From the NCBI RefSeq assembly GCF_023657445.1, contig NZ_JAGTWY010000001.1, forward strand, positions 1,054,001-1,118,000: a stretch of 64,000 bases of DNA. The letters run 5' to 3'. This document shows, piece by piece, positions 1 through 64,000 of the stretch. Each line of letters opens with the position of its first letter. Position 1 is the stretch's first letter. The notes beneath the pieces are model-generated. The model was not told the origin of the DNA. It ran no database searches and saw only the letters and a program-made list of their open reading frames with translations. This stretch comes from Marinobacter sediminum. GTDB taxonomy: Bacteria > Pseudomonadota > Gammaproteobacteria > Pseudomonadales > Oleiphilaceae. Made by a program: the position numbers and the translations under genes.

Positions 1-1283
1 AGCCGCAGGCCATTATTGTCTGGTGCAATTTCCAGGGATTTTTCGATGAACTGCTCACCGCTCTCCGTATCGCCGCTGACCAGCGAGGCAATGCCCACGA
101 GTGCCAGGGTTTCGGGGTCTGAATCCTGGTCTTCCAGGTTGGCGAGGATTTCCCGCGCACCCTCGGGGTTGCGCATCTGGAGGCGGGTAGCTGCCAGCAG
201 TTTTCTCGCCTGTTCAGAGTCTCCCATGTTTGCAACTGGCGCTAGCAGGGTTTCGGCTTCTTGAGGTCGGCCCTGGCGATAGCGGATGATGCCCAGCATC
301 AATGCGGCCTGTTCCTGCCCAGGTGCTTGGGCCAGTACTTCTTCAAGATAGCGTGCGGCGTCGTTCAGGTCGCCTTTGTTGAAGGCCTCCTGAGCTGCTA
401 TCAGGTTGCTTCGAATGGTGCCGGGCGCTGATTTAGCGAGGATTTCCTCGTAAACAAAGGCTTCTGAGGACTTGCCCTGTTCCCGTAAGGCATCAATTAG
501 TGCCGACATGGTTTCAAACTTTTGGTAGGTCATCACATCGAACTGGCCGATTGTCTCCAGTGCATTGACGTAAGCCTGCTCGGCGTCAGCCCAGTCGCCG
601 GTGTTATGGGCCAGTCTGGCTTTCCAGAGCCAGAGTTCCACATTGTTCGGATTCAGCTCTTCTGCCTGCGCCAGGTATTCATTTCCTTGCTCCTGCTCGT
701 TTTGGCTGTAAGCTACTTTCGACAGCCCGATCAGTGGCTCTACCTCCCTTGGATCAATGTCTTGAGCAATTGAGTAGGCCTTCCTGGCCGCGCCCGGGCG
801 ACCTGCCGCCAAGTGCACATCCCCTTTGATCAGCTCGCCTCTGAGCTGTTGAACGCGATCGGGCTCTTCTAGTGCATCGAGGGCCGCGAGAGCTTCGTCG
901 AACTTGCCCTGCATCAGGTTGGCTTCGGCTCTAATGAGTGCCGCATCGTTCAGGTTTTGTTGGCTTATGGACTCTTCGTCAATGCTTGAGAAAAGTTGAT
1001 CCAGCTGCCGCTCCGCATTGCGTGCATCACCCGCGGTAAGCAGGTTATTGATGATGACAAGGTACGGCTCAACGCGGTCTGGCTGCATTTCAATCGCGCT
1101 GCGTGCCTCCAGCGTACTGGCCTTGAGCTCACCCTGACGCTGGAAAAAAAGCGACTGGTCCAGGTGGCTGATGTACTGAATTTCTTCTGGACTCATTTCA
1201 TTGTTCTCGCTACCACAGCCAGCGAGGGTTAGCGAAATGGCGACTGAAAGAAGGGTGGCACGTGCTGCTGACACTGGTTTCAT
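1..1283 (-). CDS. prsT: PEP-CTERM system TPR-repeat lipoprotein PrsT (3' part beyond window)
   Basis: Translated from the minus strand, the protein opens with a basic start, a hydrophobic stretch and the lipobox LAGC, so it is probably an outer-membrane or periplasm-facing lipoprotein. The rest is helical, rich in Ala, Glu and Leu, with repeating TPR-like pairs, and stays open to the left window edge, so the C-terminus is missing. The PrsT family of exosortase-A loci is typically about 900 residues; about 427 are seen here. It lies 47 bp downstream of prsR on the same strand, the usual prsK-prsR-prsT neighbourhood. The name rests on this context plus the lipoprotein/TPR form. The start at 1283 is chosen because the signal peptide begins there. 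Confidence 0.8.
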   Translation of the reverse strand, partial: MKPVSAARATLLSVAISLTLAGCGSENNEMSPEEIQYISHLDQSLFFQRQGELKASTLEARSAIEMQPDRVEPYLVIINNLLTAGDARNAERQLDQLFSSIDEESISQQNLNDAALIRAEANLMQGKFDEALAALDALEEPDRVQQLRGELIKGDVHLAAGRPGAARKAYSIAQDIDPREVEPLIGLSKVAYSQNEQEQGNEYLAQAEELNPNNVELWLWKARLAHNTGDWADAEQAYVNALETIGQFDVMTYQKFETMSALIDALREQGKSSEAFVYEEILAKSAPGTIRSNLIAAQEAFNKGDLNDAARYLEEVLAQAPGQEQAALMLGIIRYRQGRPQEAETLLAPVANMGDSEQARKLLAATRLQMRNPEGAREILANLEDQDSDPETLALVGIASLVSGDTESGEQFIEKSLEIAPDNNGLR

Positions 1284-1330
1284 GGCCCTGTTCCTTTCCC
1301 TTTTAGGTCTTGTCTTGGATTCCTTGCCCG

Positions 1331-2710
1331 CTAGTCAGGCACTTGATGATCGGATGAAGTTTTTATCCGGTATTTGTCGGTCAGGTTGTATAGCGTTGGC
1401 CGGGTAACACCCAGCAGGCGCGAGGCCTGCGCCATATTGAAACTACAGCACTGAAGTGCCTGTAGAATTGCCGTACTCTCCGCTTTTTCGCGCACTTTCC
1501 GCAGGTTAAGTTGGTGGTCTTGGATCTCTAGATCGTCATTGAGTTCAAGATCGTCAGCGGTCACACGTTTGCTATCTGCCATAATGGTGGATCTTTTTAT
1601 CTTATTGATCATCTCTCGAACGTTGCCCGGCCACGGATAGCTATTGATGGCGCTCATTGCATCTTCACTAAAGGAGAGGTTAGGGCGGTCCATTTGCTTA
1701 CCCAGGGACTTCAGGAGGGACTGGGCTATAACCAGGGCATCGCCCTCGCGCTCGCGGAGTGCAGGCACATCGAGGGTGATCTCACTGATTCTGTAGTAAA
1801 GATCTTCCCTGAAGTCACCGCTATCAATTAGTTGTCTTACATCCCGGTGGGTGGCGCAGACCACGCGAACGTCAACTGCGATTGCTTTTACCGAGCCGAC
1901 TCGGTCGACCACTCTCTCTTGCAGGAAACGCAACAGTTTGGCCTGTAGCGCCATGGGCATGTCGCCGATTTCGTCCAGAAAGAGGGTGCCGCCATTGGCG
2001 TTTTCAATTTTGCCTTTCTTGGATTGCGTGGCTCCGGTGAAGGAGCCTTTCTCAAAGCCGAAAAGCTCGCTTTCCAGGAGGTTTTCGGGAATAGCGGCGC
2101 AATTAATGGCGACAAAGGGCTCACGGGCACGCGAACTGAGGTCGTGAAGGGCCCTGGCCAGCAGTTCCTTGCCGGTACCAGTTTCACCGGTAATCAGGGT
2201 GGTAATGTCGGTAGGTGCCACTTTTTCCAGTGTGCGGCACACGGCTAGCATCTGCGGGCTAGAAGCCACTATGCCTTTGATGTTGTTGCCTTGTTCTCTG
2301 TCGGCGACAAGCTCCCGGTTCTCCCGTTCCAGTTCTGCGAGACGGAAGGCCCGATTAACGACAAAGGTCAGTATATCTGCGTCAAGGGGCTTCTGATAGA
2401 AGTCTGATGCGCCCATGCCAATGGCTTTGACCGCATTTTCCTTGTCCTCACGACCGGTGACAACGATGACCTTTGTCATGGGAGCAAGCCGGAGGATGTC
2501 TTCCAAAAGGGTAAACCCCTCGGAGGCTCCACCAGGATCAGGTGGGAGTCCAAGATCGAGTGTGATCACTTCGGGCTCTACTCGCCTTAAAGCGGCAAGC
2601 GCAGAGTCCCGATCAGAGGCTACTGTTACTTCCAGATCCTCGCTGAAACACCAGCGCATCTGGCTTTGCAGGCCCGGATCATCTTCTACTATCAGAAGTC
2701 GTCTACTCAC
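1331..2710 (-). CDS. prsR: PEP-CTERM-box response regulator PrsR (sigma-54 activator)
   Basis: 459 residues with the NtrC-type layout. The N-terminal receiver has the phospho-acceptor D52 and an acidic pair near residue 10. The AAA+ domain has Walker A GETGTGKE (175-182), the sigma-54 contact loop GSFTGA (222-227) and a Walker B ending in LDEIGD. A Fis-type helix-turn-helix lies near residues 425-450. The GAFTGA loop carries Ser for Ala, as is common in this subfamily. It would activate sigma-54 promoters of exosortase and exopolysaccharide genes after phosphorylation by PrsK, encoded 102 bp upstream on the same strand. I saw no convincing -24/-12 site in the window, so its targets probably lie off the left edge. 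Confidence 0.92.
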   Translation of the reverse strand: MSRRLLIVEDDPGLQSQMRWCFSEDLEVTVASDRDSALAALRRVEPEVITLDLGLPPDPGGASEGFTLLEDILRLAPMTKVIVVTGREDKENAVKAIGMGASDFYQKPLDADILTFVVNRAFRLAELERENRELVADREQGNNIKGIVASSPQMLAVCRTLEKVAPTDITTLITGETGTGKELLARALHDLSSRAREPFVAINCAAIPENLLESELFGFEKGSFTGATQSKKGKIENANGGTLFLDEIGDMPMALQAKLLRFLQERVVDRVGSVKAIAVDVRVVCATHRDVRQLIDSGDFREDLYYRISEITLDVPALREREGDALVIAQSLLKSLGKQMDRPNLSFSEDAMSAINSYPWPGNVREMINKIKRSTIMADSKRVTADDLELNDDLEIQDHQLNLRKVREKAESTAILQALQCCSFNMAQASRLLGVTRPTLYNLTDKYRIKTSSDHQVPD

Positions 2711-2812
2711 AACAGCAACAAATCCTTTTTTGGAATATTTCCATACACCTGATTCTTAACCGAACATTGACACTTTGCAATGGCCGTTTGCATTGAAGTA
2801 TTGATGTGTCGA

Positions 2813-4948
2813 TTAATTGGCGTTTTCCCGTGACTGAAACCCGTCAGATATCAGCCATGTCTGGTCTGCCGAGTTGGATTCCGTGTCCTTTTCGACCAGA
2901 GGGATACGAACGGAAAAACATGAGCCAATGCCGGGCTCACTGGTAACGTCGATGTTGCCTCCAAGCTTCTGGATATACTCTCGTGCCTGGTATGCCCCGA
3001 TCCCCATACCGGTCAAGCCTTTGGTGCTGGCGAACGGCTTGAACAGCTGCTCACTGATAAACTCCTCGCTCATGCCAACGCCAGTGTCCTGAATGAACAA
3101 TACGACATTGCCTCTGGCATTTTTCAGCGTAAGGGTGACTTCACCATCGGGCGGTGTTGCGTCCTGTGCGTTCTGGATGAGATGCCCAAGCACACTTCTC
3201 AGTTGCTCGGCGTCTCCGTTTATCTTGGTAGCGGGAGGGTCGCCTTCCAGGTGGGGCTCTGGACGCTGGCGGCTATAGTGAGTCAGGAGGTCTTTAACGA
3301 GTCCGGTCAGGTCCAGTGCCGCGGATTCTCCGGGTGTTTCTTCAGTCGGTTTGCGAATATGGTCTACCAGATTGGACATTTTCCGAACCGCGTGGTCGGT
3401 TGTCTGGATCATGTCATCGATAAATGCCGGGTTGTCGCGGTGCTTCGGGGCATTTTTCACCAGCAGTGACAGTTGGGCAATCACCGTTTTGAGGTCATGG
3501 ACCATGAAGGCGGAGGCCTTGCTCAGAGCCTCAAACTGCATTGCCCGTGATAACCGGTTCTGCGCATCAGCCTGCGCCAGCAGATTGCATGTCTGCCGGG
3601 CTACCACTTTGATCAGGTCAAAGTTTTCCCAGTTCAGTTCTACACGGGCATAGGGGTTGCCAACCAGTGCAATCCCATAAAGATCATTACCGAGATAGAG
3701 CGGGATGATCAGCCAGCCCTCTGGTGTTTTTGCGATCGCATCGGGTATTTCAAGAAGGTTATAGATCAGTGGATCGGTGCGGTATTCGTTGAGGTCTACA
3801 ATCCATTCGCGTTCATTTAAGAACCGCACGAGCTCCGCATCCTCGTCAATGATCGTGAACTTCGGGGTCGAGACATTCACCGAGGCTTTAAGAACGTAGG
3901 TGTCCTGCTCACTTTTGATCCAGATGGCGCCCGCATTACTTTCCACGAGCCCGGCCAGAATGCGGATTACCCTTTGTGGGAGCGGAGGATCATTGCTGAA
4001 GTCGGCAAGCTCACGAGTCATTTTCAGCCATTCTTCACGATAATCGTACTTGTAGTCGAAGAAGTTCCGGCTGATTAATACCATCAGTTTGGCGCGTATC
4101 CGCCTCGAAAGGAGCAGGGTGGCCAGGAAGGTCAGAGAGAGGGTGGAGAGCAGAACCTGCAGTGCTTCGCCCCAGTCGCCGCCAAGAACCCGGACGTAAT
4201 ATCCTCCGATGGCCAGGAACAGAAGGTAGGCCCCGGCGAACATCATTGTGCCGGCATGGAAAACGGCGGAGCGTGAGAGTTGAAAATCAACTGGTTGTTT
4301 GACGGTGTTGATTACGTTGACGGCAAAGAGCGGAACAAGACACGCATTGACGAATCCACGGGCATTCCAGAAGGAATCCGATACCTGTCCGAACAGCAAC
4401 GCGTCGGTATACATGAAGAAATCGAAGCCAAAGAGCGTTGCTATGCCGATGCACAGGTATTTCATGCTTGAACGGCCAAATCCCGGCGAGTTCCGCCAGA
4501 TCTGTTCAACCAGGGACAGGCCAAGAAGAGAGAGCGCAATCTGACCCAGGAGCTTGGTTTTACCGCTCAGTATGGATAATCCGAACACGTACTCGAGTAG
4601 ACCAAACCCGATCAAGGCAAAGAGCACAGCGACGGTGGAAATGCCCAGAACATGTTTTAGCTGCCCCGTGAGACTTCCCTGGCGAAATGCATCGCGGAGT
4701 ATCGCAAAAAGGAGCAGGATCCATGCCGCGTAGCGAAGGAGTTCAAGCAGGTAGCGTATAAAGAAACCGGGGAATCCCCACAGGCTCTGTGTAACAAGGG
4801 CTGAGGACCACAAGGTTGTAACAAGTGCGGCAAGAAAAAGGGCGCGGTCTACGTCTCGCCTTAAGTACCTTGCAGCCAATAGTATTGAGAGCAGTCCGAA
4901 GGTGATGGCCGCTGCGGCATGACTGATTAGGCTGAAGTTACTTAGCAT
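2813..4948 (-). CDS. prsK: PEP-CTERM system sensor histidine kinase PrsK
   Basis: 711 residues. The N-terminal ~300 residues contain about eight hydrophobic membrane segments. A GAF-like region follows (~320-460), then a HisKA-like segment with the phospho-acceptor His in FMVHDLK (H484), then a C-terminal ATPase domain with N-box NAQDAT, G1 DTGVGM and a later glycine loop GMGIGAY. This is the PrsK architecture. It should autophosphorylate and pass phosphate to PrsR. It begins 50 bp downstream of the SDR gene, so it may be read from the same transcript. The input signal cannot be told from sequence; the multi-pass N-terminus suggests a membrane or envelope cue. Confidence 0.92.
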   Translation of the reverse strand: MLSNFSLISHAAAAITFGLLSILLAARYLRRDVDRALFLAALVTTLWSSALVTQSLWGFPGFFIRYLLELLRYAAWILLLFAILRDAFRQGSLTGQLKHVLGISTVAVLFALIGFGLLEYVFGLSILSGKTKLLGQIALSLLGLSLVEQIWRNSPGFGRSSMKYLCIGIATLFGFDFFMYTDALLFGQVSDSFWNARGFVNACLVPLFAVNVINTVKQPVDFQLSRSAVFHAGTMMFAGAYLLFLAIGGYYVRVLGGDWGEALQVLLSTLSLTFLATLLLSRRIRAKLMVLISRNFFDYKYDYREEWLKMTRELADFSNDPPLPQRVIRILAGLVESNAGAIWIKSEQDTYVLKASVNVSTPKFTIIDEDAELVRFLNEREWIVDLNEYRTDPLIYNLLEIPDAIAKTPEGWLIIPLYLGNDLYGIALVGNPYARVELNWENFDLIKVVARQTCNLLAQADAQNRLSRAMQFEALSKASAFMVHDLKTVIAQLSLLVKNAPKHRDNPAFIDDMIQTTDHAVRKMSNLVDHIRKPTEETPGESAALDLTGLVKDLLTHYSRQRPEPHLEGDPPATKINGDAEQLRSVLGHLIQNAQDATPPDGEVTLTLKNARGNVVLFIQDTGVGMSEEFISEQLFKPFASTKGLTGMGIGAYQAREYIQKLGGNIDVTSEPGIGSCFSVRIPLVEKDTESNSADQTWLISDGFQSRENAN

Positions 4949-4998
4949 CCCCGCATCCTGCGTGAGTATCTCGACGATTATCGAAGGCTATACCAGTA

Positions 4999-5946
4999 TC
5001 ACACGGGATGTTTGTTCTCCCGATAGAACCGGAAAATCTCCTTGAGCGAACGCTTTGGCTGGAATTCGAATTCCCTGGCGAACGCTCTGCCGTCAATAAC
5101 GACAGGATACTTGAAAAACGCCATAAGATACGAAGGAAAACTTCGCAGGTTGAGTGTGCGAAGTATCAACCTTGGAACTATCGGTGGAACCGAAGGGATC
5201 TGTATTCGTTTGCAGCCACAGAGTTTCAGGGCATGCTGATAGGCGATCCAATCCTGCGGCGCGACATTGAAAACACCCCGGGCGGGTTTTCTATAAGCCA
5301 GTACGATGGCATCGGCCATGTCGTCAATGTGGATGAACTGCATCATGGGTGAGAATCCGGCTAGCACTGGGGCCCGCCCGCTGGCAAGAAGCGAGCTGAT
5401 GGTATTGCGTACACCGGGCCCGACAATATTGCAGGGGCGCAAAATTGTGATGTTCAGCTGCGGGTACCGCCAGAGGTAAATGTTGGCCAGATTCTCCAGC
5501 TCAACAGAATCCACCAGATCCGCACTCAAGCCGGCACTTTTCAGGGGTGCTGATTCGTCAATCAGTGCCGGGTTATAGGCAACAGCGCCATACACATGGA
5601 ATGTGGAAAGCACCACCACGCGTTTGATCCCGTATTTGTGGCTAAGGTCCAGTAGCTTCTGGGTGCCAAGGACATTTGCGTTGTAGCGCCGCATTCGGGT
5701 GAGCTGGCTGGACTGGATTCGGCCGAGATGGATCACGCCGTCGAATTTGTAGCGACGGAACAGGTCTTCAAACACCCGCTTGTTGAAATCGATGCAGTAG
5801 CTGGGAATGTCATCACCAAGATAAACCTGTTCCCGGAAGTCTACGGCAACCAGGTCACAGTGATCGCGAAGTTGATTGATAACTCTCTTTGCGAGGGCGC
5901 CAGCAGCGCCGGTCACGAGTATGTGTGGTCTTCGTTGGTTGGTCAT
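4999..5946 (-). CDS. extended SDR (NAD-dependent epimerase/dehydratase-like), catalytic YxxxK not seen
   Basis: 315 residues. The Rossmann nucleotide-binding motif TGAAGALAK is near residues 12-20, followed by an acidic residue ending beta-2 (VDF). A NANVLGT segment (~89-95) and STFHVYG (114-120) match the extended-SDR/UDP-sugar epimerase fold. Where the Tyr-x-x-x-Lys pair is expected (about 143-150) the sequence reads DLVDSVELE, with neither Tyr nor Lys. It may bind NAD(P) and a sugar nucleotide but be catalytically weak or have a scaffold role. Its start overlaps the stop of the acyltransferase by one base (TGATG), so the two are translationally coupled. The substrate is unknown. Confidence 0.8.
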   Translation of the reverse strand: MTNQRRPHILVTGAAGALAKRVINQLRDHCDLVAVDFREQVYLGDDIPSYCIDFNKRVFEDLFRRYKFDGVIHLGRIQSSQLTRMRRYNANVLGTQKLLDLSHKYGIKRVVVLSTFHVYGAVAYNPALIDESAPLKSAGLSADLVDSVELENLANIYLWRYPQLNITILRPCNIVGPGVRNTISSLLASGRAPVLAGFSPMMQFIHIDDMADAIVLAYRKPARGVFNVAPQDWIAYQHALKLCGCKRIQIPSVPPIVPRLILRTLNLRSFPSYLMAFFKYPVVIDGRAFAREFEFQPKRSLKEIFRFYRENKHPV

Positions 5947-6761
5947 CAGAACAGCCTTTTCCTTTCGCTCAATCCCTTGTCAATCAGCCGGTTTATCTCA
6001 GCCTTTACTTTCTCCACACGTTCAGTGACCTGTTCTTCGGGGATCTCAAGGTCATCAAAATGCATGGGCGCGCCAAAGTTGAGGTGGACCTTCGCTGGCA
6101 ACACAACGGGCATTGCAACCGGAGCGTAGGGGATGCCAAGGGCCTTTGCGAGAGGCTTGATGTTCGCGATAGCAGGTATGGTTTCTTCGCACCCCACGAC
6201 GCCTACGGGAACAATTGGTGCCTTGTATTTCATGGCGAGGTGCATGAACCCGTTGCCAAACCGTTTCAGCTCGTAGCGATCGTGATAGAGCTTTCCCGAG
6301 CCCCTTACACCCTCCGGGAATACAATAACGGCCTCGTCATTGGCGAGCATCTTGGCACAGTTGACCGGGTCACCCAGCACTGCGCCCACTTCGTTAAGCA
6401 GGTTGCCAAGCCAGGGGACGGTAGGGAAAAAGCGCTCAATCATTGCGCGCGGAATTCGCGGGTTTTCTTGACGGGCGGCCAGAGCGTAGCCGACCAGAAT
6501 GCCGTCCAGGGGCAGTTGTCCGCTATGATTACCAATGATCAGCACCGGGCCTTCTGCCGGAATATTTTCCACCCCGTGTGCTTCGACGCGGAAGTATTTT
6601 TCATAAAGCTGCTTCGTGAGCGCAAAGCCGTATTTCATGGCCTCATTGTTGTATCCCCAGGGGTCGTAGCCCAGACTTCCGATGGGTTTGCGGATACGGT
6701 TAATATGCTGGTCCAGCTCGGCAGGAATCAGTCTGGATTTGAGAAACGATGCCAGGCTCAT
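5946..6761 (-). CDS. lysophospholipid acyltransferase family protein (PlsC/LPLAT-like)
   Basis: 271 residues with the acyltransferase block NHSGQLPLDG (catalytic His79, Asp86, in the longer-spaced form seen in MGAT-like LPLATs) and the substrate-binding block FPEGVRG (147-153). It would move an acyl group from acyl-CoA or acyl-ACP to a lysolipid or glycerolipid at the inner membrane. A ribosome site, GGGAG, lies about six bases before the ATG. It lies 37 bp downstream of the mutarotase and overlaps the SDR gene, so the three are likely co-transcribed. The exact acceptor lipid cannot be assigned from sequence. Confidence 0.86.
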   Translation of the reverse strand: MSLASFLKSRLIPAELDQHINRIRKPIGSLGYDPWGYNNEAMKYGFALTKQLYEKYFRVEAHGVENIPAEGPVLIIGNHSGQLPLDGILVGYALAARQENPRIPRAMIERFFPTVPWLGNLLNEVGAVLGDPVNCAKMLANDEAVIVFPEGVRGSGKLYHDRYELKRFGNGFMHLAMKYKAPIVPVGVVGCEETIPAIANIKPLAKALGIPYAPVAMPVVLPAKVHLNFGAPMHFDDLEIPEEQVTERVEKVKAEINRLIDKGLSERKRLF

Positions 6762-6798
6762 GCTGACTCCCTATTGGATATCGGGTTCATTAACGTGG

Positions 6799-7719
6799 TC
6801 ACGTTCGTCCTATGAAAACGCCCAGTGTGTGACTCTGGCCTTCATTAAGCACGCGATAGTCTCCGGCTGCATTGGCGGTTTCGACACACAGCATGGTTTT
6901 CCAGGCTGTGTCCGGAAAATCCGAGAGCCTGGCAGCTTTGTCCGGTCCTGGATTCCAGACCACCGTCGAGTCGCTCCCAACGGCCGTTAGCTTTCGGCTG
7001 CCTGCCGGAGTGACGATGGTCAGAGGCTCTCCGCTTTCGTATATCCGGTCGGTTTCACCCTCAAAATAGACCGGGCCATCCTGAGTGCAATACTCCCAGT
7101 CGTTCAGCGCGTCGATGTAGTTGCTTGTGCCTAAGCCCAGGACGCGGGTGCGGGAAATATCGGCCGTAGAAAAGTAGGTATGCAGTGCCTGACTGAAAGC
7201 CATCGGGTTGCTGTCGAGATTGGTTGTTGTCAGTGCGAGCTGGCAGCCCCTGACTGAAAAGCTGAAAGTTAGCAGTGCCAGGGCATGTCCGGTCCAGACA
7301 TCCGCGAAATCTTCGTTAGCGTCGAGTGATAAGCTGATTTCCACTTCATGGGCGCTTTCCCGTACATCTTCCAGTTTCCACAAGACCGACCGGGCGAAGC
7401 CGTGAGCAGCGTCGCTATGGATCCGCTTGCGGACTTCGGGAGGATTCCGGGCAGGATCTCCGAACCAGGGCCAGCAGATGGGTACGCCCCCCCGGATCGG
7501 CCGGCCTGGCTCGAAGCGGGCGGTGTCACTCAGCCAAAGCCACTCCATCTGGTCTTGAGGCGCAAAGTGGGCCAGATGAGCCCCTTGAAGAAAGATGGTC
7601 GCCTGAAACAGGGGGTGATGAACTTCCAGTGCCTCCAGTTGCCCGATGGTGTTCCAGCGGGTGAAAGACCATTGGCCCGGGGAAAGCGAGATTGGCGGTC
7701 TGTTACTGCTTTCAGACAT
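6799..7719 (-). CDS. D-hexose-6-phosphate mutarotase (aldose 1-epimerase family, YeaD-like)
   Basis: 306 residues from the ATG at 7719; an in-frame ATG 29 codons upstream is unlikely because it adds a tail with no family match. Family features are RGGVPICWPWFG near the middle of the N-terminal half, the catalytic His in AHGFAR, a TYF segment, and a late Glu in LCVETANA. The enzyme interconverts alpha and beta anomers of glucose-6-phosphate-type sugars in the cytoplasm. It is the first gene of the minus-strand run that ends in the prs genes. A divergent 2OG-oxygenase gene starts 119 bp away, so this gap should hold both promoters. Confidence 0.88.
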   Translation of the reverse strand: MSESSNRPPISLSPGQWSFTRWNTIGQLEALEVHHPLFQATIFLQGAHLAHFAPQDQMEWLWLSDTARFEPGRPIRGGVPICWPWFGDPARNPPEVRKRIHSDAAHGFARSVLWKLEDVRESAHEVEISLSLDANEDFADVWTGHALALLTFSFSVRGCQLALTTTNLDSNPMAFSQALHTYFSTADISRTRVLGLGTSNYIDALNDWEYCTQDGPVYFEGETDRIYESGEPLTIVTPAGSRKLTAVGSDSTVVWNPGPDKAARLSDFPDTAWKTMLCVETANAAGDYRVLNEGQSHTLGVFIGRT

Positions 7720-7838
7720 GATTGGTTTCTGAGGTCGTACTGAGTTAAGTGTATTTGCGTACCATGAGAGTAAATTAAAACTGACGTTCGGGCGAGATTT
7801 CCGCATAAAATACCAGCAGATTTACAGGGAAGCTCTCA

Positions 7839-8588
7839 ATGAATAATCCGGTTGTCACCGCCATTAATGATCCGTTGGTCAGGTCTGTCGATACTTTGCT
7901 GGACGCCGTTGCCGGGGACGAGTTACCTCCCACGGCCGGTCATCTGCAGCCTCTAAGCGAGGGTAGCGAGCAATGGCTTGATGAGTTGGCGGACGGTCTC
8001 TGCAGTCACGGTTGGGTGACGTTGGACGTGCGCGAGCGGATGGGCACGGGGCTGCTGCAGGCGCTTGCTGCTGAAGTTGGGATTCTGCACCGTACTGACG
8101 CCATGAAAAAGGCGGGTATCGGCCGTGGCAATGACCTCATGCGCGACCGCTCGGTACGCAGAGACAAGATTGCCTGGCTTCAGGGGATAACGACACCTCA
8201 GGCCGCCCTGTTCGAATTTCTTGATGCCCTTCGCGAAGGCCTGAACCGCCGACTGTTCCTGGGTCTGAAGCGATTTGAAACCCACTATGCCACCTATCAG
8301 CCCGGGGACTTTTACAAGAAGCACCTGGACAGCTTTCAGGGGCGGGCTTCCAGGGTGGTCAGTCTGGTGCTGTACCTGAATGAGAACTGGCAGGCTGCAG
8401 ATGGTGGCGCGCTGCAGGTGTTTAATCAGGAAAATGACAACGAAGTCTGCGGGCTGGTTTTGCCGGAGCTGGGGCGCATGGCACTGTTCCTGAGCGAGGA
8501 GATTCCCCACGAGGTACTTCCTGCCAACCGCACCCGCTATAGTCTTGCCTGTTGGTTCCGCCAGGACGAAGTGCCACTGCCGCTCTAA
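7839..8588 (+). CDS. 2-oxoglutarate/Fe(II)-dependent oxygenase (prolyl 4-hydroxylase-like)
   Basis: 249 residues. The double-stranded beta-helix carries the iron facial triad His162-x-Asp164 (KKHLDSF) and His224 (EIPHEVLPA). The 2OG-binding Arg is at 231-233, followed by YSLACWF. This matches the SM-20/P4H-like 2OG-Fe(II) family, which uses O2 and 2-oxoglutarate to hydroxylate a protein side chain. The target is unknown; in Pseudomonas a related prolyl hydroxylase acts on elongation factor Tu, but I cannot show that here. It is monocistronic, between the divergent mutarotase gene and the 4.5S RNA. Confidence 0.86.
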   Translation: MNNPVVTAINDPLVRSVDTLLDAVAGDELPPTAGHLQPLSEGSEQWLDELADGLCSHGWVTLDVRERMGTGLLQALAAEVGILHRTDAMKKAGIGRGNDLMRDRSVRRDKIAWLQGITTPQAALFEFLDALREGLNRRLFLGLKRFETHYATYQPGDFYKKHLDSFQGRASRVVSLVLYLNENWQAADGGALQVFNQENDNEVCGLVLPELGRMALFLSEEIPHEVLPANRTRYSLACWFRQDEVPLPL

Positions 8589-8621
8589 CGAACCGGTTTT
8601 TGATTTCGACGGGATTGCCCG

Positions 8622-8650
8622 TTGTAGTCCACCAACCCTTTTGCTAATAT
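8622..8650 (+). promoter_or_regulatory. sigma-70 promoter for 4.5S RNA
   Basis: A -35 box TTGTAG (8622-8627) and a -10 box TAATAT (8645-8650) are separated by exactly 17 bases. They are followed by a very GC-rich discriminator, typical of stable-RNA promoters under stringent control. The predicted start is near 8657. The short leader then forms a perfect 7-bp hairpin, TTTCAGG/CCTGAAA (8660-8680), just before the mature RNA. Confidence 0.6.
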
Positions 8651-8690
8651 GCGCGCCGCTTTCAGGGGAATCTCCTGAAACGCCGTTATG

Positions 8691-8799
8691 GTGGCCCCAT
8701 TGGTGCCTCCGCAACATGAAACCGTGAACCCGGTCAGGCCCGGAAGGGAGCAGCCGAAGCGGTGGAATTGTGTGCCGGAGTGTCGCTGATGGGGTCACC
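8691..8799 (+). ncRNA. ffs: signal recognition particle RNA (4.5S, small bacterial type)
   Basis: The universally conserved SRP core is present: GGTCAGGCCCGGAAGG then GAGCAGCC, the apical tetraloop and internal loop bound by Ffh. The flanks pair into one long hairpin (GTGGCCCCATTGG at the 5' end with the CTGATGGGGTCAC end). The length of about 109 nt is normal for the gammaproteobacterial form. The RNA targets inner-membrane proteins co-translationally. The mature ends are inferred from pairing. Location just upstream of dnaX is common in gammaproteobacteria. I saw no clear U-tract terminator before dnaX. Confidence 0.95.
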
Positions 8800-8944
8800 C
8801 CCATATTCCCCTTCGATTTCTGTAATCCCCTGATTTTCCCGCGTTCCGGATGTTTTTCGCCGACTTTTTGCGGTCGATCTTTGCTTCTTATCAACGCGGG
8901 TCCATGCTAAGGTTAATCCCGTTTTTCACAGCAGTTGATGGAAC

Positions 8945-10897
8945 ATGAGCTACCAGGTACTTGCCCGTAAATGGCGCCCCCGCACGTTCGAGGATATGGT
9001 GGGCCAGGAACATGTGCTCCAGGCATTGATTCATGCCCTGGAAAATCAGCGCCTGCACCATGCCTATCTGTTTACCGGCACCCGCGGTGTTGGCAAAACG
9101 ACCATTGGGCGACTGCTGGCGCGCTGCCTGAACTGTGAAACCGGTATTACGCCAAAGCCTTGCGGCGAGTGTTCCAGTTGCAGGGAGATTCAGGAAGGCC
9201 GGTTTGTCGACCTGATCGAAATTGACGCCGCGTCCCGAACTGGCGTTGATGATATGCGGGAACTCACCGATAACGTCCAGTATGCGCCCAGCCGCGGCCG
9301 CTACAAGGTGTACCTCATTGATGAGGTGCACATGCTGACCAACCAGTCGTTCAACGCCTTTCTGAAGACCCTGGAAGAGCCGCCCGACCACGTTAAATTC
9401 CTGCTCGCGACTACGGATCCCCAAAAGCTGCCGGTGACGGTGCTTTCACGCTGCCTGCAGTTTAATCTCAAGCGGATGACACCCGAACACATTGCCGGTC
9501 ATCTCCAGCATGTCTTGACGGCTGAGCAGATTCCTTTTGAAGAGCCGGCCTTATGGCTTCTGGCACGCGCGGCTGATGGAAGTATGCGGGATGCCCTGAG
9601 TCTCACCGATCAGGCGATTGCTTTTGGCAACCAGAAGCTGGCAGCCAACGATGTCAGCACTATGCTGGGAACCATCGATCAGCGGGATATCGAGCGTCTG
9701 GTTAATGCGCTGGTTGAGCGTGATGGTCCCGGAATGCTGGCGGAAATAGGCAGGGTCTCTGACTTTGCACCTGATTACAGTGTGATTCTTGCCGATCTTC
9801 TTTCGCTGTTTCATCGTGTGACCATGGAGCAGGTTGTACCGGGCAGCGCAGATAATGCCCTGGGCGATGCCGGGCAGGTGCAGGCACTGGCCCGCAGACT
9901 AAGTGCCGAAGATGCACAGCTCTTTTATCAGGCGGCATTGATGGGGCGAAAGGATCTGGCGATCACACCGGATGCGCGCATGGGTTTCGAGATGACCCTG
10001 CTGCGGATGCTTGCGTTTCGCCCGGGTGCGGACAGGAGAGAGCCGCCGGCAGTGAGCTCCGCTGGGCAGTCAGGTGCCGGAGAATCCCGGGATGAACCCG
10101 AGCCTGCGCAAGCCAATCAGGCTGCACCTGCGGTTGAGTCAAGTCAGGCTGAAGACCTGCAGGAACGGGCTGCCGAGGTAAAACCTGTCGTTGATCCGCC
10201 AGAACCGGCGCCGCTCCCGAAAGAGGGTCAAAATCCGGAAGCTCCCGAGCCCGGCCTGCCGCCGGAACCTGAGCCGCCAGCTGATGATTCCTGGCTGGCG
10301 AGCCTTGATGCACAGGCCGAGGCTTCAGTGCCGGATGAGGACGCGAGGTACCAGGAGCCCACCGATTACAGTCAGTCTCTTGTAGAACCCAGTGTCGACC
10401 CGGTGGCTGAAGAATCGCGGGCGCCGGAGCCGGCCCCAGAACCTCAGCACAGGTCTGAGCCTGTAACCTCTGCGGAACCTGAATTCGAATCGGTTGAGGA
10501 GCAGGACGGAGAGTTTGTCTGGGAACGGGATTTCCGCTCACTGGGGATCGTCGGAATGCCCGGTAATCTGGCCAGTCATGGTGCTATGGCATGGGAAAAT
10601 GAAACCATTGTTCTCACCATTGACGATGGCCATGCCCGGTTGTTGAACGGGCGGCATGAGGAAAAGATCCTTGCAGGCTTGAGAAGTCGGTTTGGTGACA
10701 CCATTCAGTTACGTATAGAGCGGGGCAGTCCAGGCCCTCATACGCCGGCGGCTTATGAGGAGCGCTTGCGTAAAGTCCGTCAGCAGGCTGCGGAGGAGTC
10801 TATCCGGAAAGATCCGGCAGTGCAGTCCATCGTTGAACGATTTGAGGCACGGGTAGTCGAAGAGAGTATCCGGCCGATCGAGACAAGCAGGAGATAA
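8945..10897 (+). CDS. dnaX: DNA polymerase III subunits gamma/tau
   Basis: 650 residues. The clamp-loader ATPase has Walker A GTRGVGKT (45-52), the zinc module with Cys64, 73, 76 and 79, and Walker B LIDEVH. A long Pro/Glu/Ala-rich linker (~370-510) leads to the tau-specific C-terminal domain (from about residue 520), which contacts helicase and polymerase. I found no AAAAAAG slippery heptamer in the linker, so the E. coli type of programmed frameshift to gamma is not evident. It is followed three bases later by ybaB. Confidence 0.97.
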   Translation: MSYQVLARKWRPRTFEDMVGQEHVLQALIHALENQRLHHAYLFTGTRGVGKTTIGRLLARCLNCETGITPKPCGECSSCREIQEGRFVDLIEIDAASRTGVDDMRELTDNVQYAPSRGRYKVYLIDEVHMLTNQSFNAFLKTLEEPPDHVKFLLATTDPQKLPVTVLSRCLQFNLKRMTPEHIAGHLQHVLTAEQIPFEEPALWLLARAADGSMRDALSLTDQAIAFGNQKLAANDVSTMLGTIDQRDIERLVNALVERDGPGMLAEIGRVSDFAPDYSVILADLLSLFHRVTMEQVVPGSADNALGDAGQVQALARRLSAEDAQLFYQAALMGRKDLAITPDARMGFEMTLLRMLAFRPGADRREPPAVSSAGQSGAGESRDEPEPAQANQAAPAVESSQAEDLQERAAEVKPVVDPPEPAPLPKEGQNPEAPEPGLPPEPEPPADDSWLASLDAQAEASVPDEDARYQEPTDYSQSLVEPSVDPVAEESRAPEPAPEPQHRSEPVTSAEPEFESVEEQDGEFVWERDFRSLGIVGMPGNLASHGAMAWENETIVLTIDDGHARLLNGRHEEKILAGLRSRFGDTIQLRIERGSPGPHTPAAYEERLRKVRQQAAEESIRKDPAVQSIVERFEARVVEESIRPIETSRR

Positions 10898-10900
10898 GAC

Positions 10901-11224
10901 ATGATGAACGATATGGGCGACCTGATGAAAAAAGCCCAGAAGATGCAGGAAGATATGCAGAAGGCCCAGGAAGAGATTGCCAAGGCAGAAGTAACTGGCG
11001 AAGCGGGCGCGGGGCTTGTGAAGGTAACCATGAATGGTCGTCACGATGTTCGAAAGGTAGACATCGATCCATCATTGTTGTCCGAAGAGAAGGAAATCCT
11101 GGAAGACCTTCTGGCGGCGGCGGTTAACGACGCGGTTCGTCGCGTTGAAGCCAACCAGAAAGACAAAATGTCGGGCATGATGTCCGGAATGGGAATGCCT
11201 CCCGGTTTCAAGATGCCTTTTTAA
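10901..11224 (+). CDS. ybaB: YbaB/EbfC family nucleoid-associated protein
   Basis: 107 residues, the normal length. It starts with a Met/Lys/Gln-rich helix ([19 protein letters not shown]) that forms the dimer 'tweezer', then a beta-hairpin core, and a Gly/Met-rich tail ending [10 protein letters not shown], typical of the family. It binds DNA as a dimer. The start lies three bases after dnaX; dnaX-ybaB-recR is a classic conserved operon. Confidence 0.96.
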
Positions 11225-11264
11225 GGCAGGATCTTCCCTCTGAATTGCAGTTTGAGGTCTTTTC

Positions 11265-11867
11265 ATGGCGTTCAGCCCGCTGGTTGATGAACTTGTTGAA
11301 TCCCTTTGCTGTCTGCCGGGTGTCGGCCAGAAAACAGCCCAGCGAATGGCGTTCCATCTGCTGGAGCGTGGTCGTTCCGGTGGCACACGTCTTTCAGATG
11401 CGCTGGAAAACGCGATGACCGGTGTGCGCCGTTGCGAAAGCTGTCAGAACTTTGCTGATACAGAGTTATGCGGTATTTGTGAAACGCCATCGAGAAGCAA
11501 TGGCACACTGTGCGTGGTTGAAAGCCCCTCGGATCTGCTGGCTATCGAGCAGGCAGGCGATTACAAAGGGGGCTATTTTGTTTTGATGGGTCATCTTTCG
11601 CCAATCGATGGCGTGGGGCCGGAAGAGATCGGGATTGAGCGACTGCTGGAGCGGATAAACCAGGAGGGCGTTACTGAACTTATTCTGGCAACCAATCCGA
11701 CGGTTGAAGGTGAGGCGACGGCCCACTATATCGCTGACAGACTGGATGGACGCGAGATCCTGATCACTCGGCTCGCCCACGGCATTCCTGTCGGCGGCGA
11801 GCTGGGTTATGTGGACGGCTTTACGCTGACCCACGCTTTCCGCGGACGCAAACCACTCTCCGAATAA
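11265..11867 (+). CDS. recR: recombination mediator protein RecR
   Basis: 200 residues. It has an N-terminal helix-hairpin-helix ([11 protein letters not shown]), a four-cysteine zinc finger (Cys57, 60, 69, 72) and a Toprim domain containing [12 protein letters not shown] and the [13 protein letters not shown] block, ending in the Walker-B-like [12 protein letters not shown]. RecR acts with RecF/RecO to load RecA at gaps. The gap after ybaB is 40 bp with no visible terminator, consistent with one transcript. Confidence 0.97.
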
Positions 11868-11885
11868 ACCCTACCAGGCTTTTCT

Positions 11886-13034
11886 ATGGCACCATCCATT
11901 CCGGCTGTTGATGTACCTCCGGCACCTGACACGATTCACTGGATCCGGGAGCCAGAGGCTCTTGATCAATGGCTGGCCAAGGCCCCTGGCAGCCCTCTGG
12001 CACTGGATACCGAATTCGAACGGGTAAATACCTTTCACCCAATACCAGGGCTCGTGCAACTGGGGTTGGACGGGGAGTTCTGTCTGGTAGATCCAGCCGT
12101 TGCAGAAAGATCGAAGGGTTTTCGGGAGGTATTGTCCGATACCGAAACACCAAAACTCCTTTATGCAATGAGCGAGGATCTGGAGTTGTTTCGCCAGTGG
12201 CTGGGCATTGAACCGAAGGGAGTGCTGGACCTTCAGATCGGGGCGGCGATGGCTGGCGCGGGTTTTTCTCTGGGGTACGCCCGGCTGGTAGAGACACTGT
12301 TCGGTGAGACTCTGGATAAGTCGGCGACCCGCTCCGACTGGCTGGCCCGGCCTTTGTCAGATGCCCAGCAGCGTTACGCTGTAGACGATATCCGGTTTCT
12401 GGAACCGATGTACCGGTGGGTGATGGGCCATTTGCGCGAGCGGGGCCTGGAGCATGCGCTTCCCGAAGAATCAACGCGGTTTGCTGACGAATTGGCAGAA
12501 CAGGACGACCCCGGAACACATTACCTGAAATTGCGGGGCGGCTGGACACTAACCCCGCAGCAACAGGGCGTGTTGAAGGAGTTGGTAAAGTGGCGAGAGC
12601 AGGAGTGCCAACGCAGGGATCGTCCCCGTAATCGGGTGCTGGCAGACCCTTTGCTTATTGCGATTGCCGACAAAATGCCAAAGTCCCTGAGGGAGCTGTC
12701 CAACATTCAAGGGCTGCCGACCGGGGCTGTCAGGCGCTATGGTGAAACACTGCAACACCTTGTTGAAGGCGCCGTTAACGCAGATAATTCAGGCTTGGAA
12801 CGCATTGCGCCTCCGCTCAACAGGGACCAGCAGGCCTTTCTCAAAATCTTAAAGCGCTTATTCAGAAAAGCTGCTGAACATGCTGATATACCTGTTGAAT
12901 TGCTTGCGCCAAGAAAACGACTTGAAAAGGTGGTCCAGGAAAAAAGTCTGAGTGGCCAGCCGTTTTTCCATGGCTGGCGCGAACAGATACTGGCTCCTGT
13001 CAGACCCGAAATTGAGGAATTGCTGACATCATGA
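11886..13034 (+). CDS. rnd: ribonuclease D
   Basis: 382 residues. The DEDD exonuclease domain starts with Exo I DTEF (Asp41, Glu43) and continues with QIGAAMAG and a YAVDDIRFLEPMY block (Exo III with Tyr). HRDC domains follow from about residue 215 (LKELVKWREQECQRRDRPRN). It trims the 3' ends of tRNA and other stable RNA precursors. It starts 18 bp after recR and overlaps ycgL by four bases. Confidence 0.94.
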   Translation: MAPSIPAVDVPPAPDTIHWIREPEALDQWLAKAPGSPLALDTEFERVNTFHPIPGLVQLGLDGEFCLVDPAVAERSKGFREVLSDTETPKLLYAMSEDLELFRQWLGIEPKGVLDLQIGAAMAGAGFSLGYARLVETLFGETLDKSATRSDWLARPLSDAQQRYAVDDIRFLEPMYRWVMGHLRERGLEHALPEESTRFADELAEQDDPGTHYLKLRGGWTLTPQQQGVLKELVKWREQECQRRDRPRNRVLADPLLIAIADKMPKSLRELSNIQGLPTGAVRRYGETLQHLVEGAVNADNSGLERIAPPLNRDQQAFLKILKRLFRKAAEHADIPVELLAPRKRLEKVVQEKSLSGQPFFHGWREQILAPVRPEIEELLTS

Positions 13035-13324
13035 AAGAACGAGAATTTGTTTCTGTGTTCCGCAGCAGCAAGAAAAATGACACTTACCTGTTTGTTCGCC
13101 GGGGACAGAACTGGCAAGAGCTTCCAGAAAGTCTTACCGTTATTTTCGGAGAGCCGGTCCATTCGATGGATCTTATTCTGACACCGGACCGGAAACTGGC
13201 CAGAACGAACGGCAGGCAGATTTTGGATGCCCTCGAAGAAAAGGATTTTTTCCTGCAAATGCCGGAAGAGCAGGGTGGATATGTGGTCGATTTTCGCCGA
13301 AAACCGGAGCAGCAGGATAGATGA
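13031..13324 (+). CDS. YcgL domain-containing protein
   Basis: 97 residues, matching the YcgL family in length and core (VFRSSKKNDTYLFV near the start, LPESL..FGEP in the middle, GGYVVDFRR near the end). It is a small cytoplasmic protein of unknown activity. It is coupled on both sides by four-base ATGA overlaps, to rnd and to the YcgN gene. That order is conserved in many gammaproteobacteria and suggests a role linked to RNase D, but none is shown. Confidence 0.92.
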   Translation: MKEREFVSVFRSSKKNDTYLFVRRGQNWQELPESLTVIFGEPVHSMDLILTPDRKLARTNGRQILDALEEKDFFLQMPEEQGGYVVDFRRKPEQQDR

Positions 13325-13767
13325 TTGCGCAGATTCCGTTCTGGCAACGAAAACGCCTGAGCGAGATGACCTCTGGCGAGTGGGAGTCACTCTGTGACGG
13401 CTGTGGAAAGTGCTGCCTGAACAAGCTGGAGGATGAAGATACCGGCGAGGTTTACCATACCGATCTAGTTTGTCGTTATATGGATCAGGAAACCTGTCGC
13501 TGCACGGTTTATTCCGAGCGATTGAAAAAAGTGCCCGGGTGTACAGTGCTGACAGCGGATACCGTGAACAATTACCATTGGCTCCCTTACACCTGTGCCT
13601 ACCGTACCCTGGCCGAAGGCAGACCGTTGGCGGACTGGCACCCGTTAAGGAGTGGCAGTCCCGATTCGGTTCATGAGGCGGGTATTTCAATCCGTCACAA
13701 AACGGTTTCCGAGGACCAGGTCCCCGAAGAAGATTGGGAAGAACACATCATTCACTGGATGCTGTAA
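13321..13767 (+). CDS. YcgN family cysteine-cluster protein
   Basis: 148 residues with eight Cys in the first half (25, 28, 31, 32, 51, 59, 61, 74) in the CxxCGxCC...C...CxC...C pattern of the UPF0260/YkgJ-like family, which probably binds a metal or Fe-S cluster. The C-terminal half contains HPLRSGSP and ends with EEDWEEHIIHWML, both typical. The function is unknown. It overlaps the downstream small membrane gene by one base (TAATG). Confidence 0.93.
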   Translation: MIAQIPFWQRKRLSEMTSGEWESLCDGCGKCCLNKLEDEDTGEVYHTDLVCRYMDQETCRCTVYSERLKKVPGCTVLTADTVNNYHWLPYTCAYRTLAEGRPLADWHPLRSGSPDSVHEAGISIRHKTVSEDQVPEEDWEEHIIHWML

Positions 13768-14111
13768 TGATTGATACCGACGCACAATTGGCCTTTGGCA
13801 TTTTCTGGGCTGCATACGCAATCGCCTTCGTCGTGTTTTTCTACATGATGAAGGCCTTGTTCCGTTTTCTTCCGTTTTACGGGCTCAGGACCTTGTTGCA
13901 TGCCGCCCTGGTGGTACTGATTCTGACACCGGTTGAGTCACCGGATCTGGCTGGTTGGTGGATCCCTGCCTGGCTCTATGGCGGTTACGAATTGATTCTG
14001 GGCGAAGCAGACGCTGCGGGGCGGGCGCTGTTTAACCTCGGCATTGCCGGCCTTGTGATGTTGCTTGTCTGGGTTCTGGATCTTGTGCGCTACCGTCTTG
14101 TCCGGCGTTAA
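13767..14111 (+). CDS. small integral membrane protein, unknown function
   Basis: 114 residues from the ATG at 13767, chosen over an in-frame start 33 bases upstream because it is coupled to the YcgN stop (TAATG). Three to four hydrophobic segments are visible: about 8-30, 38-55, a weaker one in the middle, and 88-108. The tail is basic (RYRLVRR). No soluble domain or motif is recognisable. Position between YcgN and the VWA operon is consistent with either transcript; a helper role for the VWA proteins is possible but only a guess. Confidence 0.75.
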   Translation: MIDTDAQLAFGIFWAAYAIAFVVFFYMMKALFRFLPFYGLRTLLHAALVVLILTPVESPDLAGWWIPAWLYGGYELILGEADAAGRALFNLGIAGLVMLLVWVLDLVRYRLVRR

Positions 14112-14156
14112 CTTGAAGATCAGAAATAACCAAATGGATAATCCCCGAGATCGATA

Positions 14157-16184
14157 ATGCGTAAATTTCTGACGATGACCGTTCTGACGTTCATCGTTTT
14201 GCCAGCCTTAGCGCGTGCCCAGGAGGCGCCGGAACTCGCACTTCCGGACCAGTCCGATATCCGGGTTATCGTTGATATTTCGGGCTCCATGAAGGATAAC
14301 GATCCTGACAACCTGAGGCAGCCAGCGGTCAGGCTCCTTGCCCGTATGCTCCCGGAAGGAACCACGGCGGGTCTCTGGACCTTCGGGGAGTTCGTGAATA
14401 TGCTCGTTCCCCACCGTGACGTTACGAATGAGTGGCGCCAGACGGCTATCGATCGCTCCCGCCAGATTAACTCTGTTGCCCTGCGAACTAACCTTGGCAA
14501 GGCCATTGAGGTTGCAAGCGATGGCTACTACACCAACGGGGTTCTTGATAATACCCATTTCATTCTGCTGACTGATGGCAAGGTCGATATTTCGGATGAT
14601 CCGGAACGTAATCGTTTGGAAGAGCAACGAATTCTTCAAACAGTTCTTCCGGAACTCGTGGCCCAGGGCGCAACGCTGCATCCCGTTGCCCTGTCTTCCC
14701 AGGCGGATGCTGAATTTCTTAAGCAGCTCGCCAGCGAATCCGGAGGGCGTTTCCAGATAGCGGAGAGCGCGGAAGCACTGAACCGGGTATTTCTGGAGGC
14801 TCTGAACACGGCGGTTCCTCAGGAACAGATTCCTATTGAAGGCAATGCCTTCACCGTGGATGACGATGTAAAAGAGTTTACTGCTCTGATCTTCTGGGGG
14901 CAGGATGAAACAGGGGCCACCCGGGAGCTGGAGCTGGTGCGACCCGATGGTGTCGCTGTGACGCTGTCCAGCCCCCCGGAAAACATGCGCTGGGCCAGAG
15001 AGGCCGGCTATGATCTGGTAACGGTTAACGAACCGTTAGCGGGTGATTGGCGTATCAAAGGGGAGTTGGGCGAGGGCAGTCGGGTGACAGTTGTCAGCGA
15101 CTTGCGGATGGTGGTCAGTCCGGTTCCGTCAACATTTTCAGAGCAAGCTCCCGTTGATTTGCGGATTGCATTCTTCGAAAGTGCGGAGAAAATCACCAAC
15201 CAGGACTTCCTCAAAGTCTTGAACGTCAGCCTTACAATAACGTCCGAAGATGGTCGAAGCGGCACCAAGGTTCTTTCCGCGGAACAGCCGCCAGAAGATG
15301 GCGTTTATTCCGACTCTATTGGCCGGCTGCCGGCTGAGGGAGTTTACCGAATTGACGTAGTGGCAGACGGCCAGACGTTCGGGCGCAAGTTTACCGCAAC
15401 GGCCAGGTTCAGTGTTCCTGAGGGCGCTGCTCCAGTGGAGCCTGTTGTTCAGGAGGATGATGGCCCCGGTGAAGAAAAACCGCCACAGGTAGCCTCTGAG
15501 CCTGAACAGGAAGGGAAACCTGTTGCCAGAGAGGAATCAGAAGCCGGGCCGGCGCCCACTATCGAGAGCCCAATTGACGTCAGCCAGGCGGAGCAGCCAC
15601 AGGCTGAGAAGCCTGCTGATACCGAGCCTTTAGCGATCGAAAACGACGAAACGAACCAGTTGCCGTTCCCCTTGTGGATGCTCGGAGCGGGGGGAGGTGG
15701 TCTTGCGGTTCTATTGCTTGCCTGGTTTGCAGTAAAGAAACGCAAGAACCGAACGGCTGCCCAGGCCGCAGCAGAACGGGAAACCATCGCTGACCTGGAT
15801 GAGGAACTTGAGCCTGAAGTCCCGGAACCGGTCGAAACGCCAGAGTCAGAACCTGATTCAGAGGAAATTCCGGAGGTGACGGACGAAGCGGTCCCGGAAG
15901 ATGATCCGGCAGAACCTGAAGCTGTCGTCGATGCCCAGGATGAGGACATCCCTGTTGCAGATGCTGTCGTCGATTCCAGTGCGGCGTCTGATGAGGACGA
16001 GGCCATTCCCGAGCTGGATGAAGTAGCCGACGAGCCGGATAGCGAGGATGACGAGGATGAGTTTGGTCTGGAAGATTTCGATCTTTCCGAATTCGACGAT
16101 CTTCCCGACTACGAAGACGATGACTTAGAGGCGTCGGATGAGGCGCCTAAAAAGAAAACTGAAGACAAAGATCAGAAAAAGTAA
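14157..16184 (+). CDS. secreted, membrane-anchored VWA-domain protein with acidic cytoplasmic tail
   Basis: 675 residues. A cleavable-looking signal peptide (about 1-21, ending ARA|Q) precedes a von Willebrand A domain with an intact MIDAS start D40-I-S-G-S44 and later T..D residues (LTDGKVD). A beta-rich region follows (~220-430), then a Pro/Glu linker. A transmembrane helix lies at about 503-525, followed by KKRKN and a ~145-residue tail very rich in Asp/Glu. The VWA domain therefore faces the periplasm and the acidic tail the cytoplasm. It starts the operon with a MoxR ATPase 17 bp downstream, which may contact the tail. The ligand is unknown. Confidence 0.85.
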   Translation: MRKFLTMTVLTFIVLPALARAQEAPELALPDQSDIRVIVDISGSMKDNDPDNLRQPAVRLLARMLPEGTTAGLWTFGEFVNMLVPHRDVTNEWRQTAIDRSRQINSVALRTNLGKAIEVASDGYYTNGVLDNTHFILLTDGKVDISDDPERNRLEEQRILQTVLPELVAQGATLHPVALSSQADAEFLKQLASESGGRFQIAESAEALNRVFLEALNTAVPQEQIPIEGNAFTVDDDVKEFTALIFWGQDETGATRELELVRPDGVAVTLSSPPENMRWAREAGYDLVTVNEPLAGDWRIKGELGEGSRVTVVSDLRMVVSPVPSTFSEQAPVDLRIAFFESAEKITNQDFLKVLNVSLTITSEDGRSGTKVLSAEQPPEDGVYSDSIGRLPAEGVYRIDVVADGQTFGRKFTATARFSVPEGAAPVEPVVQEDDGPGEEKPPQVASEPEQEGKPVAREESEAGPAPTIESPIDVSQAEQPQAEKPADTEPLAIENDETNQLPFPLWMLGAGGGGLAVLLLAWFAVKKRKNRTAAQAAAERETIADLDEELEPEVPEPVETPESEPDSEEIPEVTDEAVPEDDPAEPEAVVDAQDEDIPVADAVVDSSAASDEDEAIPELDEVADEPDSEDDEDEFGLEDFDLSEFDDLPDYEDDDLEASDEAPKKKTEDKDQKK

Positions 16185-16201
16185 CCAACAGGATAAGACT
16201 C

Positions 16202-17044
16202 ATGAAGTTTACCGGTACCGAAAATTACGTAGCCACCGATGACCTGCAAATGGCCGTCAACGCAGCGATTTCGCTTCAGCGTCCGCTGCTGATCAAGGGC
16301 GAGCCTGGCACCGGCAAGACGCTTCTGGCTGAGGAAATGGCTTCGGCACTGGGAATGAAGCTGATCCCCTGGCATATCAAGTCCACGACCAAGGCGCAGC
16401 AGGGACTGTATGAGTACGACGCCGTATCGCGCCTCAGGGACTCACAGCTGGGTGACGAGAAGGTCAAGGACATCAGCAACTACATCGTCAAGGGCAAGCT
16501 GTGGGAAGCCTTTGATGCGGATGAGCAGGTCGTCCTGCTGATCGACGAAATCGACAAGGCCGACATCGAGTTTCCGAACGACCTCCTGCTGGAACTGGAC
16601 CGCATGGAGTTCTATGTTTACGAGACTCAGCAGTTCGTTAGAGCCAGACAGCGACCGATCGTGGTTATCACCAGTAACAACGAGAAGGAGTTGCCAGATG
16701 CCTTCCTTCGCCGGTGTTTTTTCCACTACATCAGCTTCCCGGATCATGACAACATGAAGGAAATCGTGGATGTTCACTTTCCGGGATTGCAGCAGCAAAT
16801 CGTCCGTGATGCACTGGAAGTGTTCTTCGATGTTCGGAAGGTGCCAGGCCTTAAGAAGAAGCCGTCCACCTCTGAATTGATCGACTGGCTGAAATTGCTC
16901 ATGGCGGACGAACTGTCTGCCAAAATGCTTCAGGAGAAGGACACCAGCTCCGCGTTGCCGCCACTGTATGGCGCCCTGGTGAAGAACGAGCAAGACGTAC
17001 ACCTGCTGCAGAAACTGGCCTTCATGGCCCGTCGTCGCAGCTGA
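16202..17044 (+). CDS. MoxR-family AAA+ ATPase
   Basis: 280 residues. Walker A GEPGTGKT (33-40), Walker B LLIDEIDKAD (near 113-122), sensor 1 ITSNNEKELP and an Arg finger in FLRRCFF are all present. This is the short MoxR/CoxD-like type that pairs with a CoxE-type VWA protein. Such pairs act as chaperones that insert metals or remodel protein complexes. It sits between two VWA genes with gaps of 17 and 22 bp. The client is not identifiable here; no CO dehydrogenase or methanol dehydrogenase genes are in the window. Confidence 0.92.
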   Translation: MKFTGTENYVATDDLQMAVNAAISLQRPLLIKGEPGTGKTLLAEEMASALGMKLIPWHIKSTTKAQQGLYEYDAVSRLRDSQLGDEKVKDISNYIVKGKLWEAFDADEQVVLLIDEIDKADIEFPNDLLLELDRMEFYVYETQQFVRARQRPIVVITSNNEKELPDAFLRRCFFHYISFPDHDNMKEIVDVHFPGLQQQIVRDALEVFFDVRKVPGLKKKPSTSELIDWLKLLMADELSAKMLQEKDTSSALPPLYGALVKNEQDVHLLQKLAFMARRRS

Positions 17045-17066
17045 TACGCAGCAAGAGTTTCGCTTT

Positions 17067-18245
17067 ATGTTGATTGATTTTTTTCTCGAAGTGCGCCGGG
17101 CAAAAGTGCCAGCTAGCCTGCGTGAGTTTCTGGACCTGCTGGAAGCTCTGCAACAGCGTCTGGCGTTTGCAGATATGGAAGAGTTCTATTACCTGTCACG
17201 ACTTTGCCTGGTAAAGGATGAGCGTCATTTCGACAAGTTTGATCGCGCATTCAAGGCTTACTTTGAGGGCATCGAGAATCTCGATGATCTGATGGAAATG
17301 CTGATCCCGGATGACTGGCTCCGGGCCGAATTCGAAAAGAACCTGTCCGAGGAAGACAAGGCCAAAATCGACTCTCTGGGCGGCCTTGAAGAGCTGATCG
17401 AGACGTTCAAGAAGCGGATGGAGGAGCAGGACGAACGCCATGCCGGTGGTAACAAGTGGGTTGGTACGGGGGGTACTTCGCCCTTCGGTGCTAACGGCTA
17501 TAATCCGGAAGGCTTTCGTATTGGTCAGAAGAACGGGCGCCACGGTCGTGCGGTCAAGGTCTGGGAGAAGCGCGAGTTCAAGGACCTGGATGACAGCATT
17601 ACGCTGGGGATCCGCAACATTAAAGTGGCCTTGCGTCGCCTGAGGAAATTTGCGCGACAGGGCGCTGCTGATCAGCTGGATATGGACGATACCATCCGTT
17701 CAACCGCCCGCAACGCCGGCTATCTGGATCTGAAAATGGTCCCGGAGCGGCACAACGCGGTCAAAGTGCTGATCTTTTTCGACGTGGGTGGCTCCATGGA
17801 CCCTCATGTGCGGGTCTGCGAGGAGCTGTTCTCAGCGGCGCGTCTTGAGTTCAAACACATGGAGTATTTTTACTTTCATAATTTCGTTTATGAAAGCCTG
17901 TGGACGAACAACATCCGGCGAATGAACGAGACTACCAGTACCTGGGACATACTTCACAAGTACAGCCCGGACTATAAAGTTATTTTCGTGGGTGATGCCA
18001 CCATGGCGCCCTATGAGATCTCCCATCCTGGTGGCTCGATTGAACACTGGAATGAAGAGGCTGGAGCTACCTGGTTTCAGCGCATCTCGGATCATTTCCG
18101 AAAGGTGGTCTGGCTGAATCCGTTGCCTGAGAGTTATTGGGGAACGGGCGGGTCGCTGGGTATGACCAGGCAACTGGTCAACGATCACATGTATCCGCTG
18201 ACCATCGACGGGCTGGAGTCAGCCATGAAGCAACTGACCAAATAA
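17067..18245 (+). CDS. CoxE-like VWA-domain protein
   Basis: 392 residues, no signal peptide, so cytoplasmic. The N-terminal helical region (~1-150) leads to a Gly-rich segment (GTGGTSPFGANGYNPEG). The VWA domain has MIDAS D239-V-G-G-S243, with Gly in place of the usual third-position residue but metal ligands kept. Later blocks are FHNFVYESLW and VFVGDATMAPYE. It is the usual partner of the upstream MoxR ATPase. The operon ends here; a terminator follows within 85 bp. Confidence 0.9.
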   Translation: MLIDFFLEVRRAKVPASLREFLDLLEALQQRLAFADMEEFYYLSRLCLVKDERHFDKFDRAFKAYFEGIENLDDLMEMLIPDDWLRAEFEKNLSEEDKAKIDSLGGLEELIETFKKRMEEQDERHAGGNKWVGTGGTSPFGANGYNPEGFRIGQKNGRHGRAVKVWEKREFKDLDDSITLGIRNIKVALRRLRKFARQGAADQLDMDDTIRSTARNAGYLDLKMVPERHNAVKVLIFFDVGGSMDPHVRVCEELFSAARLEFKHMEYFYFHNFVYESLWTNNIRRMNETTSTWDILHKYSPDYKVIFVGDATMAPYEISHPGGSIEHWNEEAGATWFQRISDHFRKVVWLNPLPESYWGTGGSLGMTRQLVNDHMYPLTIDGLESAMKQLTK

Positions 18246-18250
18246 AAAAA

Positions 18251-18274
18251 GCCGATGCGGTTGAGGGCATCGGC
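18251..18274. terminator. hairpin with U-tract only on the minus strand
   Basis: A perfect 8-bp stem, GCCGATGC/GCATCGGC, with an 8-base loop. On the plus strand it is preceded by a run of A, so the U-tract follows the hairpin only when read on the minus strand. No minus-strand gene lies to the right for several kb. It may stop antisense transcription entering the VWA operon, or act as a 3'-end stabiliser for the plus transcript. Confidence 0.5.
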
Positions 18275-18289
18275 AAAGCTCGGCATATC

Positions 18290-18330
18290 AAGAGGGGTTG
18301 CCTGAAAGGCTTCCCCACCACCCTCTTTTT
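18290..18330 (+). terminator. terminator of the VWA-MoxR-VWA operon
   Basis: An outer stem AAGAGGG/CCCTCTT encloses a smaller GCC/GGC hairpin and is followed by a run of T. This fits a rho-independent terminator 45 bp after the CoxE-like stop codon. The stem is short, so termination may be partial. Confidence 0.6.
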
Positions 18331-18361
18331 AGCAATTAAAGGGCCACTAATAATAAACCTC

Positions 18362-18388
18362 GACTAAACAGCATCCTATGGTTTAGTC
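18362..18388. promoter_or_regulatory. inverted repeat upstream of the nine-gene TonB-like operon
   Basis: A perfect 8-bp inverted repeat, GACTAAAC, 11-base spacer, GTTTAGTC. It is centred about 200 bp upstream of the first gene of the ExbBD/TPR operon, and no run of T follows it, so it reads as an operator rather than a terminator. The arm-to-arm distance of about two helical turns suits a dimeric regulator. The regulator is unknown. The rest of 18331-18584 is AT-richer than the surroundings and shows no gene. Confidence 0.35.
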
Positions 18389-18584
18389 CGCTACTTTCCC
18401 CTCATTTTCATGCCTGCCTTTTCGGTTTGCCTGTCAAATTCCTCGACACTTTTACTTTCCCACTGAACGTTTTTCATTTGGTGATCTGGATACCGTTCTT
18501 GGACGTTACCAAGTGTTACGCTTTCTGCCGGTTTGTTACAAAAGTTTGCCCGAGATGAGAATGGCAGGAGGCGGCAGAAGAGCT

Positions 18585-19133
18585 ATGGTCGGCATACAAC
18601 AATCTGCAAAGCGTCGATTAATCCCATCGCACTGGGCGGGCTGTGGCTGTGTGGCTTTGGTCCTCGTTATCCCGGCAATGGCATCAGCATCTGGTATCGA
18701 TGACGAGATTGAGCAGCTCAGGGCTGCCGTGTCAGACCACTCCGCACAGGTATATGCACTGGAGCAAAAGCTCCTTCATCCAGCGGATACGCGACTGGCA
18801 GTTTTCCTGACACTTGGCACTCGTGATTCGCTGGATCTCGATTCAGTTGAGCTTTTTGTCAATGGCAAGCCTGTGGCGTCACACCTCTATTCAGAACGTG
18901 AGCGGGGCTCTCTGGAAGAAGGCGGGATTCAACAGCTCTTTACCGGAAACCTCCCTAACGGCGCCCATGAGCTAAAAACAATAGTTACCGCGCGTTCCGC
19001 CAATGACCACTTCGTTCGCAGGGAGGCGATCCATCGCTTTCAGAAACAACCGGGGACACTGCGTTTGCAGGTGAGTCTGGATGCTCGCGCTCCGGACTAT
19101 GAACCCCGGGTTTCTTTTGTTGAGTGGAAGTAA
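18585..19133 (+). CDS. secreted small protein, first gene of ExbBD/TPR operon (unknown function)
   Basis: 182 residues from the ATG at 18585; GTG and ATG codons further upstream add a segment without hydrophobic character. A long signal peptide (~1-36, ending ASA|S) is followed by a short coiled coil (DDEIEQLRAAVSDHSAQVYA) and a beta-sandwich-like domain (VELFVNGKPVASHLYS, GGIQQLFTGNLPNGAHELK). The domain resembles an Ig/Fn3-like module. Relatives have sometimes been labelled AraC regulators, but there is no DNA-binding motif here. It ends six bases before the next gene, so it is operonic. A periplasmic role with the TPR proteins is inferred. Confidence 0.7.
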   Translation: MVGIQQSAKRRLIPSHWAGCGCVALVLVIPAMASASGIDDEIEQLRAAVSDHSAQVYALEQKLLHPADTRLAVFLTLGTRDSLDLDSVELFVNGKPVASHLYSERERGSLEEGGIQQLFTGNLPNGAHELKTIVTARSANDHFVRREAIHRFQKQPGTLRLQVSLDARAPDYEPRVSFVEWK

Positions 19134-19139
19134 GCGGCT

Positions 19140-20801
19140 ATGAGGCTCCGTTTCTGGAAATCAGTTTTGTTCAAGGTTGGCGTCCAAAGCGTTGCTCTGT
19201 TGTTAGCCTCAGCGGGGGCTGTCCAGGCTTCGCCTCTGATGCCACAGGAACTGGTAGCAGGACTGACACGCTACGCCCTCGCGACTGGCAACCTGACCCC
19301 CGTAATGGCGTTTTCCGATAGCCTTGAGGGTGAATCCGGTGAATTCCTCCATGCGCGGCTGCTGCTGGAGAGCGGGAAGGTCAGCGAGGGCACTGAGTCG
19401 CTTCGAGAAGTGGCTGAAGGCCAGTATCACAGAGGCCAGGCAGCACTGATTCTGGGGCGGCATCTATCCGGTAGGGGGGAGCCTGAAAAGGCGGAAGAGT
19501 GGTTCCACCTGGCTGCCAGGGCAGGGTTCGGGGAAACCCGGCAACAGGCGTTATACGAGCTGGCCGAGTTGGCTCGATCCAGTGGTGCCACGGACAAGGC
19601 CGGGCAGATCCTGGCCGGTATGGACGAGGGCTACTGGACAGGTGTGGGGTATCTGAACCTCTCCAGCGACTACGCCCGGGAAGACCTGAACCCGGCCCGT
19701 GCTCTTGTGGCACTTCGGGTCGCCCTGGCGATGGCAGAGAGGGATCAAGTAAAAGGCAGGAATGCGGAGCTGAGGAGCCGCCTGCTGGTACGGGCCGGTT
19801 ACCTGGCTTATCAGCACGGTGAATATGAGAAGGCAATTGGCTTTCTGGAGAACGTGTCACTTGAGAGTTTCAGCACGCCTCAGGCTCTCTATTTACATGG
19901 TCTGGCGTTGTCCGAACGGGGAAATCAGCGGGCTGCAATGCAGAGCTGGCACAGGGCGAAAAAGTACCCGCTGGCATACCCGGGTGTTGCCGATGCCTGG
20001 ATTGGAATGGGACGTGGGTATGACCTTTCCGGATATCTGGGGCAGGCAGGGGAAGCATACCTTGCGGCGAATGCTGCTTATGAGAGTGAACGGGTAACGC
20101 TCAGAAAGCTGGCTGACAGAATCGGCGAACAGGGCGCCTACAAAACACTTGTTGAAGACGCCCGTGACTCTGACATCGAATGGTTTCTTGCCGACAGCCG
20201 GACCCTGACGCAGCCGAGAATGGCGTATTTACTCGAGTTCCTTGAGCGACCGGCGGCGCAGGCTGCGGTGAGTCGAGTGGCGGATCTGGTTGCTCTGGGC
20301 CATACCCTGGATCGCCAGGCTAGTGATCTGAAGGTGTTTATCGAGACTCTTGAGCAACAGCTGGAAAGCATTGCAGGAGCCGGGGGACACGTGTCCGCTT
20401 CCGGTCTTCTTCATGAGCAGGAGGTCCTGCAAGCGGGCCTGGAGCAGTTGTCAAAAAGTGCCACGACCGACGCCCAGAGGCGAAAACTGAAAGCGCTGAG
20501 TCAGTCACTGGCGACCACAGCCGGCCGGTTGACCAGTCTCGATGGCCGAGTCGCCGGACGTCCGTCAGAACTCAGCCATCAACTTCAGCAATCCAGGACA
20601 CTCAAAGCGCAGACCGATCAATACCGAACCTCGGTTGATCATCTGACGAACAAAGCCGGAAAAAAACTCGACAGTCTTGCCCTTGAGTATGTGGCTGAGC
20701 AGGACCGGCGGATGGCTTTTGCCCTCGACAAAACCGAGCAGCAGATTGCCCACCTCTACGAATACCTGGCCCTCGAAAACCTGGATGAGGGGAAGCCATG
20801 A
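19140..20801 (+). CDS. periplasmic TPR/helical-repeat protein of the ExbBD operon
   Basis: 553 residues. A signal peptide (~1-30, ending VQA|S) is followed by at least six TPR-like helix pairs between about 60 and 330, for instance AQLILGRHLSGRGEPEKAEEWFHLAAR-type repeats. The C-terminal ~200 residues are Gln/Leu/Ser-rich and predicted coiled coil. No enzymatic motif is visible. It should be a soluble periplasmic scaffold. Its stop overlaps the start of the next, larger TPR gene (ATGA), so the two products are made together. Confidence 0.75.
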   Translation: MRLRFWKSVLFKVGVQSVALLLASAGAVQASPLMPQELVAGLTRYALATGNLTPVMAFSDSLEGESGEFLHARLLLESGKVSEGTESLREVAEGQYHRGQAALILGRHLSGRGEPEKAEEWFHLAARAGFGETRQQALYELAELARSSGATDKAGQILAGMDEGYWTGVGYLNLSSDYAREDLNPARALVALRVALAMAERDQVKGRNAELRSRLLVRAGYLAYQHGEYEKAIGFLENVSLESFSTPQALYLHGLALSERGNQRAAMQSWHRAKKYPLAYPGVADAWIGMGRGYDLSGYLGQAGEAYLAANAAYESERVTLRKLADRIGEQGAYKTLVEDARDSDIEWFLADSRTLTQPRMAYLLEFLERPAAQAAVSRVADLVALGHTLDRQASDLKVFIETLEQQLESIAGAGGHVSASGLLHEQEVLQAGLEQLSKSATTDAQRRKLKALSQSLATTAGRLTSLDGRVAGRPSELSHQLQQSRTLKAQTDQYRTSVDHLTNKAGKKLDSLALEYVAEQDRRMAFALDKTEQQIAHLYEYLALENLDEGKP

Positions 20802-23605
20802 ATCGCCTGGTTGTCGGATTCATCTGCGCATTGTCTCTGGTTAATCAGGCTTTGGCTCAAGAAACATTCCGTGTTGAGTTGGGGCGTGATGGAGAAACCA
20901 TCGGTGATATGCGCCCGGTTTTTCTCAAGTTTGAGTCGCGTCCGTTGCCCGCTATTTCGCCTGCTGAGGTTGCCCGGCGCTATCAGCGTCTGTTCAGAAC
21001 TTCTGATGAGCCTGAGGTCCGGGTGGACGCCCTCAATCGTCTGACCAACATCCGGGATCAGTCGGGGCAGGACATTGGATTCTCGGTCGCAGAAGAGGAA
21101 GGCATATACCATCAGGTGATCGACAGTTACGAATCGATTCTCGCTCGTGGTTCTTTCAGCGGAAGGCTGGACGAATTGCTCTACCAGATGGCGAAGGCTC
21201 ACGCACTGACCGGACAGACTGAGGCGTCGATCGACCGGCTCAGGCAACTGGTAGGGCTCTATCCAAAATCGGCCTTTGTTCCGGAGGCCCGGTTCCGGAT
21301 TGCCGAGTCAGCTTTTTCGGCCGGTGAGTTCGCAGAGGCGGAATCCGGATATCAGGCGCTGATCGGCTCGGAAGGCATTGACGGCCTGGAAGCCAAGGCG
21401 CGCTACATGCTGGGCTGGAGCCAGTTCAAACAGGGGGCCCCAGCCTGGGACCGTGCCGGTAAGACGTTTCTTTCCGTTCTCGACGAGTTCCTGCCAACGC
21501 AGGAAAGTCTTGCCGACGTGAATGAGTCCAATGTCGATGCGATTGACGATACCTTCCGGGTCCTCGCGTTGATGGCGGCCCGGCGCAATGGTGCCGAAAC
21601 CCTCCTGTCCTGGCTTGGCGATGCGCCTGCGCGGCATTGGGAGTACCTTGTTTTCGACAGGCTGGCTGACTACTACGCGATCAATGGAGAATTTAATGCG
21701 AGTGTCGCGGTCAACCGTGCTTTTGTTCGCTATGCGCCAGGGCATTCCGAAAACCCGGGGTTCATGGCCCAGATTGCTGATGTCTGGAGCCGGGCAGGGT
21801 CGCAAGACCAACTTCGGGGAGCGAAGGCGGACTATATCGCAATGTTCGGAAGCGCCAGCGAATATGCTGTCCTTGACGAATCTGACCAGGCGCGTTGGCA
21901 ACTGTTCAGCCGGCAGTTGGGCGATTACCACTACAATCGGGCGTTTATTGCCTCTGAACAGGGCAGTCGCAGCTCGGCCGTCAATGCCTTTTCGCTGGCG
22001 GGTGATTATTATGAGGCTCTGGCAGAGCGCCTGGAAAAGGACGGTGCCGTGCTGCGCCTGGCGGGTGATGCCCGACTGCAAGCTGGGCAGTATGGAGCAG
22101 CGTTGGCGGATTTCAGGTCGGCTGCCTACGAAACTGACGAGTATTCAGAGGCTTCAGATGCCGGGTGGGCCGCCGTTGCCCTGCTTCGTGACGGGGTTGA
22201 TGGCGCTAAACAGAAGGAGGGGTTTGCACCGGATTTGACGGCGTTCTCGACCGAGGCTGACCGTTTCGCCAGCCGATTCCCTGAAGATACTCGCCTGCCG
22301 GGTTTGATGGCAGACCTTGCGACCCGATGGTTCTCTTCAGATAACGGAGCCCTTGCTCTGGAGTATGGTCAAAAAGCGATTGGGAATGATCGGGCCTCAT
22401 CGTCTGAGCGGTATGCTGGCTGGATCGTGACGGCCAAAGTCAGGCAACGCCGGGGAGAGTTCGGATTGGCAGAACGTGCCTGGAAACAGGCACTGGACTT
22501 TATTGAAACAGGAACCGTTGAGGACCTGGAATCCGATGCGAAAGACTCCGTCCTGCAGCAGCTCGCGACCGTTATTTACCGACAGGGTGAGCAGGATGCG
22601 GAAGCCGGTAGAGTCGACGCATCTGTAAGTCATTTCCGAAGAATAGAAGCGGTACTTCCCGGCTCAGCCATTGCTGTTCAGGGGCGCTTTGATGCTGCCA
22701 ACACTCTTCTGAAAGCATCCGAGCTGGTTGCAGCCATCGACGAATTAAAACAATTCCGTAATGACTTTCCGGAGCATCCGCTTACTGGCAGGGTCAGTGA
22801 CAAACTGGTTTATGCCTATGTTTCCTCTGCCCAGCCGGTTCGTGCAGCTTCTGAACTTCTGAATGCATCCATCGGTGCTGCTGATCCCTGGCCGGCCCGG
22901 CTCAGGGCTGCGGCACTGTTCCATCAAACGGGTGAAATCAAGAGACGTAACCAGCTTTATCTGGACTATCTCGCTACCAATCCTGTCCCACAAACTGCCG
23001 AGCAGCACATCCGGTTGCAGACCATGCGCCACCGTTTGGTCGAATCTGATAACGAACCTGCGAGCTGGCGCAAGGCTCTGGTCGCCAGCGAGCTTGCCAG
23101 TCAATGGCATTCCGAACACACGCTCTCCTGGGCTGCACGGAATTCGCTCGCGCTGGGAGCGAGGGCAGCAGCAACCTTTAGCAGTGTGGAGTTAATCCAG
23201 CCCCTGAATGAATCCCTGGATCGGAAGCAGAAGGCTCTCGAGACAGCCCGGCAGAGATTCCTGGACGCTGAAACCCTGGGCGGGGAAGCGGTCCGCTCTG
23301 AGTCCCTGTACCGTCGTGCCGAGCTCTATCGGTTGCTCGCTCGCGACCTGATGACGTCGTCTGTACCGGGGGACCTTAACGAGCTTGAACGTATGCAGTA
23401 TCAGATGTTGCTTGAAGAAGAGGCCTTTCCATTTGAGGAAAAGGCAATCCGATTACATTCAGAGAATCACCGGCGCATTACGTCTCAGGGATTTGACGCC
23501 TGGGTCAGTAAGAGTCTGGCAGTTTTGGCGGAGCTCAATCCCGGCCGTTACAACCGTTCGGTCCGCTGGATGAGCTGGAATAGGGAGGCCAACGATGGTG
23601 CCTGA
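20798..23605 (+). CDS. large periplasmic TPR protein of the ExbBD operon
   Basis: 935 residues with a signal peptide (~1-20, ending ALA|Q). Almost the entire length is helical repeats: segments such as YQMAKAHALTGQTEASIDRL (~129-148) and ARFRIAESAFSAGEFAEAES (~165-184) are TPR-like pairs, and similar units recur to about 850. This is the largest product in the operon and probably the main protein-protein platform between inner-membrane motor and outer envelope. No catalytic residues were recognised. It overlaps the following lipoprotein gene by 11 bases. Confidence 0.78.
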   Translation: MNRLVVGFICALSLVNQALAQETFRVELGRDGETIGDMRPVFLKFESRPLPAISPAEVARRYQRLFRTSDEPEVRVDALNRLTNIRDQSGQDIGFSVAEEEGIYHQVIDSYESILARGSFSGRLDELLYQMAKAHALTGQTEASIDRLRQLVGLYPKSAFVPEARFRIAESAFSAGEFAEAESGYQALIGSEGIDGLEAKARYMLGWSQFKQGAPAWDRAGKTFLSVLDEFLPTQESLADVNESNVDAIDDTFRVLALMAARRNGAETLLSWLGDAPARHWEYLVFDRLADYYAINGEFNASVAVNRAFVRYAPGHSENPGFMAQIADVWSRAGSQDQLRGAKADYIAMFGSASEYAVLDESDQARWQLFSRQLGDYHYNRAFIASEQGSRSSAVNAFSLAGDYYEALAERLEKDGAVLRLAGDARLQAGQYGAALADFRSAAYETDEYSEASDAGWAAVALLRDGVDGAKQKEGFAPDLTAFSTEADRFASRFPEDTRLPGLMADLATRWFSSDNGALALEYGQKAIGNDRASSSERYAGWIVTAKVRQRRGEFGLAERAWKQALDFIETGTVEDLESDAKDSVLQQLATVIYRQGEQDAEAGRVDASVSHFRRIEAVLPGSAIAVQGRFDAANTLLKASELVAAIDELKQFRNDFPEHPLTGRVSDKLVYAYVSSAQPVRAASELLNASIGAADPWPARLRAAALFHQTGEIKRRNQLYLDYLATNPVPQTAEQHIRLQTMRHRLVESDNEPASWRKALVASELASQWHSEHTLSWAARNSLALGARAAATFSSVELIQPLNESLDRKQKALETARQRFLDAETLGGEAVRSESLYRRAELYRLLARDLMTSSVPGDLNELERMQYQMLLEEEAFPFEEKAIRLHSENHRRITSQGFDAWVSKSLAVLAELNPGRYNRSVRWMSWNREANDGA

Positions 23606-24074
23606 GACATCACTCATCCGTTATGTGTTGGTAATTGTTGTTCTGGCTGGTTTGGCCGGGTGTTCGGCTCCCGCAGTCAAGAAACCCGAACCAACACCTA
23701 CGAACCCGGAAGTGGCAATGAAATACGCCCTTGAAGGCAAGCGGGCCTATGAGCAGGGTCGCAATATGGCCGCCGTAGAGGCCTGGCATCAGGCATTTGA
23801 GCTGAATCCGGAAGATGCAGTCACCGTGAACAACCTCGCCTTACTCCTTAAGGAAGAACATCGCTTTGAAGAAGCCGTGCGTTTATTGGAAGCCGGTTTG
23901 CAGTATTCGCCCGACGTTGCCCAGCTGCATTACAACCTTGCGGTGATTGCCGAGCTTTATTTGCTGGATCTTGAGAAGGCACTGGTGCACTACGAGGAAT
24001 ACCGGGAGATTAGTGGTGCCGGGGATAAAACCGTGGCGGGCTGGATTGCGGACCTGCAGCGGAGGCTGGATTAA
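23595..24074 (+). CDS. TPR lipoprotein of the ExbBD operon
   Basis: 159 residues. The lipobox LAGC puts the acylated Cys at position 23, with Ser at +2, so outer-membrane sorting is expected. A short Pro-rich stretch leads to two to three canonical TPR units (~45-140: YALEGKRAYEQGRNMAAVEA and NPEDAVTVNNLALLLKEE). The start ATG has a strong GGGAGG seven bases upstream, inside the previous gene. It resembles PilF-type TPR lipoproteins and may be the outer-membrane anchor or assembly factor for the system. Confidence 0.8.
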   Translation: MVPETSLIRYVLVIVVLAGLAGCSAPAVKKPEPTPTNPEVAMKYALEGKRAYEQGRNMAAVEAWHQAFELNPEDAVTVNNLALLLKEEHRFEEAVRLLEAGLQYSPDVAQLHYNLAVIAELYLLDLEKALVHYEEYREISGAGDKTVAGWIADLQRRLD

Positions 24075-24440
24075 ATGAATTTGGTCGCACGCCTTTATGG
24101 ACCGTTCCGGCGAAGCCCGGAGTTGTTTTTGGCAGCCTTCGTTCTGGCTTTCCTAACCTTGAGTGTTCGTTCTGAGCCAGCACCAGAATCATCGTCTGTG
24201 CGCCTGGAAGTTGAAGGTATTTCCGCCAGTATCGGCGAAGACGATCCAAGGGTGCTTTATATTCTGCCATGGCAGGCCCCCAGCTTGCCGCGCAGGCCAA
24301 GAGCCAACCTTGATGACAAGGTGCCGCAACTGGTGCAGCCGATAGCCCCGAGGGCGCTGGAGCGTCATCGGCTGTTCCGTCAAACCCTGAACCCTTTAGT
24401 TCTGAGTCCGGAAATGGATTCAGCCGTGACAGTGCAGTAA
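24075..24440 (+). CDS. small envelope protein of the ExbBD operon, unknown function
   Basis: 121 residues. An N-terminal hydrophobic segment (~14-30, LFLAAFVLAFLTLSV) acts as signal peptide or anchor. The remainder (~35-121) is short, Arg- and Pro-rich, with no known domain. It abuts the upstream gene directly (TAAATG) and lies 15 bp before the ExbB-like gene. The position suggests a periplasmic linker or motor regulator. I do not recognise the family. Confidence 0.7.
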   Translation: MNLVARLYGPFRRSPELFLAAFVLAFLTLSVRSEPAPESSSVRLEVEGISASIGEDDPRVLYILPWQAPSLPRRPRANLDDKVPQLVQPIAPRALERHRLFRQTLNPLVLSPEMDSAVTVQ

Positions 24441-24455
24441 AAACGGAGAGTAAGC

Positions 24456-25103
24456 ATGCTGGATACAATGGTACGGTTTTTCCAGGAAGGTGGGCCCTTC
24501 ATGTACCCCATCGCCGTGGTCCTTGCGATCGGATTGGCAATAACCCTCGAGCGCTTTTTCTATCTTGCAGCGGTTCGGCACCGAAACCGCACCGCGTTTG
24601 AGAAAGGGATTTTACCGCTCTTGCAGAGAAGGGATTATCGGCAGGCAATGAAAGCCGCCAGTAACTCGGACAGTGCCATCGCCTCCATCATGGGTGCCGG
24701 AATTGGTCGACTCCTTAATAACAGTCGCCGGGAAGACATTGAGTATGCAATGGAGGAGGGCCTGATGGAGGTGCTTCCCCGGCTGGAAAAACGCACGCAG
24801 TACTTGGCCACGCTCGCCAATATTGCAACGTTGCTAGGACTGCTGGGCACCATTATCGGTCTGATTTCTGCCTTCACCGCAGTTGCGGCGGCTGACCCTT
24901 CCCAGAAGGCCAGCCTGCTTTCCGAAAGCATTTCTGTGGCCATGAACACTACCGCCTTCGGCTTGATGTCGGCGATCCCTATGCTGATGTTTCACGCAGT
25001 CCTGCAAACCCGCACCAACGAAATCGTGGACAGCTTCGAAATGGCGGGCGTGAAGTTACTCAATATAGTTTCTGACCCGACGAATCAGAGCGCAGCAGCG
25101 TGA
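24456..25103 (+). CDS. MotA/TolQ/ExbB-family proton-channel protein
   Basis: 215 residues with three membrane helices (about 14-36, 113-139 and 163-183) and a cytoplasmic loop between the first two. The TM2 block LLGLLGTIIGLISAF and the TM3 block MNTTAFGLMSAIPML carry the small and Thr residues that line the ion path in ExbB/TolQ. It should form the pentameric stator around an ExbD dimer in the inner membrane. It lies 41 bp upstream of the first ExbD gene. Confidence 0.93.
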   Translation: MLDTMVRFFQEGGPFMYPIAVVLAIGLAITLERFFYLAAVRHRNRTAFEKGILPLLQRRDYRQAMKAASNSDSAIASIMGAGIGRLLNNSRREDIEYAMEEGLMEVLPRLEKRTQYLATLANIATLLGLLGTIIGLISAFTAVAAADPSQKASLLSESISVAMNTTAFGLMSAIPMLMFHAVLQTRTNEIVDSFEMAGVKLLNIVSDPTNQSAAA

Positions 25104-25144
25104 TAACGCCCGTTGAAACTGGAAAAGCTGCTGAGTGAGGTTGC

Positions 25145-25675
25145 ATGAGACGCCGACATCGAAAATCCAGCCGTTCCCCCGAACTGGACATTACAGCCTT
25201 TATGAATCTGATGATTGTGCTGGTGCCGGTTTTGCTTCTGGGAATGGTGTTCAGCCAGGTGCGCACAATTGAGCTTAACTTTCCTGGCATGGAGGCAGGA
25301 GAGGCTCCGGCCTCTGAGGAACTGAATCTGATCGTGACCCTGATACCGGCAGGGATTGAGGTGGCTGACAGTAACCGCGGCGTTATCCGGGTTTTACCGG
25401 TTAATGGCGCCGAACAGGACTTTGAGAGCCTCAGGACTGTGCTCAAACAGATCAAAAAACGTGTGCCGGATAAGACCGACGTCACCCTCGAGGTCGGGCC
25501 GGATATCGACTACCAGACCCTGGTAAAGGCCATGGACACGGTTCGCTCTTATCCGGCGGTGGTTGCTGCAAGCGTGGTTGAGGGGGAGTTGTTTCCGGAT
25601 GTGTCACTGATGGATGCGCCGGAGGATCGCCCTTTGGCTGCTGTGAATCCGGCGCATAACCGGGAGGGCGCATGA
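25145..25675 (+). CDS. ExbD/TolR-family protein 1, membrane Asp replaced by Asn
   Basis: 176 residues. A short basic cytoplasmic tail is followed by one membrane helix (~14-36) and a periplasmic domain of ExbD type. Aligning LDITAFMNLMIVL with E. coli ExbD INVTPFIDVMLVL places Asn21 where ExbD has the essential proton-carrying Asp25 (codon 25205-25207, AAT). The protein may therefore not relay protons itself. The stop overlaps the start of the second ExbD gene (ATGA), suggesting that the two make a heterodimer. Confidence 0.9.
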   Translation: MRRRHRKSSRSPELDITAFMNLMIVLVPVLLLGMVFSQVRTIELNFPGMEAGEAPASEELNLIVTLIPAGIEVADSNRGVIRVLPVNGAEQDFESLRTVLKQIKKRVPDKTDVTLEVGPDIDYQTLVKAMDTVRSYPAVVAASVVEGELFPDVSLMDAPEDRPLAAVNPAHNREGA

Positions 25676-26160
25676 AAAAGTCGCGGAGAGCCCGGAGAGT
25701 TCAACGGCATTATGGCCGAATGCACAGGACCGGTGGCCTGAATCTGGTTTCGCTAATGGATATCTTCACCATCCTGGTGTTCTTCCTGATGGTTAACTCT
25801 TCTGATGTAAAGGTAATGCAGAATACCGCGGATGTGCCCTTGCCGAAGTCCACATCTGAAAACGAAGCCGTGGAGAATCTGACGGTTCAGGTGAATGGCG
25901 GATCAATCCTGGTTCAGGGTCGTGAAGTCGCCCGTATTGAAGGTATCGAGGTGGGCGATTCCCATATTGCGGGTTTGTCTGATGAGCTTGCCTATCGCAG
26001 AGCCCGTCGGTCCGGGGTTCCGGAGCAGGGACTCGAAATCACCATCATGGCGGGCCGTGATACGGATTACCGGTTGTTGCGCAAGATTATGCAAACCTGT
26101 GTAGACGAGCAGTTCCGTCAGGTTCGGCTTGCGGTCGAGGCGGAGGTGCGTAATGGCTGA
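25672..26160 (+). CDS. ExbD/TolR-family protein 2, membrane Asp retained
   Basis: 162 residues. A longer, very basic N-terminal tail (eight Arg/Lys in the first 12 residues) precedes the membrane helix, which keeps the proton-relay Asp: LVSLMDIFTILVFFL with Asp30 (codon 25759-25761). A periplasmic ExbD-like domain follows from about 50. With ExbD 1 it probably forms the rotor or dimer inside the ExbB pentamer, supplying the only protonatable residue at this position. It overlaps the transducer gene by eight bases. Confidence 0.92.
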   Translation: MKKSRRARRVQRHYGRMHRTGGLNLVSLMDIFTILVFFLMVNSSDVKVMQNTADVPLPKSTSENEAVENLTVQVNGGSILVQGREVARIEGIEVGDSHIAGLSDELAYRRARRSGVPEQGLEITIMAGRDTDYRLLRKIMQTCVDEQFRQVRLAVEAEVRNG

Positions 26161-27139
26161 ACCCCAAAAGGAAATGGGGGCGTCACCCGGTTTACCCTGG
26201 AGCGCAGACGCCGGAGAAAGGCGTCGGTTTGGCGTGATTCTCGGGTTAACCCTCATCGTTTTTGTGCCACCCGCGTTCCTCATTCCGACACTTGAGGTGC
26301 CCGAAATTGAACGCTCGGAGGCTGAAAAGGTCCCGCCACAGCTTGCGCGTTTGATTGAGCGGCCCAAACCTCCGGCGCAGCCTGAGAAAATACAGCCGGG
26401 GCGGGAACCAGAACCAAAACCGGAACCGGAAGCGGAACCGGAACCTGAAGTAACAACGCCTTCCCCTGATTTGCCTGAGCCCCAACTGGCTCAGCCGGAG
26501 CAAGATCCCGAACCTGTTCAGAACGCACCTGAACGACAGACTGTTGAGCAGGCTCGTGAAAAGGCGTCCAGTTCAGGCCTGCTGGCGATGAAAGACCGGT
26601 TGGCGTCCTTGAGGGCATCCAAGCCAGCACCAGCCAAGCGCTTACAGGCAAATGCTGGTGCCGAGGGACTTTCTGGAGACCCGGTTGTTACAGAGTCCGA
26701 GACTGCATTGCAGGGTAGTGGAGGGGTTGAGGATGCTGACGCCCCCCGTGCCCGGGTAGCGGTCGACAGCCATCAGGTGAAGCAGGTTAAACCCACATCA
26801 GAGCCGGTCCGGAAGGTTGCCGGGGCAAAGGCTCCGAAGCCGTCGGCCGGAGAGAGGGCGATGAGCAACATTCGCAAAGTCTTTGCCACACAGAAAACAG
26901 CTCTCTACTCGCTATACCGCCGTGAATTGCGCCAGGATCCGACGCTGGCGGGCAAAGTCTTGCTGGAGCTTGTTATTGAACCGGATGGTTCGGTCTCGGC
27001 CTGTGATGTCGTCAATTCGGAGCTGGAGAATCCGGCCCTGGAACGTCGAATTGCCATGAGGGTTCGGCTGTTCAATTTTGGCTCTGACAATGTTGAAGCC
27101 AGGAAGGTCCGTTTCCCGGTGGATTTCCTCCCCGGTTAG
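26153..27139 (+). CDS. TonB-like energy transducer (AgmX/PglI C-terminal domain)
   Basis: 328 residues from the ATG at 26153, which has GGAGG six bases upstream; an earlier in-frame start at 26129 lacks this. A membrane helix at ~28-46 is followed by a long Pro/Glu-rich periplasmic linker with repeated PEP units (~60-150). A C-terminal domain (~240-328) reads KVLLELVIEPDGSVSACDVVNSEL, close to the AgmX/PglI and TonB C-terminal fold. This is the layout of TonB. It closes the nine-gene operon and presumably carries motor force to an outer partner. Confidence 0.87.
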   Translation: MAEPQKEMGASPGLPWSADAGERRRFGVILGLTLIVFVPPAFLIPTLEVPEIERSEAEKVPPQLARLIERPKPPAQPEKIQPGREPEPKPEPEAEPEPEVTTPSPDLPEPQLAQPEQDPEPVQNAPERQTVEQAREKASSSGLLAMKDRLASLRASKPAPAKRLQANAGAEGLSGDPVVTESETALQGSGGVEDADAPRARVAVDSHQVKQVKPTSEPVRKVAGAKAPKPSAGERAMSNIRKVFATQKTALYSLYRRELRQDPTLAGKVLLELVIEPDGSVSACDVVNSELENPALERRIAMRVRLFNFGSDNVEARKVRFPVDFLPG

Positions 27140-27148
27140 AGCCGGGGA
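27129..27148. terminator. weak hairpin at end of transducer operon
   Basis: TCCCCGG/CCGGGGA with a 6-base loop overlaps the transducer stop codon, in the 49-bp gap between convergent genes. It has a strong GC stem but no run of T on either strand, so it is at best a rho-assisted or 3'-stabilising structure. Confidence 0.35.
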
Positions 27149-27188
27149 AGATGCTGAGGCTGTTCCAGTTTACCCTGCAAGTCGGGTA

Positions 27189-27674
27189 TCACGCTTCGAT
27201 GGTGATTTTTGGCAGGCGCGGTTTATGAAGTGACACCTTCTCGGTTGGCGCGATGACCTTTGCCTCGCCACCAACGACCTGTCGGTTATTCTGGTTACGC
27301 ACATCGCATTGGACCACGACCCGGTTCCTGGGCTCCTTTCGCAAAACGGTAAGCGTCACAGTAAGTGTGTCATCCAGTTTTACCGGGCGTTTGAAACTGA
27401 GGTTTTGCTCCAGATAAATTGTGCCAGGCCCCGGCATAACGGTTGCCAGTGCTGCCGAGATCAGCGAACCGCTCCACATTCCGTGCGCAATACGCTCCTT
27501 GAACATGGACCTGGCGGCAAATTCGGAATCCAGGTGCACCGGATTTACGTCGCCTGACACCGCAGCGAAAAGGACGAGCTCGTCTTCTGAAAGTGTGCGC
27601 GTGAAGGTTGCAGTGTCACCCTCATTCAGCTCGTCATAGGTAATATTTTCAAGAGTATCAAGGGTGTCGCTCAT
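27189..27674 (-). CDS. MaoC-like hotdog-fold protein ((R)-enoyl-CoA hydratase-like)
   Basis: 161 residues from the ATG at 27674; an ATG 11 codons upstream has no better ribosome site. The hydratase-2 motif is present as FAAVSGDVNPVHLD, with the catalytic Asp and His, followed by HGMWSG. This resembles PhaJ-like R-specific enoyl-CoA hydratases and MaoC dehydratases. It would hydrate trans-2-enoyl-CoA, linking beta-oxidation to other lipid or polyhydroxyalkanoate pathways. It is divergent from fadD, with a shared 186-bp promoter region, consistent with joint control by fatty acids. Confidence 0.85.
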   Translation of the reverse strand: MSDTLDTLENITYDELNEGDTATFTRTLSEDELVLFAAVSGDVNPVHLDSEFAARSMFKERIAHGMWSGSLISAALATVMPGPGTIYLEQNLSFKRPVKLDDTLTVTLTVLRKEPRNRVVVQCDVRNQNNRQVVGGEAKVIAPTEKVSLHKPRLPKITIEA

Positions 27675-27860
27675 AATGTGTTCCGCACCTTTGTCATTTG
27701 AATACAAGTGTTCTGGCTGGTGCCCCGAAAACTACCTCATCGTTAACAAAACTGCTATTCTCTCCCGACTTTTTTGAGGCTGATACTTTTGTAGGGTTGA
27801 TTTTTGATCGGCTTTGCACTGGTGAATCAATAAAATCAAAACGCCAAACAGGAGATGGTG

Positions 27861-29537
27861 ATGGATTTTGAGCAGTTCTATCAGGATAAATACCCCGCCG
27901 GCGTGCCGCGCGAGGTCGACCTGAACAAGTACAAGAGCATGGTGGATGTGTTCGAGCAGGCCGTAAAGAAGTATGCGGACCGCCCGGCCTTCAGTGCTGT
28001 TGGCGCAACTCTCACTTACCGTGACCTGGACACTCAGAGTCGCAACTTTGCGGCATGGCTGCAAAACAAGACCGATCTCAAGCCTGGAGACCGGATTGCG
28101 GTGCAGATGCCAAACATCAGCCAGTATCCTGTTGTCGTGTTCGGTGCCATGCGCGCGGGCCTGATTGTGGTGAACACCAACCCGCTGTATACAACGCGTG
28201 AAATGGAACACCAGTTCAACGATTCTGGTGCCAAGGCACTGGTCGTTTTGGCCAATATGGCGGAGAACGCTGAAAAGGTTCTGCCCCAAACCGGCATTGA
28301 GCACGTGATCGTGACGGAAATCGCGGACATGCATTCGCCTATCAAGCGGACTCTGATGAATGCAATGGTCAAGCACGTCAAGAAAATGGTGCCTCCTTTT
28401 AACATCCCGCAGGCACACAAGTTGCCGGCTGTGCTCAGCGCCGGTGCCCGTGAAAAATTTACACCGGTTGATTGCAAGCAGGATGATATCGCTGTTCTCC
28501 AGTACACCGGTGGCACAACAGGCGTTGCCAAAGGCGCTATGCTGACCCATGGCAACCTGGTGGCAAACCTGCTCCAGGTTCGTCCAATGATGGAAGATAC
28601 TGTGCAGGACGGTAAGGAAGTGGTGATTGCGCCACTGCCGCTGTATCACATCTATTCCTTTACCCTGAACTGCGGGATCATGCTGGAAGCCGGAGCGCAC
28701 AACGTTCTGATTCCAAATCCACGTGACATTGCGGGTTTTGTGAAGGAGCTGAAAAACCACAAATTCACGGCCTTCCTGGGCTTGAACACACTGTTCGTTG
28801 CGCTGTGCAATAACGAAGAATTTCAGGACCTGGATTTCACAAGTCTGAAACTGACGTCTTCCGGCGGCATGGCGCTGACCAGCGACACCGCCAAAATGTG
28901 GCAGCGAGTAACCGGCTGTGAGGTTGCCGAAGGTTTCGGCATGACAGAGACCTCACCGGTTGTCACCTTCAACCCACAGAGCGCCATACAGTTGGGCACT
29001 ATTGGTCTGCCAATACCGTCAACCCAGGTGAAGACCATTGACGACGAAGGTAATGAAACACCCCTGGGTGAGCCGGGCGAGCTCTGCGTTAAGGGGCCCC
29101 AGGTGATGCGCGGCTACTGGCAGCGTCCTGAAGATACCCGGAAGTCCTTTACTGACGATGGCTTCTTGAAAACCGGTGATATTGCATTGATTCAGGAAGA
29201 CGGGTTTATCCGCATTGTCGACCGGAAAAAAGACATGATCATTGTGTCCGGCTTCAATGTATTCCCGAATGAAATCGAGGACGTGGTAAGCGGTCACCCG
29301 AAGGTTGTTGAGTGTGCCGCGGTCGGTATTTCGGATGCCAAGAGTGGTGAAGCAGTCAAGGTTTACCTGGTCCCCACGGCTGAGGGTGTTTCTGAAAACG
29401 AACTGAAGGAATTCTGTCGGGAACGCCTGACCGCCTACAAGGTTCCGAAACACTTCGAATTCCGTGAGGAGTTGCCCAAGACCAATGTGGGCAAGATTCT
29501 GCGTCGTGAACTGCGTGATGAAGCCAACAACAAGTAA
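27861..29537 (+). CDS. fadD: long-chain fatty acid-CoA ligase
   Basis: 558 residues from ATG 27861, chosen because AGGAG sits six bases before it; the ATG at 27855 touches that ribosome site. It has the adenylate-forming P-loop YTGGTTGVAKGAM, GFGMTETSP, the TGD motif and the fatty-acyl signature DGFLKTGDIA... with a C-terminal GKILRRELRD. It activates fatty acids to acyl-CoA with ATP. Strong identity in style to gammaproteobacterial FadD. A bidirectional terminator follows 55 bp after the stop. Confidence 0.94.
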   Translation: MDFEQFYQDKYPAGVPREVDLNKYKSMVDVFEQAVKKYADRPAFSAVGATLTYRDLDTQSRNFAAWLQNKTDLKPGDRIAVQMPNISQYPVVVFGAMRAGLIVVNTNPLYTTREMEHQFNDSGAKALVVLANMAENAEKVLPQTGIEHVIVTEIADMHSPIKRTLMNAMVKHVKKMVPPFNIPQAHKLPAVLSAGAREKFTPVDCKQDDIAVLQYTGGTTGVAKGAMLTHGNLVANLLQVRPMMEDTVQDGKEVVIAPLPLYHIYSFTLNCGIMLEAGAHNVLIPNPRDIAGFVKELKNHKFTAFLGLNTLFVALCNNEEFQDLDFTSLKLTSSGGMALTSDTAKMWQRVTGCEVAEGFGMTETSPVVTFNPQSAIQLGTIGLPIPSTQVKTIDDEGNETPLGEPGELCVKGPQVMRGYWQRPEDTRKSFTDDGFLKTGDIALIQEDGFIRIVDRKKDMIIVSGFNVFPNEIEDVVSGHPKVVECAAVGISDAKSGEAVKVYLVPTAEGVSENELKEFCRERLTAYKVPKHFEFREELPKTNVGKILRRELRDEANNK

Positions 29538-29591
29538 ATCTGGGCGGGCAGCCTGGCTTGCCCGCTTCCGGTGATTGAGCTCGTTGGTATG

Positions 29592-29616
29592 AAAACCCCG
29601 CCCAGGCGGGGTTTTT
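29592..29616. terminator. fadD terminator
   Basis: ACCCCGC-CCAG-GCGGGGT with flanking A and T runs: a strong rho-independent terminator for fadD that also has the symmetry to work in the opposite direction. Confidence 0.88.
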
Positions 29617-29698
29617 GCGTTTTTAAGCGGAGCTCTTTCCCGATAGACTGTCGCCATTCCCAATGATTGACACTGAATGAGAGCAGTTCCGCATTTCG

Positions 29699-32600
29699 AT
29701 GACACACACCAGCACTGACACCTCGAACCTCAAGCCCGATGGGAAAACCTCTGTCAAGGCCATGATGGAGCAGCTGGATGCGTGCAACCAGCAGGAAGCG
29801 GCGCGGATCGTAAAAACCGTGGCCCGTAATAAAGGCAATCCGGGGCCAAAAGATCTGGAGAAAATGTCGAAGTGGCTGGAGCGGGGGCTGGAAAAGGTAA
29901 AACAGCGCCAGGGCCTTCATAAGCCTGCAACATTCCCGGAGAGCCTGCCTGTATCGGAGCGGGTAGACGATATCCGGGAGGCAATCGAGAATCATCAGGT
30001 CGTCATCATCGCCGGTGAAACCGGCTCCGGCAAGACAACGCAGATTCCCAAGATCTGTATGAACAGTGGTCGTGGTATTCGCGGCCTGATCGGCCATACC
30101 CAGCCGCGCCGGATTGCGGCCCGCAGTGTGGCGGCCCGAATCGCCGAGGAGTTGGGCGAGCAGACGGGCCAGCAAATTGGTTACCAGGTGCGCTTCACGG
30201 ACAATACGTCGGAACAGTCCCGGGTCAAAGTGATGACGGACGGGATATTGTTGGCTGAAGTCCAGCATGACCGGTTTCTCGATCGTTACGATACACTGAT
30301 CATCGATGAGGCCCACGAACGCAGTCTTAATATCGATTTTCTGCTGGGCTACCTGAGACAGCTGCTTCCCAAGCGTCCCGATCTCAAAGTCATTATCACT
30401 TCCGCCACCATTGAGGTGGACCGGTTCAGTGAGTTTTTCGACCAGGCGCCGGTTATTGAGGTCAGCGGGCGCACATACCCGGTAGATATTCGTTATCGAC
30501 CCCTGGCCGGCGATGAAGATGATCGTGACCAGGGCTGGACGGATGGGGTACTTGGTGCGCTGGATGAAATTGAACATCACGAGCGCTCGGAGAAACAGCC
30601 TCCTGGCGACGTGCTGGTCTTTCTGCCAGGGGAACGGGAAATCCGTAGCCTCAGCAAAGTACTACGGCATGTGGATCTCAAGCACACCGAGGTTTTGCCG
30701 CTGTATTCACGCCTTAGCAACCAGGAGCAGAACCGGGTTTTCCAGTCTCATCGTGGGCGGAGGATTGTCCTGTCCACCAACGTGGCGGAGACATCTCTGA
30801 CGGTTCCTGGTATTCGTTATGTGATCGACACGGGCGTTGCTCGTATCAGCCGTTACAGTGTGCGGTCCAAAATCCAGCGCCTGCCCATTGAGCCCATTTC
30901 CCAGGCCAGTGCCAATCAGCGGGCTGGGCGATGCGGGCGGGTTGCCCCGGGTATCTGCTTTCGACTCTATGACGAGACTGATTTCATCAATCGTCCGGAA
31001 TACACTGATCCGGAGGTTCTGCGCACGAACCTCGCGTCCGTTATTCTGCAAATGGCCACCTCCGGTCTTGGTGAAATACGCAACTTTCCGTTTCTGGAGT
31101 CTCCCGATAGCCGCCAGGTGAACGACGGGTACAAGCTCCTTGAAGAACTCAGTGCGGTCGATGGCAAGCGGCGTGTGACCAAACTGGGGCGGACCATGGC
31201 CAGGCTGCCACTGGATCCGCGTCTTGCGCGCATGCTCGTGACAGCGGCCGCTCACGGCAGTCTGCATGAAACGCTCATCATTATAGCCGGGCTGAGTGTT
31301 CAGGACCCCAGAGAGCGACCCCAGGACAAACAGCAGGCTGCCGACCAGGCCCATGCGCCGTTTAATGACAAGGAATCGGACTTTTTAACACTGCTGAACA
31401 TCTGGAACTTCTACGAGGAACAGCGTCAGGAGTTGTCTCAGAACCAGATGAAGAAGGTTTGCCAGAAAAGTTTCCTGAGTTGGATGCGCATGCGTGAGTG
31501 GCGAGATATTCACCGCCAGCTCACTCTGATCTGCCGTGAACAGAAGTTGGCATTTAACAAGGATGCTGCCAGTTATGAAGCCTTGCATAAGGCGATTCTT
31601 GCTGGCCTTCTTGGCCAGGTGGCCGTCAAGGTCGAGAAGAAGGAATATCTGGCCACCCGCAACCGCAAGGTCATGATTTTCCCGGGCTCAAAAGTCTCGA
31701 AGAGCGGCCCCAAATGGATTGTGGCGACGGAGATTGTCGAAACCAGCCGGGTGTTCGCCCGTATGGTTGCAGCCATTCAGCCAGAATGGATCGAACCTCT
31801 CGCCGGGCACGTGGTCAAGCATCATTATTTTGAACCGCACTGGGAACAGAAGAGAGCCCAGGTGATGGGCTACGAAAAGGTCACTCTGTATGGCCTTGAT
31901 GTTGTGCCCAGAAGGCGTATTGCCTATAGCAAGGTAGATCCGGCCGAATGCCGAAACCTCTTTATAAGACGGGCGCTGGTGGAAGGTGACTATCATTCGA
32001 AAGCGCCATTTATCGCCCGCAACCGGGAGATGCTCGATACCGTCGAAAACCTGGAAAAGAAAACCCGGCGCCGGGATTTGTTGGTGGATGATGAAGTCCT
32101 GGTGGCGTTTTACGATAAGCGGTTACCGACGGACATTGTAAGTGGTCGCCACTTTGAGGCCTGGTGGAAAGAGCTGTCTGCGGAAGAGCTGAAGAGCCTC
32201 GAGCTTACTGACGAAGATATCCTGCAGCGCCCGGTGGACGCGCAGGCTGCGGAGCTTTACCCGGATTACCTGGAATGGGAGGGGGTACGTTACCCGCTCA
32301 GCTACGAGTTTGAACCCACCAGTGAACGGGATGGCGTAACACTTCAGGTGCCGCTTATGGCGCTTAAGCAGATTCCTTCCAGGCGGCTGGAATGGCTGGT
32401 GCCCGGATTGCTGAGGGAAAAGTGCGTAGCGTTGGTCAAAGGCCTGCCCAAATCTTTGCGAAGGAATTTCGTTCCCGTACCTGATTTTGTCGACGCAGCC
32501 CTTGCCAATATGCAGCCTTCCAACGAGCCATTGGCGCTTCAGCTGGGAGACCAGCTCCGGCGTATGACCGGTGTGCAGATTGACCCTCAGGCCTGGCCTG

Positions 32601-33625
32601 AATCTGAATTGCCCAGGCACCTGCGCATGAATCTCCGTGTATTGGGAGACGGCGGAAAGGTGATGGCAGAAGGAAGGGAAACCAACGAACTTCAGGGCCA
32701 GCTTGAAGGGAAGGCCGAGGAGGCTCTGGCCAATGCCACCAGTGAAACTTCTGAAAATCAACCGTCCGGCGAGTATGCCGAATGGCAGTTTGGCGATTTG
32801 CCAGAGCAGGTTCAGACTGAAAAGGGCGGCATGCAGGTCACGGTGTACCCTGCGCTGGAAGACCTGGGTAAGAGCGTTCGTCAGATTCGGTGCCTGGACC
32901 GGCTGACAGCTGAGGACATGACACGCAAGGCCATTGCCCGCCTGATCCTGAACCGGTTCGGAAGAACTCTCGATGATCTTGAACGCAAGTTGCCGCGGTT
33001 CAAGCAATCTGCCCTTATGTTCGCTCCGGTTGGCCAGGCAAGGGTGCTTCTGGATGATTTACTGTTGGCAACCGCTATGCAGCATTTTCTCAGCGAGCAA
33101 CTGCCCCGCAGCCAGAACGACCTGGAGGCGCTCTTTGATCGCCACCGGGGTGACTTTATTCCTGCGCTGGAAGCGGCCGATGAGCGTTTGTATCAGGCGA
33201 TGTCGGGGTATCAGAAGGTTGCAAAGCAGCTGAAAGGAAAGATCAATCTTGCCCTTGCCAACAGTATGGCGGATCTGAAATTCCAGTTGCAGAATCTGGT
33301 CTATCCCGGATTTCTCGTGCAGACACCTCCGGAATGGCTGGCAGAGTTTGGACGCTACTTTGAGGCGGCCCTTATCCGGTTAGAGAAGATGTCACGGGAA
33401 ATGGGGCGGGAACGAGAATTTCTGCACACCATTGAGCCCTTGTGGTCCCGTTATGCCAGCAAGCGGGACGAGCAGCAACGTCAGGGGGTGCGGGATCCGG
33501 AATTGACTGTGTACCGCTGGATGCTGGAGGAGTTCCGTGTCTCCTTCTTCGCACAGCAACTGGGCACAGTAGTGACGGTTTCCGTTAAACGCCTGGACAA
33601 ACAGTGGGAACTGACCCGGGTCTAG
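29699..33625 (+). CDS. hrpA: ATP-dependent RNA helicase HrpA
   Basis: 1308 residues, full length for HrpA. The DEAH helicase core has Walker A GETGSGKT (106-113), IIDEAHERSLN (~200), SAT motif III, NVAETSLTVPG (motif V) and QRAGRCGR (motif VI). The HA2/OB and long C-terminal DUF3418 regions follow. It unwinds RNA, including mRNA on stalled ribosomes, in the cytoplasm. It stands alone between the fadD terminator and the FabH-like gene. Confidence 0.95.
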   Translation: MTHTSTDTSNLKPDGKTSVKAMMEQLDACNQQEAARIVKTVARNKGNPGPKDLEKMSKWLERGLEKVKQRQGLHKPATFPESLPVSERVDDIREAIENHQVVIIAGETGSGKTTQIPKICMNSGRGIRGLIGHTQPRRIAARSVAARIAEELGEQTGQQIGYQVRFTDNTSEQSRVKVMTDGILLAEVQHDRFLDRYDTLIIDEAHERSLNIDFLLGYLRQLLPKRPDLKVIITSATIEVDRFSEFFDQAPVIEVSGRTYPVDIRYRPLAGDEDDRDQGWTDGVLGALDEIEHHERSEKQPPGDVLVFLPGEREIRSLSKVLRHVDLKHTEVLPLYSRLSNQEQNRVFQSHRGRRIVLSTNVAETSLTVPGIRYVIDTGVARISRYSVRSKIQRLPIEPISQASANQRAGRCGRVAPGICFRLYDETDFINRPEYTDPEVLRTNLASVILQMATSGLGEIRNFPFLESPDSRQVNDGYKLLEELSAVDGKRRVTKLGRTMARLPLDPRLARMLVTAAAHGSLHETLIIIAGLSVQDPRERPQDKQQAADQAHAPFNDKESDFLTLLNIWNFYEEQRQELSQNQMKKVCQKSFLSWMRMREWRDIHRQLTLICREQKLAFNKDAASYEALHKAILAGLLGQVAVKVEKKEYLATRNRKVMIFPGSKVSKSGPKWIVATEIVETSRVFARMVAAIQPEWIEPLAGHVVKHHYFEPHWEQKRAQVMGYEKVTLYGLDVVPRRRIAYSKVDPAECRNLFIRRALVEGDYHSKAPFIARNREMLDTVENLEKKTRRRDLLVDDEVLVAFYDKRLPTDIVSGRHFEAWWKELSAEELKSLELTDEDILQRPVDAQAAELYPDYLEWEGVRYPLSYEFEPTSERDGVTLQVPLMALKQIPSRRLEWLVPGLLREKCVALVKGLPKSLRRNFVPVPDFVDAALANMQPSNEPLALQLGDQLRRMTGVQIDPQAWPESELPRHLRMNLRVLGDGGKVMAEGRETNELQGQLEGKAEEALANATSETSENQPSGEYAEWQFGDLPEQVQTEKGGMQVTVYPALEDLGKSVRQIRCLDRLTAEDMTRKAIARLILNRFGRTLDDLERKLPRFKQSALMFAPVGQARVLLDDLLLATAMQHFLSEQLPRSQNDLEALFDRHRGDFIPALEAADERLYQAMSGYQKVAKQLKGKINLALANSMADLKFQLQNLVYPGFLVQTPPEWLAEFGRYFEAALIRLEKMSREMGREREFLHTIEPLWSRYASKRDEQQRQGVRDPELTVYRWMLEEFRVSFFAQQLGTVVTVSVKRLDKQWELTRV

Positions 33626-33762
33626 TTCGATAGCAGGCGTGTTGCACTAATCCGGTGCCCATTGCACGGTTTGCTGGCGGGCAAAAGCCGAAGACTGTGT
33701 TAGTATTTCCGGCAGCATGAAATTCAAGTCTTCTGTTTTCATAACCATGACGTGGGGTTAGC

Positions 33763-34884
33763 GTGATTAAAGCCGTCATTAGCGGAACCGGCCTGTACAC
33801 ACCGCCGGCAACCATCGATAACGACGAGCTGGTTGAGGCATATAACCAGTACGTTGAGCTTTTCAACTCCGAGCATGCGGACGACATTGCTCGGGGCGAT
33901 GTGGCGCCGTTGCAGCCATCTTCTTCGGCCTTTATTGAGAAGGCATCGGGCATCAAGCGTCGGCATGTTATCAACAAGGACGGCATTCTCGATCCGAAAC
34001 GGATGATCCCCTTCATTCCGGACCGAGGTAATGACGAGCCCTCTGTGCAGTGCGAGATGGCGTTGGTGGCTTGTAAAGAAGCGCTGGAACAGGCTGGCAA
34101 GACCGCTGATGATGTGGACGCCGTAATTGTTGCTTGCTCAAATCTGCAGCGGGCCTACCCGGCCATTTCCATCGAAGTGCAGCAGGCCCTCGGGGTTAAC
34201 GGTTTTGCCTATGATATGAACGTTGCATGCAGTTCTGCCACGTTTGGCCTTCAGGCAGCCGTGAATTCTGTCGAGAATGGAGCCGCACGATCTGTGCTGG
34301 TGGTAAGTCCCGAGATCTGCTCCGGGCACCTGAACTTCCGGGATCGAGACAGCCATTTCATCTTCGGCGATGCGTGTACGGCCATCCTGGTGGAGCGAGA
34401 GGAAGATACCAGTGCCGGGCAGGGTTTCGAAATTCTCGGCACGAGCCTGAAGACCAAGTTCTCCAATAACATCCGTAACAATTTCGGTTTTCTCAATCGA
34501 GCGGATGAGTCCGGTATTGGTAAGCCTGACAAGTTGTTCATCCAGCAGGGACGGAAAGTGTTCAAGGAGGTTTCACCACTGGTAGCCGAAACCATTCTGA
34601 ACCAGTTGGAGGGGTTGTCACTTGCCCCGGGTGACCTGCGTCGCATGTGGTTGCATCAGGCCAACCTGAACATGAATCAGCTCATTGCCCGGAAAGTGCT
34701 GGGTCGTGATGCCACGGAGGATGAGGCTCCAGTTATTCTGGATGAATACGCCAACACCAGTTCGGCAGGCTCCATCATCGCCTTCCACAAACACAAAGAG
34801 GATTTCAACGCCGGCGACCTCGGGGTAATCTGCTCCTTCGGTGCCGGCTATTCAATCGGAAGCGTGGTCGTTCGCCGCCGATGA
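33763..34884 (+). CDS. beta-ketoacyl-ACP synthase III (FabH-like)
   Basis: 373 residues from a GTG start. The thiolase-fold catalytic triad is present: Cys156 in VACSSATFG, His298 in LHQANLN and Asn331 in EYANTSSAG. It is longer than housekeeping FabH (~317) because of an N-terminal insertion near residues 25-60. This size and style fit the Pseudomonas-type FabH2 (PA3286) group, which condenses medium-chain acyl-CoA with malonyl-ACP. The substrate is inferred. No other fab genes are adjacent; a decayed thioesterase gene lies convergently downstream. Confidence 0.88.
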   Translation: MIKAVISGTGLYTPPATIDNDELVEAYNQYVELFNSEHADDIARGDVAPLQPSSSAFIEKASGIKRRHVINKDGILDPKRMIPFIPDRGNDEPSVQCEMALVACKEALEQAGKTADDVDAVIVACSNLQRAYPAISIEVQQALGVNGFAYDMNVACSSATFGLQAAVNSVENGAARSVLVVSPEICSGHLNFRDRDSHFIFGDACTAILVEREEDTSAGQGFEILGTSLKTKFSNNIRNNFGFLNRADESGIGKPDKLFIQQGRKVFKEVSPLVAETILNQLEGLSLAPGDLRRMWLHQANLNMNQLIARKVLGRDATEDEAPVILDEYANTSSAGSIIAFHKHKEDFNAGDLGVICSFGAGYSIGSVVVRRR

Positions 34885-34953
34885 TTGAGTTTCTGTTCGG
34901 CTGCCAGGGCCTCCCGAGTGCCTGGCAGCTGGGCTGATGTCCCCGTTTTTCTG

Positions 34954-35302
34954 TCAGTGTCCACAGTTTCCGCATAACCCCTCCCGCGTAATCCTCAACT
35001 TATCGGTATCCATGAGAACTGAGCCGGGTTCGAGGCTGGCATTCCCGACCAGGTCGGCGTATGTTTCAACCACCACGGTGGTCGGGTGGCTGTGCTCTTC
35101 CAGAAATGGTGCGCCGGCCTTTATAATGGCGGGCCTGGGGGCTCATTAGGGGCCATAGACCAAGAGAGGTGGCCAGACCATCCGGGCTTCCTCTAAAAAC
35201 GTGGAAATAAACCGTATTGTTGACGTGGCTGTAAGCATTTATGTCGCCCCAGCGAAGGGTCGCTGGGGACAGGCTGTTGACATGATTTCCCGGTACCGAC
35301 AT
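34954..35302 (-). pseudogene. acyl-CoA thioesterase (4HBT hotdog family), frameshifted and truncated
   Basis: Reading the minus strand gives the 4HBT active-site start LRWGDINAYSHVNNTVYF in one frame, then LEEARMVW in a second frame (about 35190-35165), TSLGLWPLMSPQA back in the first frame (~35165-35130) and AIIKAGAPFLEEHSHPTTVV...DTDKL in a third (~35130-34990). Together they rebuild most of a YbgC/FadM-like thioesterase. At least three frameshifts and loss of the C-terminal third make it non-functional. The upstream gap to the MlaA gene has no other gene. Confidence 0.8.
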
Positions 35303-35394
35303 CGGGTTCTTTCAAAACAACGGTTTGAATAATGATAAAAAAGCGCCGGTATTTTTGATGAATCGTAACGTTATTAACAACCCAAGAGCTGACG

Positions 35395-36180
35395 ATGAGA
35401 CAACTTTTTTCCCGGCGCTGGCCTTCCGCCCTGATACTGATGACGCTGTTGTCCTCCGTGCCTGTCTGTCAGGTTTCAGCACAGGCAATGCTGGAACCCG
35501 CGCCTGCGGGGGCAGCCCGTGTTGACACAAAAGATCCCTACGAAGATTGGAATCGCAAGGTTTTCCGGTTCAATGAGACTATTGATCGCTGGGTCCTTAA
35601 GCCGGTAGCCCAGACTTACCGCACCTTTATGCCGAACTTTGCCGACCGGGGGATCACCAATTTCTTCAACAACCTCCAGGAAGTCAGAAATTTCACCAAC
35701 AGTCTGTTGCAGCTGAAGGGCGAGTCGGCGGTCGTCGCGGCCGGTCGCTTTACCTACAACACGGTGTTTGGCCTTGGCGGTCTTATTGATGTGGCTACCG
35801 TCTTTGAATTGCCGGAAAGACCGGAAGATTTCGGCCAGACTCTGGGGTATTGGGGCTCGCCCTCCGGGCCTTACCTCATGCTTCCCTTTCTTGGGCCATC
35901 CAATCCCCGACATTTTGGTGGTCTAGCTACCGATGGCTTCGTCCTCCCGTCTCTTTGGAATTATGTTGAGAGTCCGGAAAACTACTACGCGCGTGCGCTT
36001 CAGATCGTGGATAAACGGGCCGATCTGATTCCGGCGGAGAGCTTTATTTCCGGAGATCGGTACATCTTTGTGCGCAATGCTTTTCTTCAGCGCCGAGAAT
36101 TCATGATTAATGATGGTAAGGTGGTGGAGGATCCGTTTGCTAGCGGCGACGATGAAGATCTGATGCTTGAGGGTTTCTGA
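35395..36180 (+). CDS. MlaA/VacJ-family protein without a clear lipobox
   Basis: 261 residues with the MlaA core DPYEDWNRKVFRFNETIDR and GLGGLIDVATVF...GYWGSPSGPYLMLPFLGPS. MlaA sits in the outer membrane and removes phospholipids from the outer leaflet. The N-terminal signal (~1-30) has its only Cys at 25 in SVPVCQV, which is not a normal lipobox, and a better type-I cleavage site at SAQA. It may be unlipidated. No other mla genes are nearby; the next gene is a patatin lipase 30 bp downstream, likely the same transcript. Confidence 0.87.
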   Translation: MRQLFSRRWPSALILMTLLSSVPVCQVSAQAMLEPAPAGAARVDTKDPYEDWNRKVFRFNETIDRWVLKPVAQTYRTFMPNFADRGITNFFNNLQEVRNFTNSLLQLKGESAVVAAGRFTYNTVFGLGGLIDVATVFELPERPEDFGQTLGYWGSPSGPYLMLPFLGPSNPRHFGGLATDGFVLPSLWNYVESPENYYARALQIVDKRADLIPAESFISGDRYIFVRNAFLQRREFMINDGKVVEDPFASGDDEDLMLEGF

Positions 36181-36209
36181 GTAGGGCGAGTGGAATTGGG
36201 AGGTCAGCG

Positions 36210-37697
36210 GTGATCAAGGATCCAAGGATTAGCAAATTCCGGAAGATGCTGGCTGAAGCGCCAAATTACGAGGTGTGGAAGGCGGCGGCACTGGAACTGG
36301 ATTTCCTCGAAGGTAACGCCGACTGGAAGGAAGATTTTGCCTCTGAATTTTATCATTACGAGCTTGTTTATGATCGTTTGAGTAACCTCAAGCAATATCG
36401 GCAGCAAAATGATTTTGATCGGCTGAAAAGGGCGATAAGGGAAGGGTTGCACCATGATCTCGGAAATATGGGGAATCCGGCTCTTTACACGCGCTCCAGG
36501 GTGGGCACCAAGCACCTTATCGAGGAGTACATCACCCAGGTATGCGAAGCTCTAGACTTTCTGTGTGATCATCCGGTCCCCGACTTTCCGATTGCTGACA
36601 AACTCCAGTTTTTTCGCGATACCCTGACCAGCTATGGCCGCCCCGCGCTGCTGCTGAGCGGCGGCGCTACTTTGGGCATGTTTCACTTTGGCGTCATCAA
36701 AGCACTCTGGGAGAAGGGACTGTTGCCGCAGGTGATTGCCGGGTCCAGTATTGGTGCCATTATTGCCGGTATGCTCGGAGTTCACACCGACGCGGAAATT
36801 CCCGAAATGCTGGTTCCCGAAAACCATGACCTCAAGGCGTGGAAATGGCGCGGGCTACTGAGCGCTGTAAGGGGCGATGGGTTGATGGATCAGGAACAGC
36901 TCCGCTCCTGTCTGAAGGCCAACATCGGCGAATATACGTTTGAGGAGGCATACCAGCGGACCGGGCGCTCCATCAATGTAAGCGCGTCACCGGTGCAGAC
37001 CCATCAAAAAGCGCGTCTGTTGTGCGGTTATACCTCTCCCTATCTCATGGTTTGGAGTGCCGTGCTTGCCAGTGCTGCAGTGCCGGGAATTTTCCCACCG
37101 GTGACATTGATGAAAAAGGACATCCATGGCAATGCTCTGCCATACATGCCGAAGTTGAAGTTCGTGGACGGTTCGGTGGTAAGCGACCTTCCGATCGAAC
37201 GTCTTATGCACCTGTATGATGTGAACTTTACGATTGCCAGTCAGACCAACCCGCATGTAGTTCCTTTCCTCAGTAACCGTGGCCAGGACGAAAAACTGTC
37301 GATCTCCAGCCTGCCCATGCATCTGCTGAAGTCGGAAGTCCAGTTTCATGGCCAGGGGGTTTTTGATTATCTGCGAAAACGGGTTAAGCCGGAGTTACTC
37401 CGTCAGGTGTCGGGCCAGTTGTATACGATCATGGCACAACGTTATTCAGGTGATGTGACCATAGCGCCGTCATACTCACTCAGGGATTATCGGCGCATGC
37501 TGTCCAATCCTGAGCCTGCCTATGTCCGGGAGATGATCCTGGCAGGTGAGCGCGCGACCTGGCCCAAAATCTCCATGATTCGTTCCCACGCCCGGATCTC
37601 CAAGACCCTGGAGCGCTGTGTCCGGCGCCTTAAGCAGCAGACCCGGCATACCGCAGAGCTCAGGCTGATAAGTAATGCCGATACCGGGGTTTCGTAG
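36210..37697 (+). CDS. patatin-like phospholipase with N-terminal DUF3336
   Basis: 495 residues from a GTG start with GGGAGG eight bases upstream. A helical N-terminal domain (~1-130, DUF3336) precedes the patatin domain: oxyanion loop LSGGATLGMFHFG, nucleophile elbow GSSIG with Ser180, and the catalytic Asp in VDGSV (Asp320). It should cleave acyl esters of phospholipids or triacylglycerols. In eukaryotes DUF3336 marks TAG lipases. It is paired with the MlaA-family gene, suggesting linked outer-membrane lipid turnover. Confidence 0.9.
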   Translation: MIKDPRISKFRKMLAEAPNYEVWKAAALELDFLEGNADWKEDFASEFYHYELVYDRLSNLKQYRQQNDFDRLKRAIREGLHHDLGNMGNPALYTRSRVGTKHLIEEYITQVCEALDFLCDHPVPDFPIADKLQFFRDTLTSYGRPALLLSGGATLGMFHFGVIKALWEKGLLPQVIAGSSIGAIIAGMLGVHTDAEIPEMLVPENHDLKAWKWRGLLSAVRGDGLMDQEQLRSCLKANIGEYTFEEAYQRTGRSINVSASPVQTHQKARLLCGYTSPYLMVWSAVLASAAVPGIFPPVTLMKKDIHGNALPYMPKLKFVDGSVVSDLPIERLMHLYDVNFTIASQTNPHVVPFLSNRGQDEKLSISSLPMHLLKSEVQFHGQGVFDYLRKRVKPELLRQVSGQLYTIMAQRYSGDVTIAPSYSLRDYRRMLSNPEPAYVREMILAGERATWPKISMIRSHARISKTLERCVRRLKQQTRHTAELRLISNADTGVS

Positions 37698-37797
37698 GGT
37701 GACAGCCTCGCGAGCCGGGCGGTATGATACCGCGATACAAAGCCGGGGCTGGCTATTGGCCGATCAACCCGACGCCTGAGTACCAGACTGGATACCC

Positions 37798-39507
37798 ATG
37801 TATTACGAATTTTTTGGCTTTCGGGAACCCCCGTTTTCCATAGCGCCTGACCCTCGGTATCTATACCTGAGCGAGCGCCATAAAGAAGCGCTTGCCCACC
37901 TTATGTACGGTGTTAAGGGGCAGGGCGGCTTTATCGTCATTACCGGTGAAGTCGGTACCGGAAAAACCACTGTTTCCCGTTGTTTCATTGAAAATGTGCC
38001 GGACAACGTCGATATCGCACTGATATTGAACCCGCGGCTCTCCGCCAGGGAACTGCTGTCTTCCATCTGCGATGAACTGGAGATCCCGCACGGTATCGGG
38101 GCCAGCATCAAGGAACTGGTTGATCTGATCAATCAGGATTTGCTGAAAGCCCACGCCGCAGGCCGACACAAAGTCCTTATGATTGACGAGGCGCAGAACC
38201 TGTCCGCCGATGTGCTGGAACAGCTGCGTCTTTTGACCAACCTCGAAACGGCCGAAAAGAAGCTGCTCCAGATCGTCTTGCTGGGCCAGCCGGAACTGCA
38301 ACAGATTCTCGAGTTGCCAGAGCTTCGACAGCTCAATCAGCGGGTCACCGCACGCTACCACCTGGACGCGATTGGCAAAGGCGAGTTGGCGGCTTACCTG
38401 CGCTATCGCCTGAGTGTTGCCGGTATGCGCGGAGACATTTTCTCCCCTGGTGCGATTCAGAAGCTGTACCGGCAAAGCCAGGGTATTCCCCGCCTCATCA
38501 ACCTGATCAGTGATCGTGCCCTGTTGGGTGCCTATGCGGAAGGTGAGCATCAGATTACCACTGCTCATATCCGCCAGGCCGCGAAAGAGGTCCGGGGGGC
38601 TGCTACCGGGAAGGTATCGGGCAGAAGCGGACAGGCTGCTGATCGATCACGATACCTTATGCTTCTGGCCTCCTTTCTATTGGCAGTAATTGGAACGGCA
38701 TGGTTATTGGAGCGATGGCCTCTAAAGGGTGCCGTGCCCGTTGAAGAAAACGCACCTGTGCAACCGTCTGGTGTCATAGAGCGTGAGGCCCCCGATAGCC
38801 TATCGGAACAGCCGGATGGAAAAATGGAATCGGGGCAACCGTCGGGGGGAGTTCCGGAAGCAGGGGAGGCACCGGCGACTTTCAGTTTTTCCGAACAGAC
38901 GGTGAACCTGGCTGATGCCTTCCGGTTATTGTTCGATGTCTGGGGGCGAGAGTATCGGCCGTCCGAGTTTCCCATGGCGTGTGACTTTGCGCTGGAGGAG
39001 GGCATGGGCTGCCTTGAAAAGCAGGGTAGCCGAAGAAGTCTGGAGTTTCTCAACCGGCCCTCAATACTCTTGCTTCAGGATGGGGCGGGAAACCGGAGCT
39101 ATGTGGTCCTGCGCAGCCTGAAAGGCGACCTGGCTGAAATTATGCTGTCGGATGGATCTCGGGAATTCTCGTTTGCCAGTATCGAACCCTATTGGTTTGG
39201 CGAGTATCGTGTGCTTTGGCGTTTACCGGAGTTCCAGACTGGTGATAAGTTCTACGGCAATGGGGCCGGCGAGCAGTTGTGGATTGGATCGCGAATGATG
39301 GAGCTGGCTGACAAACTTGGTAAGTCCTCAGCCGAGAGCGCAAAGGTCAAGCGAATGCCTTCGGAAGCCCAGGTCCGCTGGTATCAGGAGCGCAAAGGCC
39401 TGACTGTCGACGGCATAGCAGGAGCCATGACCATTATTCAGATGAACAACGACCTGGAAATCTCCGTTCCCAGACTGGTTCCATCAGAGCGTCCAGGGCG
39501 GGGTTAG
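37798..39507 (+). CDS. gspA: ExeA/GspA-family AAA+ ATPase with peptidoglycan-binding C-terminus
   Basis: 569 residues. The N-terminal AAA+ domain starts MYYEFFGFREPPFSIAPDP, with Walker A GEVGTGKT (50-57) and Walker B LMIDEAQNL. A membrane helix lies at ~287-306. A periplasmic region follows with a C39-like fold and a C-terminal peptidoglycan-binding domain (~510-555, VRWYQERKGLTVDGIAGAMT). GspA with GspB remodels the wall so that the type II secretion secretin can assemble. The remaining gsp genes are not in the window. It sits four bases before gspB. Confidence 0.92.
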   Translation: MYYEFFGFREPPFSIAPDPRYLYLSERHKEALAHLMYGVKGQGGFIVITGEVGTGKTTVSRCFIENVPDNVDIALILNPRLSARELLSSICDELEIPHGIGASIKELVDLINQDLLKAHAAGRHKVLMIDEAQNLSADVLEQLRLLTNLETAEKKLLQIVLLGQPELQQILELPELRQLNQRVTARYHLDAIGKGELAAYLRYRLSVAGMRGDIFSPGAIQKLYRQSQGIPRLINLISDRALLGAYAEGEHQITTAHIRQAAKEVRGAATGKVSGRSGQAADRSRYLMLLASFLLAVIGTAWLLERWPLKGAVPVEENAPVQPSGVIEREAPDSLSEQPDGKMESGQPSGGVPEAGEAPATFSFSEQTVNLADAFRLLFDVWGREYRPSEFPMACDFALEEGMGCLEKQGSRRSLEFLNRPSILLLQDGAGNRSYVVLRSLKGDLAEIMLSDGSREFSFASIEPYWFGEYRVLWRLPEFQTGDKFYGNGAGEQLWIGSRMMELADKLGKSSAESAKVKRMPSEAQVRWYQERKGLTVDGIAGAMTIIQMNNDLEISVPRLVPSERPGRG

Positions 39508-39511
39508 TCTT

Positions 39512-40264
39512 ATGTCCTACATACTGGATGCACTCAGAAAATCGGAGACAGAGCGCCGCCAGGGCCAGATACCGGATCTGGGTCAGCAGGTTCAGTTGAT
39601 TCACCGCCCCCGAAAAAAGCCGGTTTCTCCGATTGTGTGGATCACTGTTGCGCTACTGTTGAATGCGGCGGTGCTGGCCGTGATTTTCTGGCCTGACATG
39701 TTCCCGCGTGACCTGATCGAAACGTCTTCACCTTCGGAACCTGTACCCGCCATCCCGGAAGTAACGCCGCTTGCAGTCACGGCGGAAACGGCAGGGAACG
39801 CTGAAGCCGCGGCAGTTTCCGAAGATGCGGTCACGGCCAATGGAACCAATACCAGGGACGTATTGGTGAAGCAACCACCAGAGCCTGAACAGGCTTTGGC
39901 TGAGAGCGGCCTCAATGTCGATGTCCTGCCCGAACGTGAACGCCCGACTATTATCGTGCCCTCTTCTTCGCCGGCCAGTGACAATCCGGCGTTGCCGGAA
40001 CCCGAGCTGACTGGCAGGGTTCCGCACCTGGTTGAGCTACCCCTTTCTTTTCAAAAGAGTGTTCCTGATTTGACCTTTAACAGCCATATATACTCCTCCG
40101 ATCCTGCTGCACGCCGTGTGATGATCAACAACAATTACCTGCGCAGGGGCGACAGCTTTTCAGGGCTTGTTGTCGATAATATTACTGAGGATGGCGTGGT
40201 CCTGAGCAAGCAGGGTCAGCGTTTCCGGGTTGGTATTGTCCGGGACTGGGTGAGCCCGCGCTGA
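39512..40264 (+). CDS. gspB: general secretion pathway protein GspB
   Basis: 250 residues. It opens with the family signature MSYILDALRKSETERRQG, then a membrane helix (~38-60), a Ser/Ala/Pro/Glu-rich linker and a C-terminal domain (~190-250, NNNYLRRGDSFSGLVVDNI) that resembles GspC homology-region-like folds. It partners GspA in secretin assembly. The stop overlaps dinG by one base (TGATG), so it is translationally coupled to an unrelated DNA helicase. Confidence 0.92.
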   Translation: MSYILDALRKSETERRQGQIPDLGQQVQLIHRPRKKPVSPIVWITVALLLNAAVLAVIFWPDMFPRDLIETSSPSEPVPAIPEVTPLAVTAETAGNAEAAAVSEDAVTANGTNTRDVLVKQPPEPEQALAESGLNVDVLPERERPTIIVPSSSPASDNPALPEPELTGRVPHLVELPLSFQKSVPDLTFNSHIYSSDPAARRVMINNNYLRRGDSFSGLVVDNITEDGVVLSKQGQRFRVGIVRDWVSPR

Positions 40265-42465
40265 TGGCCTTAACGGATGAAATCAAACAGCAGATTCAGC
40301 AGGGATATCGGGATGTTCTGGCGGGCAAAGACATACGGGCCCGTTACGGCCAACGCCTGATGATCGCCGAGATTGCCCGCTATATGGGCGATATTACCGA
40401 CAACGACGGGCAACGGACATCACCACCTTCGACCTGCGTGGTTGAGGCGGGTACGGGTACAGGCAAGACCCTCGCGTACCTGATAGCGGCCATTCCGGTC
40501 GCAAAGGCGCTAGGGAAAACGCTGGTGATTTCCACTGCAACCGTGGCCCTGCAGGACCAGATCGTACTTAAAGATCTGCCAGACCTGAAAAAGCACAGCA
40601 AAATGGATTTCAGCTGGACCCTTGCCAAGGGCCGTGGGCGCTACCTGTGCATGTCCCGACTGGAAGCCCGTCTGCATGACGAGGGAAATGGTGACAGCGA
40701 TACCATGCCCCTGTTTCTGCTCGACGGTCATCAAAGTGAAGAACCAGGCACCCGGGCCTTTTTTGAGGAAATGCTGGCGAGCTACGGTTCCAGAGAGTGG
40801 GATGGTGATCGGGATCACTGGCCGGAGCAGATTCCGGATGATGTCTGGCGCCAGGTAACCACCGATCACCGCCAGTGCACAAACCGTCATTGCAGCTATT
40901 TCGACAGTTGCGCCTTCTTTGATGCCCGTAAGGATCTTGATGACGCAGACATTGTTGTGGCCAATCATGATTTAGTTCTGGCAGATCTGGCATTGGGCGG
41001 CGGGGCTATCCTGCCTGAACCTGAAAATGCCCTGTTCATCTTCGATGAGGCGCACCACTTGCCGGACAAGGCGCTTAATCATTTTGCGGCGTCTGTTCCA
41101 TTGAACTCTACCCGGCAGTGGCTAAAACAACTGTCCCAGGCGTTAAGCAAAATGCAGCCCTACCTGGCGCCCGCTACCCAGGGTGCAAAGACTCTGGATC
41201 GAATCAGCACAGCTTCCCGTGATGTGGATTTGGCACTCAGCCGGGTTTATGAAGAAGCTGAGCAGAATACCGGCTGGGAGTTCAATGAGGAACGCCGGAC
41301 AGCGCAGTGGCGCTATCCGGAAGGGGAGTTGCCCGATGGGCTGGCAGAACTTGCAGCAGAAACGCGCATTGCTACCGCTAACCTGGTTCGTCAACTTGGT
41401 TCCCTGGCAGATGAACTCCAGAGCGCGTTTGATGAACGGAAGGAGCATGAGATAGACCGGGATACGGCCGAAGCCTGGTTCCCGGTGATTGGCTCCTTTC
41501 ACAGTCGGTCTGAGGAACAGTTGCGGCTGTGGGCGGCCTGGAGTGAGCAAACGGGGAGTGAGCAGGCCAAGACTGCAGATGAGAAGGAAGGGGCGGGGCA
41601 GCCTGGAACCGGCGCTTCCAGCTACAGAAGTCCTCCACCGGCCCGGTGGGCCCTGAAACAACGGTGGGATCATGCGGAAGACATCACCTTGTATAGTTCT
41701 CCGGTTCTGGCTGATAACCTCCTTTACTCCCGCCTCTGGTCCCGAACCTATGGTGCGGTTCTGACCAGCGCTACATTGACCGCCCTTGGCCGGTTTGATC
41801 GTCTGAGGACTCGTGCCGGACTGCCAGAAGCGACGCGTTATCTCGTCGTCCCCAGCTCTTTCCGTTACGCTGAAATGGCCACTGTGGAGGTTCCGGCCAT
41901 GTCGGCGATGCCTACCGACGATGCATTCGTGGATGAACTGATTGAACGCTTGCCAGGGCTGTGGGCCGGGGAGAAGGCCACACTGGTACTTTTCACATCC
42001 CGGCGTCAGATGCAGCAGGTTCGGGATGCACTTGCGCCCGAGTACCCGGACCTGATCATCACCCAGGATGATATGGCAAAGGGCGAGGTGTTGCGCCAGC
42101 ATTGCAGTCGCGTGGATGCCGGCCGCCCGAGCGTCCTGTTTGGTGTCGCAAGCTTCGCCGAGGGTATCGACCTGCCAGGGAAGTACCTGCACCACGTTGT
42201 CATCACCCGATTACCGTTTTCCGTTCCGGATGATCCTATTGAAGCGAGCCTTGCCGAGTGGGTGACCCAGAGGGGAGGCAATCCGTTCATGGAAATTACG
42301 GTTCCGGGGGCGTCCATCAAGCTGGTGCAGGCGGTAGGCCGTTTACTGCGCACCGAAAATGATACGGGCCGGGTGACTATCCTCGACCGACGCATCGTTG
42401 CCCGACGTTATGGGCAGCTGCTGCTGGACGCATTGCCGCCTTTCCGGCGCATTATTGAGCGCTGA
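40264..42465 (+). CDS. dinG: ATP-dependent DNA helicase DinG
   Basis: 733 residues, XPD-like. Walker A VEAGTGTGKT (~59-68), the Fe-S cysteines (CMSRLE near 127 and CTNRHCSYFDSC near 205-216), the DEAH box FDEAHHL and the terminal motifs VGRLLRTENDTGRVTILDRR are all present. It unwinds 5'-3', including R-loops and G4 DNA. No SOS box was clearly seen because the start lies inside gspB. It ends the operon. Confidence 0.95.
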   Translation: MALTDEIKQQIQQGYRDVLAGKDIRARYGQRLMIAEIARYMGDITDNDGQRTSPPSTCVVEAGTGTGKTLAYLIAAIPVAKALGKTLVISTATVALQDQIVLKDLPDLKKHSKMDFSWTLAKGRGRYLCMSRLEARLHDEGNGDSDTMPLFLLDGHQSEEPGTRAFFEEMLASYGSREWDGDRDHWPEQIPDDVWRQVTTDHRQCTNRHCSYFDSCAFFDARKDLDDADIVVANHDLVLADLALGGGAILPEPENALFIFDEAHHLPDKALNHFAASVPLNSTRQWLKQLSQALSKMQPYLAPATQGAKTLDRISTASRDVDLALSRVYEEAEQNTGWEFNEERRTAQWRYPEGELPDGLAELAAETRIATANLVRQLGSLADELQSAFDERKEHEIDRDTAEAWFPVIGSFHSRSEEQLRLWAAWSEQTGSEQAKTADEKEGAGQPGTGASSYRSPPPARWALKQRWDHAEDITLYSSPVLADNLLYSRLWSRTYGAVLTSATLTALGRFDRLRTRAGLPEATRYLVVPSSFRYAEMATVEVPAMSAMPTDDAFVDELIERLPGLWAGEKATLVLFTSRRQMQQVRDALAPEYPDLIITQDDMAKGEVLRQHCSRVDAGRPSVLFGVASFAEGIDLPGKYLHHVVITRLPFSVPDDPIEASLAEWVTQRGGNPFMEITVPGASIKLVQAVGRLLRTENDTGRVTILDRRIVARRYGQLLLDALPPFRRIIER

Positions 42466-42494
42466 TTCCCACTGATCTTCCTGGCATAAAAAAA

Positions 42495-42520
42495 GAGCCA
42501 GCCCTCGCGGGTTGGCTCTC
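42495..42520 (-). terminator. terminator for the MalT-like regulator gene
   Basis: A ten-pair stem GAGCCAGCCC/GGGTTGGCTC with a TCGC loop and one G-U pair. Read on the minus strand it ends in a seven-T run, a classic rho-independent terminator. On the plus strand (dinG) it is preceded, not followed, by the A/T tract. Confidence 0.75.
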
Positions 42521-42527
42521 ATCAAAA

Positions 42528-42619
42528 GGGTTCTTTCGAACCCGGGCGTCGAAACAACGCGGAACAAGAAATCTGAAGGCCTGAAGTTTCAGAATTCAGG
42601 GTGAGGTGTTTGCCTCACC
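42528..42619. repeat. cluster of small hairpins in the dinG / regulator convergent gap
   Basis: Three further palindromes lie between the terminator and 42732: GGGTTC-TTTC-GAACCC (42528-42543), CTGAA-GT-TTCAG (about 42581-42592) and GGTGAGG-TGTTTG-CCTCACC (42600-42619). None is followed by a run of T. They may be 3'-end structures for dinG mRNA. The rest of the gap shows no gene. Confidence 0.45.
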
Positions 42620-42731
42620 GTTGGAAGAATAATAGGGGAATCGAGGGCGTAGACGGATCGTCCAAAGGGCGTAGTCGGCGTAAAAAGAGATCGCAAAATG
42701 TGACGCAAGTCTCAAAATGGTTGCATTTGAC

Positions 42732-45473
42732 TCACGAATCCAGCAATCCCAGATCCCGGGCCCGGGCAAGCGCTTCGGTGCGTCGGCCTACACCTAGCTT
42801 GCCATACAGGTTTCGGATGTGCGCCTTGACGGTGGTCGGCGCCACCTCCATCGTCGCCGCAATCTCCTTGTTGGCGTGACCTTCATTGATCAGCGTGAGC
42901 ACCTGCTTTTCCCGGTGGCTCAGGGGTTCCTGAAGGGGAGCGGCTTCGGCGTTGGTTTTGATTACGGGCGTCGGCGATGCAGCATCAGAAGGCTCACTTT
43001 TTGCGTTCGCCTGTTCCCTGAGCATGGTGACAAGGTTGGTATTCCAGGATCCTGGCGCTTTCAGCAATGGTAAGTCCAACAGCAAGGCCCTTAACCGCGG
43101 ACTCTCCTCGGCAAACAGGCGCATGAACCCCGCATCAGCAGCTTTGATAATGGCGCGATTCAGCATTTCCTGAGCCTCCTGGCGCCGGTTTTGACAATCC
43201 AGAGCCTCTGCATAAACCAAAAGGATCTCGACCAGGTGTCGGTTGTGGGCAGATCGTTCTGCGGCAGGAATCAATTTCGAAAGTATTTCCTGGGCTTCTC
43301 CGGGCTGGTCAAGCGCAACCTTTACCCGGGCAATACTGATCAGGTTCTGCTCCCGGTTCAGTGGATTGGTGAACCTGTCATCGTCCGGTGAGCCGAGGCA
43401 GGCGCGGGCTTTTTCCGGGTGCCCGGTCGCCAGAAAGCAGCGGGCCAGTAACGCAGAACTTGCGGGTGGCTCAAAAACAATATGATCCCTGCGCCTGCGG
43501 CCCATGTCGGCGGCATCTTCCAGCACTTCTATCGCCTCCTGAAAACGCCCCTCACTGAAAGCAAGGTGACCTCGAACGTACTGGATCACAACGTGCTGGC
43601 CTGCTTCGGTGCCACCACGAACATGCTCCAGAAGAGGGGCCAGATGCGTTGCCGCCAGCTGTGGTTCGTTGCGTTCCCGGTAAATTTCGGTAAGGGCACT
43701 GTTTTGCCAGCAGGAGATCAGGCGCGGCTGACTGGGGTCAGCGTAATGCTGGTCGACCCAGCGCCGTACCTCGGTGCAGGTATCAAGCGCCATTTCGATA
43801 TCGCCACGATTGTACTGGATCCACGCGAGCAGGCCGCCACTGGAGAGCACGGTGCTGGGCTTTCGCTCAACCTGGCCATACCGCACTGCCGATTGAAGCG
43901 CTTCTTCAGCGTCTGCAAGATCGCCTTTACCAAAATAGTCCAGGCCGAGACCATAGTAAGTGACGGACTTGAGGGGAATCTGGGTGTGGTCGATATCCTT
44001 GAGCACCTGTCGTGTCAGGTCACTGGCGTTCTTATCATCGCTGCGGGTTCTCGCCAGGTAGGAGCGAATCAGTGATATTTCACTCTGCAGGCCGAGGGCG
44101 CCTTCGGCGTCCGGATGAGAATCGGCCACCTGACGGTCCAGAAGATCTTCGAGCGAGAGCAGAAGGGGTTCGAGCGTGTCCACCCGGTTGGCAAAAAACA
44201 GCCCCCACACTCTCAGCATCTGCAATTGGGGGCTCTCTTTCACGAACTCGTCGGGCAGGGCCTGAATCCAGTCAAGCACGGGCAGGTGGTAGCCCCCGTG
44301 AATCAGGTTGTTGCCATGTTCTGCGAGCACATTGGCCAGCCGTGGCCAGTCCTGGTGATGGACGATCTGGGCAATGGCCTCTTGTACATGGGCGTGATCA
44401 AGCAACCATTCAACGGTTTTTTGTCGGAGTCTCGACGCTCTCTCGGGGTCCCTTTGCCCGATTCTCTGAAGCAGGGCGTCACGGAAAAGATCGTGATAGC
44501 GGAACCATTCGTTGTGGGTGTCCAGGGGGATCAGAAACAGGTTCTGGGTGAGTAACTGTTGAAGTTGCTGCTGGCTGTCGTTTGCACCCCGAATTGCGTC
44601 ACACAGCGAGGCGCACAGCCGGGGACAACAAGCTGTGTCCAGAAGAAACCGGGAGACTTCCTCTGACTGCTGGTCCAGCACTTCGGCCAGAACATAATCG
44701 CTGATATGCCTCTCGTCGACATCGAGATGGGCTGATTTAAGGTTGGTTGCCGTCGCGCCTTTACCAGGGCTGGGCTGCACACCGCCGGATAGCGCGGAAA
44801 GCTGCATGGCCGCCACCCAGCCTTCCGTTCTGCGGCATATGGAGCGTACTTCCTCCTCCGGGATGTTGAGCCCCATTGTGTCATGGAAAAATGCTCGGCA
44901 TTCCTCTTCCGAAAAGGCGAGCAATCCGGGATGAATGTCCTGCACCCACCGCCGGACCCGCCAGCGTGCGAGCGGCAGGGGAGGCTCGGTACGGGAAGCA
45001 ATGGTTACCGTGATGCCCGGCGGAAGGTAGTCAATAAAGTAAGCAAACTGGCGTTGGATCTCATTACCGCGGATGAAGTGAAAGTCGTCGAGAACCAGAT
45101 TCCACGGAGTACCGTCGGCAGACAAAATGTTTATAAGGCCCGTGATTGCCGCGGTAACCGCGTCCACGGAGTTATGACCGAGTTGTTTGCGGCAGTCTTC
45201 GACACCTGCCAGGCCTGAATGCTCAAAAGCGCCTATCAGATACTGCCAGAACCGTCGGGATTCATCGTCGTGCTCATCAAGCGAAAGCCACGCGGTTGCA
45301 GACGGGGTGCGGGAACACCAATGCGCAACCAGGGTCGTCTTGCCAAAGCCGGCAGGGGCGATGACCAGGTTCAGTCTTTTCGGGCTCCGGGGATCCAATA
45401 ACTCGCTCAACCGATCACGACGTACAGCGCGAGGATCAGATGTGGGCCGAAGAAATTTGGTGTTAAGCAGCAT
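42732..45473 (-). CDS. MalT-like LuxR-family transcriptional regulator
   Basis: 913 residues of the large STAND-ATPase (LAL) type. Walker A is APAGFGKT (39-46), Walker B VLDDFHF, then a winged helix, TPR-like superhelix (~350-820), and a C-terminal LuxR helix-turn-helix (~848-910: LSHREKQVLTLINEGHANKEIA, VKAHIRNLYGKLGV). It resembles MalT and AlkS-like activators. The inducer and target are unknown; no obvious catabolic operon is adjacent. It is divergent from cysB with a 251-bp AT-rich gap. Confidence 0.88.
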   Translation of the reverse strand: MLLNTKFLRPTSDPRAVRRDRLSELLDPRSPKRLNLVIAPAGFGKTTLVAHWCSRTPSATAWLSLDEHDDESRRFWQYLIGAFEHSGLAGVEDCRKQLGHNSVDAVTAAITGLINILSADGTPWNLVLDDFHFIRGNEIQRQFAYFIDYLPPGITVTIASRTEPPLPLARWRVRRWVQDIHPGLLAFSEEECRAFFHDTMGLNIPEEEVRSICRRTEGWVAAMQLSALSGGVQPSPGKGATATNLKSAHLDVDERHISDYVLAEVLDQQSEEVSRFLLDTACCPRLCASLCDAIRGANDSQQQLQQLLTQNLFLIPLDTHNEWFRYHDLFRDALLQRIGQRDPERASRLRQKTVEWLLDHAHVQEAIAQIVHHQDWPRLANVLAEHGNNLIHGGYHLPVLDWIQALPDEFVKESPQLQMLRVWGLFFANRVDTLEPLLLSLEDLLDRQVADSHPDAEGALGLQSEISLIRSYLARTRSDDKNASDLTRQVLKDIDHTQIPLKSVTYYGLGLDYFGKGDLADAEEALQSAVRYGQVERKPSTVLSSGGLLAWIQYNRGDIEMALDTCTEVRRWVDQHYADPSQPRLISCWQNSALTEIYRERNEPQLAATHLAPLLEHVRGGTEAGQHVVIQYVRGHLAFSEGRFQEAIEVLEDAADMGRRRRDHIVFEPPASSALLARCFLATGHPEKARACLGSPDDDRFTNPLNREQNLISIARVKVALDQPGEAQEILSKLIPAAERSAHNRHLVEILLVYAEALDCQNRRQEAQEMLNRAIIKAADAGFMRLFAEESPRLRALLLDLPLLKAPGSWNTNLVTMLREQANAKSEPSDAASPTPVIKTNAEAAPLQEPLSHREKQVLTLINEGHANKEIAATMEVAPTTVKAHIRNLYGKLGVGRRTEALARARDLGLLDS

Positions 45474-45628
45474 TGGTTCCCTGAATGCGGAAAGTGTCGA
45501 TTACGGATTGTGTGCTCTGGTACATACAAGTCAAGGGCTATAGAAACAAAGCGTTGCGTCATTACCTGCGGGAATGCAATTTTGGTCTAAACTGTCTGAG
45601 AGGCATTGCCTAGACTCAAAAAGAATGA

Positions 45629-46717
<1,089 letters not shown>

Positions 46718-46731
46718 TGCCTGATTTCCGT

Positions 46732-47454
46732 TCAACTGCTGGCGATCAGGTTGTCTGCATGGAGCCCGCATTCCTTCTTTGTGGCTTCCTCCCACCACCA
46801 GCGGCCTTCGCGTTCGTGCTGACCCGGCAGCACCGGACGGGTGCAGGGCTGGCAGCCAATACTCACAAATCCTTTCTCGTGCAGCTCGTTGTATGGCGCT
46901 TCGGACATCCGGATATAGTCCCACACTTCCTTTGATGTCCAGTTGGCGAGCGGGTTGAACTTGATCAGGGTTTTTTCTTCTGTAGAGAACGCTGTGTCCT
47001 CCTGAATGACCGGGACATCATTACGGGTGCCGGGGCTCTGGTCCTTGCGCTGGCCGGTAATCCAGGCATCGACCGTCGCCAGCTTCCGTTTCAGGGGATT
47101 GACCTTGCGGATGCCGCAGCACTCAGAGTGGCCGTCTTCGTAGAAGCTGAATAACCCTTTTTTGTTTACCAGGTTCTGGACTTGTGTCGTATCCGGGCAG
47201 AGAACTTCGATCTCTATTCCGTAATGCTTTCTGACGCGTTCGACAAACTCGTAGGTTTCCGGATGCAGACGGCCGGTATCCAGGGTGAACACCTGCAGGT
47301 TGTCGGTGAGTTTGTGGGCCATTTCTATCAGCACAACGTCTTCTGCGCCACTGAAGGAAATGGCGATGCTGTCGTACTGCTTCAAGGCAGCCTTGAGGAT
47401 TGAACGGGGGCTCTGGCCTTCGAGCTCATCCTGCAGCTGTTGGATGTCGGTCAT
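46732..47454 (-). CDS. cysH: assimilatory adenylyl-sulfate (APS) reductase, CysH family
   Basis: 240 residues. The PAPS/APS reductase fold has [10 protein letters not shown] (P-loop-like) and the catalytic KKECGLH (Cys229). Cys112-Cys113 and Cys201-x-x-Cys204 supply the 4Fe-4S cluster that marks the APS-using branch; true PAPS reductases lack these. It reduces APS to sulfite with thioredoxin. In this organism the sulfate route therefore probably skips APS kinase. It lies opposite cysB, its likely regulator. Confidence 0.94.
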
Positions 47455-47514
47455 TTCATCACTACCTGATCTAAATGTGTGAAAAGGTTACCATTAAATG
47501 CCTCATAGCCTGAA

Positions 47515-47540
47515 GGAATGACGATCTATATGGTTATTCC
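47515..47540. promoter_or_regulatory. inverted repeat upstream of cysH, possible CysB site
   Basis: GGAAT, 16-base AT-rich spacer, ATTCC, located about 60 bp upstream of the cysH start in the divergent cysH-thrH gap. A similar arrangement (AAGAAT-N22-ATTCTT, 45621-45654) precedes cysB. Both could be CysB-binding half-site pairs. This is inference from symmetry and place only. Confidence 0.3.
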
Positions 47541-47664
47541 TGCTGCATGAAAATCGCTAGCGCGTAATGCACGATGCATTCCTTGCCGGATTTTCTTATC
47601 ATACGGCGCTGATATCCGGGGCTGTTCTGCTCCGGCACACCAAACCGTTAATCAGGAGACCACT

Positions 47665-48279
47665 GTGGAACTCGCATGCCTTGACCTCGAAGGAGTACTG
47701 ATCCCGGAGATCTGGATCGCGTTTGCCGAGAAGACCGGTATTGAAGAACTCAAGGCCACTACCCGTGACATTCCTGATTACGATGTGCTGATGACGCAAC
47801 GACTGAGGCTCCTCGACCAGCACGGCTATGGTCTTCCACAGATCCAGGAAGTTATTGGCGAGCTGGATCCGCTGCCGGGTGCGCGGGAGTTTCTCGACTG
47901 GCTGCGTGAACGCTTCCAGGTGGTTATTCTGTCTGACACCTTCTACGAGTTCGCCATGCCGCTGATGGCCAAGTTGGGTTTCCCGGCTTTGTTGTGTCAC
48001 AAACTCGAAGTGGCTGATAATGGACAGATTACCGACTATCTGTTGCGCCAGCGGGACCCGAAGCGCCAGTCAGTTCGCGCATTCCAGTTGCTGAACTACC
48101 GGGTGATCGCCGCCGGTGACTCTTACAATGACACCACCATGCTGGGGCAGGCAGAGCAGGGCATTCTGTTCCATGCACCCCAGAATGTGATTGATGAGTT
48201 CCCGCAGTTTCCCGCGGTTCATGACTTTGAGGAACTGAAGCAGGAGTTTCTCAAGGCGAGTGCTGTTCACAGCGCGTGA
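47665..48279 (+). CDS. thrH: phosphoserine phosphatase / homoserine phosphotransferase ThrH
   Basis: 204 residues, HAD family. The nucleophile block is LDLEGVLIPE (Asp7, Glu9, Glu in place of the usual second Asp, typical of ThrH), motif II ILSDTFYEF and motif III GDSYNDTTML. ThrH dephosphorylates phosphoserine and can transfer the phosphate to homoserine. It lies divergent from cysH, which suits the serine-to-cysteine link. Length and motifs match the Pseudomonas protein. Confidence 0.92.
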   Translation: MELACLDLEGVLIPEIWIAFAEKTGIEELKATTRDIPDYDVLMTQRLRLLDQHGYGLPQIQEVIGELDPLPGAREFLDWLRERFQVVILSDTFYEFAMPLMAKLGFPALLCHKLEVADNGQITDYLLRQRDPKRQSVRAFQLLNYRVIAAGDSYNDTTMLGQAEQGILFHAPQNVIDEFPQFPAVHDFEELKQEFLKASAVHSA

Positions 48280-48293
48280 CCAGCCCTGACCAT

Positions 48294-48318
48294 GGGGGCA
48301 AGATTCTAGCTCGCCCCC
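48294..48318. terminator. thrH/pabB convergent hairpin
   Basis: GGGGGC and GCCCCC arms with a 13-base interval that includes the pabB stop codon. There is no run of T. It may help end both convergent transcripts, but only weakly supported. Confidence 0.35.
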
Positions 48319-49718
48319 TGAAAGCGTTCGAGAAATTCCATTAGCGGTCTGACCTTGGTCAGGGTCTCTTGATACTCACTTTCAGGGTCAGAGTCCGCAA
48401 CAATTCCTCCTCCCCCCCAACAGCGTATTGTGCCCTTACCGTCACAAAGCATGGTTCGGATCGCAATATTGCTGTCGAGCGTGCCGTCGAGGCCGCGATA
48501 GAACACAGACCCGCAGTAAGGGCCACGCCAGTGTGGCTCCAGTTCCCGGATGATCTCCATGGCCCGGATTTTCGGTGCACCGGTGATAGAGCCGCCAGGG
48601 AAAGCGTCGAGGAGGGCTTTCATCGGAGTGACACCGTCTGCCAGCTCAGCCCGAATGTGACTCACCAGATGATGAACGTTCCTGAAAGATTCAAGTGAAA
48701 ACAGCTTGTCGACAATGACGCTGCCTTTTGCCGCGTTCAGACTCAGGTCGTTTCTCAGCAGGTCCACGATCATCAGGTTTTCCGCGCGGTCTTTTGTCGA
48801 GGCTTCCAGTTCAGCGGCGTAGGCTGCATCGCTTGCAGGTGTTGATCCTCGTGGGCGTGTCCCTTTAATCGGGCTTGTGGTGACAACCTTCCCGTTGATT
48901 TGAAGGAATCGCTCCGGAGAAACGGATAGAACGGACGCATCGCCCACCCGGATGTAGGCGCTGTATGGGGTCGGGTTGGCGGTTGCCAGCGCCTGGAAAG
49001 CCTGCCACGGGTCGCCTTTGTAGCTGCCTGTGAATTCCTGGGAAAGGTTTGCCTGGTAGCAATCGCCCGCCTCAATGTATTCGCGGATCGTCTCTACGCT
49101 TTTTTTGAATGCTTCCGGCGATTGGCGGGCTGTGAACGGTGAGGCCATTCGCCATGGCTCCGGGTCTGAAGGAGGCGCCGTCGACATCCAGTGGTCCAGT
49201 GTCTGGCGTAGCCCGGTAGGGCATTCCGGGTGAATCCAGAGGTAGTAGGTATCGGTGCTTCGATTGTGGCTGGCTGTCCAGAGATAAAACCCGGCAGAGA
49301 GTAGCGGCACCGGCAAATCCGGGCAGAGATCTGCCAGCCGTTTTTCTTTCACATATCCGAGTTCGTAACTGAGGAACCCGATCCAGCCACCGGTCAGATA
49401 GTCTTTGCCTGCTGGTTCGGGGTGGACGCGAAAGCGATCCGCGAGGGATTCCATCCTGGCCTCCAGAGCCCTGATATCGTTCGGAGCTGAGAGCGGGTAA
49501 TCAAGGGATAAGGACTCAATGGTGCAGGCGGAAAACCCACTGTATGAGCCGCGGCTCGGACCTTCTCCAACGCTCCCGATATAAACAAAGTCAGACTCAC
49601 GAGCGGCATGAGATCGCAAGTGCTCGTACTGATGTTGATTAATCGGTGATGTGACGGGGAGATTCAATTTGCCCTCGGAAAAATCGGAAGAATGATAATC
49701 AGGCCACAAAACGGGCAT
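48306..49718 (-). CDS. pabB: aminodeoxychorismate synthase component I
   Basis: 470 residues, chorismate-binding fold. Blocks visible are PIKGTRPRG, IVDLLRNDLS, PGGSITGAPKIRAMEII and the terminal GGGIVADSDPESEYQET. Ammonia from PabA converts chorismate to 4-amino-4-deoxychorismate, a folate precursor. No pabA or pabC is adjacent. The PIKG block, with Lys, separates PabB from TrpE. The ATG at 49718 is the first available; a divergent small secreted protein lies 140 bp away. Confidence 0.92.
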   Translation of the reverse strand: MPVLWPDYHSSDFSEGKLNLPVTSPINQHQYEHLRSHAARESDFVYIGSVGEGPSRGSYSGFSACTIESLSLDYPLSAPNDIRALEARMESLADRFRVHPEPAGKDYLTGGWIGFLSYELGYVKEKRLADLCPDLPVPLLSAGFYLWTASHNRSTDTYYLWIHPECPTGLRQTLDHWMSTAPPSDPEPWRMASPFTARQSPEAFKKSVETIREYIEAGDCYQANLSQEFTGSYKGDPWQAFQALATANPTPYSAYIRVGDASVLSVSPERFLQINGKVVTTSPIKGTRPRGSTPASDAAYAAELEASTKDRAENLMIVDLLRNDLSLNAAKGSVIVDKLFSLESFRNVHHLVSHIRAELADGVTPMKALLDAFPGGSITGAPKIRAMEIIRELEPHWRGPYCGSVFYRGLDGTLDSNIAIRTMLCDGKGTIRCWGGGGIVADSDPESEYQETLTKVRPLMEFLERFQGAS

Positions 49719-49858
49719 TGTCGGTGCGCGAGTGCCACTGATCTAATAAAAGAGTCACATACCGCGACGGCCTGCTGTGAACCGGAGTATCGGTATTCTA
49801 ACCGAGTCGGCCATTTGTCGCGTGGTAATCATCGCAAATAAAACAGGAATAATAAGCC

Positions 49859-50464
49859 ATGGCGTACCTTAAAAAGTCCCTTTTGAATGCCACTTTGCTC
49901 TCTGTGTTTCTCGCTGCGCCGTTGGTGAGTGCAGAAGAAGCTCCTACAGCAGAGGTTCCGGAAAACAGCGTGATTTCTGATGGAAAGCTCACCAAAGAAG
50001 AGTTGGCGCAATACGCGGTAATAGGTCAGCGTCAGGTCGTTTATCTGACGGAAAAGGCGACAGATGAGTACTCTGATGAACTGGCGGACGCCAAACCTAA
50101 TATGCCTGGTGCGTGGATGCTTCTTGACGACGGTAAGACGGTAAAACGGATCAATCTGGACTCGCAGGCCGGCGATGCACCGGCGCAGGTACGCATACTC
50201 ATGTACCGGGCTGCCCTAAAATCTATCGCCAGGCGGGGCAAGATCAATGCGGCGGCAATTCTGTACACGGGTAAAGTCAATGAAGATAGCGACAAGGAAG
50301 CCTTGGTGATTGAGCATGAGCATCGACTGGGGATTTCAGGAAATAAAGTCATTCCTTTCGAGGTGAAGAACGGGAAAGTATATTATTCAGAGCCGGTTAC
50401 GAGCAAAAAGCCTTTTCAAATGTTTTATGACAACAAATCTGAGGCTCTTGCTAACCAGGGTTGA
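49859..50464 (+). CDS. secreted protein of unknown function
   Basis: 201 residues with a signal peptide (~1-25, ending VSA|E). An acidic, Pro-containing start leads to LTKEELAQYAVIGQRQVVYL (~44-63), then a soluble alpha/beta region with no recognised motif. The protein is likely periplasmic or exported. It resembles nothing I can name. The leader-like LTKEELA segment is similar in placement to segments in the next two secreted genes (50638 and 51643), discussed as a finding. Confidence 0.75.
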   Translation: MAYLKKSLLNATLLSVFLAAPLVSAEEAPTAEVPENSVISDGKLTKEELAQYAVIGQRQVVYLTEKATDEYSDELADAKPNMPGAWMLLDDGKTVKRINLDSQAGDAPAQVRILMYRAALKSIARRGKINAAAILYTGKVNEDSDKEALVIEHEHRLGISGNKVIPFEVKNGKVYYSEPVTSKKPFQMFYDNKSEALANQG

Positions 50465-50563
50465 GATGAGAAGTAGTCGCGATTTGTTTCAGGTTGTAAG
50501 TGCTGGGTAAAGAAGTGTGAATGCAGTCACGGACTAGGACTGTAAAACAATCTTAAATGGAAT

Positions 50564-50584
50564 TGTGGAGTAACGGACTCCACA
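50564..50584 (+). promoter_or_regulatory. 5'-UTR hairpin before the DUF6160-like gene
   Basis: TGTGGAGT-AACGG-ACTCCACA, a perfect 8-bp stem with a 5-base loop, about 54 bp upstream of the start codon. No T tract follows, so it is more likely an mRNA-stabilising or regulatory structure than a terminator. A strong ribosome site, AAGGAG, lies before the ATG. Confidence 0.5.
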
Positions 50585-50637
50585 CCCAAAACTAAAAGAC
50601 TCAGATAAGAACAAAATGAGTTTATAAGGAGATAAGA

Positions 50638-51513
50638 ATGAAAGGCCTGAAAAAAATTGCTCTTGCAACAGCTATCGCCGCGGCTCCGTTTGCTGCCAAC
50701 GCTGAACTGCAAGCCATGAACGACGGCGCGATGGGTAACGTTACCGGCCAGGCCGGTGTGACCATCGAGCTGGAAACCAAGGTTAGCATCGGTCAGTTCA
50801 AATACACCGATGAAGGCTCTTTCGCGGTTAATGACATCGTTCTTGGTGGTGCCGGTGTCACTGCTGAGGGTGCCACTGCCGGTTATAACGACCTGTTGGA
50901 CCAACTGAAGATTGATATCGACGTTGCTGATGACGGCGACGCCACCATTGCAGTTCACACCCTCGACGGCAATCCGATCGACTGGGGTATGACTGTTGGC
51001 TCCATGGAGCTGCAGGCTGGCGCTACCGGTACTGACAGCACTACCCTGATCTCCAACATGAGCGGCTATGGTAACCTGGCTCAGCTGGATATCTCAGTCG
51101 ATACCGCAACTGATCACCTGAACATTGCTGCTGCGTTCGACGTGACGGACATGGACTTCGACGTTGAGTTCCTCGGCGTTGGTATCCGTGACATGGTTAT
51201 CACCGGTGCCGGCAAAAACTTCGACTATGATGGCGATGGTTCTGTATTTAGTGCAGACGCTGACGGCGAATTTGGCCTCACCGATCCGCAAAAATTGGGC
51301 GTTCTGTCCGCTTATGCTAACGTGAACCTTGACGTCTACAAAGGCGCCGGTCTGGGTGCTTCTACTGCAACTGGCGTGCTGCGCGTTGACGTTAACAACG
51401 TTTACATGGACATGTCCGTCGGCGCCATCGAAATCGGTGGTACTTCCATCGGTTCCGTCGCAATGGATAACGTTGCGATTACCAACACCAAGCTGGCTGT
51501 CTACGGTCACTAA
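50638..51513 (+). CDS. acidic secreted DUF6160/FilA-like protein
   Basis: 291 residues. A signal peptide (~1-22, ending ANA|E) is followed by ELQAMNDGAMGNVTGQAGVTI, the segment typical of DUF6160 proteins (FilA of the Acinetobacter fil cluster). The rest is beta-rich, high in Asp, Gly, Thr and Val and almost free of Arg and Cys, as in secreted surface or pilus-like proteins. It has its own ribosome site, 5' hairpin and strong terminator, so it is expressed alone and probably strongly. No other fil genes are recognised nearby. Confidence 0.8.
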   Translation: MKGLKKIALATAIAAAPFAANAELQAMNDGAMGNVTGQAGVTIELETKVSIGQFKYTDEGSFAVNDIVLGGAGVTAEGATAGYNDLLDQLKIDIDVADDGDATIAVHTLDGNPIDWGMTVGSMELQAGATGTDSTTLISNMSGYGNLAQLDISVDTATDHLNIAAAFDVTDMDFDVEFLGVGIRDMVITGAGKNFDYDGDGSVFSADADGEFGLTDPQKLGVLSAYANVNLDVYKGAGLGASTATGVLRVDVNNVYMDMSVGAIEIGGTSIGSVAMDNVAITNTKLAVYGH

Positions 51514-51539
51514 TCTGACCTGACACCAGAACTGGTGAA

Positions 51540-51567
51540 ACGCCCCGCATTGCGGGGCGTTTTTTTG
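51540..51567 (+). terminator. terminator of the DUF6160-like gene
   Basis: ACGCCCCGC-ATT-GCGGGGCGT followed by a six-T run: a very strong rho-independent terminator 27 bp after the stop. Confidence 0.92.
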
Positions 51568-51593
51568 GGTCTTGAAATTATGAGGCCCAAAGA

Positions 51594-51627
51594 AAAACGG
51601 CAACCCGAGGGCTGCCGTTTTTTTGCG
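51594..51627. terminator. second, bidirectional terminator (serves the opposing gene)
   Basis: AACGGCAACC...GGCTGCCGTT with one mismatch, flanked by A on the left and T on the right, so it can act in both directions. On the minus strand it ends the gene at 51643-52260. With the hairpin at 51540 it makes a double insulator. Confidence 0.85.
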
Positions 51628-51642
51628 TTTAAAAGGTCCGGG

Positions 51643-52260
51643 TTATCGATCCGGAACCGCAATAGAAAGATCAAACCCGCCGCCCGGCCTGGGTGTCAGG
51701 CTGATAGGGCCCTGGTTGATCGCTTGTGGAATCTGAATCTGATCTATGCCCGGCGGGTTACCGATCGAGAAGTTCAGGTTCTGTCCGTCAAAACCGATGC
51801 CCAGCTGATCATTCAGGAAGGTCTGGGTAAACGGCTCATCCGGAATCTCCATCTGCTGCCCAAAAACCAGGGGCGGAATCGTCGGGGTAAATTCTGCCAG
51901 TGGTTGTGCGTTCGCCAGTTCTTCCTGGGGAAGCAGCAGGGCCCGCCTCAGAAATTCTTCCTCGGCGCTTTCGAGGGCATCAGTTTTCCCTTCATCAACG
52001 TATCGCTGCAGGGCATCCCTGTAAGCTTCTTCTTCGGCTTCGCTCAACACAGGTTCGCCAGGAGAAATTGTGAGCGAGCGGATGATACGCTGTCGGTCCG
52101 CTTCAGACTTTCTCCGTTCTTTGGGGACCACAATGACGGCAGAATCCTTTACGTAGGTTTCCACCATTTCGTCCGATGTCATGGTCTGAACGTCTGCCAT
52201 GACCGGAAGGGCTGCAGTGATACCGGCAATTGAGGCGGCAAGCAGGTGTCGGCGTTTCAT
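51643..52260 (-). CDS. secreted protein of unknown function (unrelated to known domain)
   Basis: 205 residues. A basic start and signal peptide (~1-22, ending VMA|D) lead to DVQTMTSDEMVETYVKDSAVIVV. The middle is acidic and helical (~45-115), the C-terminal part Pro/Gly/Gln-rich (PPGIDQIQIPQAINQGP) and beta-like. No domain is recognised. It faces the DUF6160-like gene and shares with it the mature N-terminal pattern described in the findings. Confidence 0.72.
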   Translation of the reverse strand: MKRRHLLAASIAGITAALPVMADVQTMTSDEMVETYVKDSAVIVVPKERRKSEADRQRIIRSLTISPGEPVLSEAEEEAYRDALQRYVDEGKTDALESAEEEFLRRALLLPQEELANAQPLAEFTPTIPPLVFGQQMEIPDEPFTQTFLNDQLGIGFDGQNLNFSIGNPPGIDQIQIPQAINQGPISLTPRPGGGFDLSIAVPDR

Positions 52261-52483
52261 AATCGGGCCTTTTCATGTGATAACGCTGATACAGGACGAT
52301 TCTGACACTGCTTTGGTCAGCGCACTCCTTAAAGGGAGTATTCTGCTTGTCTCTGACTAATTCAAGCCGGATCTGTCGAGTTTGTGATCAGAATCTTTGA
52401 ATTTCCAGTATTGTTATAAAGCCCTGTAAAGACGGGGGTATATTCCCGGAACCTTTCATAAATACACCGGCCTCAAGGGTACA

Positions 52484-53518
52484 ATGAGAAAATTCTTCAG
52501 GAAGCGCTGGCAACGATGGGTGAATCGCCGTATTCCCCGTTCGGATGCCCAGATTTTTAACCAGAAAAACATCTTCATCCTGCCCACTGGTCCAGGTGTC
52601 GTGTTTGGTGCCTTGCTGTTGATCATGTTGATTACCGGAATCAACTACCAGAACAGTCTGATTTATCTCATCACGTTTCTTCTTGGCGCCGTCTTTGTCG
52701 GAGCCATGCACCAGACCCACCGCAATTTGTCTGGCCTGGAGCTTAGCTTGGTTCAACCCGGAGAGGGCACCGCAGGGGAGGAGGTTCCGTTTCGGTTTCG
52801 TGCGACAGCAGGGCGGGATGATGCCATTGCCGTTGTTCTTTCCTGTGAGGAATCTTCACTTGCGCCAATGCATGTTCCGGCCGGCCAGGCTAAGGATCTT
52901 GTGTTGCCGGTGCCATCTGCTCACCGAGGGTACCTTCGGCCTGACCGCATTCGTATTGAAACCCGATTTCCGTTTGGGCTTCTGAAAGCATGGTCCTGGG
53001 TTCGGCCCATCTCAGCGGCGATCGCTTTTCCCAGACCCTTGCCGGCCCCGGACGTTTTGAGTTCAGTCGATGACGGCGATGAGTCATCCATTGCGCGTTC
53101 TGTCGAAGGGAATGATCACGTAGACCTTCGTCCCTGGCGGGAAGGTGACTTGAGCCAGAGAGTGATGTGGAAGCGCTTTGCCAGGAACGGGCAAATGGTT
53201 GTAGCGGACTGGGAAGGAGAAAGCGGCAGCCCCGACTGGTTGGATTTTAACGCCTTTCCGGGAATGGATAATGAATTACGGTTGAGTTACCTGGCATGGC
53301 TTGTTCGGGAGAGGGAGCGTGTGGGGGCCAGGTTTGGACTGAATCTGCCTGGGCAGATCATAGAGCCGGATTCCGGACCGGCCCATGCGTTGAGGTGTCT
53401 CCGTGCGCTTGCTGTCTGGGGTGAGGAAAAGCCCCGAGATACGGTGCCTCAGGCCCATGGAACCCGCGTCAGAGGCGTTGATAACACGATGGATCGCCAA
53501 AGAGGGGCGAGGGTATGA
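52484..53518 (+). CDS. DUF58 domain-containing membrane protein
   Basis: 344 residues. Two close membrane helices (~33-75) precede a soluble region with the DUF58 block VDLRPWREGDLSQRVMWKRFARN (~205-228). DUF58 proteins usually follow a MoxR ATPase and precede a transglutaminase-like protein. Here the second partner is present (four-base ATGA overlap) but no MoxR gene is upstream. The start ATG at 52484 has a weak ribosome site. Function is unknown; a cell-envelope maturation role is inferred from the neighbour. Confidence 0.9.
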   Translation: MRKFFRKRWQRWVNRRIPRSDAQIFNQKNIFILPTGPGVVFGALLLIMLITGINYQNSLIYLITFLLGAVFVGAMHQTHRNLSGLELSLVQPGEGTAGEEVPFRFRATAGRDDAIAVVLSCEESSLAPMHVPAGQAKDLVLPVPSAHRGYLRPDRIRIETRFPFGLLKAWSWVRPISAAIAFPRPLPAPDVLSSVDDGDESSIARSVEGNDHVDLRPWREGDLSQRVMWKRFARNGQMVVADWEGESGSPDWLDFNAFPGMDNELRLSYLAWLVRERERVGARFGLNLPGQIIEPDSGPAHALRCLRALAVWGEEKPRDTVPQAHGTRVRGVDNTMDRQRGARV

Positions 53519-55593
53519 GTGGCAGGTACCGGCTTTCCCCTGGCGAGCCGACCAATGCGTCGGCATCAGTCAGCCTGCCTTCCAGGGCCTTGCTTTGGCT
53601 CATCGCCAGTTTCGCACTGTCGCTGATGCCTCAGTGGGATCGGCTCCCGCTTTGGCTGGTTGCCGCTTGCGTTGTGCTGGCGGCATGGCGATGGCTGGCA
53701 CAATATGGTCGCGTGCGCTTGCCCGGCCGCTGGCTGCGAACCGGCATCATGCTTGTGCTGATCTCGGTCTATGTGGCTACGGTTCAGGGCCGGTTTACCG
53801 TGGATACGGCGGCTTCTTTCTTTGTGCTTGCTGTTGGCTTGAAATGGCTGGAGACCCGAACCGTACGGGATTTTTACGTGCTCTTTTTTATTCTGGTGTA
53901 CCTGACCACGGTGAACTTTCTTTTTCACCAGGAAATTCTCTGGACGCTGGTCAACCTGACTTCCATCGCGCTTTTGCTGGTTGGGCTACAGGTCCTGAAC
54001 GCACCCGATTTACCAAAGGGCATGCAGTCAGGCTGGCGACGGCTCGTGTTGTTGCTGGTGAAGGTTCTTCCCATTGTGGTGCTGTTGTTTATCTTCTTTC
54101 CGCGCATGGCGCCGCTCTGGAGTGTCCCCCTGGTTTCGGGCGAGGCAAGAACGGGGATTAGCGACACAATGCGCCCCGGCGATATATCCAGCCTTGCCCA
54201 GAGTAGTGAGCGCGCTTTCCGGGTGACCTTCGGCGGGGAAATGCCGGAATATCGTGACCGGTATTGGCGCGGTCTGATACTGGACTACCTGGATGGAGAA
54301 ACCTGGAAACAGGGCCGCACTGAAGTGTTTGAGCGACCCGGACGGGTTGCGGTGGATGGGGGCATCGGCGACCTCAAATCCGGGGAATACGACGTGCTAC
54401 TGGAGCCTACGGATCAGCGCTGGGCCTTCGGGCTGGAGGGGTCTCGTGCGCTATCCGACAATGTTATCGAGGAATCGGAGGATCTTTTCCGTTTCCGCCG
54501 CCCGGCAGATTCGGCGGTCCGGTATCGTTTGGGGCCAGAGGGGGCAGGTGTATACGATGACGCCCAACTTGCACCTGCCGAGGCAAGGCGATATCTGCAG
54601 CTCCCGTCGGGAGGGAATGCTCGTTCCCGAGAGTTCGCCCGGGATCTGGGAAGCCGGCTTGACGACCTCGGTGTTGTTAGGACTTTGCTGTCCCGTTTTC
54701 GGGAACAGGCCTATTTTTACACACTACGGCCTCCCGAAATGCCCGAAGATGGCATCGACACGTTACTGTTTGATGCCAGGCGGGGCTTTTGCGCCCATTA
54801 TGCGGGGGCCACCACCTTTGTGTTGCGCGCGGCGGGCATCCCTGCGCGAGTTGTCGTCGGGTATCAGGGCGGTCAGAACGGAGCCGGAGGGGATTATCTG
54901 ATCGTCCGGCAATACGATGCCCACGCCTGGGTGGAGGCCTGGATCGGCGGCCGCGGCTGGGTCCGGATAGACCCCACGGCGGCCATTGCCCCGGAGCGGA
55001 TTGAATCCGGCTTGCGGGACGCGGTGGCTGATGAGGGGTCGTTCCTGGAGAACGACTGGGCGTCACCACAAAGGTACGGCGATCTTGCGCTTGTCCAGTG
55101 GGCGAGCCTGCAGCTGGACCGGATCAACTATCAGTGGCAACGCTGGATCGTTGGCTATCAGGGGCAGAGCCAGATGGACCTGATGTCCCGGTTGCCAGGC
55201 GGTATTGGAATGAGGGAGCTTGGCTATCTCACGGCCGGTATCGTCGGTGTCGGGCTTCTTATTGCCGGCTTGTTGTCGGCCTGGCAGATGCGCCGTGGAG
55301 AACACCGGGATCGGTTCCGGAGAATCCTCGGGTCATGGCACCAGCTATGTGCGAGCGCTGGCGTCCCGGTGCGCACCGGAGAGACGCCGTCTGCACTGGC
55401 GTCACGCCTGGCAAGAGCCAAACCTGTCGCGGCTGATTCTGCGCGACTTTTTGCCCGCATCGTTAACAGCCATTATTATAGCGATGCGCCCGCTGAAGGT
55501 GATGATGTCGAATTGAAACGCATGCGACGCATACTCACCACTATGAAGCGACAGCTACGTCGCTCGCATTCAACCGCAGGAAAACGCTCGTGA
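53515..55593 (+). CDS. TgpA-like membrane transglutaminase (DUF3488)
   Basis: 692 residues. About six N-terminal membrane helices (~20-180) are followed by a periplasmic transglutaminase-like domain with the triad Cys426 (RRGFCAHYA), His470 (YDAHAWVEAW) and Asp486 (RIDPTAA), and one further C-terminal membrane helix (~566-590). Pseudomonas TgpA has this architecture and is essential there. It lies between DUF58 and holB, overlapping both. The substrate is unknown. Confidence 0.91.
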   Translation: MSGRYRLSPGEPTNASASVSLPSRALLWLIASFALSLMPQWDRLPLWLVAACVVLAAWRWLAQYGRVRLPGRWLRTGIMLVLISVYVATVQGRFTVDTAASFFVLAVGLKWLETRTVRDFYVLFFILVYLTTVNFLFHQEILWTLVNLTSIALLLVGLQVLNAPDLPKGMQSGWRRLVLLLVKVLPIVVLLFIFFPRMAPLWSVPLVSGEARTGISDTMRPGDISSLAQSSERAFRVTFGGEMPEYRDRYWRGLILDYLDGETWKQGRTEVFERPGRVAVDGGIGDLKSGEYDVLLEPTDQRWAFGLEGSRALSDNVIEESEDLFRFRRPADSAVRYRLGPEGAGVYDDAQLAPAEARRYLQLPSGGNARSREFARDLGSRLDDLGVVRTLLSRFREQAYFYTLRPPEMPEDGIDTLLFDARRGFCAHYAGATTFVLRAAGIPARVVVGYQGGQNGAGGDYLIVRQYDAHAWVEAWIGGRGWVRIDPTAAIAPERIESGLRDAVADEGSFLENDWASPQRYGDLALVQWASLQLDRINYQWQRWIVGYQGQSQMDLMSRLPGGIGMRELGYLTAGIVGVGLLIAGLLSAWQMRRGEHRDRFRRILGSWHQLCASAGVPVRTGETPSALASRLARAKPVAADSARLFARIVNSHYYSDAPAEGDDVELKRMRRILTTMKRQLRRSHSTAGKRS

Positions 55594-56621
55594 CCGACAT
55601 TGCCCGTGATATGCCCTGGCTCAAGCGCGCCTGGAGCGTGATCCAGAATCGTTTGACAGAAGACCGGCTTCCCCATGCGCTGATTATCACCGGTGAATGC
55701 GGGGTGGGTAAGCGAGCCTGGGCGAACGCCGTGGCTGAGCTGCTCCTGTGCGCGGATCCTGTAAACCGGGACAACGGAGAGCCTGTTGCCTGCGGGCATT
55801 GCAAACAGTGCGAACTCTACCGGGCATCAAGTCATCCTGATGTACGGGTCTACGCGCCGGAAAAGTCCAAGATGGTTAAGGTCGATCAGATAAGGGCACT
55901 ATCGGCGTTTGCAGTGGCATCCCCCCAGGTGGCCCATCACAAGGTCGCGATTATTGATCGTGCCGATCAACTAAATATTAACGCTGCCAATGCCTTGTTA
56001 AAGACCCTGGAGGAACCGCTTCCCGACGTAACTCTGCTGTTGCTGCAGGAGAGTGGCCGCCCGGTTTTGCCAACGATTCGCTCACGTTGTCAGATCTTAA
56101 CCATACCCACTCCCGATTCGGAAACAGCGAATCACTGGTTGGTTGAAAAGGTTCAGGCGATGGATGAGTCCGCAAGGCCGTCGGCCGAAGTTCTGGCCAA
56201 GGCGCTGGTGCTCTCTGGCAACGCACCGCGCCTGGCACTGGATTACGCGACAGGGGATTTCATTGGGCTGCGGGATGAAGCCTTTGAGCGCTTCAAGCTG
56301 TTTATGAAGGGGCAAATCCCCGTTGCCGAAGCGGCCAAGTCATTTAAGGCGCTGGGGCTGGATAACAGCCTCTGGTTATTTGAAGTCTGGGCTGCAGACC
56401 TGGCGCGAATGAGTGCTGGTGGAGAGGCGGTCGATACGGAAGCCAAAGAGATGCTGGGATTTCTGGCACGTACCAATCCGGCCTGGCGGGCCCACGAACT
56501 GATGGACATGGTTAAGGAGTCCAGGGCGGCAGGTGTCTACAACGCCAACCCGGAACTGGAGGCCAGCAGGTTGTTGATTGCGTGGCAAAAGCTGATGCCG
56601 GTGAAGCGCCGGGCAGGTTGA
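55590..56621 (+). CDS. holB: DNA polymerase III subunit delta'
   Basis: 343 residues from a GTG start that overlaps the tgpA stop. The clamp-loader fold has GECGVGKRAW near 32-41, the zinc module (CGHCKQC near 70), and the sensor-1/SRC block RSRCQ. The P-loop has the GECGVGKR form, probably without normal ATPase activity as in other delta'. It loads the beta clamp together with DnaX. pilZ follows 120 bp later, the same order as in Pseudomonas. Confidence 0.93.
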   Translation: MTDIARDMPWLKRAWSVIQNRLTEDRLPHALIITGECGVGKRAWANAVAELLLCADPVNRDNGEPVACGHCKQCELYRASSHPDVRVYAPEKSKMVKVDQIRALSAFAVASPQVAHHKVAIIDRADQLNINAANALLKTLEEPLPDVTLLLLQESGRPVLPTIRSRCQILTIPTPDSETANHWLVEKVQAMDESARPSAEVLAKALVLSGNAPRLALDYATGDFIGLRDEAFERFKLFMKGQIPVAEAAKSFKALGLDNSLWLFEVWAADLARMSAGGEAVDTEAKEMLGFLARTNPAWRAHELMDMVKESRAAGVYNANPELEASRLLIAWQKLMPVKRRAG

Positions 56622-56741
56622 TAACGGCTTAATCAAAGGCCGTTGCACTTTCGCCGCCAACAACTGCTATGATTGCGAAAAGACAGGGGTTTTGTATCCC
56701 TGAAAGACGAGTAACCGTGAAACACAAGAAAGGTGTCTGTT

Positions 56742-57092
56742 ATGGGGCCCGGATTTGGTGCACGCAGTGGTATTCTTACCCTGACCATCAAGGACAAGGC
56801 GGTGCTTTACGCCGCATACATGCCATACATCCGCCAGGGTGGACTGTTCATTCCGACCCAGAAGCAGTATCAGCTGGGTGATGAGGTATTTCTGCTGCTG
56901 AACCTGATGGATGAGCCGGAAAAGATTCCTGTCGCCGGGAAGGTCATCTGGATTACACCAAAGGGCGCGCAAGGCAACCGTGCGGCCGGCATTGGTGTGC
57001 AGTTCAACGGAGACGATGAAACTGCTCGCACCAAGATCGAATCTTACCTGGCTGGCTCACTGAGTTCTGATCGGCCCACGCATACAATGTGA
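56742..57092 (+). CDS. pilZ: PilZ domain type IV pilus protein
   Basis: 116 residues from ATG 56742, which has AGGTG six bases upstream; a GTG at 56733 would add three residues and match the Pseudomonas start, so the exact start is open. The protein closely resembles Pseudomonas PilZ (GARSGILTLTIKDKAVLYAAYM, EKIPVAGKVIWITPKGAQGN). It lacks the RxxxR c-di-GMP loop, as does Pseudomonas PilZ. It is needed for type IV pilus assembly and lies next to holB as usual. Confidence 0.93.
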   Translation: MGPGFGARSGILTLTIKDKAVLYAAYMPYIRQGGLFIPTQKQYQLGDEVFLLLNLMDEPEKIPVAGKVIWITPKGAQGNRAAGIGVQFNGDDETARTKIESYLAGSLSSDRPTHTM

Positions 57093-57106
57093 GGCCTGTG
57101 TCTGCC

Positions 57107-58027
57107 ATGAATGATATTGCCATGTCCACGGCTGCTGCAGAGAGCGCCGCATCGTTCAGTGAATCCGTCTGGACCCTTAAGCATATTCGTCTTGCCGGCC
57201 TGAGTTGGCCGGCCCGCCCGCAAGCCAAATGTCGTCGTCCTGTTCTGATGCTTCACGGTTGGCTCGATAACAGCCTGACCTTCGTTAAGCTTGCGCCTGA
57301 GCTGACCGGGCTATCCGGTGTTCATTCCGTCGATATGGCTGGTCACGGCCACTCTGGCCATAGGCCGGAAGGCCAGAGTTACCTGCTCATGGATTATGTG
57401 GCCGACCTGGCCGAACTTGTGGAGACCCATTTCCTTGAGGCCGGAGATTCACAAGTGGATCTGGTCGGACATTCTCTTGGCGGTATTGTAGGAGCGCTTT
57501 ATGCGGCTGCTTTCCCGGAACGGGTCCGGAAGCTTGTGATGATTGACAGCCTCGGGGCAATCAGCCGCCCTGTTGAGGAAACGGTTCCCCAGCTCCGTAA
57601 AGCTATCAAGAAGCGCATTGCCGGTTCTGGCCGGCAGGTTGTCTATCCGGATATAGAAACGGCAGCCAGGGCGCGGGAGGGCGGACTAAGTCCCCTGAGT
57701 CCGGAAGCGGCACTTACCCTGACCCCGCGGAACATGAAGGCGGAAGGTAAGGGCTACGTCTGGCGGACAGATCCGCGTTTGAGGCATCCTTCTCCGCTGA
57801 TGATGAGCGAAGAGCAGGTTCTGGCGTCCCTGACGGCGATAAGGACGCCCACTCAGTTTGTCAGGGCTGAGAAGGGCTTGTTGTCTGCCAGAAAAGGGCT
57901 CGACGAGCGAGCGAACGTTATCAAAACACTTGAGGTCGCTCAGGTGCCGGGAGGCCATCATTGCCATCTGGATGGTGATACCCGCCCAGTCGCTGATGCG
58001 GTCAAACAATTCCTAACTGATGAGTAA
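57107..58027 (+). CDS. alpha/beta hydrolase
   Basis: 306 residues from ATG 57107; upstream GTG codons (57089, 57098) are alternatives. The fold has HGWLDN, the nucleophile elbow GHSLGG and a late His in GGHHCHLDGD. It is a serine hydrolase or esterase of unspecified substrate, probably cytoplasmic as no signal peptide is seen. It follows pilZ closely and overlaps the DUF4892 gene by eight bases, so it is part of the tgpA-holB-pilZ run. Confidence 0.85.
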   Translation: MNDIAMSTAAAESAASFSESVWTLKHIRLAGLSWPARPQAKCRRPVLMLHGWLDNSLTFVKLAPELTGLSGVHSVDMAGHGHSGHRPEGQSYLLMDYVADLAELVETHFLEAGDSQVDLVGHSLGGIVGALYAAAFPERVRKLVMIDSLGAISRPVEETVPQLRKAIKKRIAGSGRQVVYPDIETAARAREGGLSPLSPEAALTLTPRNMKAEGKGYVWRTDPRLRHPSPLMMSEEQVLASLTAIRTPTQFVRAEKGLLSARKGLDERANVIKTLEVAQVPGGHHCHLDGDTRPVADAVKQFLTDE

Positions 58028-58931
58028 TCCCTTGCTGAAACGCCTTATTTCACTCTATACCATCGCACTGGCAGGACTGTTGCCACTTTCCGCTTTGGCC
58101 GTAATCCCTGCTGCTGCGCCTGAGCCGTTTCCACAATCCACTCTGGAGACGACCACTACCATTAGCTCGCCCGGGCATTTGGTGCTTTTCAGTCCAATTC
58201 GGGAGGTAAACAACCAGATCCGCTCTGAAACCATGGCACGACTGCCCGTGCTTGGAGAGGGGCGGCTCTATGAAATTGCCCGGGACTCGAGCCGGGAAAA
58301 GGCAAGGGACCACTACATCACTCTGTTGCAGGCAAGGGGGGCTCAGATACTTTATCAATGCACCGGCGTTGAATGTGGTCGGAGCAATGTCTGGGCGAAC
58401 CAGATATTCGGGCAAAGGGTGCTGTATGGTCGTGATGAGAGCCAGGATTACCTCATTGCTGGAAGTGTAGCGAGCGATGGTAGCCGTTGGTTGACCCTTG
58501 TTTATACAGTTACCCGCGGGAATCTGAGGGAATATGTTTGGGTAGAGCACCTGGAAGTTGAGCCTGGTGTAACGATTCCTGGCCTAGGGGGCGTTGATGA
58601 CCGGATTCATGGCCCCGTCATCGTATCCTGGCAGGGTGGTGTCACTTATCGATTTGACTGGTCGGCTACAGATCGGCGTAAAATCGGTGAGTGGTCATCC
58701 AGTGAAGGAGCGGTGGTTGTTCTCACTGGATTTTCGTCTCTGGGTGAGGACGAAACGCTGGAGCAGTCCCTGGCGCGCGCGCGCAAGGCGACGGAATCCC
58801 TTTCGGAAGTGCTCGCAAAGACTGGCGTTTCAGGGGAGCAGCAAAAACTTATTGTTGTCGGCCCTGCTATCCCGTTGTCGGATCCTGAACGCCAGGGTGA
58901 TCGGGTGGAAGTGACGGTTATTACGAGGTAA
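58020..58931 (+). CDS. DUF4892 domain-containing secreted protein
   Basis: 303 residues. A signal peptide (~1-28, ending ALA|V) precedes DUF4892-like blocks HLVLFSPIREVNNQIRSET and LLQARGAQILYQCTGVECGRSN (two Cys likely disulphide-bonded). The C-terminal ~90 residues resemble an OmpA-like half (GFSSLGEDETLEQSLARARKA, QKLIVVGPAIP). Probably periplasmic, possibly wall-binding. The function is unknown. Confidence 0.82.
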   Translation: MSNPLLKRLISLYTIALAGLLPLSALAVIPAAAPEPFPQSTLETTTTISSPGHLVLFSPIREVNNQIRSETMARLPVLGEGRLYEIARDSSREKARDHYITLLQARGAQILYQCTGVECGRSNVWANQIFGQRVLYGRDESQDYLIAGSVASDGSRWLTLVYTVTRGNLREYVWVEHLEVEPGVTIPGLGGVDDRIHGPVIVSWQGGVTYRFDWSATDRRKIGEWSSSEGAVVVLTGFSSLGEDETLEQSLARARKATESLSEVLAKTGVSGEQQKLIVVGPAIPLSDPERQGDRVEVTVITR

Positions 58932-58937
58932 ACGGCT

Positions 58938-60146
58938 ATGGGCACATCCAGGGATGATGAGAAGCGCGAGCCAGGGAATAACGGGGAATCAGGCAGCACC
59001 GACAGCCTGTCCACAGTTGTCAGAAGCTCGGATGTGTCACCGGCAGCGTCCGGGATTCCTTCGAAGTCACCTTCCCAGACCGGGCGGCGTAAAACGGTCG
59101 CTTTGACACTGGGAAGCGGGGGCGCAAGAGGCTACGCGCACATTGGCGCCATAGAGGTCCTGGTAGAGCGAGGCTACGACATTATTGCCATCTCCGGCTG
59201 TTCTATGGGCGCACTGGTCGGTGGCATGTTCGCGACCGGCAAAATGCGGGATTACAAGGACTGGGTTACGGGGCTGGGTCAGTTCGATGTATTGAAACTG
59301 CTGGATGTCACGTTTAACTCAAGCGGTGCCATTCGCGGAGAAAAGATATTCTCGGTCGTCCGGGAAATGCTAGGCGATACCCGCATTGAAGACCTTCCAA
59401 TTGCCTACACTGCTGTTGCCACGGATCTTCTGGCTCACAAGGAGATCTGGTTTCAGGAGGGGCCACTTGACCAGGCAATCCGTGCTTCGGTTGCCATCCC
59501 CAGTGTTGTAACCCCCCTGGTTCTCCAGGGCCGTGTCCTGGTCGATGGAGCACTGCTGAATCCACTCCCTATTATTCCAACGATTTCTTCCCATGCCGAC
59601 ATCGTTGTGGCGGTGAATCTGAGTGGCGAGGATGACAAGCGCCAGCGTATTCCCGATGCTGCTTTTACCGGTGGTGAGGAGGGCGCGGATATGGATGAGT
59701 GGATGGATACGATTCGGGACAAGGCTTCGCGCTGGTTTGATTGGGACACCCTTAAATCCCTTGGAGCGCGCAAACCCGACGATGGCGGGACTCCTGAAGA
59801 CAAGATTTCCCGTGAGATTCGGAAAAAAGAACACCACAAGGCCGAAGACAAGAAACTTGCCGCTAAGAAGCATCATGACGATCACGAGACCATTGATTGG
59901 GAAAAGCTGGGTATCGGCAAGTTTGATGTCATGAACCTCACCATAGAAACCATGCAGAGTGCCCTCGTTCAGTACAAAATTGCGGGATACCCCCCTGATT
60001 TGCTCGTTAACGTGCCGAAGAACGCCTGCCGCAGTTACGACTACCATAAGGCACCGGAACTGATTCAGCTTGGACGGGAACGGATGTCGGCCGCCCTGGA
60101 TCGCTTTGAGGAAAGCCGGAACAGCTCTGGCCCTATGGCAATCTGA
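58938..60146 (+). CDS. patatin-like phospholipase (RssA-like)
   Basis: 402 residues. After a Ser/Pro-rich N-tail (~1-50), the patatin domain has the oxyanion loop GSGGARGYAHIG, nucleophile elbow GCSMG with Ser89, and DGA with Asp203. It is the small NTE/RssA type, without the DUF3336 of the gene at 36210. A Lys/His/Asp-rich insert (~275-315) is unusual. It would release fatty acids from phospholipids. It starts six bases after the DUF4892 gene. Confidence 0.88.
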   Translation: MGTSRDDEKREPGNNGESGSTDSLSTVVRSSDVSPAASGIPSKSPSQTGRRKTVALTLGSGGARGYAHIGAIEVLVERGYDIIAISGCSMGALVGGMFATGKMRDYKDWVTGLGQFDVLKLLDVTFNSSGAIRGEKIFSVVREMLGDTRIEDLPIAYTAVATDLLAHKEIWFQEGPLDQAIRASVAIPSVVTPLVLQGRVLVDGALLNPLPIIPTISSHADIVVAVNLSGEDDKRQRIPDAAFTGGEEGADMDEWMDTIRDKASRWFDWDTLKSLGARKPDDGGTPEDKISREIRKKEHHKAEDKKLAAKKHHDDHETIDWEKLGIGKFDVMNLTIETMQSALVQYKIAGYPPDLLVNVPKNACRSYDYHKAPELIQLGRERMSAALDRFEESRNSSGPMAI

Positions 60147-60235
60147 CCCGGAATAGTCCCCTTGGGAGGCTGCAGTACAGTTGCTAAACAGCGTATAATC
60201 GCGCGCTGACATGCTCCGAACGGGAACCGATATCT

Positions 60236-61138
60236 GTGACCAGCCATATTGATGATCTTCAAAGTGTCCGCGATTTCCTGCGGTACGCGTCTTCGCGTTT
60301 TGCTGCTTCACCGCTGTATTTTGGCCATGGCACCGACAATGTTTGGGATGAGGCGGTCCATCTTGTCATGCGTTCCCTGAACCTGCCCCTTGAAAACAAT
60401 ACCCTGTTTCTGGATGCGCGGCTCGTTCGTGAGGAGCGTCAGTTGATACATGAACGAATTGATCGTCGTATCAATGAGCGTGTCCCGCTTGCCTATCTGC
60501 TTGGCGAGGCGTGGTTCATGGGTATGCCGTTCCATGTGGACGAGCGCGTGCTTGTGCCTCGTTCACCGATCGGGGAACTCCTCGAAAAGGGGCTTCAGCC
60601 GTGGCTCGGTGATAAAGCGGTCGGGCGTGTTCTCGACTTGTGTACGGGAAGCGGTTGTATTGGAATTGGCGCGGCGAGCGTATTTGGCGAAGCGGAAGTG
60701 GACTTGTCCGATATATCGACCGATGCACTGGAAGTTGCGGCATCCAATATTGAACTCCATGGTGTCTGTGATCGGGTTCGTACCGTACAATCGGATGTTT
60801 TCGCGAATATTGATGGCCAGTACGATGTCATTCTGAGTAATCCGCCCTACGTCGATGCAGAGGATCTGGCGGCTATGCCGGATGAATATCGTCATGAGCC
60901 GGAGCTGGGATTAGCGGCAGGCTCAGACGGTCTGGAGATTGCCCATCGGATCATCGCCGAGGCTGCCAATCATCTTACCCCGGGCGGTCTGCTGGTAGTG
61001 GAAGTGGGCAATAGCTGGGTCGCTCTGGATGAACTCTATCCGGACCTGCCATTGACCTGGCTGGACTTTGAAAATGGTGGTGACGGCGTCTTCCTGGTGA
61101 GTGCGGAAGATTTGAGGCAATGGCAGGGCAAAGCTTAA
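60236..61138 (+). CDS. prmB: ribosomal protein L3 glutamine methyltransferase
   Basis: 300 residues from a GTG start. The SAM site has [14 protein letters not shown] and the catalytic NPPYVDAED (near 201). The N-terminal helical domain ([28 protein letters not shown]) is typical of PrmB, and RSP before the SAM site separates it from PrmC. It methylates the glutamine of L3 on the assembling 50S subunit. It sits 37 bp before aroC, the same order as in E. coli. Confidence 0.94.
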
Positions 61139-61175
61139 ACCAAGTTCTTATAAATACTGGATAAGATACTGAATC

Positions 61176-62270
61176 ATGTCAGGAAATTCCTTCGGAAAAT
61201 TGTTCACTGTCACCACATTTGGTGAAAGTCACGGTGCCGCCCTGGGTTGCATCATCGACGGCTGTCCTCCGGGACTGGAGCTTTCAGAAGCCGATATGCA
61301 GCGGGATCTGGATCGCCGTAAGCCGGGTACTTCACGTCATACCACGCAACGGCGTGAGGCTGATGAGGTCCGGATCTTGTCAGGTGTTTTCGAAGGGAAA
61401 ACCACCGGTACCCCGATCGGACTCCTGATCGAAAATACAGACCAGCGCTCCAAAGATTACTCCAAAATCTCGGAGCAGTTCCGCCCGGCCCATGCCGACT
61501 ACACCTACATGCACAAGTACGGTGTTCGTGATTATCGGGGCGGCGGCCGTTCCTCTGCCCGCGAGACTGCCATGCGAGTTGCGGCCGGGGCTGTTGCCAG
61601 AAAATTCCTTGAGAAGCGTCTTGGTATCCAGATACGGGGCTACCTCTCACAGCTTGGTCCCATCAAAGCCGAGAAATTTGACTGGAATGAGGTTCACCAG
61701 AACCCGTTTTTCTGTCCGGATACTGACAAGGTCGCCGAAATGGAGGCCTATATGGATGCGCTCAGGAAGGAGGGTGATTCCATTGGTGCCCGCATTAACG
61801 TGGTCGCGGATGGTGTTCCTCCCGGGCTTGGTGAGCCGGTCTTCGACCGGTTGGATGCAGATCTCGCGCACGCGCTGATGAGTATCAATGCGGTAAAGGG
61901 TGTTGAGATAGGCGCAGGTTTTGACAGTGTTGAGCAGAAAGGCACTGAACACCGGGATGAGATGTCGCCGGAGGGGTTTCTCTCGAACAGCGCTGGTGGG
62001 ATCCTTGGCGGGATTTCCTCAGGGCAACCGATTGTCGCCAGCATTGCGCTGAAACCGACGTCCAGCTTGCGTCTGCCGGGCCAAAGTATTGATGTGAATG
62101 GCAACCCGGTAGAGGTGATCACGACCGGGCGACATGATCCCTGTGTAGGTATCCGCGCTACGCCTATCGCAGAGGCGATGATGGCGATTGTGTTGCTGGA
62201 CCACTACCTCCGTCATCGCGGTCAGAATGGCGATGTGTCTGTTTCTACGCCGGTGCTCGGGCAGCTTTAA
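61176..62270 (+). CDS. aroC: chorismate synthase
   Basis: 364 residues. All three family signatures are present: [18 protein letters not shown] at the start, the FMN/substrate site [19 protein letters not shown], and the C-terminal [17 protein letters not shown]. It makes chorismate from EPSP with reduced FMN in the cytoplasm, feeding aromatic amino acids and folate, including the pabB at 48306. Confidence 0.97.
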
Positions 62271-62302
62271 CAGCTGCTCCATACGGCTTTCCGACGCGTA
62301 GC

Positions 62303-62329
62303 ACCGGCTTCAGTCTCCGTGAAGCCGGT
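62303..62329. other. strong hairpin between aroC and the MFS gene
   Basis: A perfect 10-bp stem ACCGGCTTCA/TGAAGCCGGT with a 7-base loop, with no T tract after it. It occupies the gap just before the ribosome site of the MFS gene and could limit its translation or stabilise the aroC message. Confidence 0.55.
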
Positions 62330-62338
62330 CAGTCTGGC

Positions 62339-63502
62339 TTGGGAGAGTTGAATATCTACTGGCGACTTTCCAACCTTTACTTCTGGTTTTTTGCCCTCCT
62401 TGGCGGGCTCCTGCCGTATTGGTCGCTCTATCTGGACGGCCAGGGCTTTTCCTATCTTCAAATTGCCACCCTGATGGCGACCATTCAGTTAACCAAGATC
62501 GTAGCGCCGAGTGTCTGGGGCTGGCTCGGCGACCGAACCGGACAGCGTGTTCGTCTTGTGAGGTTCGGGGCGATTACCGGATCACTGTTCTTTGCAGGCG
62601 TGTTTCTTGAACCCGGCTTCTATGGTCTGCTGCTGGTCATGCTGGCATTTACGTTCTTCTGGAATGCCATTCTGCCGCTTTATGAAGTCATAACTCTCAG
62701 GACGCTGGGCCGGCAAAAGGAAAGGTACGGAAAGGTCAGGCTATGGGGGTCGGTCGGATTCATTGTAGCCGTTGGGGCTGTGGGTGGGATCCTGGAGTTT
62801 GTGCCGATTCAGAGTCTTCCGTGGTTGCTTTTGCCAGTGTTCGCAGGCATCGCGGTGTCTGCATTCCTGGTCCCGTCGGAAAAGGGTGAGCGCAAGCCAA
62901 AGGCGCCGAAGGGCAGTTTAAAGGCTATCGTGACGCACCCAGCGGTGGTTGCATTCTTCTTGATGAACTTCCTGCTGCAGGTTTCGCACGGCGCCTATTA
63001 CACGTTTTTCAGTATTCACCTTGAACAGCACGGCTATGGCAAATTGCCGATAGGTTTGCTCTGGTCACTGGGTGTCATTGCCGAAATCGGCCTCTTTCTC
63101 GTAATGCACAGGCTAACCCATCGACTGACCGTCAGGCAGATTGTTATTGGCTCACTGGTGCTTACGATGATTCGATGGGTGCTTATAGCCGAGGTGACGG
63201 ATGTAGTGTTTGTGCTGATCTTTGCCCAGTGCCTGCACGCCGCTTCCTATGGGGCTTTGCATGCGATTTCGGTTCAGTATATTCAGGGGTTCTTTGGTAA
63301 GCATCATCACGGTCAGGGGCAGGCGCTGTATAGCGGGCTGACCTTCGGTGCCGGTGGTGCTCTGGGTGCATGGCTATCTGGGTTTCTGGTGGATGGCTTC
63401 AGTACCTCTGCTGCTTTCTGGGGTGGCGCGGTTGCAATGGCGGTTGCTATTGCTATTACCTGGCATGGCCTCAGGCCGCCGCCGGAGCCAGAGGAGGTTT
63501 GA
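62339..63502 (+). CDS. MFS transporter
   Basis: 387 residues with 12 hydrophobic helices, the first at ~10-30, and the MFS loop GWLGDRTGQRVRL near 60-72. It resembles the HcaT-like/MFS_1-like nucleoside or aromatic acid group, but the substrate cannot be assigned. No ATG is available near the N-terminus: the start is a TTG at 62339 or 62348, the latter next to GGGAGAG. It ends three bases from the converging LysR gene, so there is little room for a terminator. Confidence 0.82.
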   Translation: MGELNIYWRLSNLYFWFFALLGGLLPYWSLYLDGQGFSYLQIATLMATIQLTKIVAPSVWGWLGDRTGQRVRLVRFGAITGSLFFAGVFLEPGFYGLLLVMLAFTFFWNAILPLYEVITLRTLGRQKERYGKVRLWGSVGFIVAVGAVGGILEFVPIQSLPWLLLPVFAGIAVSAFLVPSEKGERKPKAPKGSLKAIVTHPAVVAFFLMNFLLQVSHGAYYTFFSIHLEQHGYGKLPIGLLWSLGVIAEIGLFLVMHRLTHRLTVRQIVIGSLVLTMIRWVLIAEVTDVVFVLIFAQCLHAASYGALHAISVQYIQGFFGKHHHGQGQALYSGLTFGAGGALGAWLSGFLVDGFSTSAAFWGGAVAMAVAIAITWHGLRPPPEPEEV

Positions 63503-63505
63503 GGC

Positions 63506-64000
63506 TTAAACCAATTCCTCTTCCTGAACGATGGCCAGCAGTGCTTTCGCTGCGTTGCTCAACTGACGACCGGCGAGCCCGATTCCTCCCAGTACACGGG
63601 TAACAGAATGCCCGATTTCCAGCGGACGCAATCCGTCATCCACCATGCGCAGCGGCAGTACACTCCAGCCCAGCCCGACACTTGTCATCATCTTGATGGT
63701 TTCAAGGTAGTTGGTCGGCATCTGGGGGTTGAGGTGCAGATTGTCCTCCAGAAACAGCCGACTCACGACACGGTAGGTCGCAGTTGCCGTATCGGGCAAT
63801 AACGCAGGGTGTTTTGAGAGATCTTCCAGCGTCGGATGCTTTAGGGCCGCGAGTGGGTGATCTGCCGCCGTAACAAACACCATTGGGTCGGGCCACTGTG
63901 CAAATACGTTGAAGCTTGGTTCCATGCTGTCGCTCAAGGTCACGAAAGCCAATTCAGCGTTGCGTTTACGCATTTGCTCGTAGGCCGCATCAGAATCCAT
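63506..64000 (-). CDS. LysR-family regulator, C-terminal part
   Basis: Read from the minus strand, the last 164 residues of a LysR-type substrate-binding domain are present. They show QMRKRNAELAFVTL, the FVTAADHPLA core and VGLGWSVLPLRMV, which is typical of the effector domain. The N-terminal HTH lies beyond the right edge. It is not CysB (no [11 protein letters not shown]). The effector is unknown. Confidence 0.85.
   Translation of the reverse strand: MDSDAAYEQMRKRNAELAFVTLSDSMEPSFNVFAQWPDPMVFVTAADHPLAALKHPTLEDLSKHPALLPDTATATYRVVSRLFLEDNLHLNPQMPTNYLETIKMMTSVGLGWSVLPLRMVDDGLRPLEIGHSVTRVLGGIGLAGRQLSNAAKALLAIVQEEELV

Follow-up and report, generated by a model that had tools for sequence, protein, structure and literature searches.

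A nine-gene Agl/Glt-type operon of Marinobacter sediminum that probably encodes a stand-alone trans-envelope core machine

The nine genes at positions 18585-27139 of the window (the whole 64,000-nucleotide stretch of Marinobacter sediminum DNA analysed here) probably encode a stand-alone core machine of the Agl/Glt type, a proton-driven motor that would act through the transducer g9 and a TPR scaffold on outer-membrane or surface cargo. The sequence itself shows the nine genes, the families they belong to, that they are conserved as a unit and that g9 is kin to GltG/GltJ; motor function is what we infer from this. The core machine is thought to be the origin of myxobacterial gliding. The gene set is already known, since it matches the "core complex" of aglRQS with gltC, D, E and G, which was reported from gammaproteobacteria, Marinobacter included, with function unknown (Luciano et al., 2011; PMC3169522). 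According to a 2013 paper, the core stands alone in many gammaproteobacteria, and a search of the open-licence literature found no report of its function there. The first-pass annotation knew of no function for these genes in gammaproteobacteria, as Luciano et al. (2011) agree, but it missed that the set itself had been described in that year. What is new here is the membership of g1 and g5, an Asn/Asp split between the two ExbD-family proteins, the redox and barrel neighbours of related copies, and a partnerless window copy with a lipobox-free GltD-like protein.

Operon layout and boundaries

The nine intact, tightly packed genes and their surroundings are as follows.

14157-16184, plus strand: VWA1 (family match), flank, outside the unit
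16202-17044, plus strand: MoxR-like AAA+ gene (family match), flank, outside the unit
17067-18245, plus strand: VWA_CoxE (family match), flank, outside the unit
18291..18332, plus strand: terminator-like hairpin and T-run 3' of CoxE, seen by eye and absent from a hairpin scan with a loop limit of 8
18585..19133, plus strand: g1, secreted helix plus beta-sandwich protein, 182 aa (ORF; AlphaFold model)
19140..20801, plus strand: g2, exported TPR protein, 553 aa, GltC-like by order (weak TPR matches under Pfam cut-offs)
20798..23605, plus strand: g3, large exported TPR protein, 935 aa, GltD-like by size and order (TPR_6 and YfiO above cut-off)
23595..24074, plus strand: g4, small TPR lipoprotein, 159 aa, GltE-like by order (TPR_11 above cut-off; LAGC lipobox by eye)
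24075..24440, plus strand: g5, small exported protein, 121 aa, with a conserved PW motif (ORF; homologue alignment)
24456..25103, plus strand: g6, MotA/TolQ/ExbB-family channel subunit, AglR-like, 215 aa (PF01618, MotA_ExbB, 103 bits)
25145..25675, plus strand: g7, ExbD-family protein 1, AglQ place in order (PF02472, 50 bits)
25672..26160, plus strand: g8, ExbD-family protein 2, AglS place in order (PF02472, 53 bits)
26153..27139, plus strand: g9, single-TM Pro/Glu-rich transducer with an AgmX/PglI (GltG/GltJ-type) C-terminal domain (NF033768; TM by eye)
27189..27707, minus strand: MaoC-like gene, downstream boundary (PF01575)

Counted from ATG starts at 18585 (g1) and 26153 (g9), for which the ORF list has longer frames from 18513 and 26129, the spacing is operon-like: 6 bp between g1 and g2, overlaps of 4 bp (g2/g3) and 11 bp (g3/g4), g4 abutting g5, gaps of 15 bp (g5-g6) and 41 bp (g6-g7), and overlaps of 4 bp (g7/g8) and 8 bp (g8/g9). 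The hairpin and T-run after CoxE suggest separate transcription of the operon. The first-pass annotation had described one overlapping run of nine genes and had called ExbB/TolQ, two ExbD, TPR and AgmX families; all nine ORFs are present, and profile matches to MotA_ExbB, ExbD, TPR and AgmX/PglI confirm the calls.

Periplasmic and TPR proteins

An earlier reading of g1 as a secreted beta-sandwich protein agrees with its AlphaFold model (mean pLDDT 84), which has a helix at 35-64 and strands at 69-181 and whose structure matches only generic sandwich folds. No Pfam or NCBIfam family was found at E 0.1 for g1 or g5. Both g1 and homologues of g2 occur at 23/24 class loci. In g5, the columns of Pro65 and Trp66 are conserved in 99-100% of 107 rows; there are 488 homologues, and none of the best 120 of the 488 carries a functional name. 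The small size of g5 and its place after the GltE-like gene prompted its consideration as a GltF candidate.

The putative GltC, GltD and GltE labels of g2, g3 and g4 come from order, size and Luciano et al. (2011), and g4 has weak NCBIfam matches to Tgl and GltE, far under cut-off. In an alignment of 14 sequences, a C-terminal LEE-A-P stretch of g3 is conserved. A lipobox pattern of g3 was present in 0/9 window-type rows vs 4/4 C-type rows; the pattern is simple and the starts are uncertain, so that only this contrast between close copies is used. With the same uncertainties, the pattern was counted at 41/105 in the class loci. Loci L217 and L219 are also without it.

Channel, ExbD pair and transducer

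Against equivalog models, g6 scored 69 bits for TolQ (cut-off 221) and 41 bits for ExbB (cut-off 206), and neither tolB nor pal is among the nine genes. The genome's own tolQ, located elsewhere, scored 301 bits against the same TolQ cut-off, and MotA/ExbB-family matches number 10 in the genome. In dN/dS pairs, constraint was 0.11/2.2 for g6, 0.25/2.7 for g3 and 0.39/2.9 for g2, with dS near saturation and no dS obtained from 4/7 comparisons.

AglQ and AglS are described as each having an intramembrane Asp (PMC9389320), and an engineered D28N change in AglQ of Myxococcus abolished both proton conductance and movement (PMC3858216). Such an Asp in both ExbD-like subunits is not found here. By alignment, Asn21 of g7 stands opposite the intramembrane Asp of solved ExbD, and across 96 rows this position is Asn in 78, Asp in 17 and a gap in 1 (Asn in 78/95 readable). 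In g8 the Asp is retained (D30), by an alignment to solved TolR that is weak (E 0.55); its 91 rows have Asp in 90 and a gap in 1 (Asp in 90/90 readable). Neither Luciano et al. (2011) nor PMC9389320 gives Asp in both ExbDs as a defining trait of the core complex. Since 17 relatives keep Asp in both, the Asn of g7 is treated as a variant within the core-complex kind.

The C-terminal domain of g9 matched NF033768 (AgmX/PglI C-terminal domain) at 58.4 bits (cut-off 40), which bears out the earlier proposal that this domain ties the operon to the Agl/Glt machinery. The full-length models gave 43 bits (GltG) and 39 bits (GltJ), both far under cut-off, and the TonB_C match was weak and under cut-off. 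By these matches, g9 is evidently kin to GltG/GltJ. A conserved TM His is a TonB motif (PMC12204202); in the TM-helix region of g9, His occurs in 4/23 aligned rows, in at most 2 rows per column and not in the window row. The AgmX-type domain occurs twice in the whole genome, one per operon copy.

Conservation and distribution

Of 30 class loci fetched, 6 with fewer than 4 of the genes were dropped, leaving 24; 80 loci of a named collection, sorted by how closely they resemble a single redox-linked copy, were reduced likewise by 5 to 75. All nine genes stand together at 15/20 class loci and 47/53 named-collection loci (at least 4 genes, uncut by sequence ends), and at 37/40 order loci. The check for co-occurrence of the nine families in other genomes, proposed with the first-pass annotation, thus came out in its favour. 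The nine-gene set is kept together far beyond chance, and g1 and g5 are, on the same counts, near-constant members, which makes this a nine-gene unit and adds to the published core.

Within the genus, the window-type operon was found in 46/61 Marinobacter genomes and was absent from 15, one of which has a remnant, so that it is dispensable. There are up to three paralogous copies (window-, B- and C-type), with all three in G311, and the present genome has a second operon copy, of the redox-neighbour sort. At the 12 operon-free sites read, the MaoC-like gene lies beside CoxE in 6 cases (5 empty, 1 remnant).

The VWA1-MoxR-CoxE genes were considered as a required partner and rejected, because 13 of the 59 CoxE-bearing genomes (59/61 in the genus) are without the window-type operon, and because the L252 cassette sits at seemingly the same dnaX/rnd-side site (by eye) without these genes. 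The VWA-MoxR-CoxE adjacency appears old, being present also in another family (L217, L223, L230).

Neighbouring modules at related copies

Partner families found beside relatives include ApbE/TlpA/DUF4266/DUF3570, an HzsA-like lipoprotein and outer-membrane barrels, and other copies have LamG-cytochrome sets or giant secreted proteins. In raw counts, at least one of ApbE, TlpA, HzsA-like, DUF3570 and OMP_myx lies in the fetched stretch at 14/24 class and 64/75 named loci. DUF3570 has been proven to be a substrate of ApbE (Meheust et al., 2021; PMC8238504), and no report of an AglR/Glt core joined with ApbE/DUF3570 was found in the open-licence literature. Among 30 genus genomes, an HzsA-like gene is present in 6/6 with a B- or C-type copy, vs 0/16 with the window type only and 0/8 with neither. 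In four loci of one family, g9 is followed by giant secreted ORFs, as it is in L237 by differently composed ones.

Neither redox families nor a LamG set occur at 18/40 order loci, and 3 of these 18 are at the VWA-MoxR-CoxE site. At L230, TlpA matches at 31 bits, too weak to build on, and is still counted among 16/40 order loci. CXXCH is absent from 13/33 HzsA-family members. At the window copy, no ApbE/TlpA/DUF4266/DUF3570, HzsA-like or barrel partner adjoins the operon, and no giant ORF follows g9. The lack of attached partners, stated in the first-pass annotation for a receptor and tol-pal genes, is right for the window copy; many homologous copies have outer-membrane and redox neighbours.

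Proposed mechanism and alternative readings

In the core machine that we favour, g6 would form an inner-membrane pentamer with g7 and g8 as its axle. As only g8 carries a protonatable Asp, the axle moved by proton flow would be an asymmetric one. The g7-g8 heterodimer is an assumption; separate homodimers may form instead, and a g7 homodimer would be without a proton site. The linker of g9 would span the periplasm, its C-terminal domain engaging a scaffold of the TPR proteins g2, g3 and g4 together with g1 and g5, and force would be delivered to the outer membrane or surface cargo. Candidates for a cargo or output module lie next to related copies, namely an HzsA-like lipoprotein with barrels and a flavinylation set, LamG-cytochrome sets, or giant secreted proteins; that of the window copy may be encoded elsewhere or lost, and its g3 would be soluble, no longer anchored to the outer membrane. 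Against this reading stand the 17/95 readable g7 rows with Asp and the dispensability of the operon within the genus.

A broader and rather less likely version is that of a widespread 5:2-type motor with an asymmetric axle and one power site, an exchangeable drive for outer-membrane modules, often for surface redox (flavinylated DUF3570, HzsA-like cytochromes, outer-membrane barrels), the window copy having been repurposed without lipid anchor or redox partners.

It is rather unlikely that the operon encodes a surface-transport or adhesion motor, as Agl-Glt/Nfs of Myxococcus, moving along the envelope with a polymer or adhesin for short-range sliding or coat packing. The core is common to Agl-Nfs, which carries spore-coat glycan round the cell (PMC3858216), and the giant ORFs after g9 would suit such a role. 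However, no such ORF follows g9 in the window, and the core was considered unlikely to drive motility alone, gliding being undocumented in most carriers (Luciano et al., 2011; PMC3169522).

An envelope redox machine seems to us unlikely. In this reading the motor would assemble, position or gate an electron-transfer apparatus at the cell surface, the window copy being a paralogue without its former redox partners. The redox and barrel families near class and named loci, the HzsA-like gene tracking B- and C-type copies, and flavinylation of DUF3570 argue for it. On the other hand, the window copy is without such genes, 16 genomes carry the window type with no HzsA-like match, and many order loci have neither redox families nor a LamG set; moreover, a redox-linked copy was the reference by which the named set was ranked, the TlpA family is common and many HzsA-family members are without CXXCH.

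Finally, an ordinary TonB-type uptake energiser with receptors elsewhere, which the ExbB/ExbD/TonB-like domains might suggest, is highly improbable given that g6 is no ExbB/TolQ equivalog, that the genome has its own TolQ and further MotA/ExbB-family genes, and that there are two ExbDs, three TPR proteins and no conserved His at the transducer TM. The original view of a trans-envelope energy-transducing operon of the Agl/Glt kind, not tol-pal, thus stands, helped also by conservation of the unit.

Thanks to the partner modules and to the split between Asn and Asp, the driving residue and a redox or surface phenotype can be tested directly. Marinobacter is useful for this, as its paralogous copies are naturally present in some genomes and missing or decayed in others, and genetic systems have been reported for the genus (PMC6308636, PMC4503921).

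Comparison with known systems

The likeness to 5:2 rotary motors is one of family membership (MotA_ExbB, ExbD) only. With Tol-Pal and Ton, the operon shares a channel of the ExbB/TolQ family, the ExbD/TolR family and a single-TM transducer; it differs in its two ExbDs, TPR scaffold and lack of a conserved TM histidine, and the nine genes include no TolB, Pal or receptor. The ApbE-thioredoxin-DUF4266-DUF3570 flavinylation clusters (PMC8238504) comprise the same four families that lie beside some homologous cassettes but not at the window copy, and the main text of Meheust et al. (2021) has 0 occurrences of ExbB and TolQ.

In Fibrobacter succinogenes, FSU_2397-2403 reads, in locus-tag order, TPR, TPR, gap, ExbB, ExbD, ExbD, TonB (PMC6851124). 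On cellulose its members rose in abundance 1.2- to 1.7-fold, and they were taken there for cellodextrin uptake and a cellulolytic complex; from the gene order, we infer that this locus is probably a core complex.

With Agl-Glt gliding and Agl-Nfs sporulation in Myxococcus (PMC3858216), the operon shares an AglRQS-type motor, a GltG-type transducer and TPR proteins, and g7 natively has, at the position of the ExbD Asp, the residue whose introduction inactivates AglQ. Within the operon, none of the Group A genes (gltA, B, F, H, I, J, K) was recognised by Pfam or NCBIfam. In Myxococcus, AglR interacts with GltG, and localisation of GltD depends on AglQ (Luciano et al., 2011; PMC3169522).

The closest match is the core complex itself (PMC3169522). 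Here too, ExbB-like and two ExbD-like genes are clustered with TPR proteins and with a GltG-type transducer bearing an AgmX/PglI C-terminal domain; shared are AglR-, AglQ-, AglS-, GltC-, GltD-, GltE- and GltG-like genes in one cluster, and duplicated copies. The published set is seven genes plus one additional gene, whereas the present unit has nine near-constant genes, and to it are added the Asn of g7, a predicted soluble g3 and the partner modules at other copies.

The operon and its genes

The nine genes (g1 to g9) are closely packed on the + strand, and they form a real, conserved trans-envelope unit of a known kind in a variant form, which is probably proton-driven. Family searches gave TPR matches in g2, g3 and g4, those of g2 falling under the cut-off, and assigned g6 to the MotA/ExbB family and both g7 and g8 to the ExbD family; the same searches found no family match for g1 or g5. 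At its C-terminus g9 has an AgmX/PglI domain (58.4 bits, cut-off 40), and it also scores against the NCBI models for GltG and GltJ. By the NCBI models g6 is neither the TolQ nor the ExbB equivalog, and the genome has a separate TolQ of its own. A terminator-like hairpin, read by eye, lies between the neighbouring CoxE gene and g1, which makes it probable that the operon is transcribed alone.

Features in the window and in the source genome
Window 14157-16184: VWA protein adjoining MoxR and CoxE; reading by eye shows a signal peptide and, at the C-terminus, a TM segment; of the 61 genomes of the genus, 56 have it
Window 18585-27139, + strand: operon g1 to g9
G000:C1:2,649-2,664 kb (L101/L102): second copy, C-type; g9 is followed by a gene for an HzsA-like lipoprotein, and a divergent SH3-barrel/OMP pair lies upstream
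G000:C1:2,726,751-2,729,029: DUF3570 and ApbE genes grouped at a distance of about 64 kb from the C-type copy

Conservation of the nine-gene unit

A search with g2 matched 28 of 274 genomes of the class, own included. Among 30 of the 33 other places, which were fetched, 24 held four or more of the nine, and all nine were found in 15 of the 20 uncut by an end; the family models behind the counts were home-made and seeded from loci L071-L110, so that the class counts are in part a product of how the models were made. A profile search of genome contigs with a GltD-like alignment kept the best 80 of at least 585 relatives, ranked by similarity to L084, a redox-linked copy, and some of them repeat class-sample genomes. 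Of these 80, 75 held at least four genes, and 47 of the 53 uncut loci held nine. In the order, the g3 query matched 84 of 244 genomes, again with the source included, and all nine genes were present in 37 of 40 places from 38 genomes, picked by hand mostly from the top of the match list.

The operon genes seem to be kept by selection because of the dN/dS values of g6 (0.11/2.2), g3 (0.25/2.7) and g2 (0.39/2.9), where dS was obtained in only three of seven comparisons and is unreliable when this high.

Copies within Marinobacter and age of the site

Within the genus, 46 of 61 genomes, counting the source genome, carry a copy of the window type (g3 identity of at least 46%); in 44 the copy lies within 5 kb of CoxE, and the remaining two have CoxE on a different contig. 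CoxE itself is found in 59 of the 61 genomes, 13 of which are without the window-type operon. Twelve of these 13 operon-free sites were read, and 11 had no match to any of g1 to g9. In the twelfth, L196, matches to g1, g7, g8, g9 and a fragment of g2 remain (L196:8931-11052), with none for g3-g6; this stretch is a decayed window-type operon.

Outside the genus, one genus of the family (G516) has the window type, at 43% identity, and in the order search full-length g3 matches from other genera reached at most 30% identity. Copies at the VWA-MoxR-CoxE site also occur in another family (L217, L223 and L230), and L252 has a copy at apparently the same site without VWA, MoxR and CoxE; the site is therefore old. 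A lipobox pattern in g3 is found in none of nine window-type rows, in all four C-type and in three of five B-type rows, and its absence from the window type is read as a derived state. Among same-site copies the pattern is present in g3 of L223, L230 and L252 and absent from that of L217; g3 of L214 is also without it.

The other Marinobacter copies differ in arrangement. The B-type has the order HzsA-SH3barrel-OMP-TlpA-DUF4266-DUF3570, followed by g1 to g9, and in the C-type, which includes the second copy of the source genome, HzsA follows g9 and the barrel genes form a divergent pair. In 30 genomes tested with a C-type protein as query, by which remote relatives were possibly missed, an HzsA-like gene was present in 6/6 with a B or C copy (these six being a part of the 30 genomes of the genus that combine the window type with B or C), in 0/16 with the window type only and in 0/8 without a copy. 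All seven HzsA-like loci found adjoin a cassette. OMP_myx matches of at least 150 bits follow the same genome pattern; matches of at most 62.8 bits occur in most genomes, and 29 of the 30 have some match.

Partner modules near related copies

Recurrent neighbours of the cassette, each annotated from one representative, are ApbE, a TlpA-like thioredoxin, DUF3570, an SH3 plus barrel, an OMP_myx_plus barrel, an HZS_alpha-domain protein and DUF4266. Of these, ApbE, thioredoxin, DUF4266 and DUF3570 are the families of the flavinylation clusters of Meheust et al. (2021; PMC8238504). At least one of ApbE, TlpA, HzsA-like, DUF3570 and OMP_myx was seen in 14 of 24 class loci, and in 64 of 75 loci from the best 80 (10 of the remaining 11 being cut by an end). 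For the 40 order loci the figure is 16, L230 counting only through a weak TlpA match. These are raw occurrences, and only that of HzsA was set against a base rate. In six further order loci a LamG/cytochrome set stands without the five families, and the other 18 lack both. No neighbour family was shared by more than six of the 23 loci without the five families; four of the 23 have a giant secreted protein of one family after g9, and L237 has one of a different family with clear DUF11 repeats. Given this variation, the output side looks exchangeable and may be absent. It is possible that the giant secreted ORFs are surface cargo.

Such ORFs lie directly 3' of g9 in L233, L240, L243, L129 and L237, most of them cut by the stretch end; DUF11 is over the cut-off in L237 and L240 and below it in L233. 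A LamG-family match occurs in 11 of 40 order loci. The upstream module of L080 (L080:3503-8848) has a PSD2-like protein (match below cut-off) with mostly one CXXCH, a LamG protein with mostly two, and a Tat-like secreted protein recognized by eye.

Putative motor residues and comparison with known systems

In the alignment, N21 of g7 stands opposite the intramembrane Asp of the solved ExbD, which we take to be D25, and D30 of g8 aligns to the TolR Asp by a weak match. With the window included, the g7 position is Asn in 78, Asp in 17 and a gap in one of 96 rows, and the g8 position is Asp in 90 and a gap in one of 91; the 91 rows with both genes comprise 72 Asn/Asp, 17 Asp/Asp and two gapped pairs. 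By pattern, the order sample (n = 39) gave 36 Asn, one Asp and two unread for g7, and 38 Asp and one unread for g8. The natural Asn in g7, the protein in the AglQ place, suggests a single power site. D28 of Myxococcus AglQ is the putative equivalent of N21, and its change to Asn, natural in g7, is described in a 2013 paper as abolishing proton conductance (PMC3858216).

Two published studies offer hints that may bear on the window copy. Marinobacter atlanticus ACP86_00815-00830 (a TonB C-terminal protein, two ExbD and one ExbB) is like g9-g6 in make-up, and a rubredoxin mutant showed a lower level of the TonB-like gene, with the ExbB/D genes unchanged (PMC8233155). On cellulose, Fibrobacter showed higher abundances of FSU_2397, FSU_2398 and FSU_2400-2403 (PMC6851124).

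According to Luciano et al. (2011; PMC3169522), the core complex consists of aglRQS with gltC, D, E and G, its genes lying in one region in all non-Deltaproteobacteria that have it and also in Geobacter. The cluster has one additional gene without a homologue in Myxococcales and Bdellovibrionales, and two Marinobacter carry duplications of the complex. Its function there was given as unknown, and motility by the core alone as unlikely; the 2013 paper regards it as a possible basal transport machinery (PMC3858216). The operon is therefore a member of the kind described by Luciano et al., the core complex.
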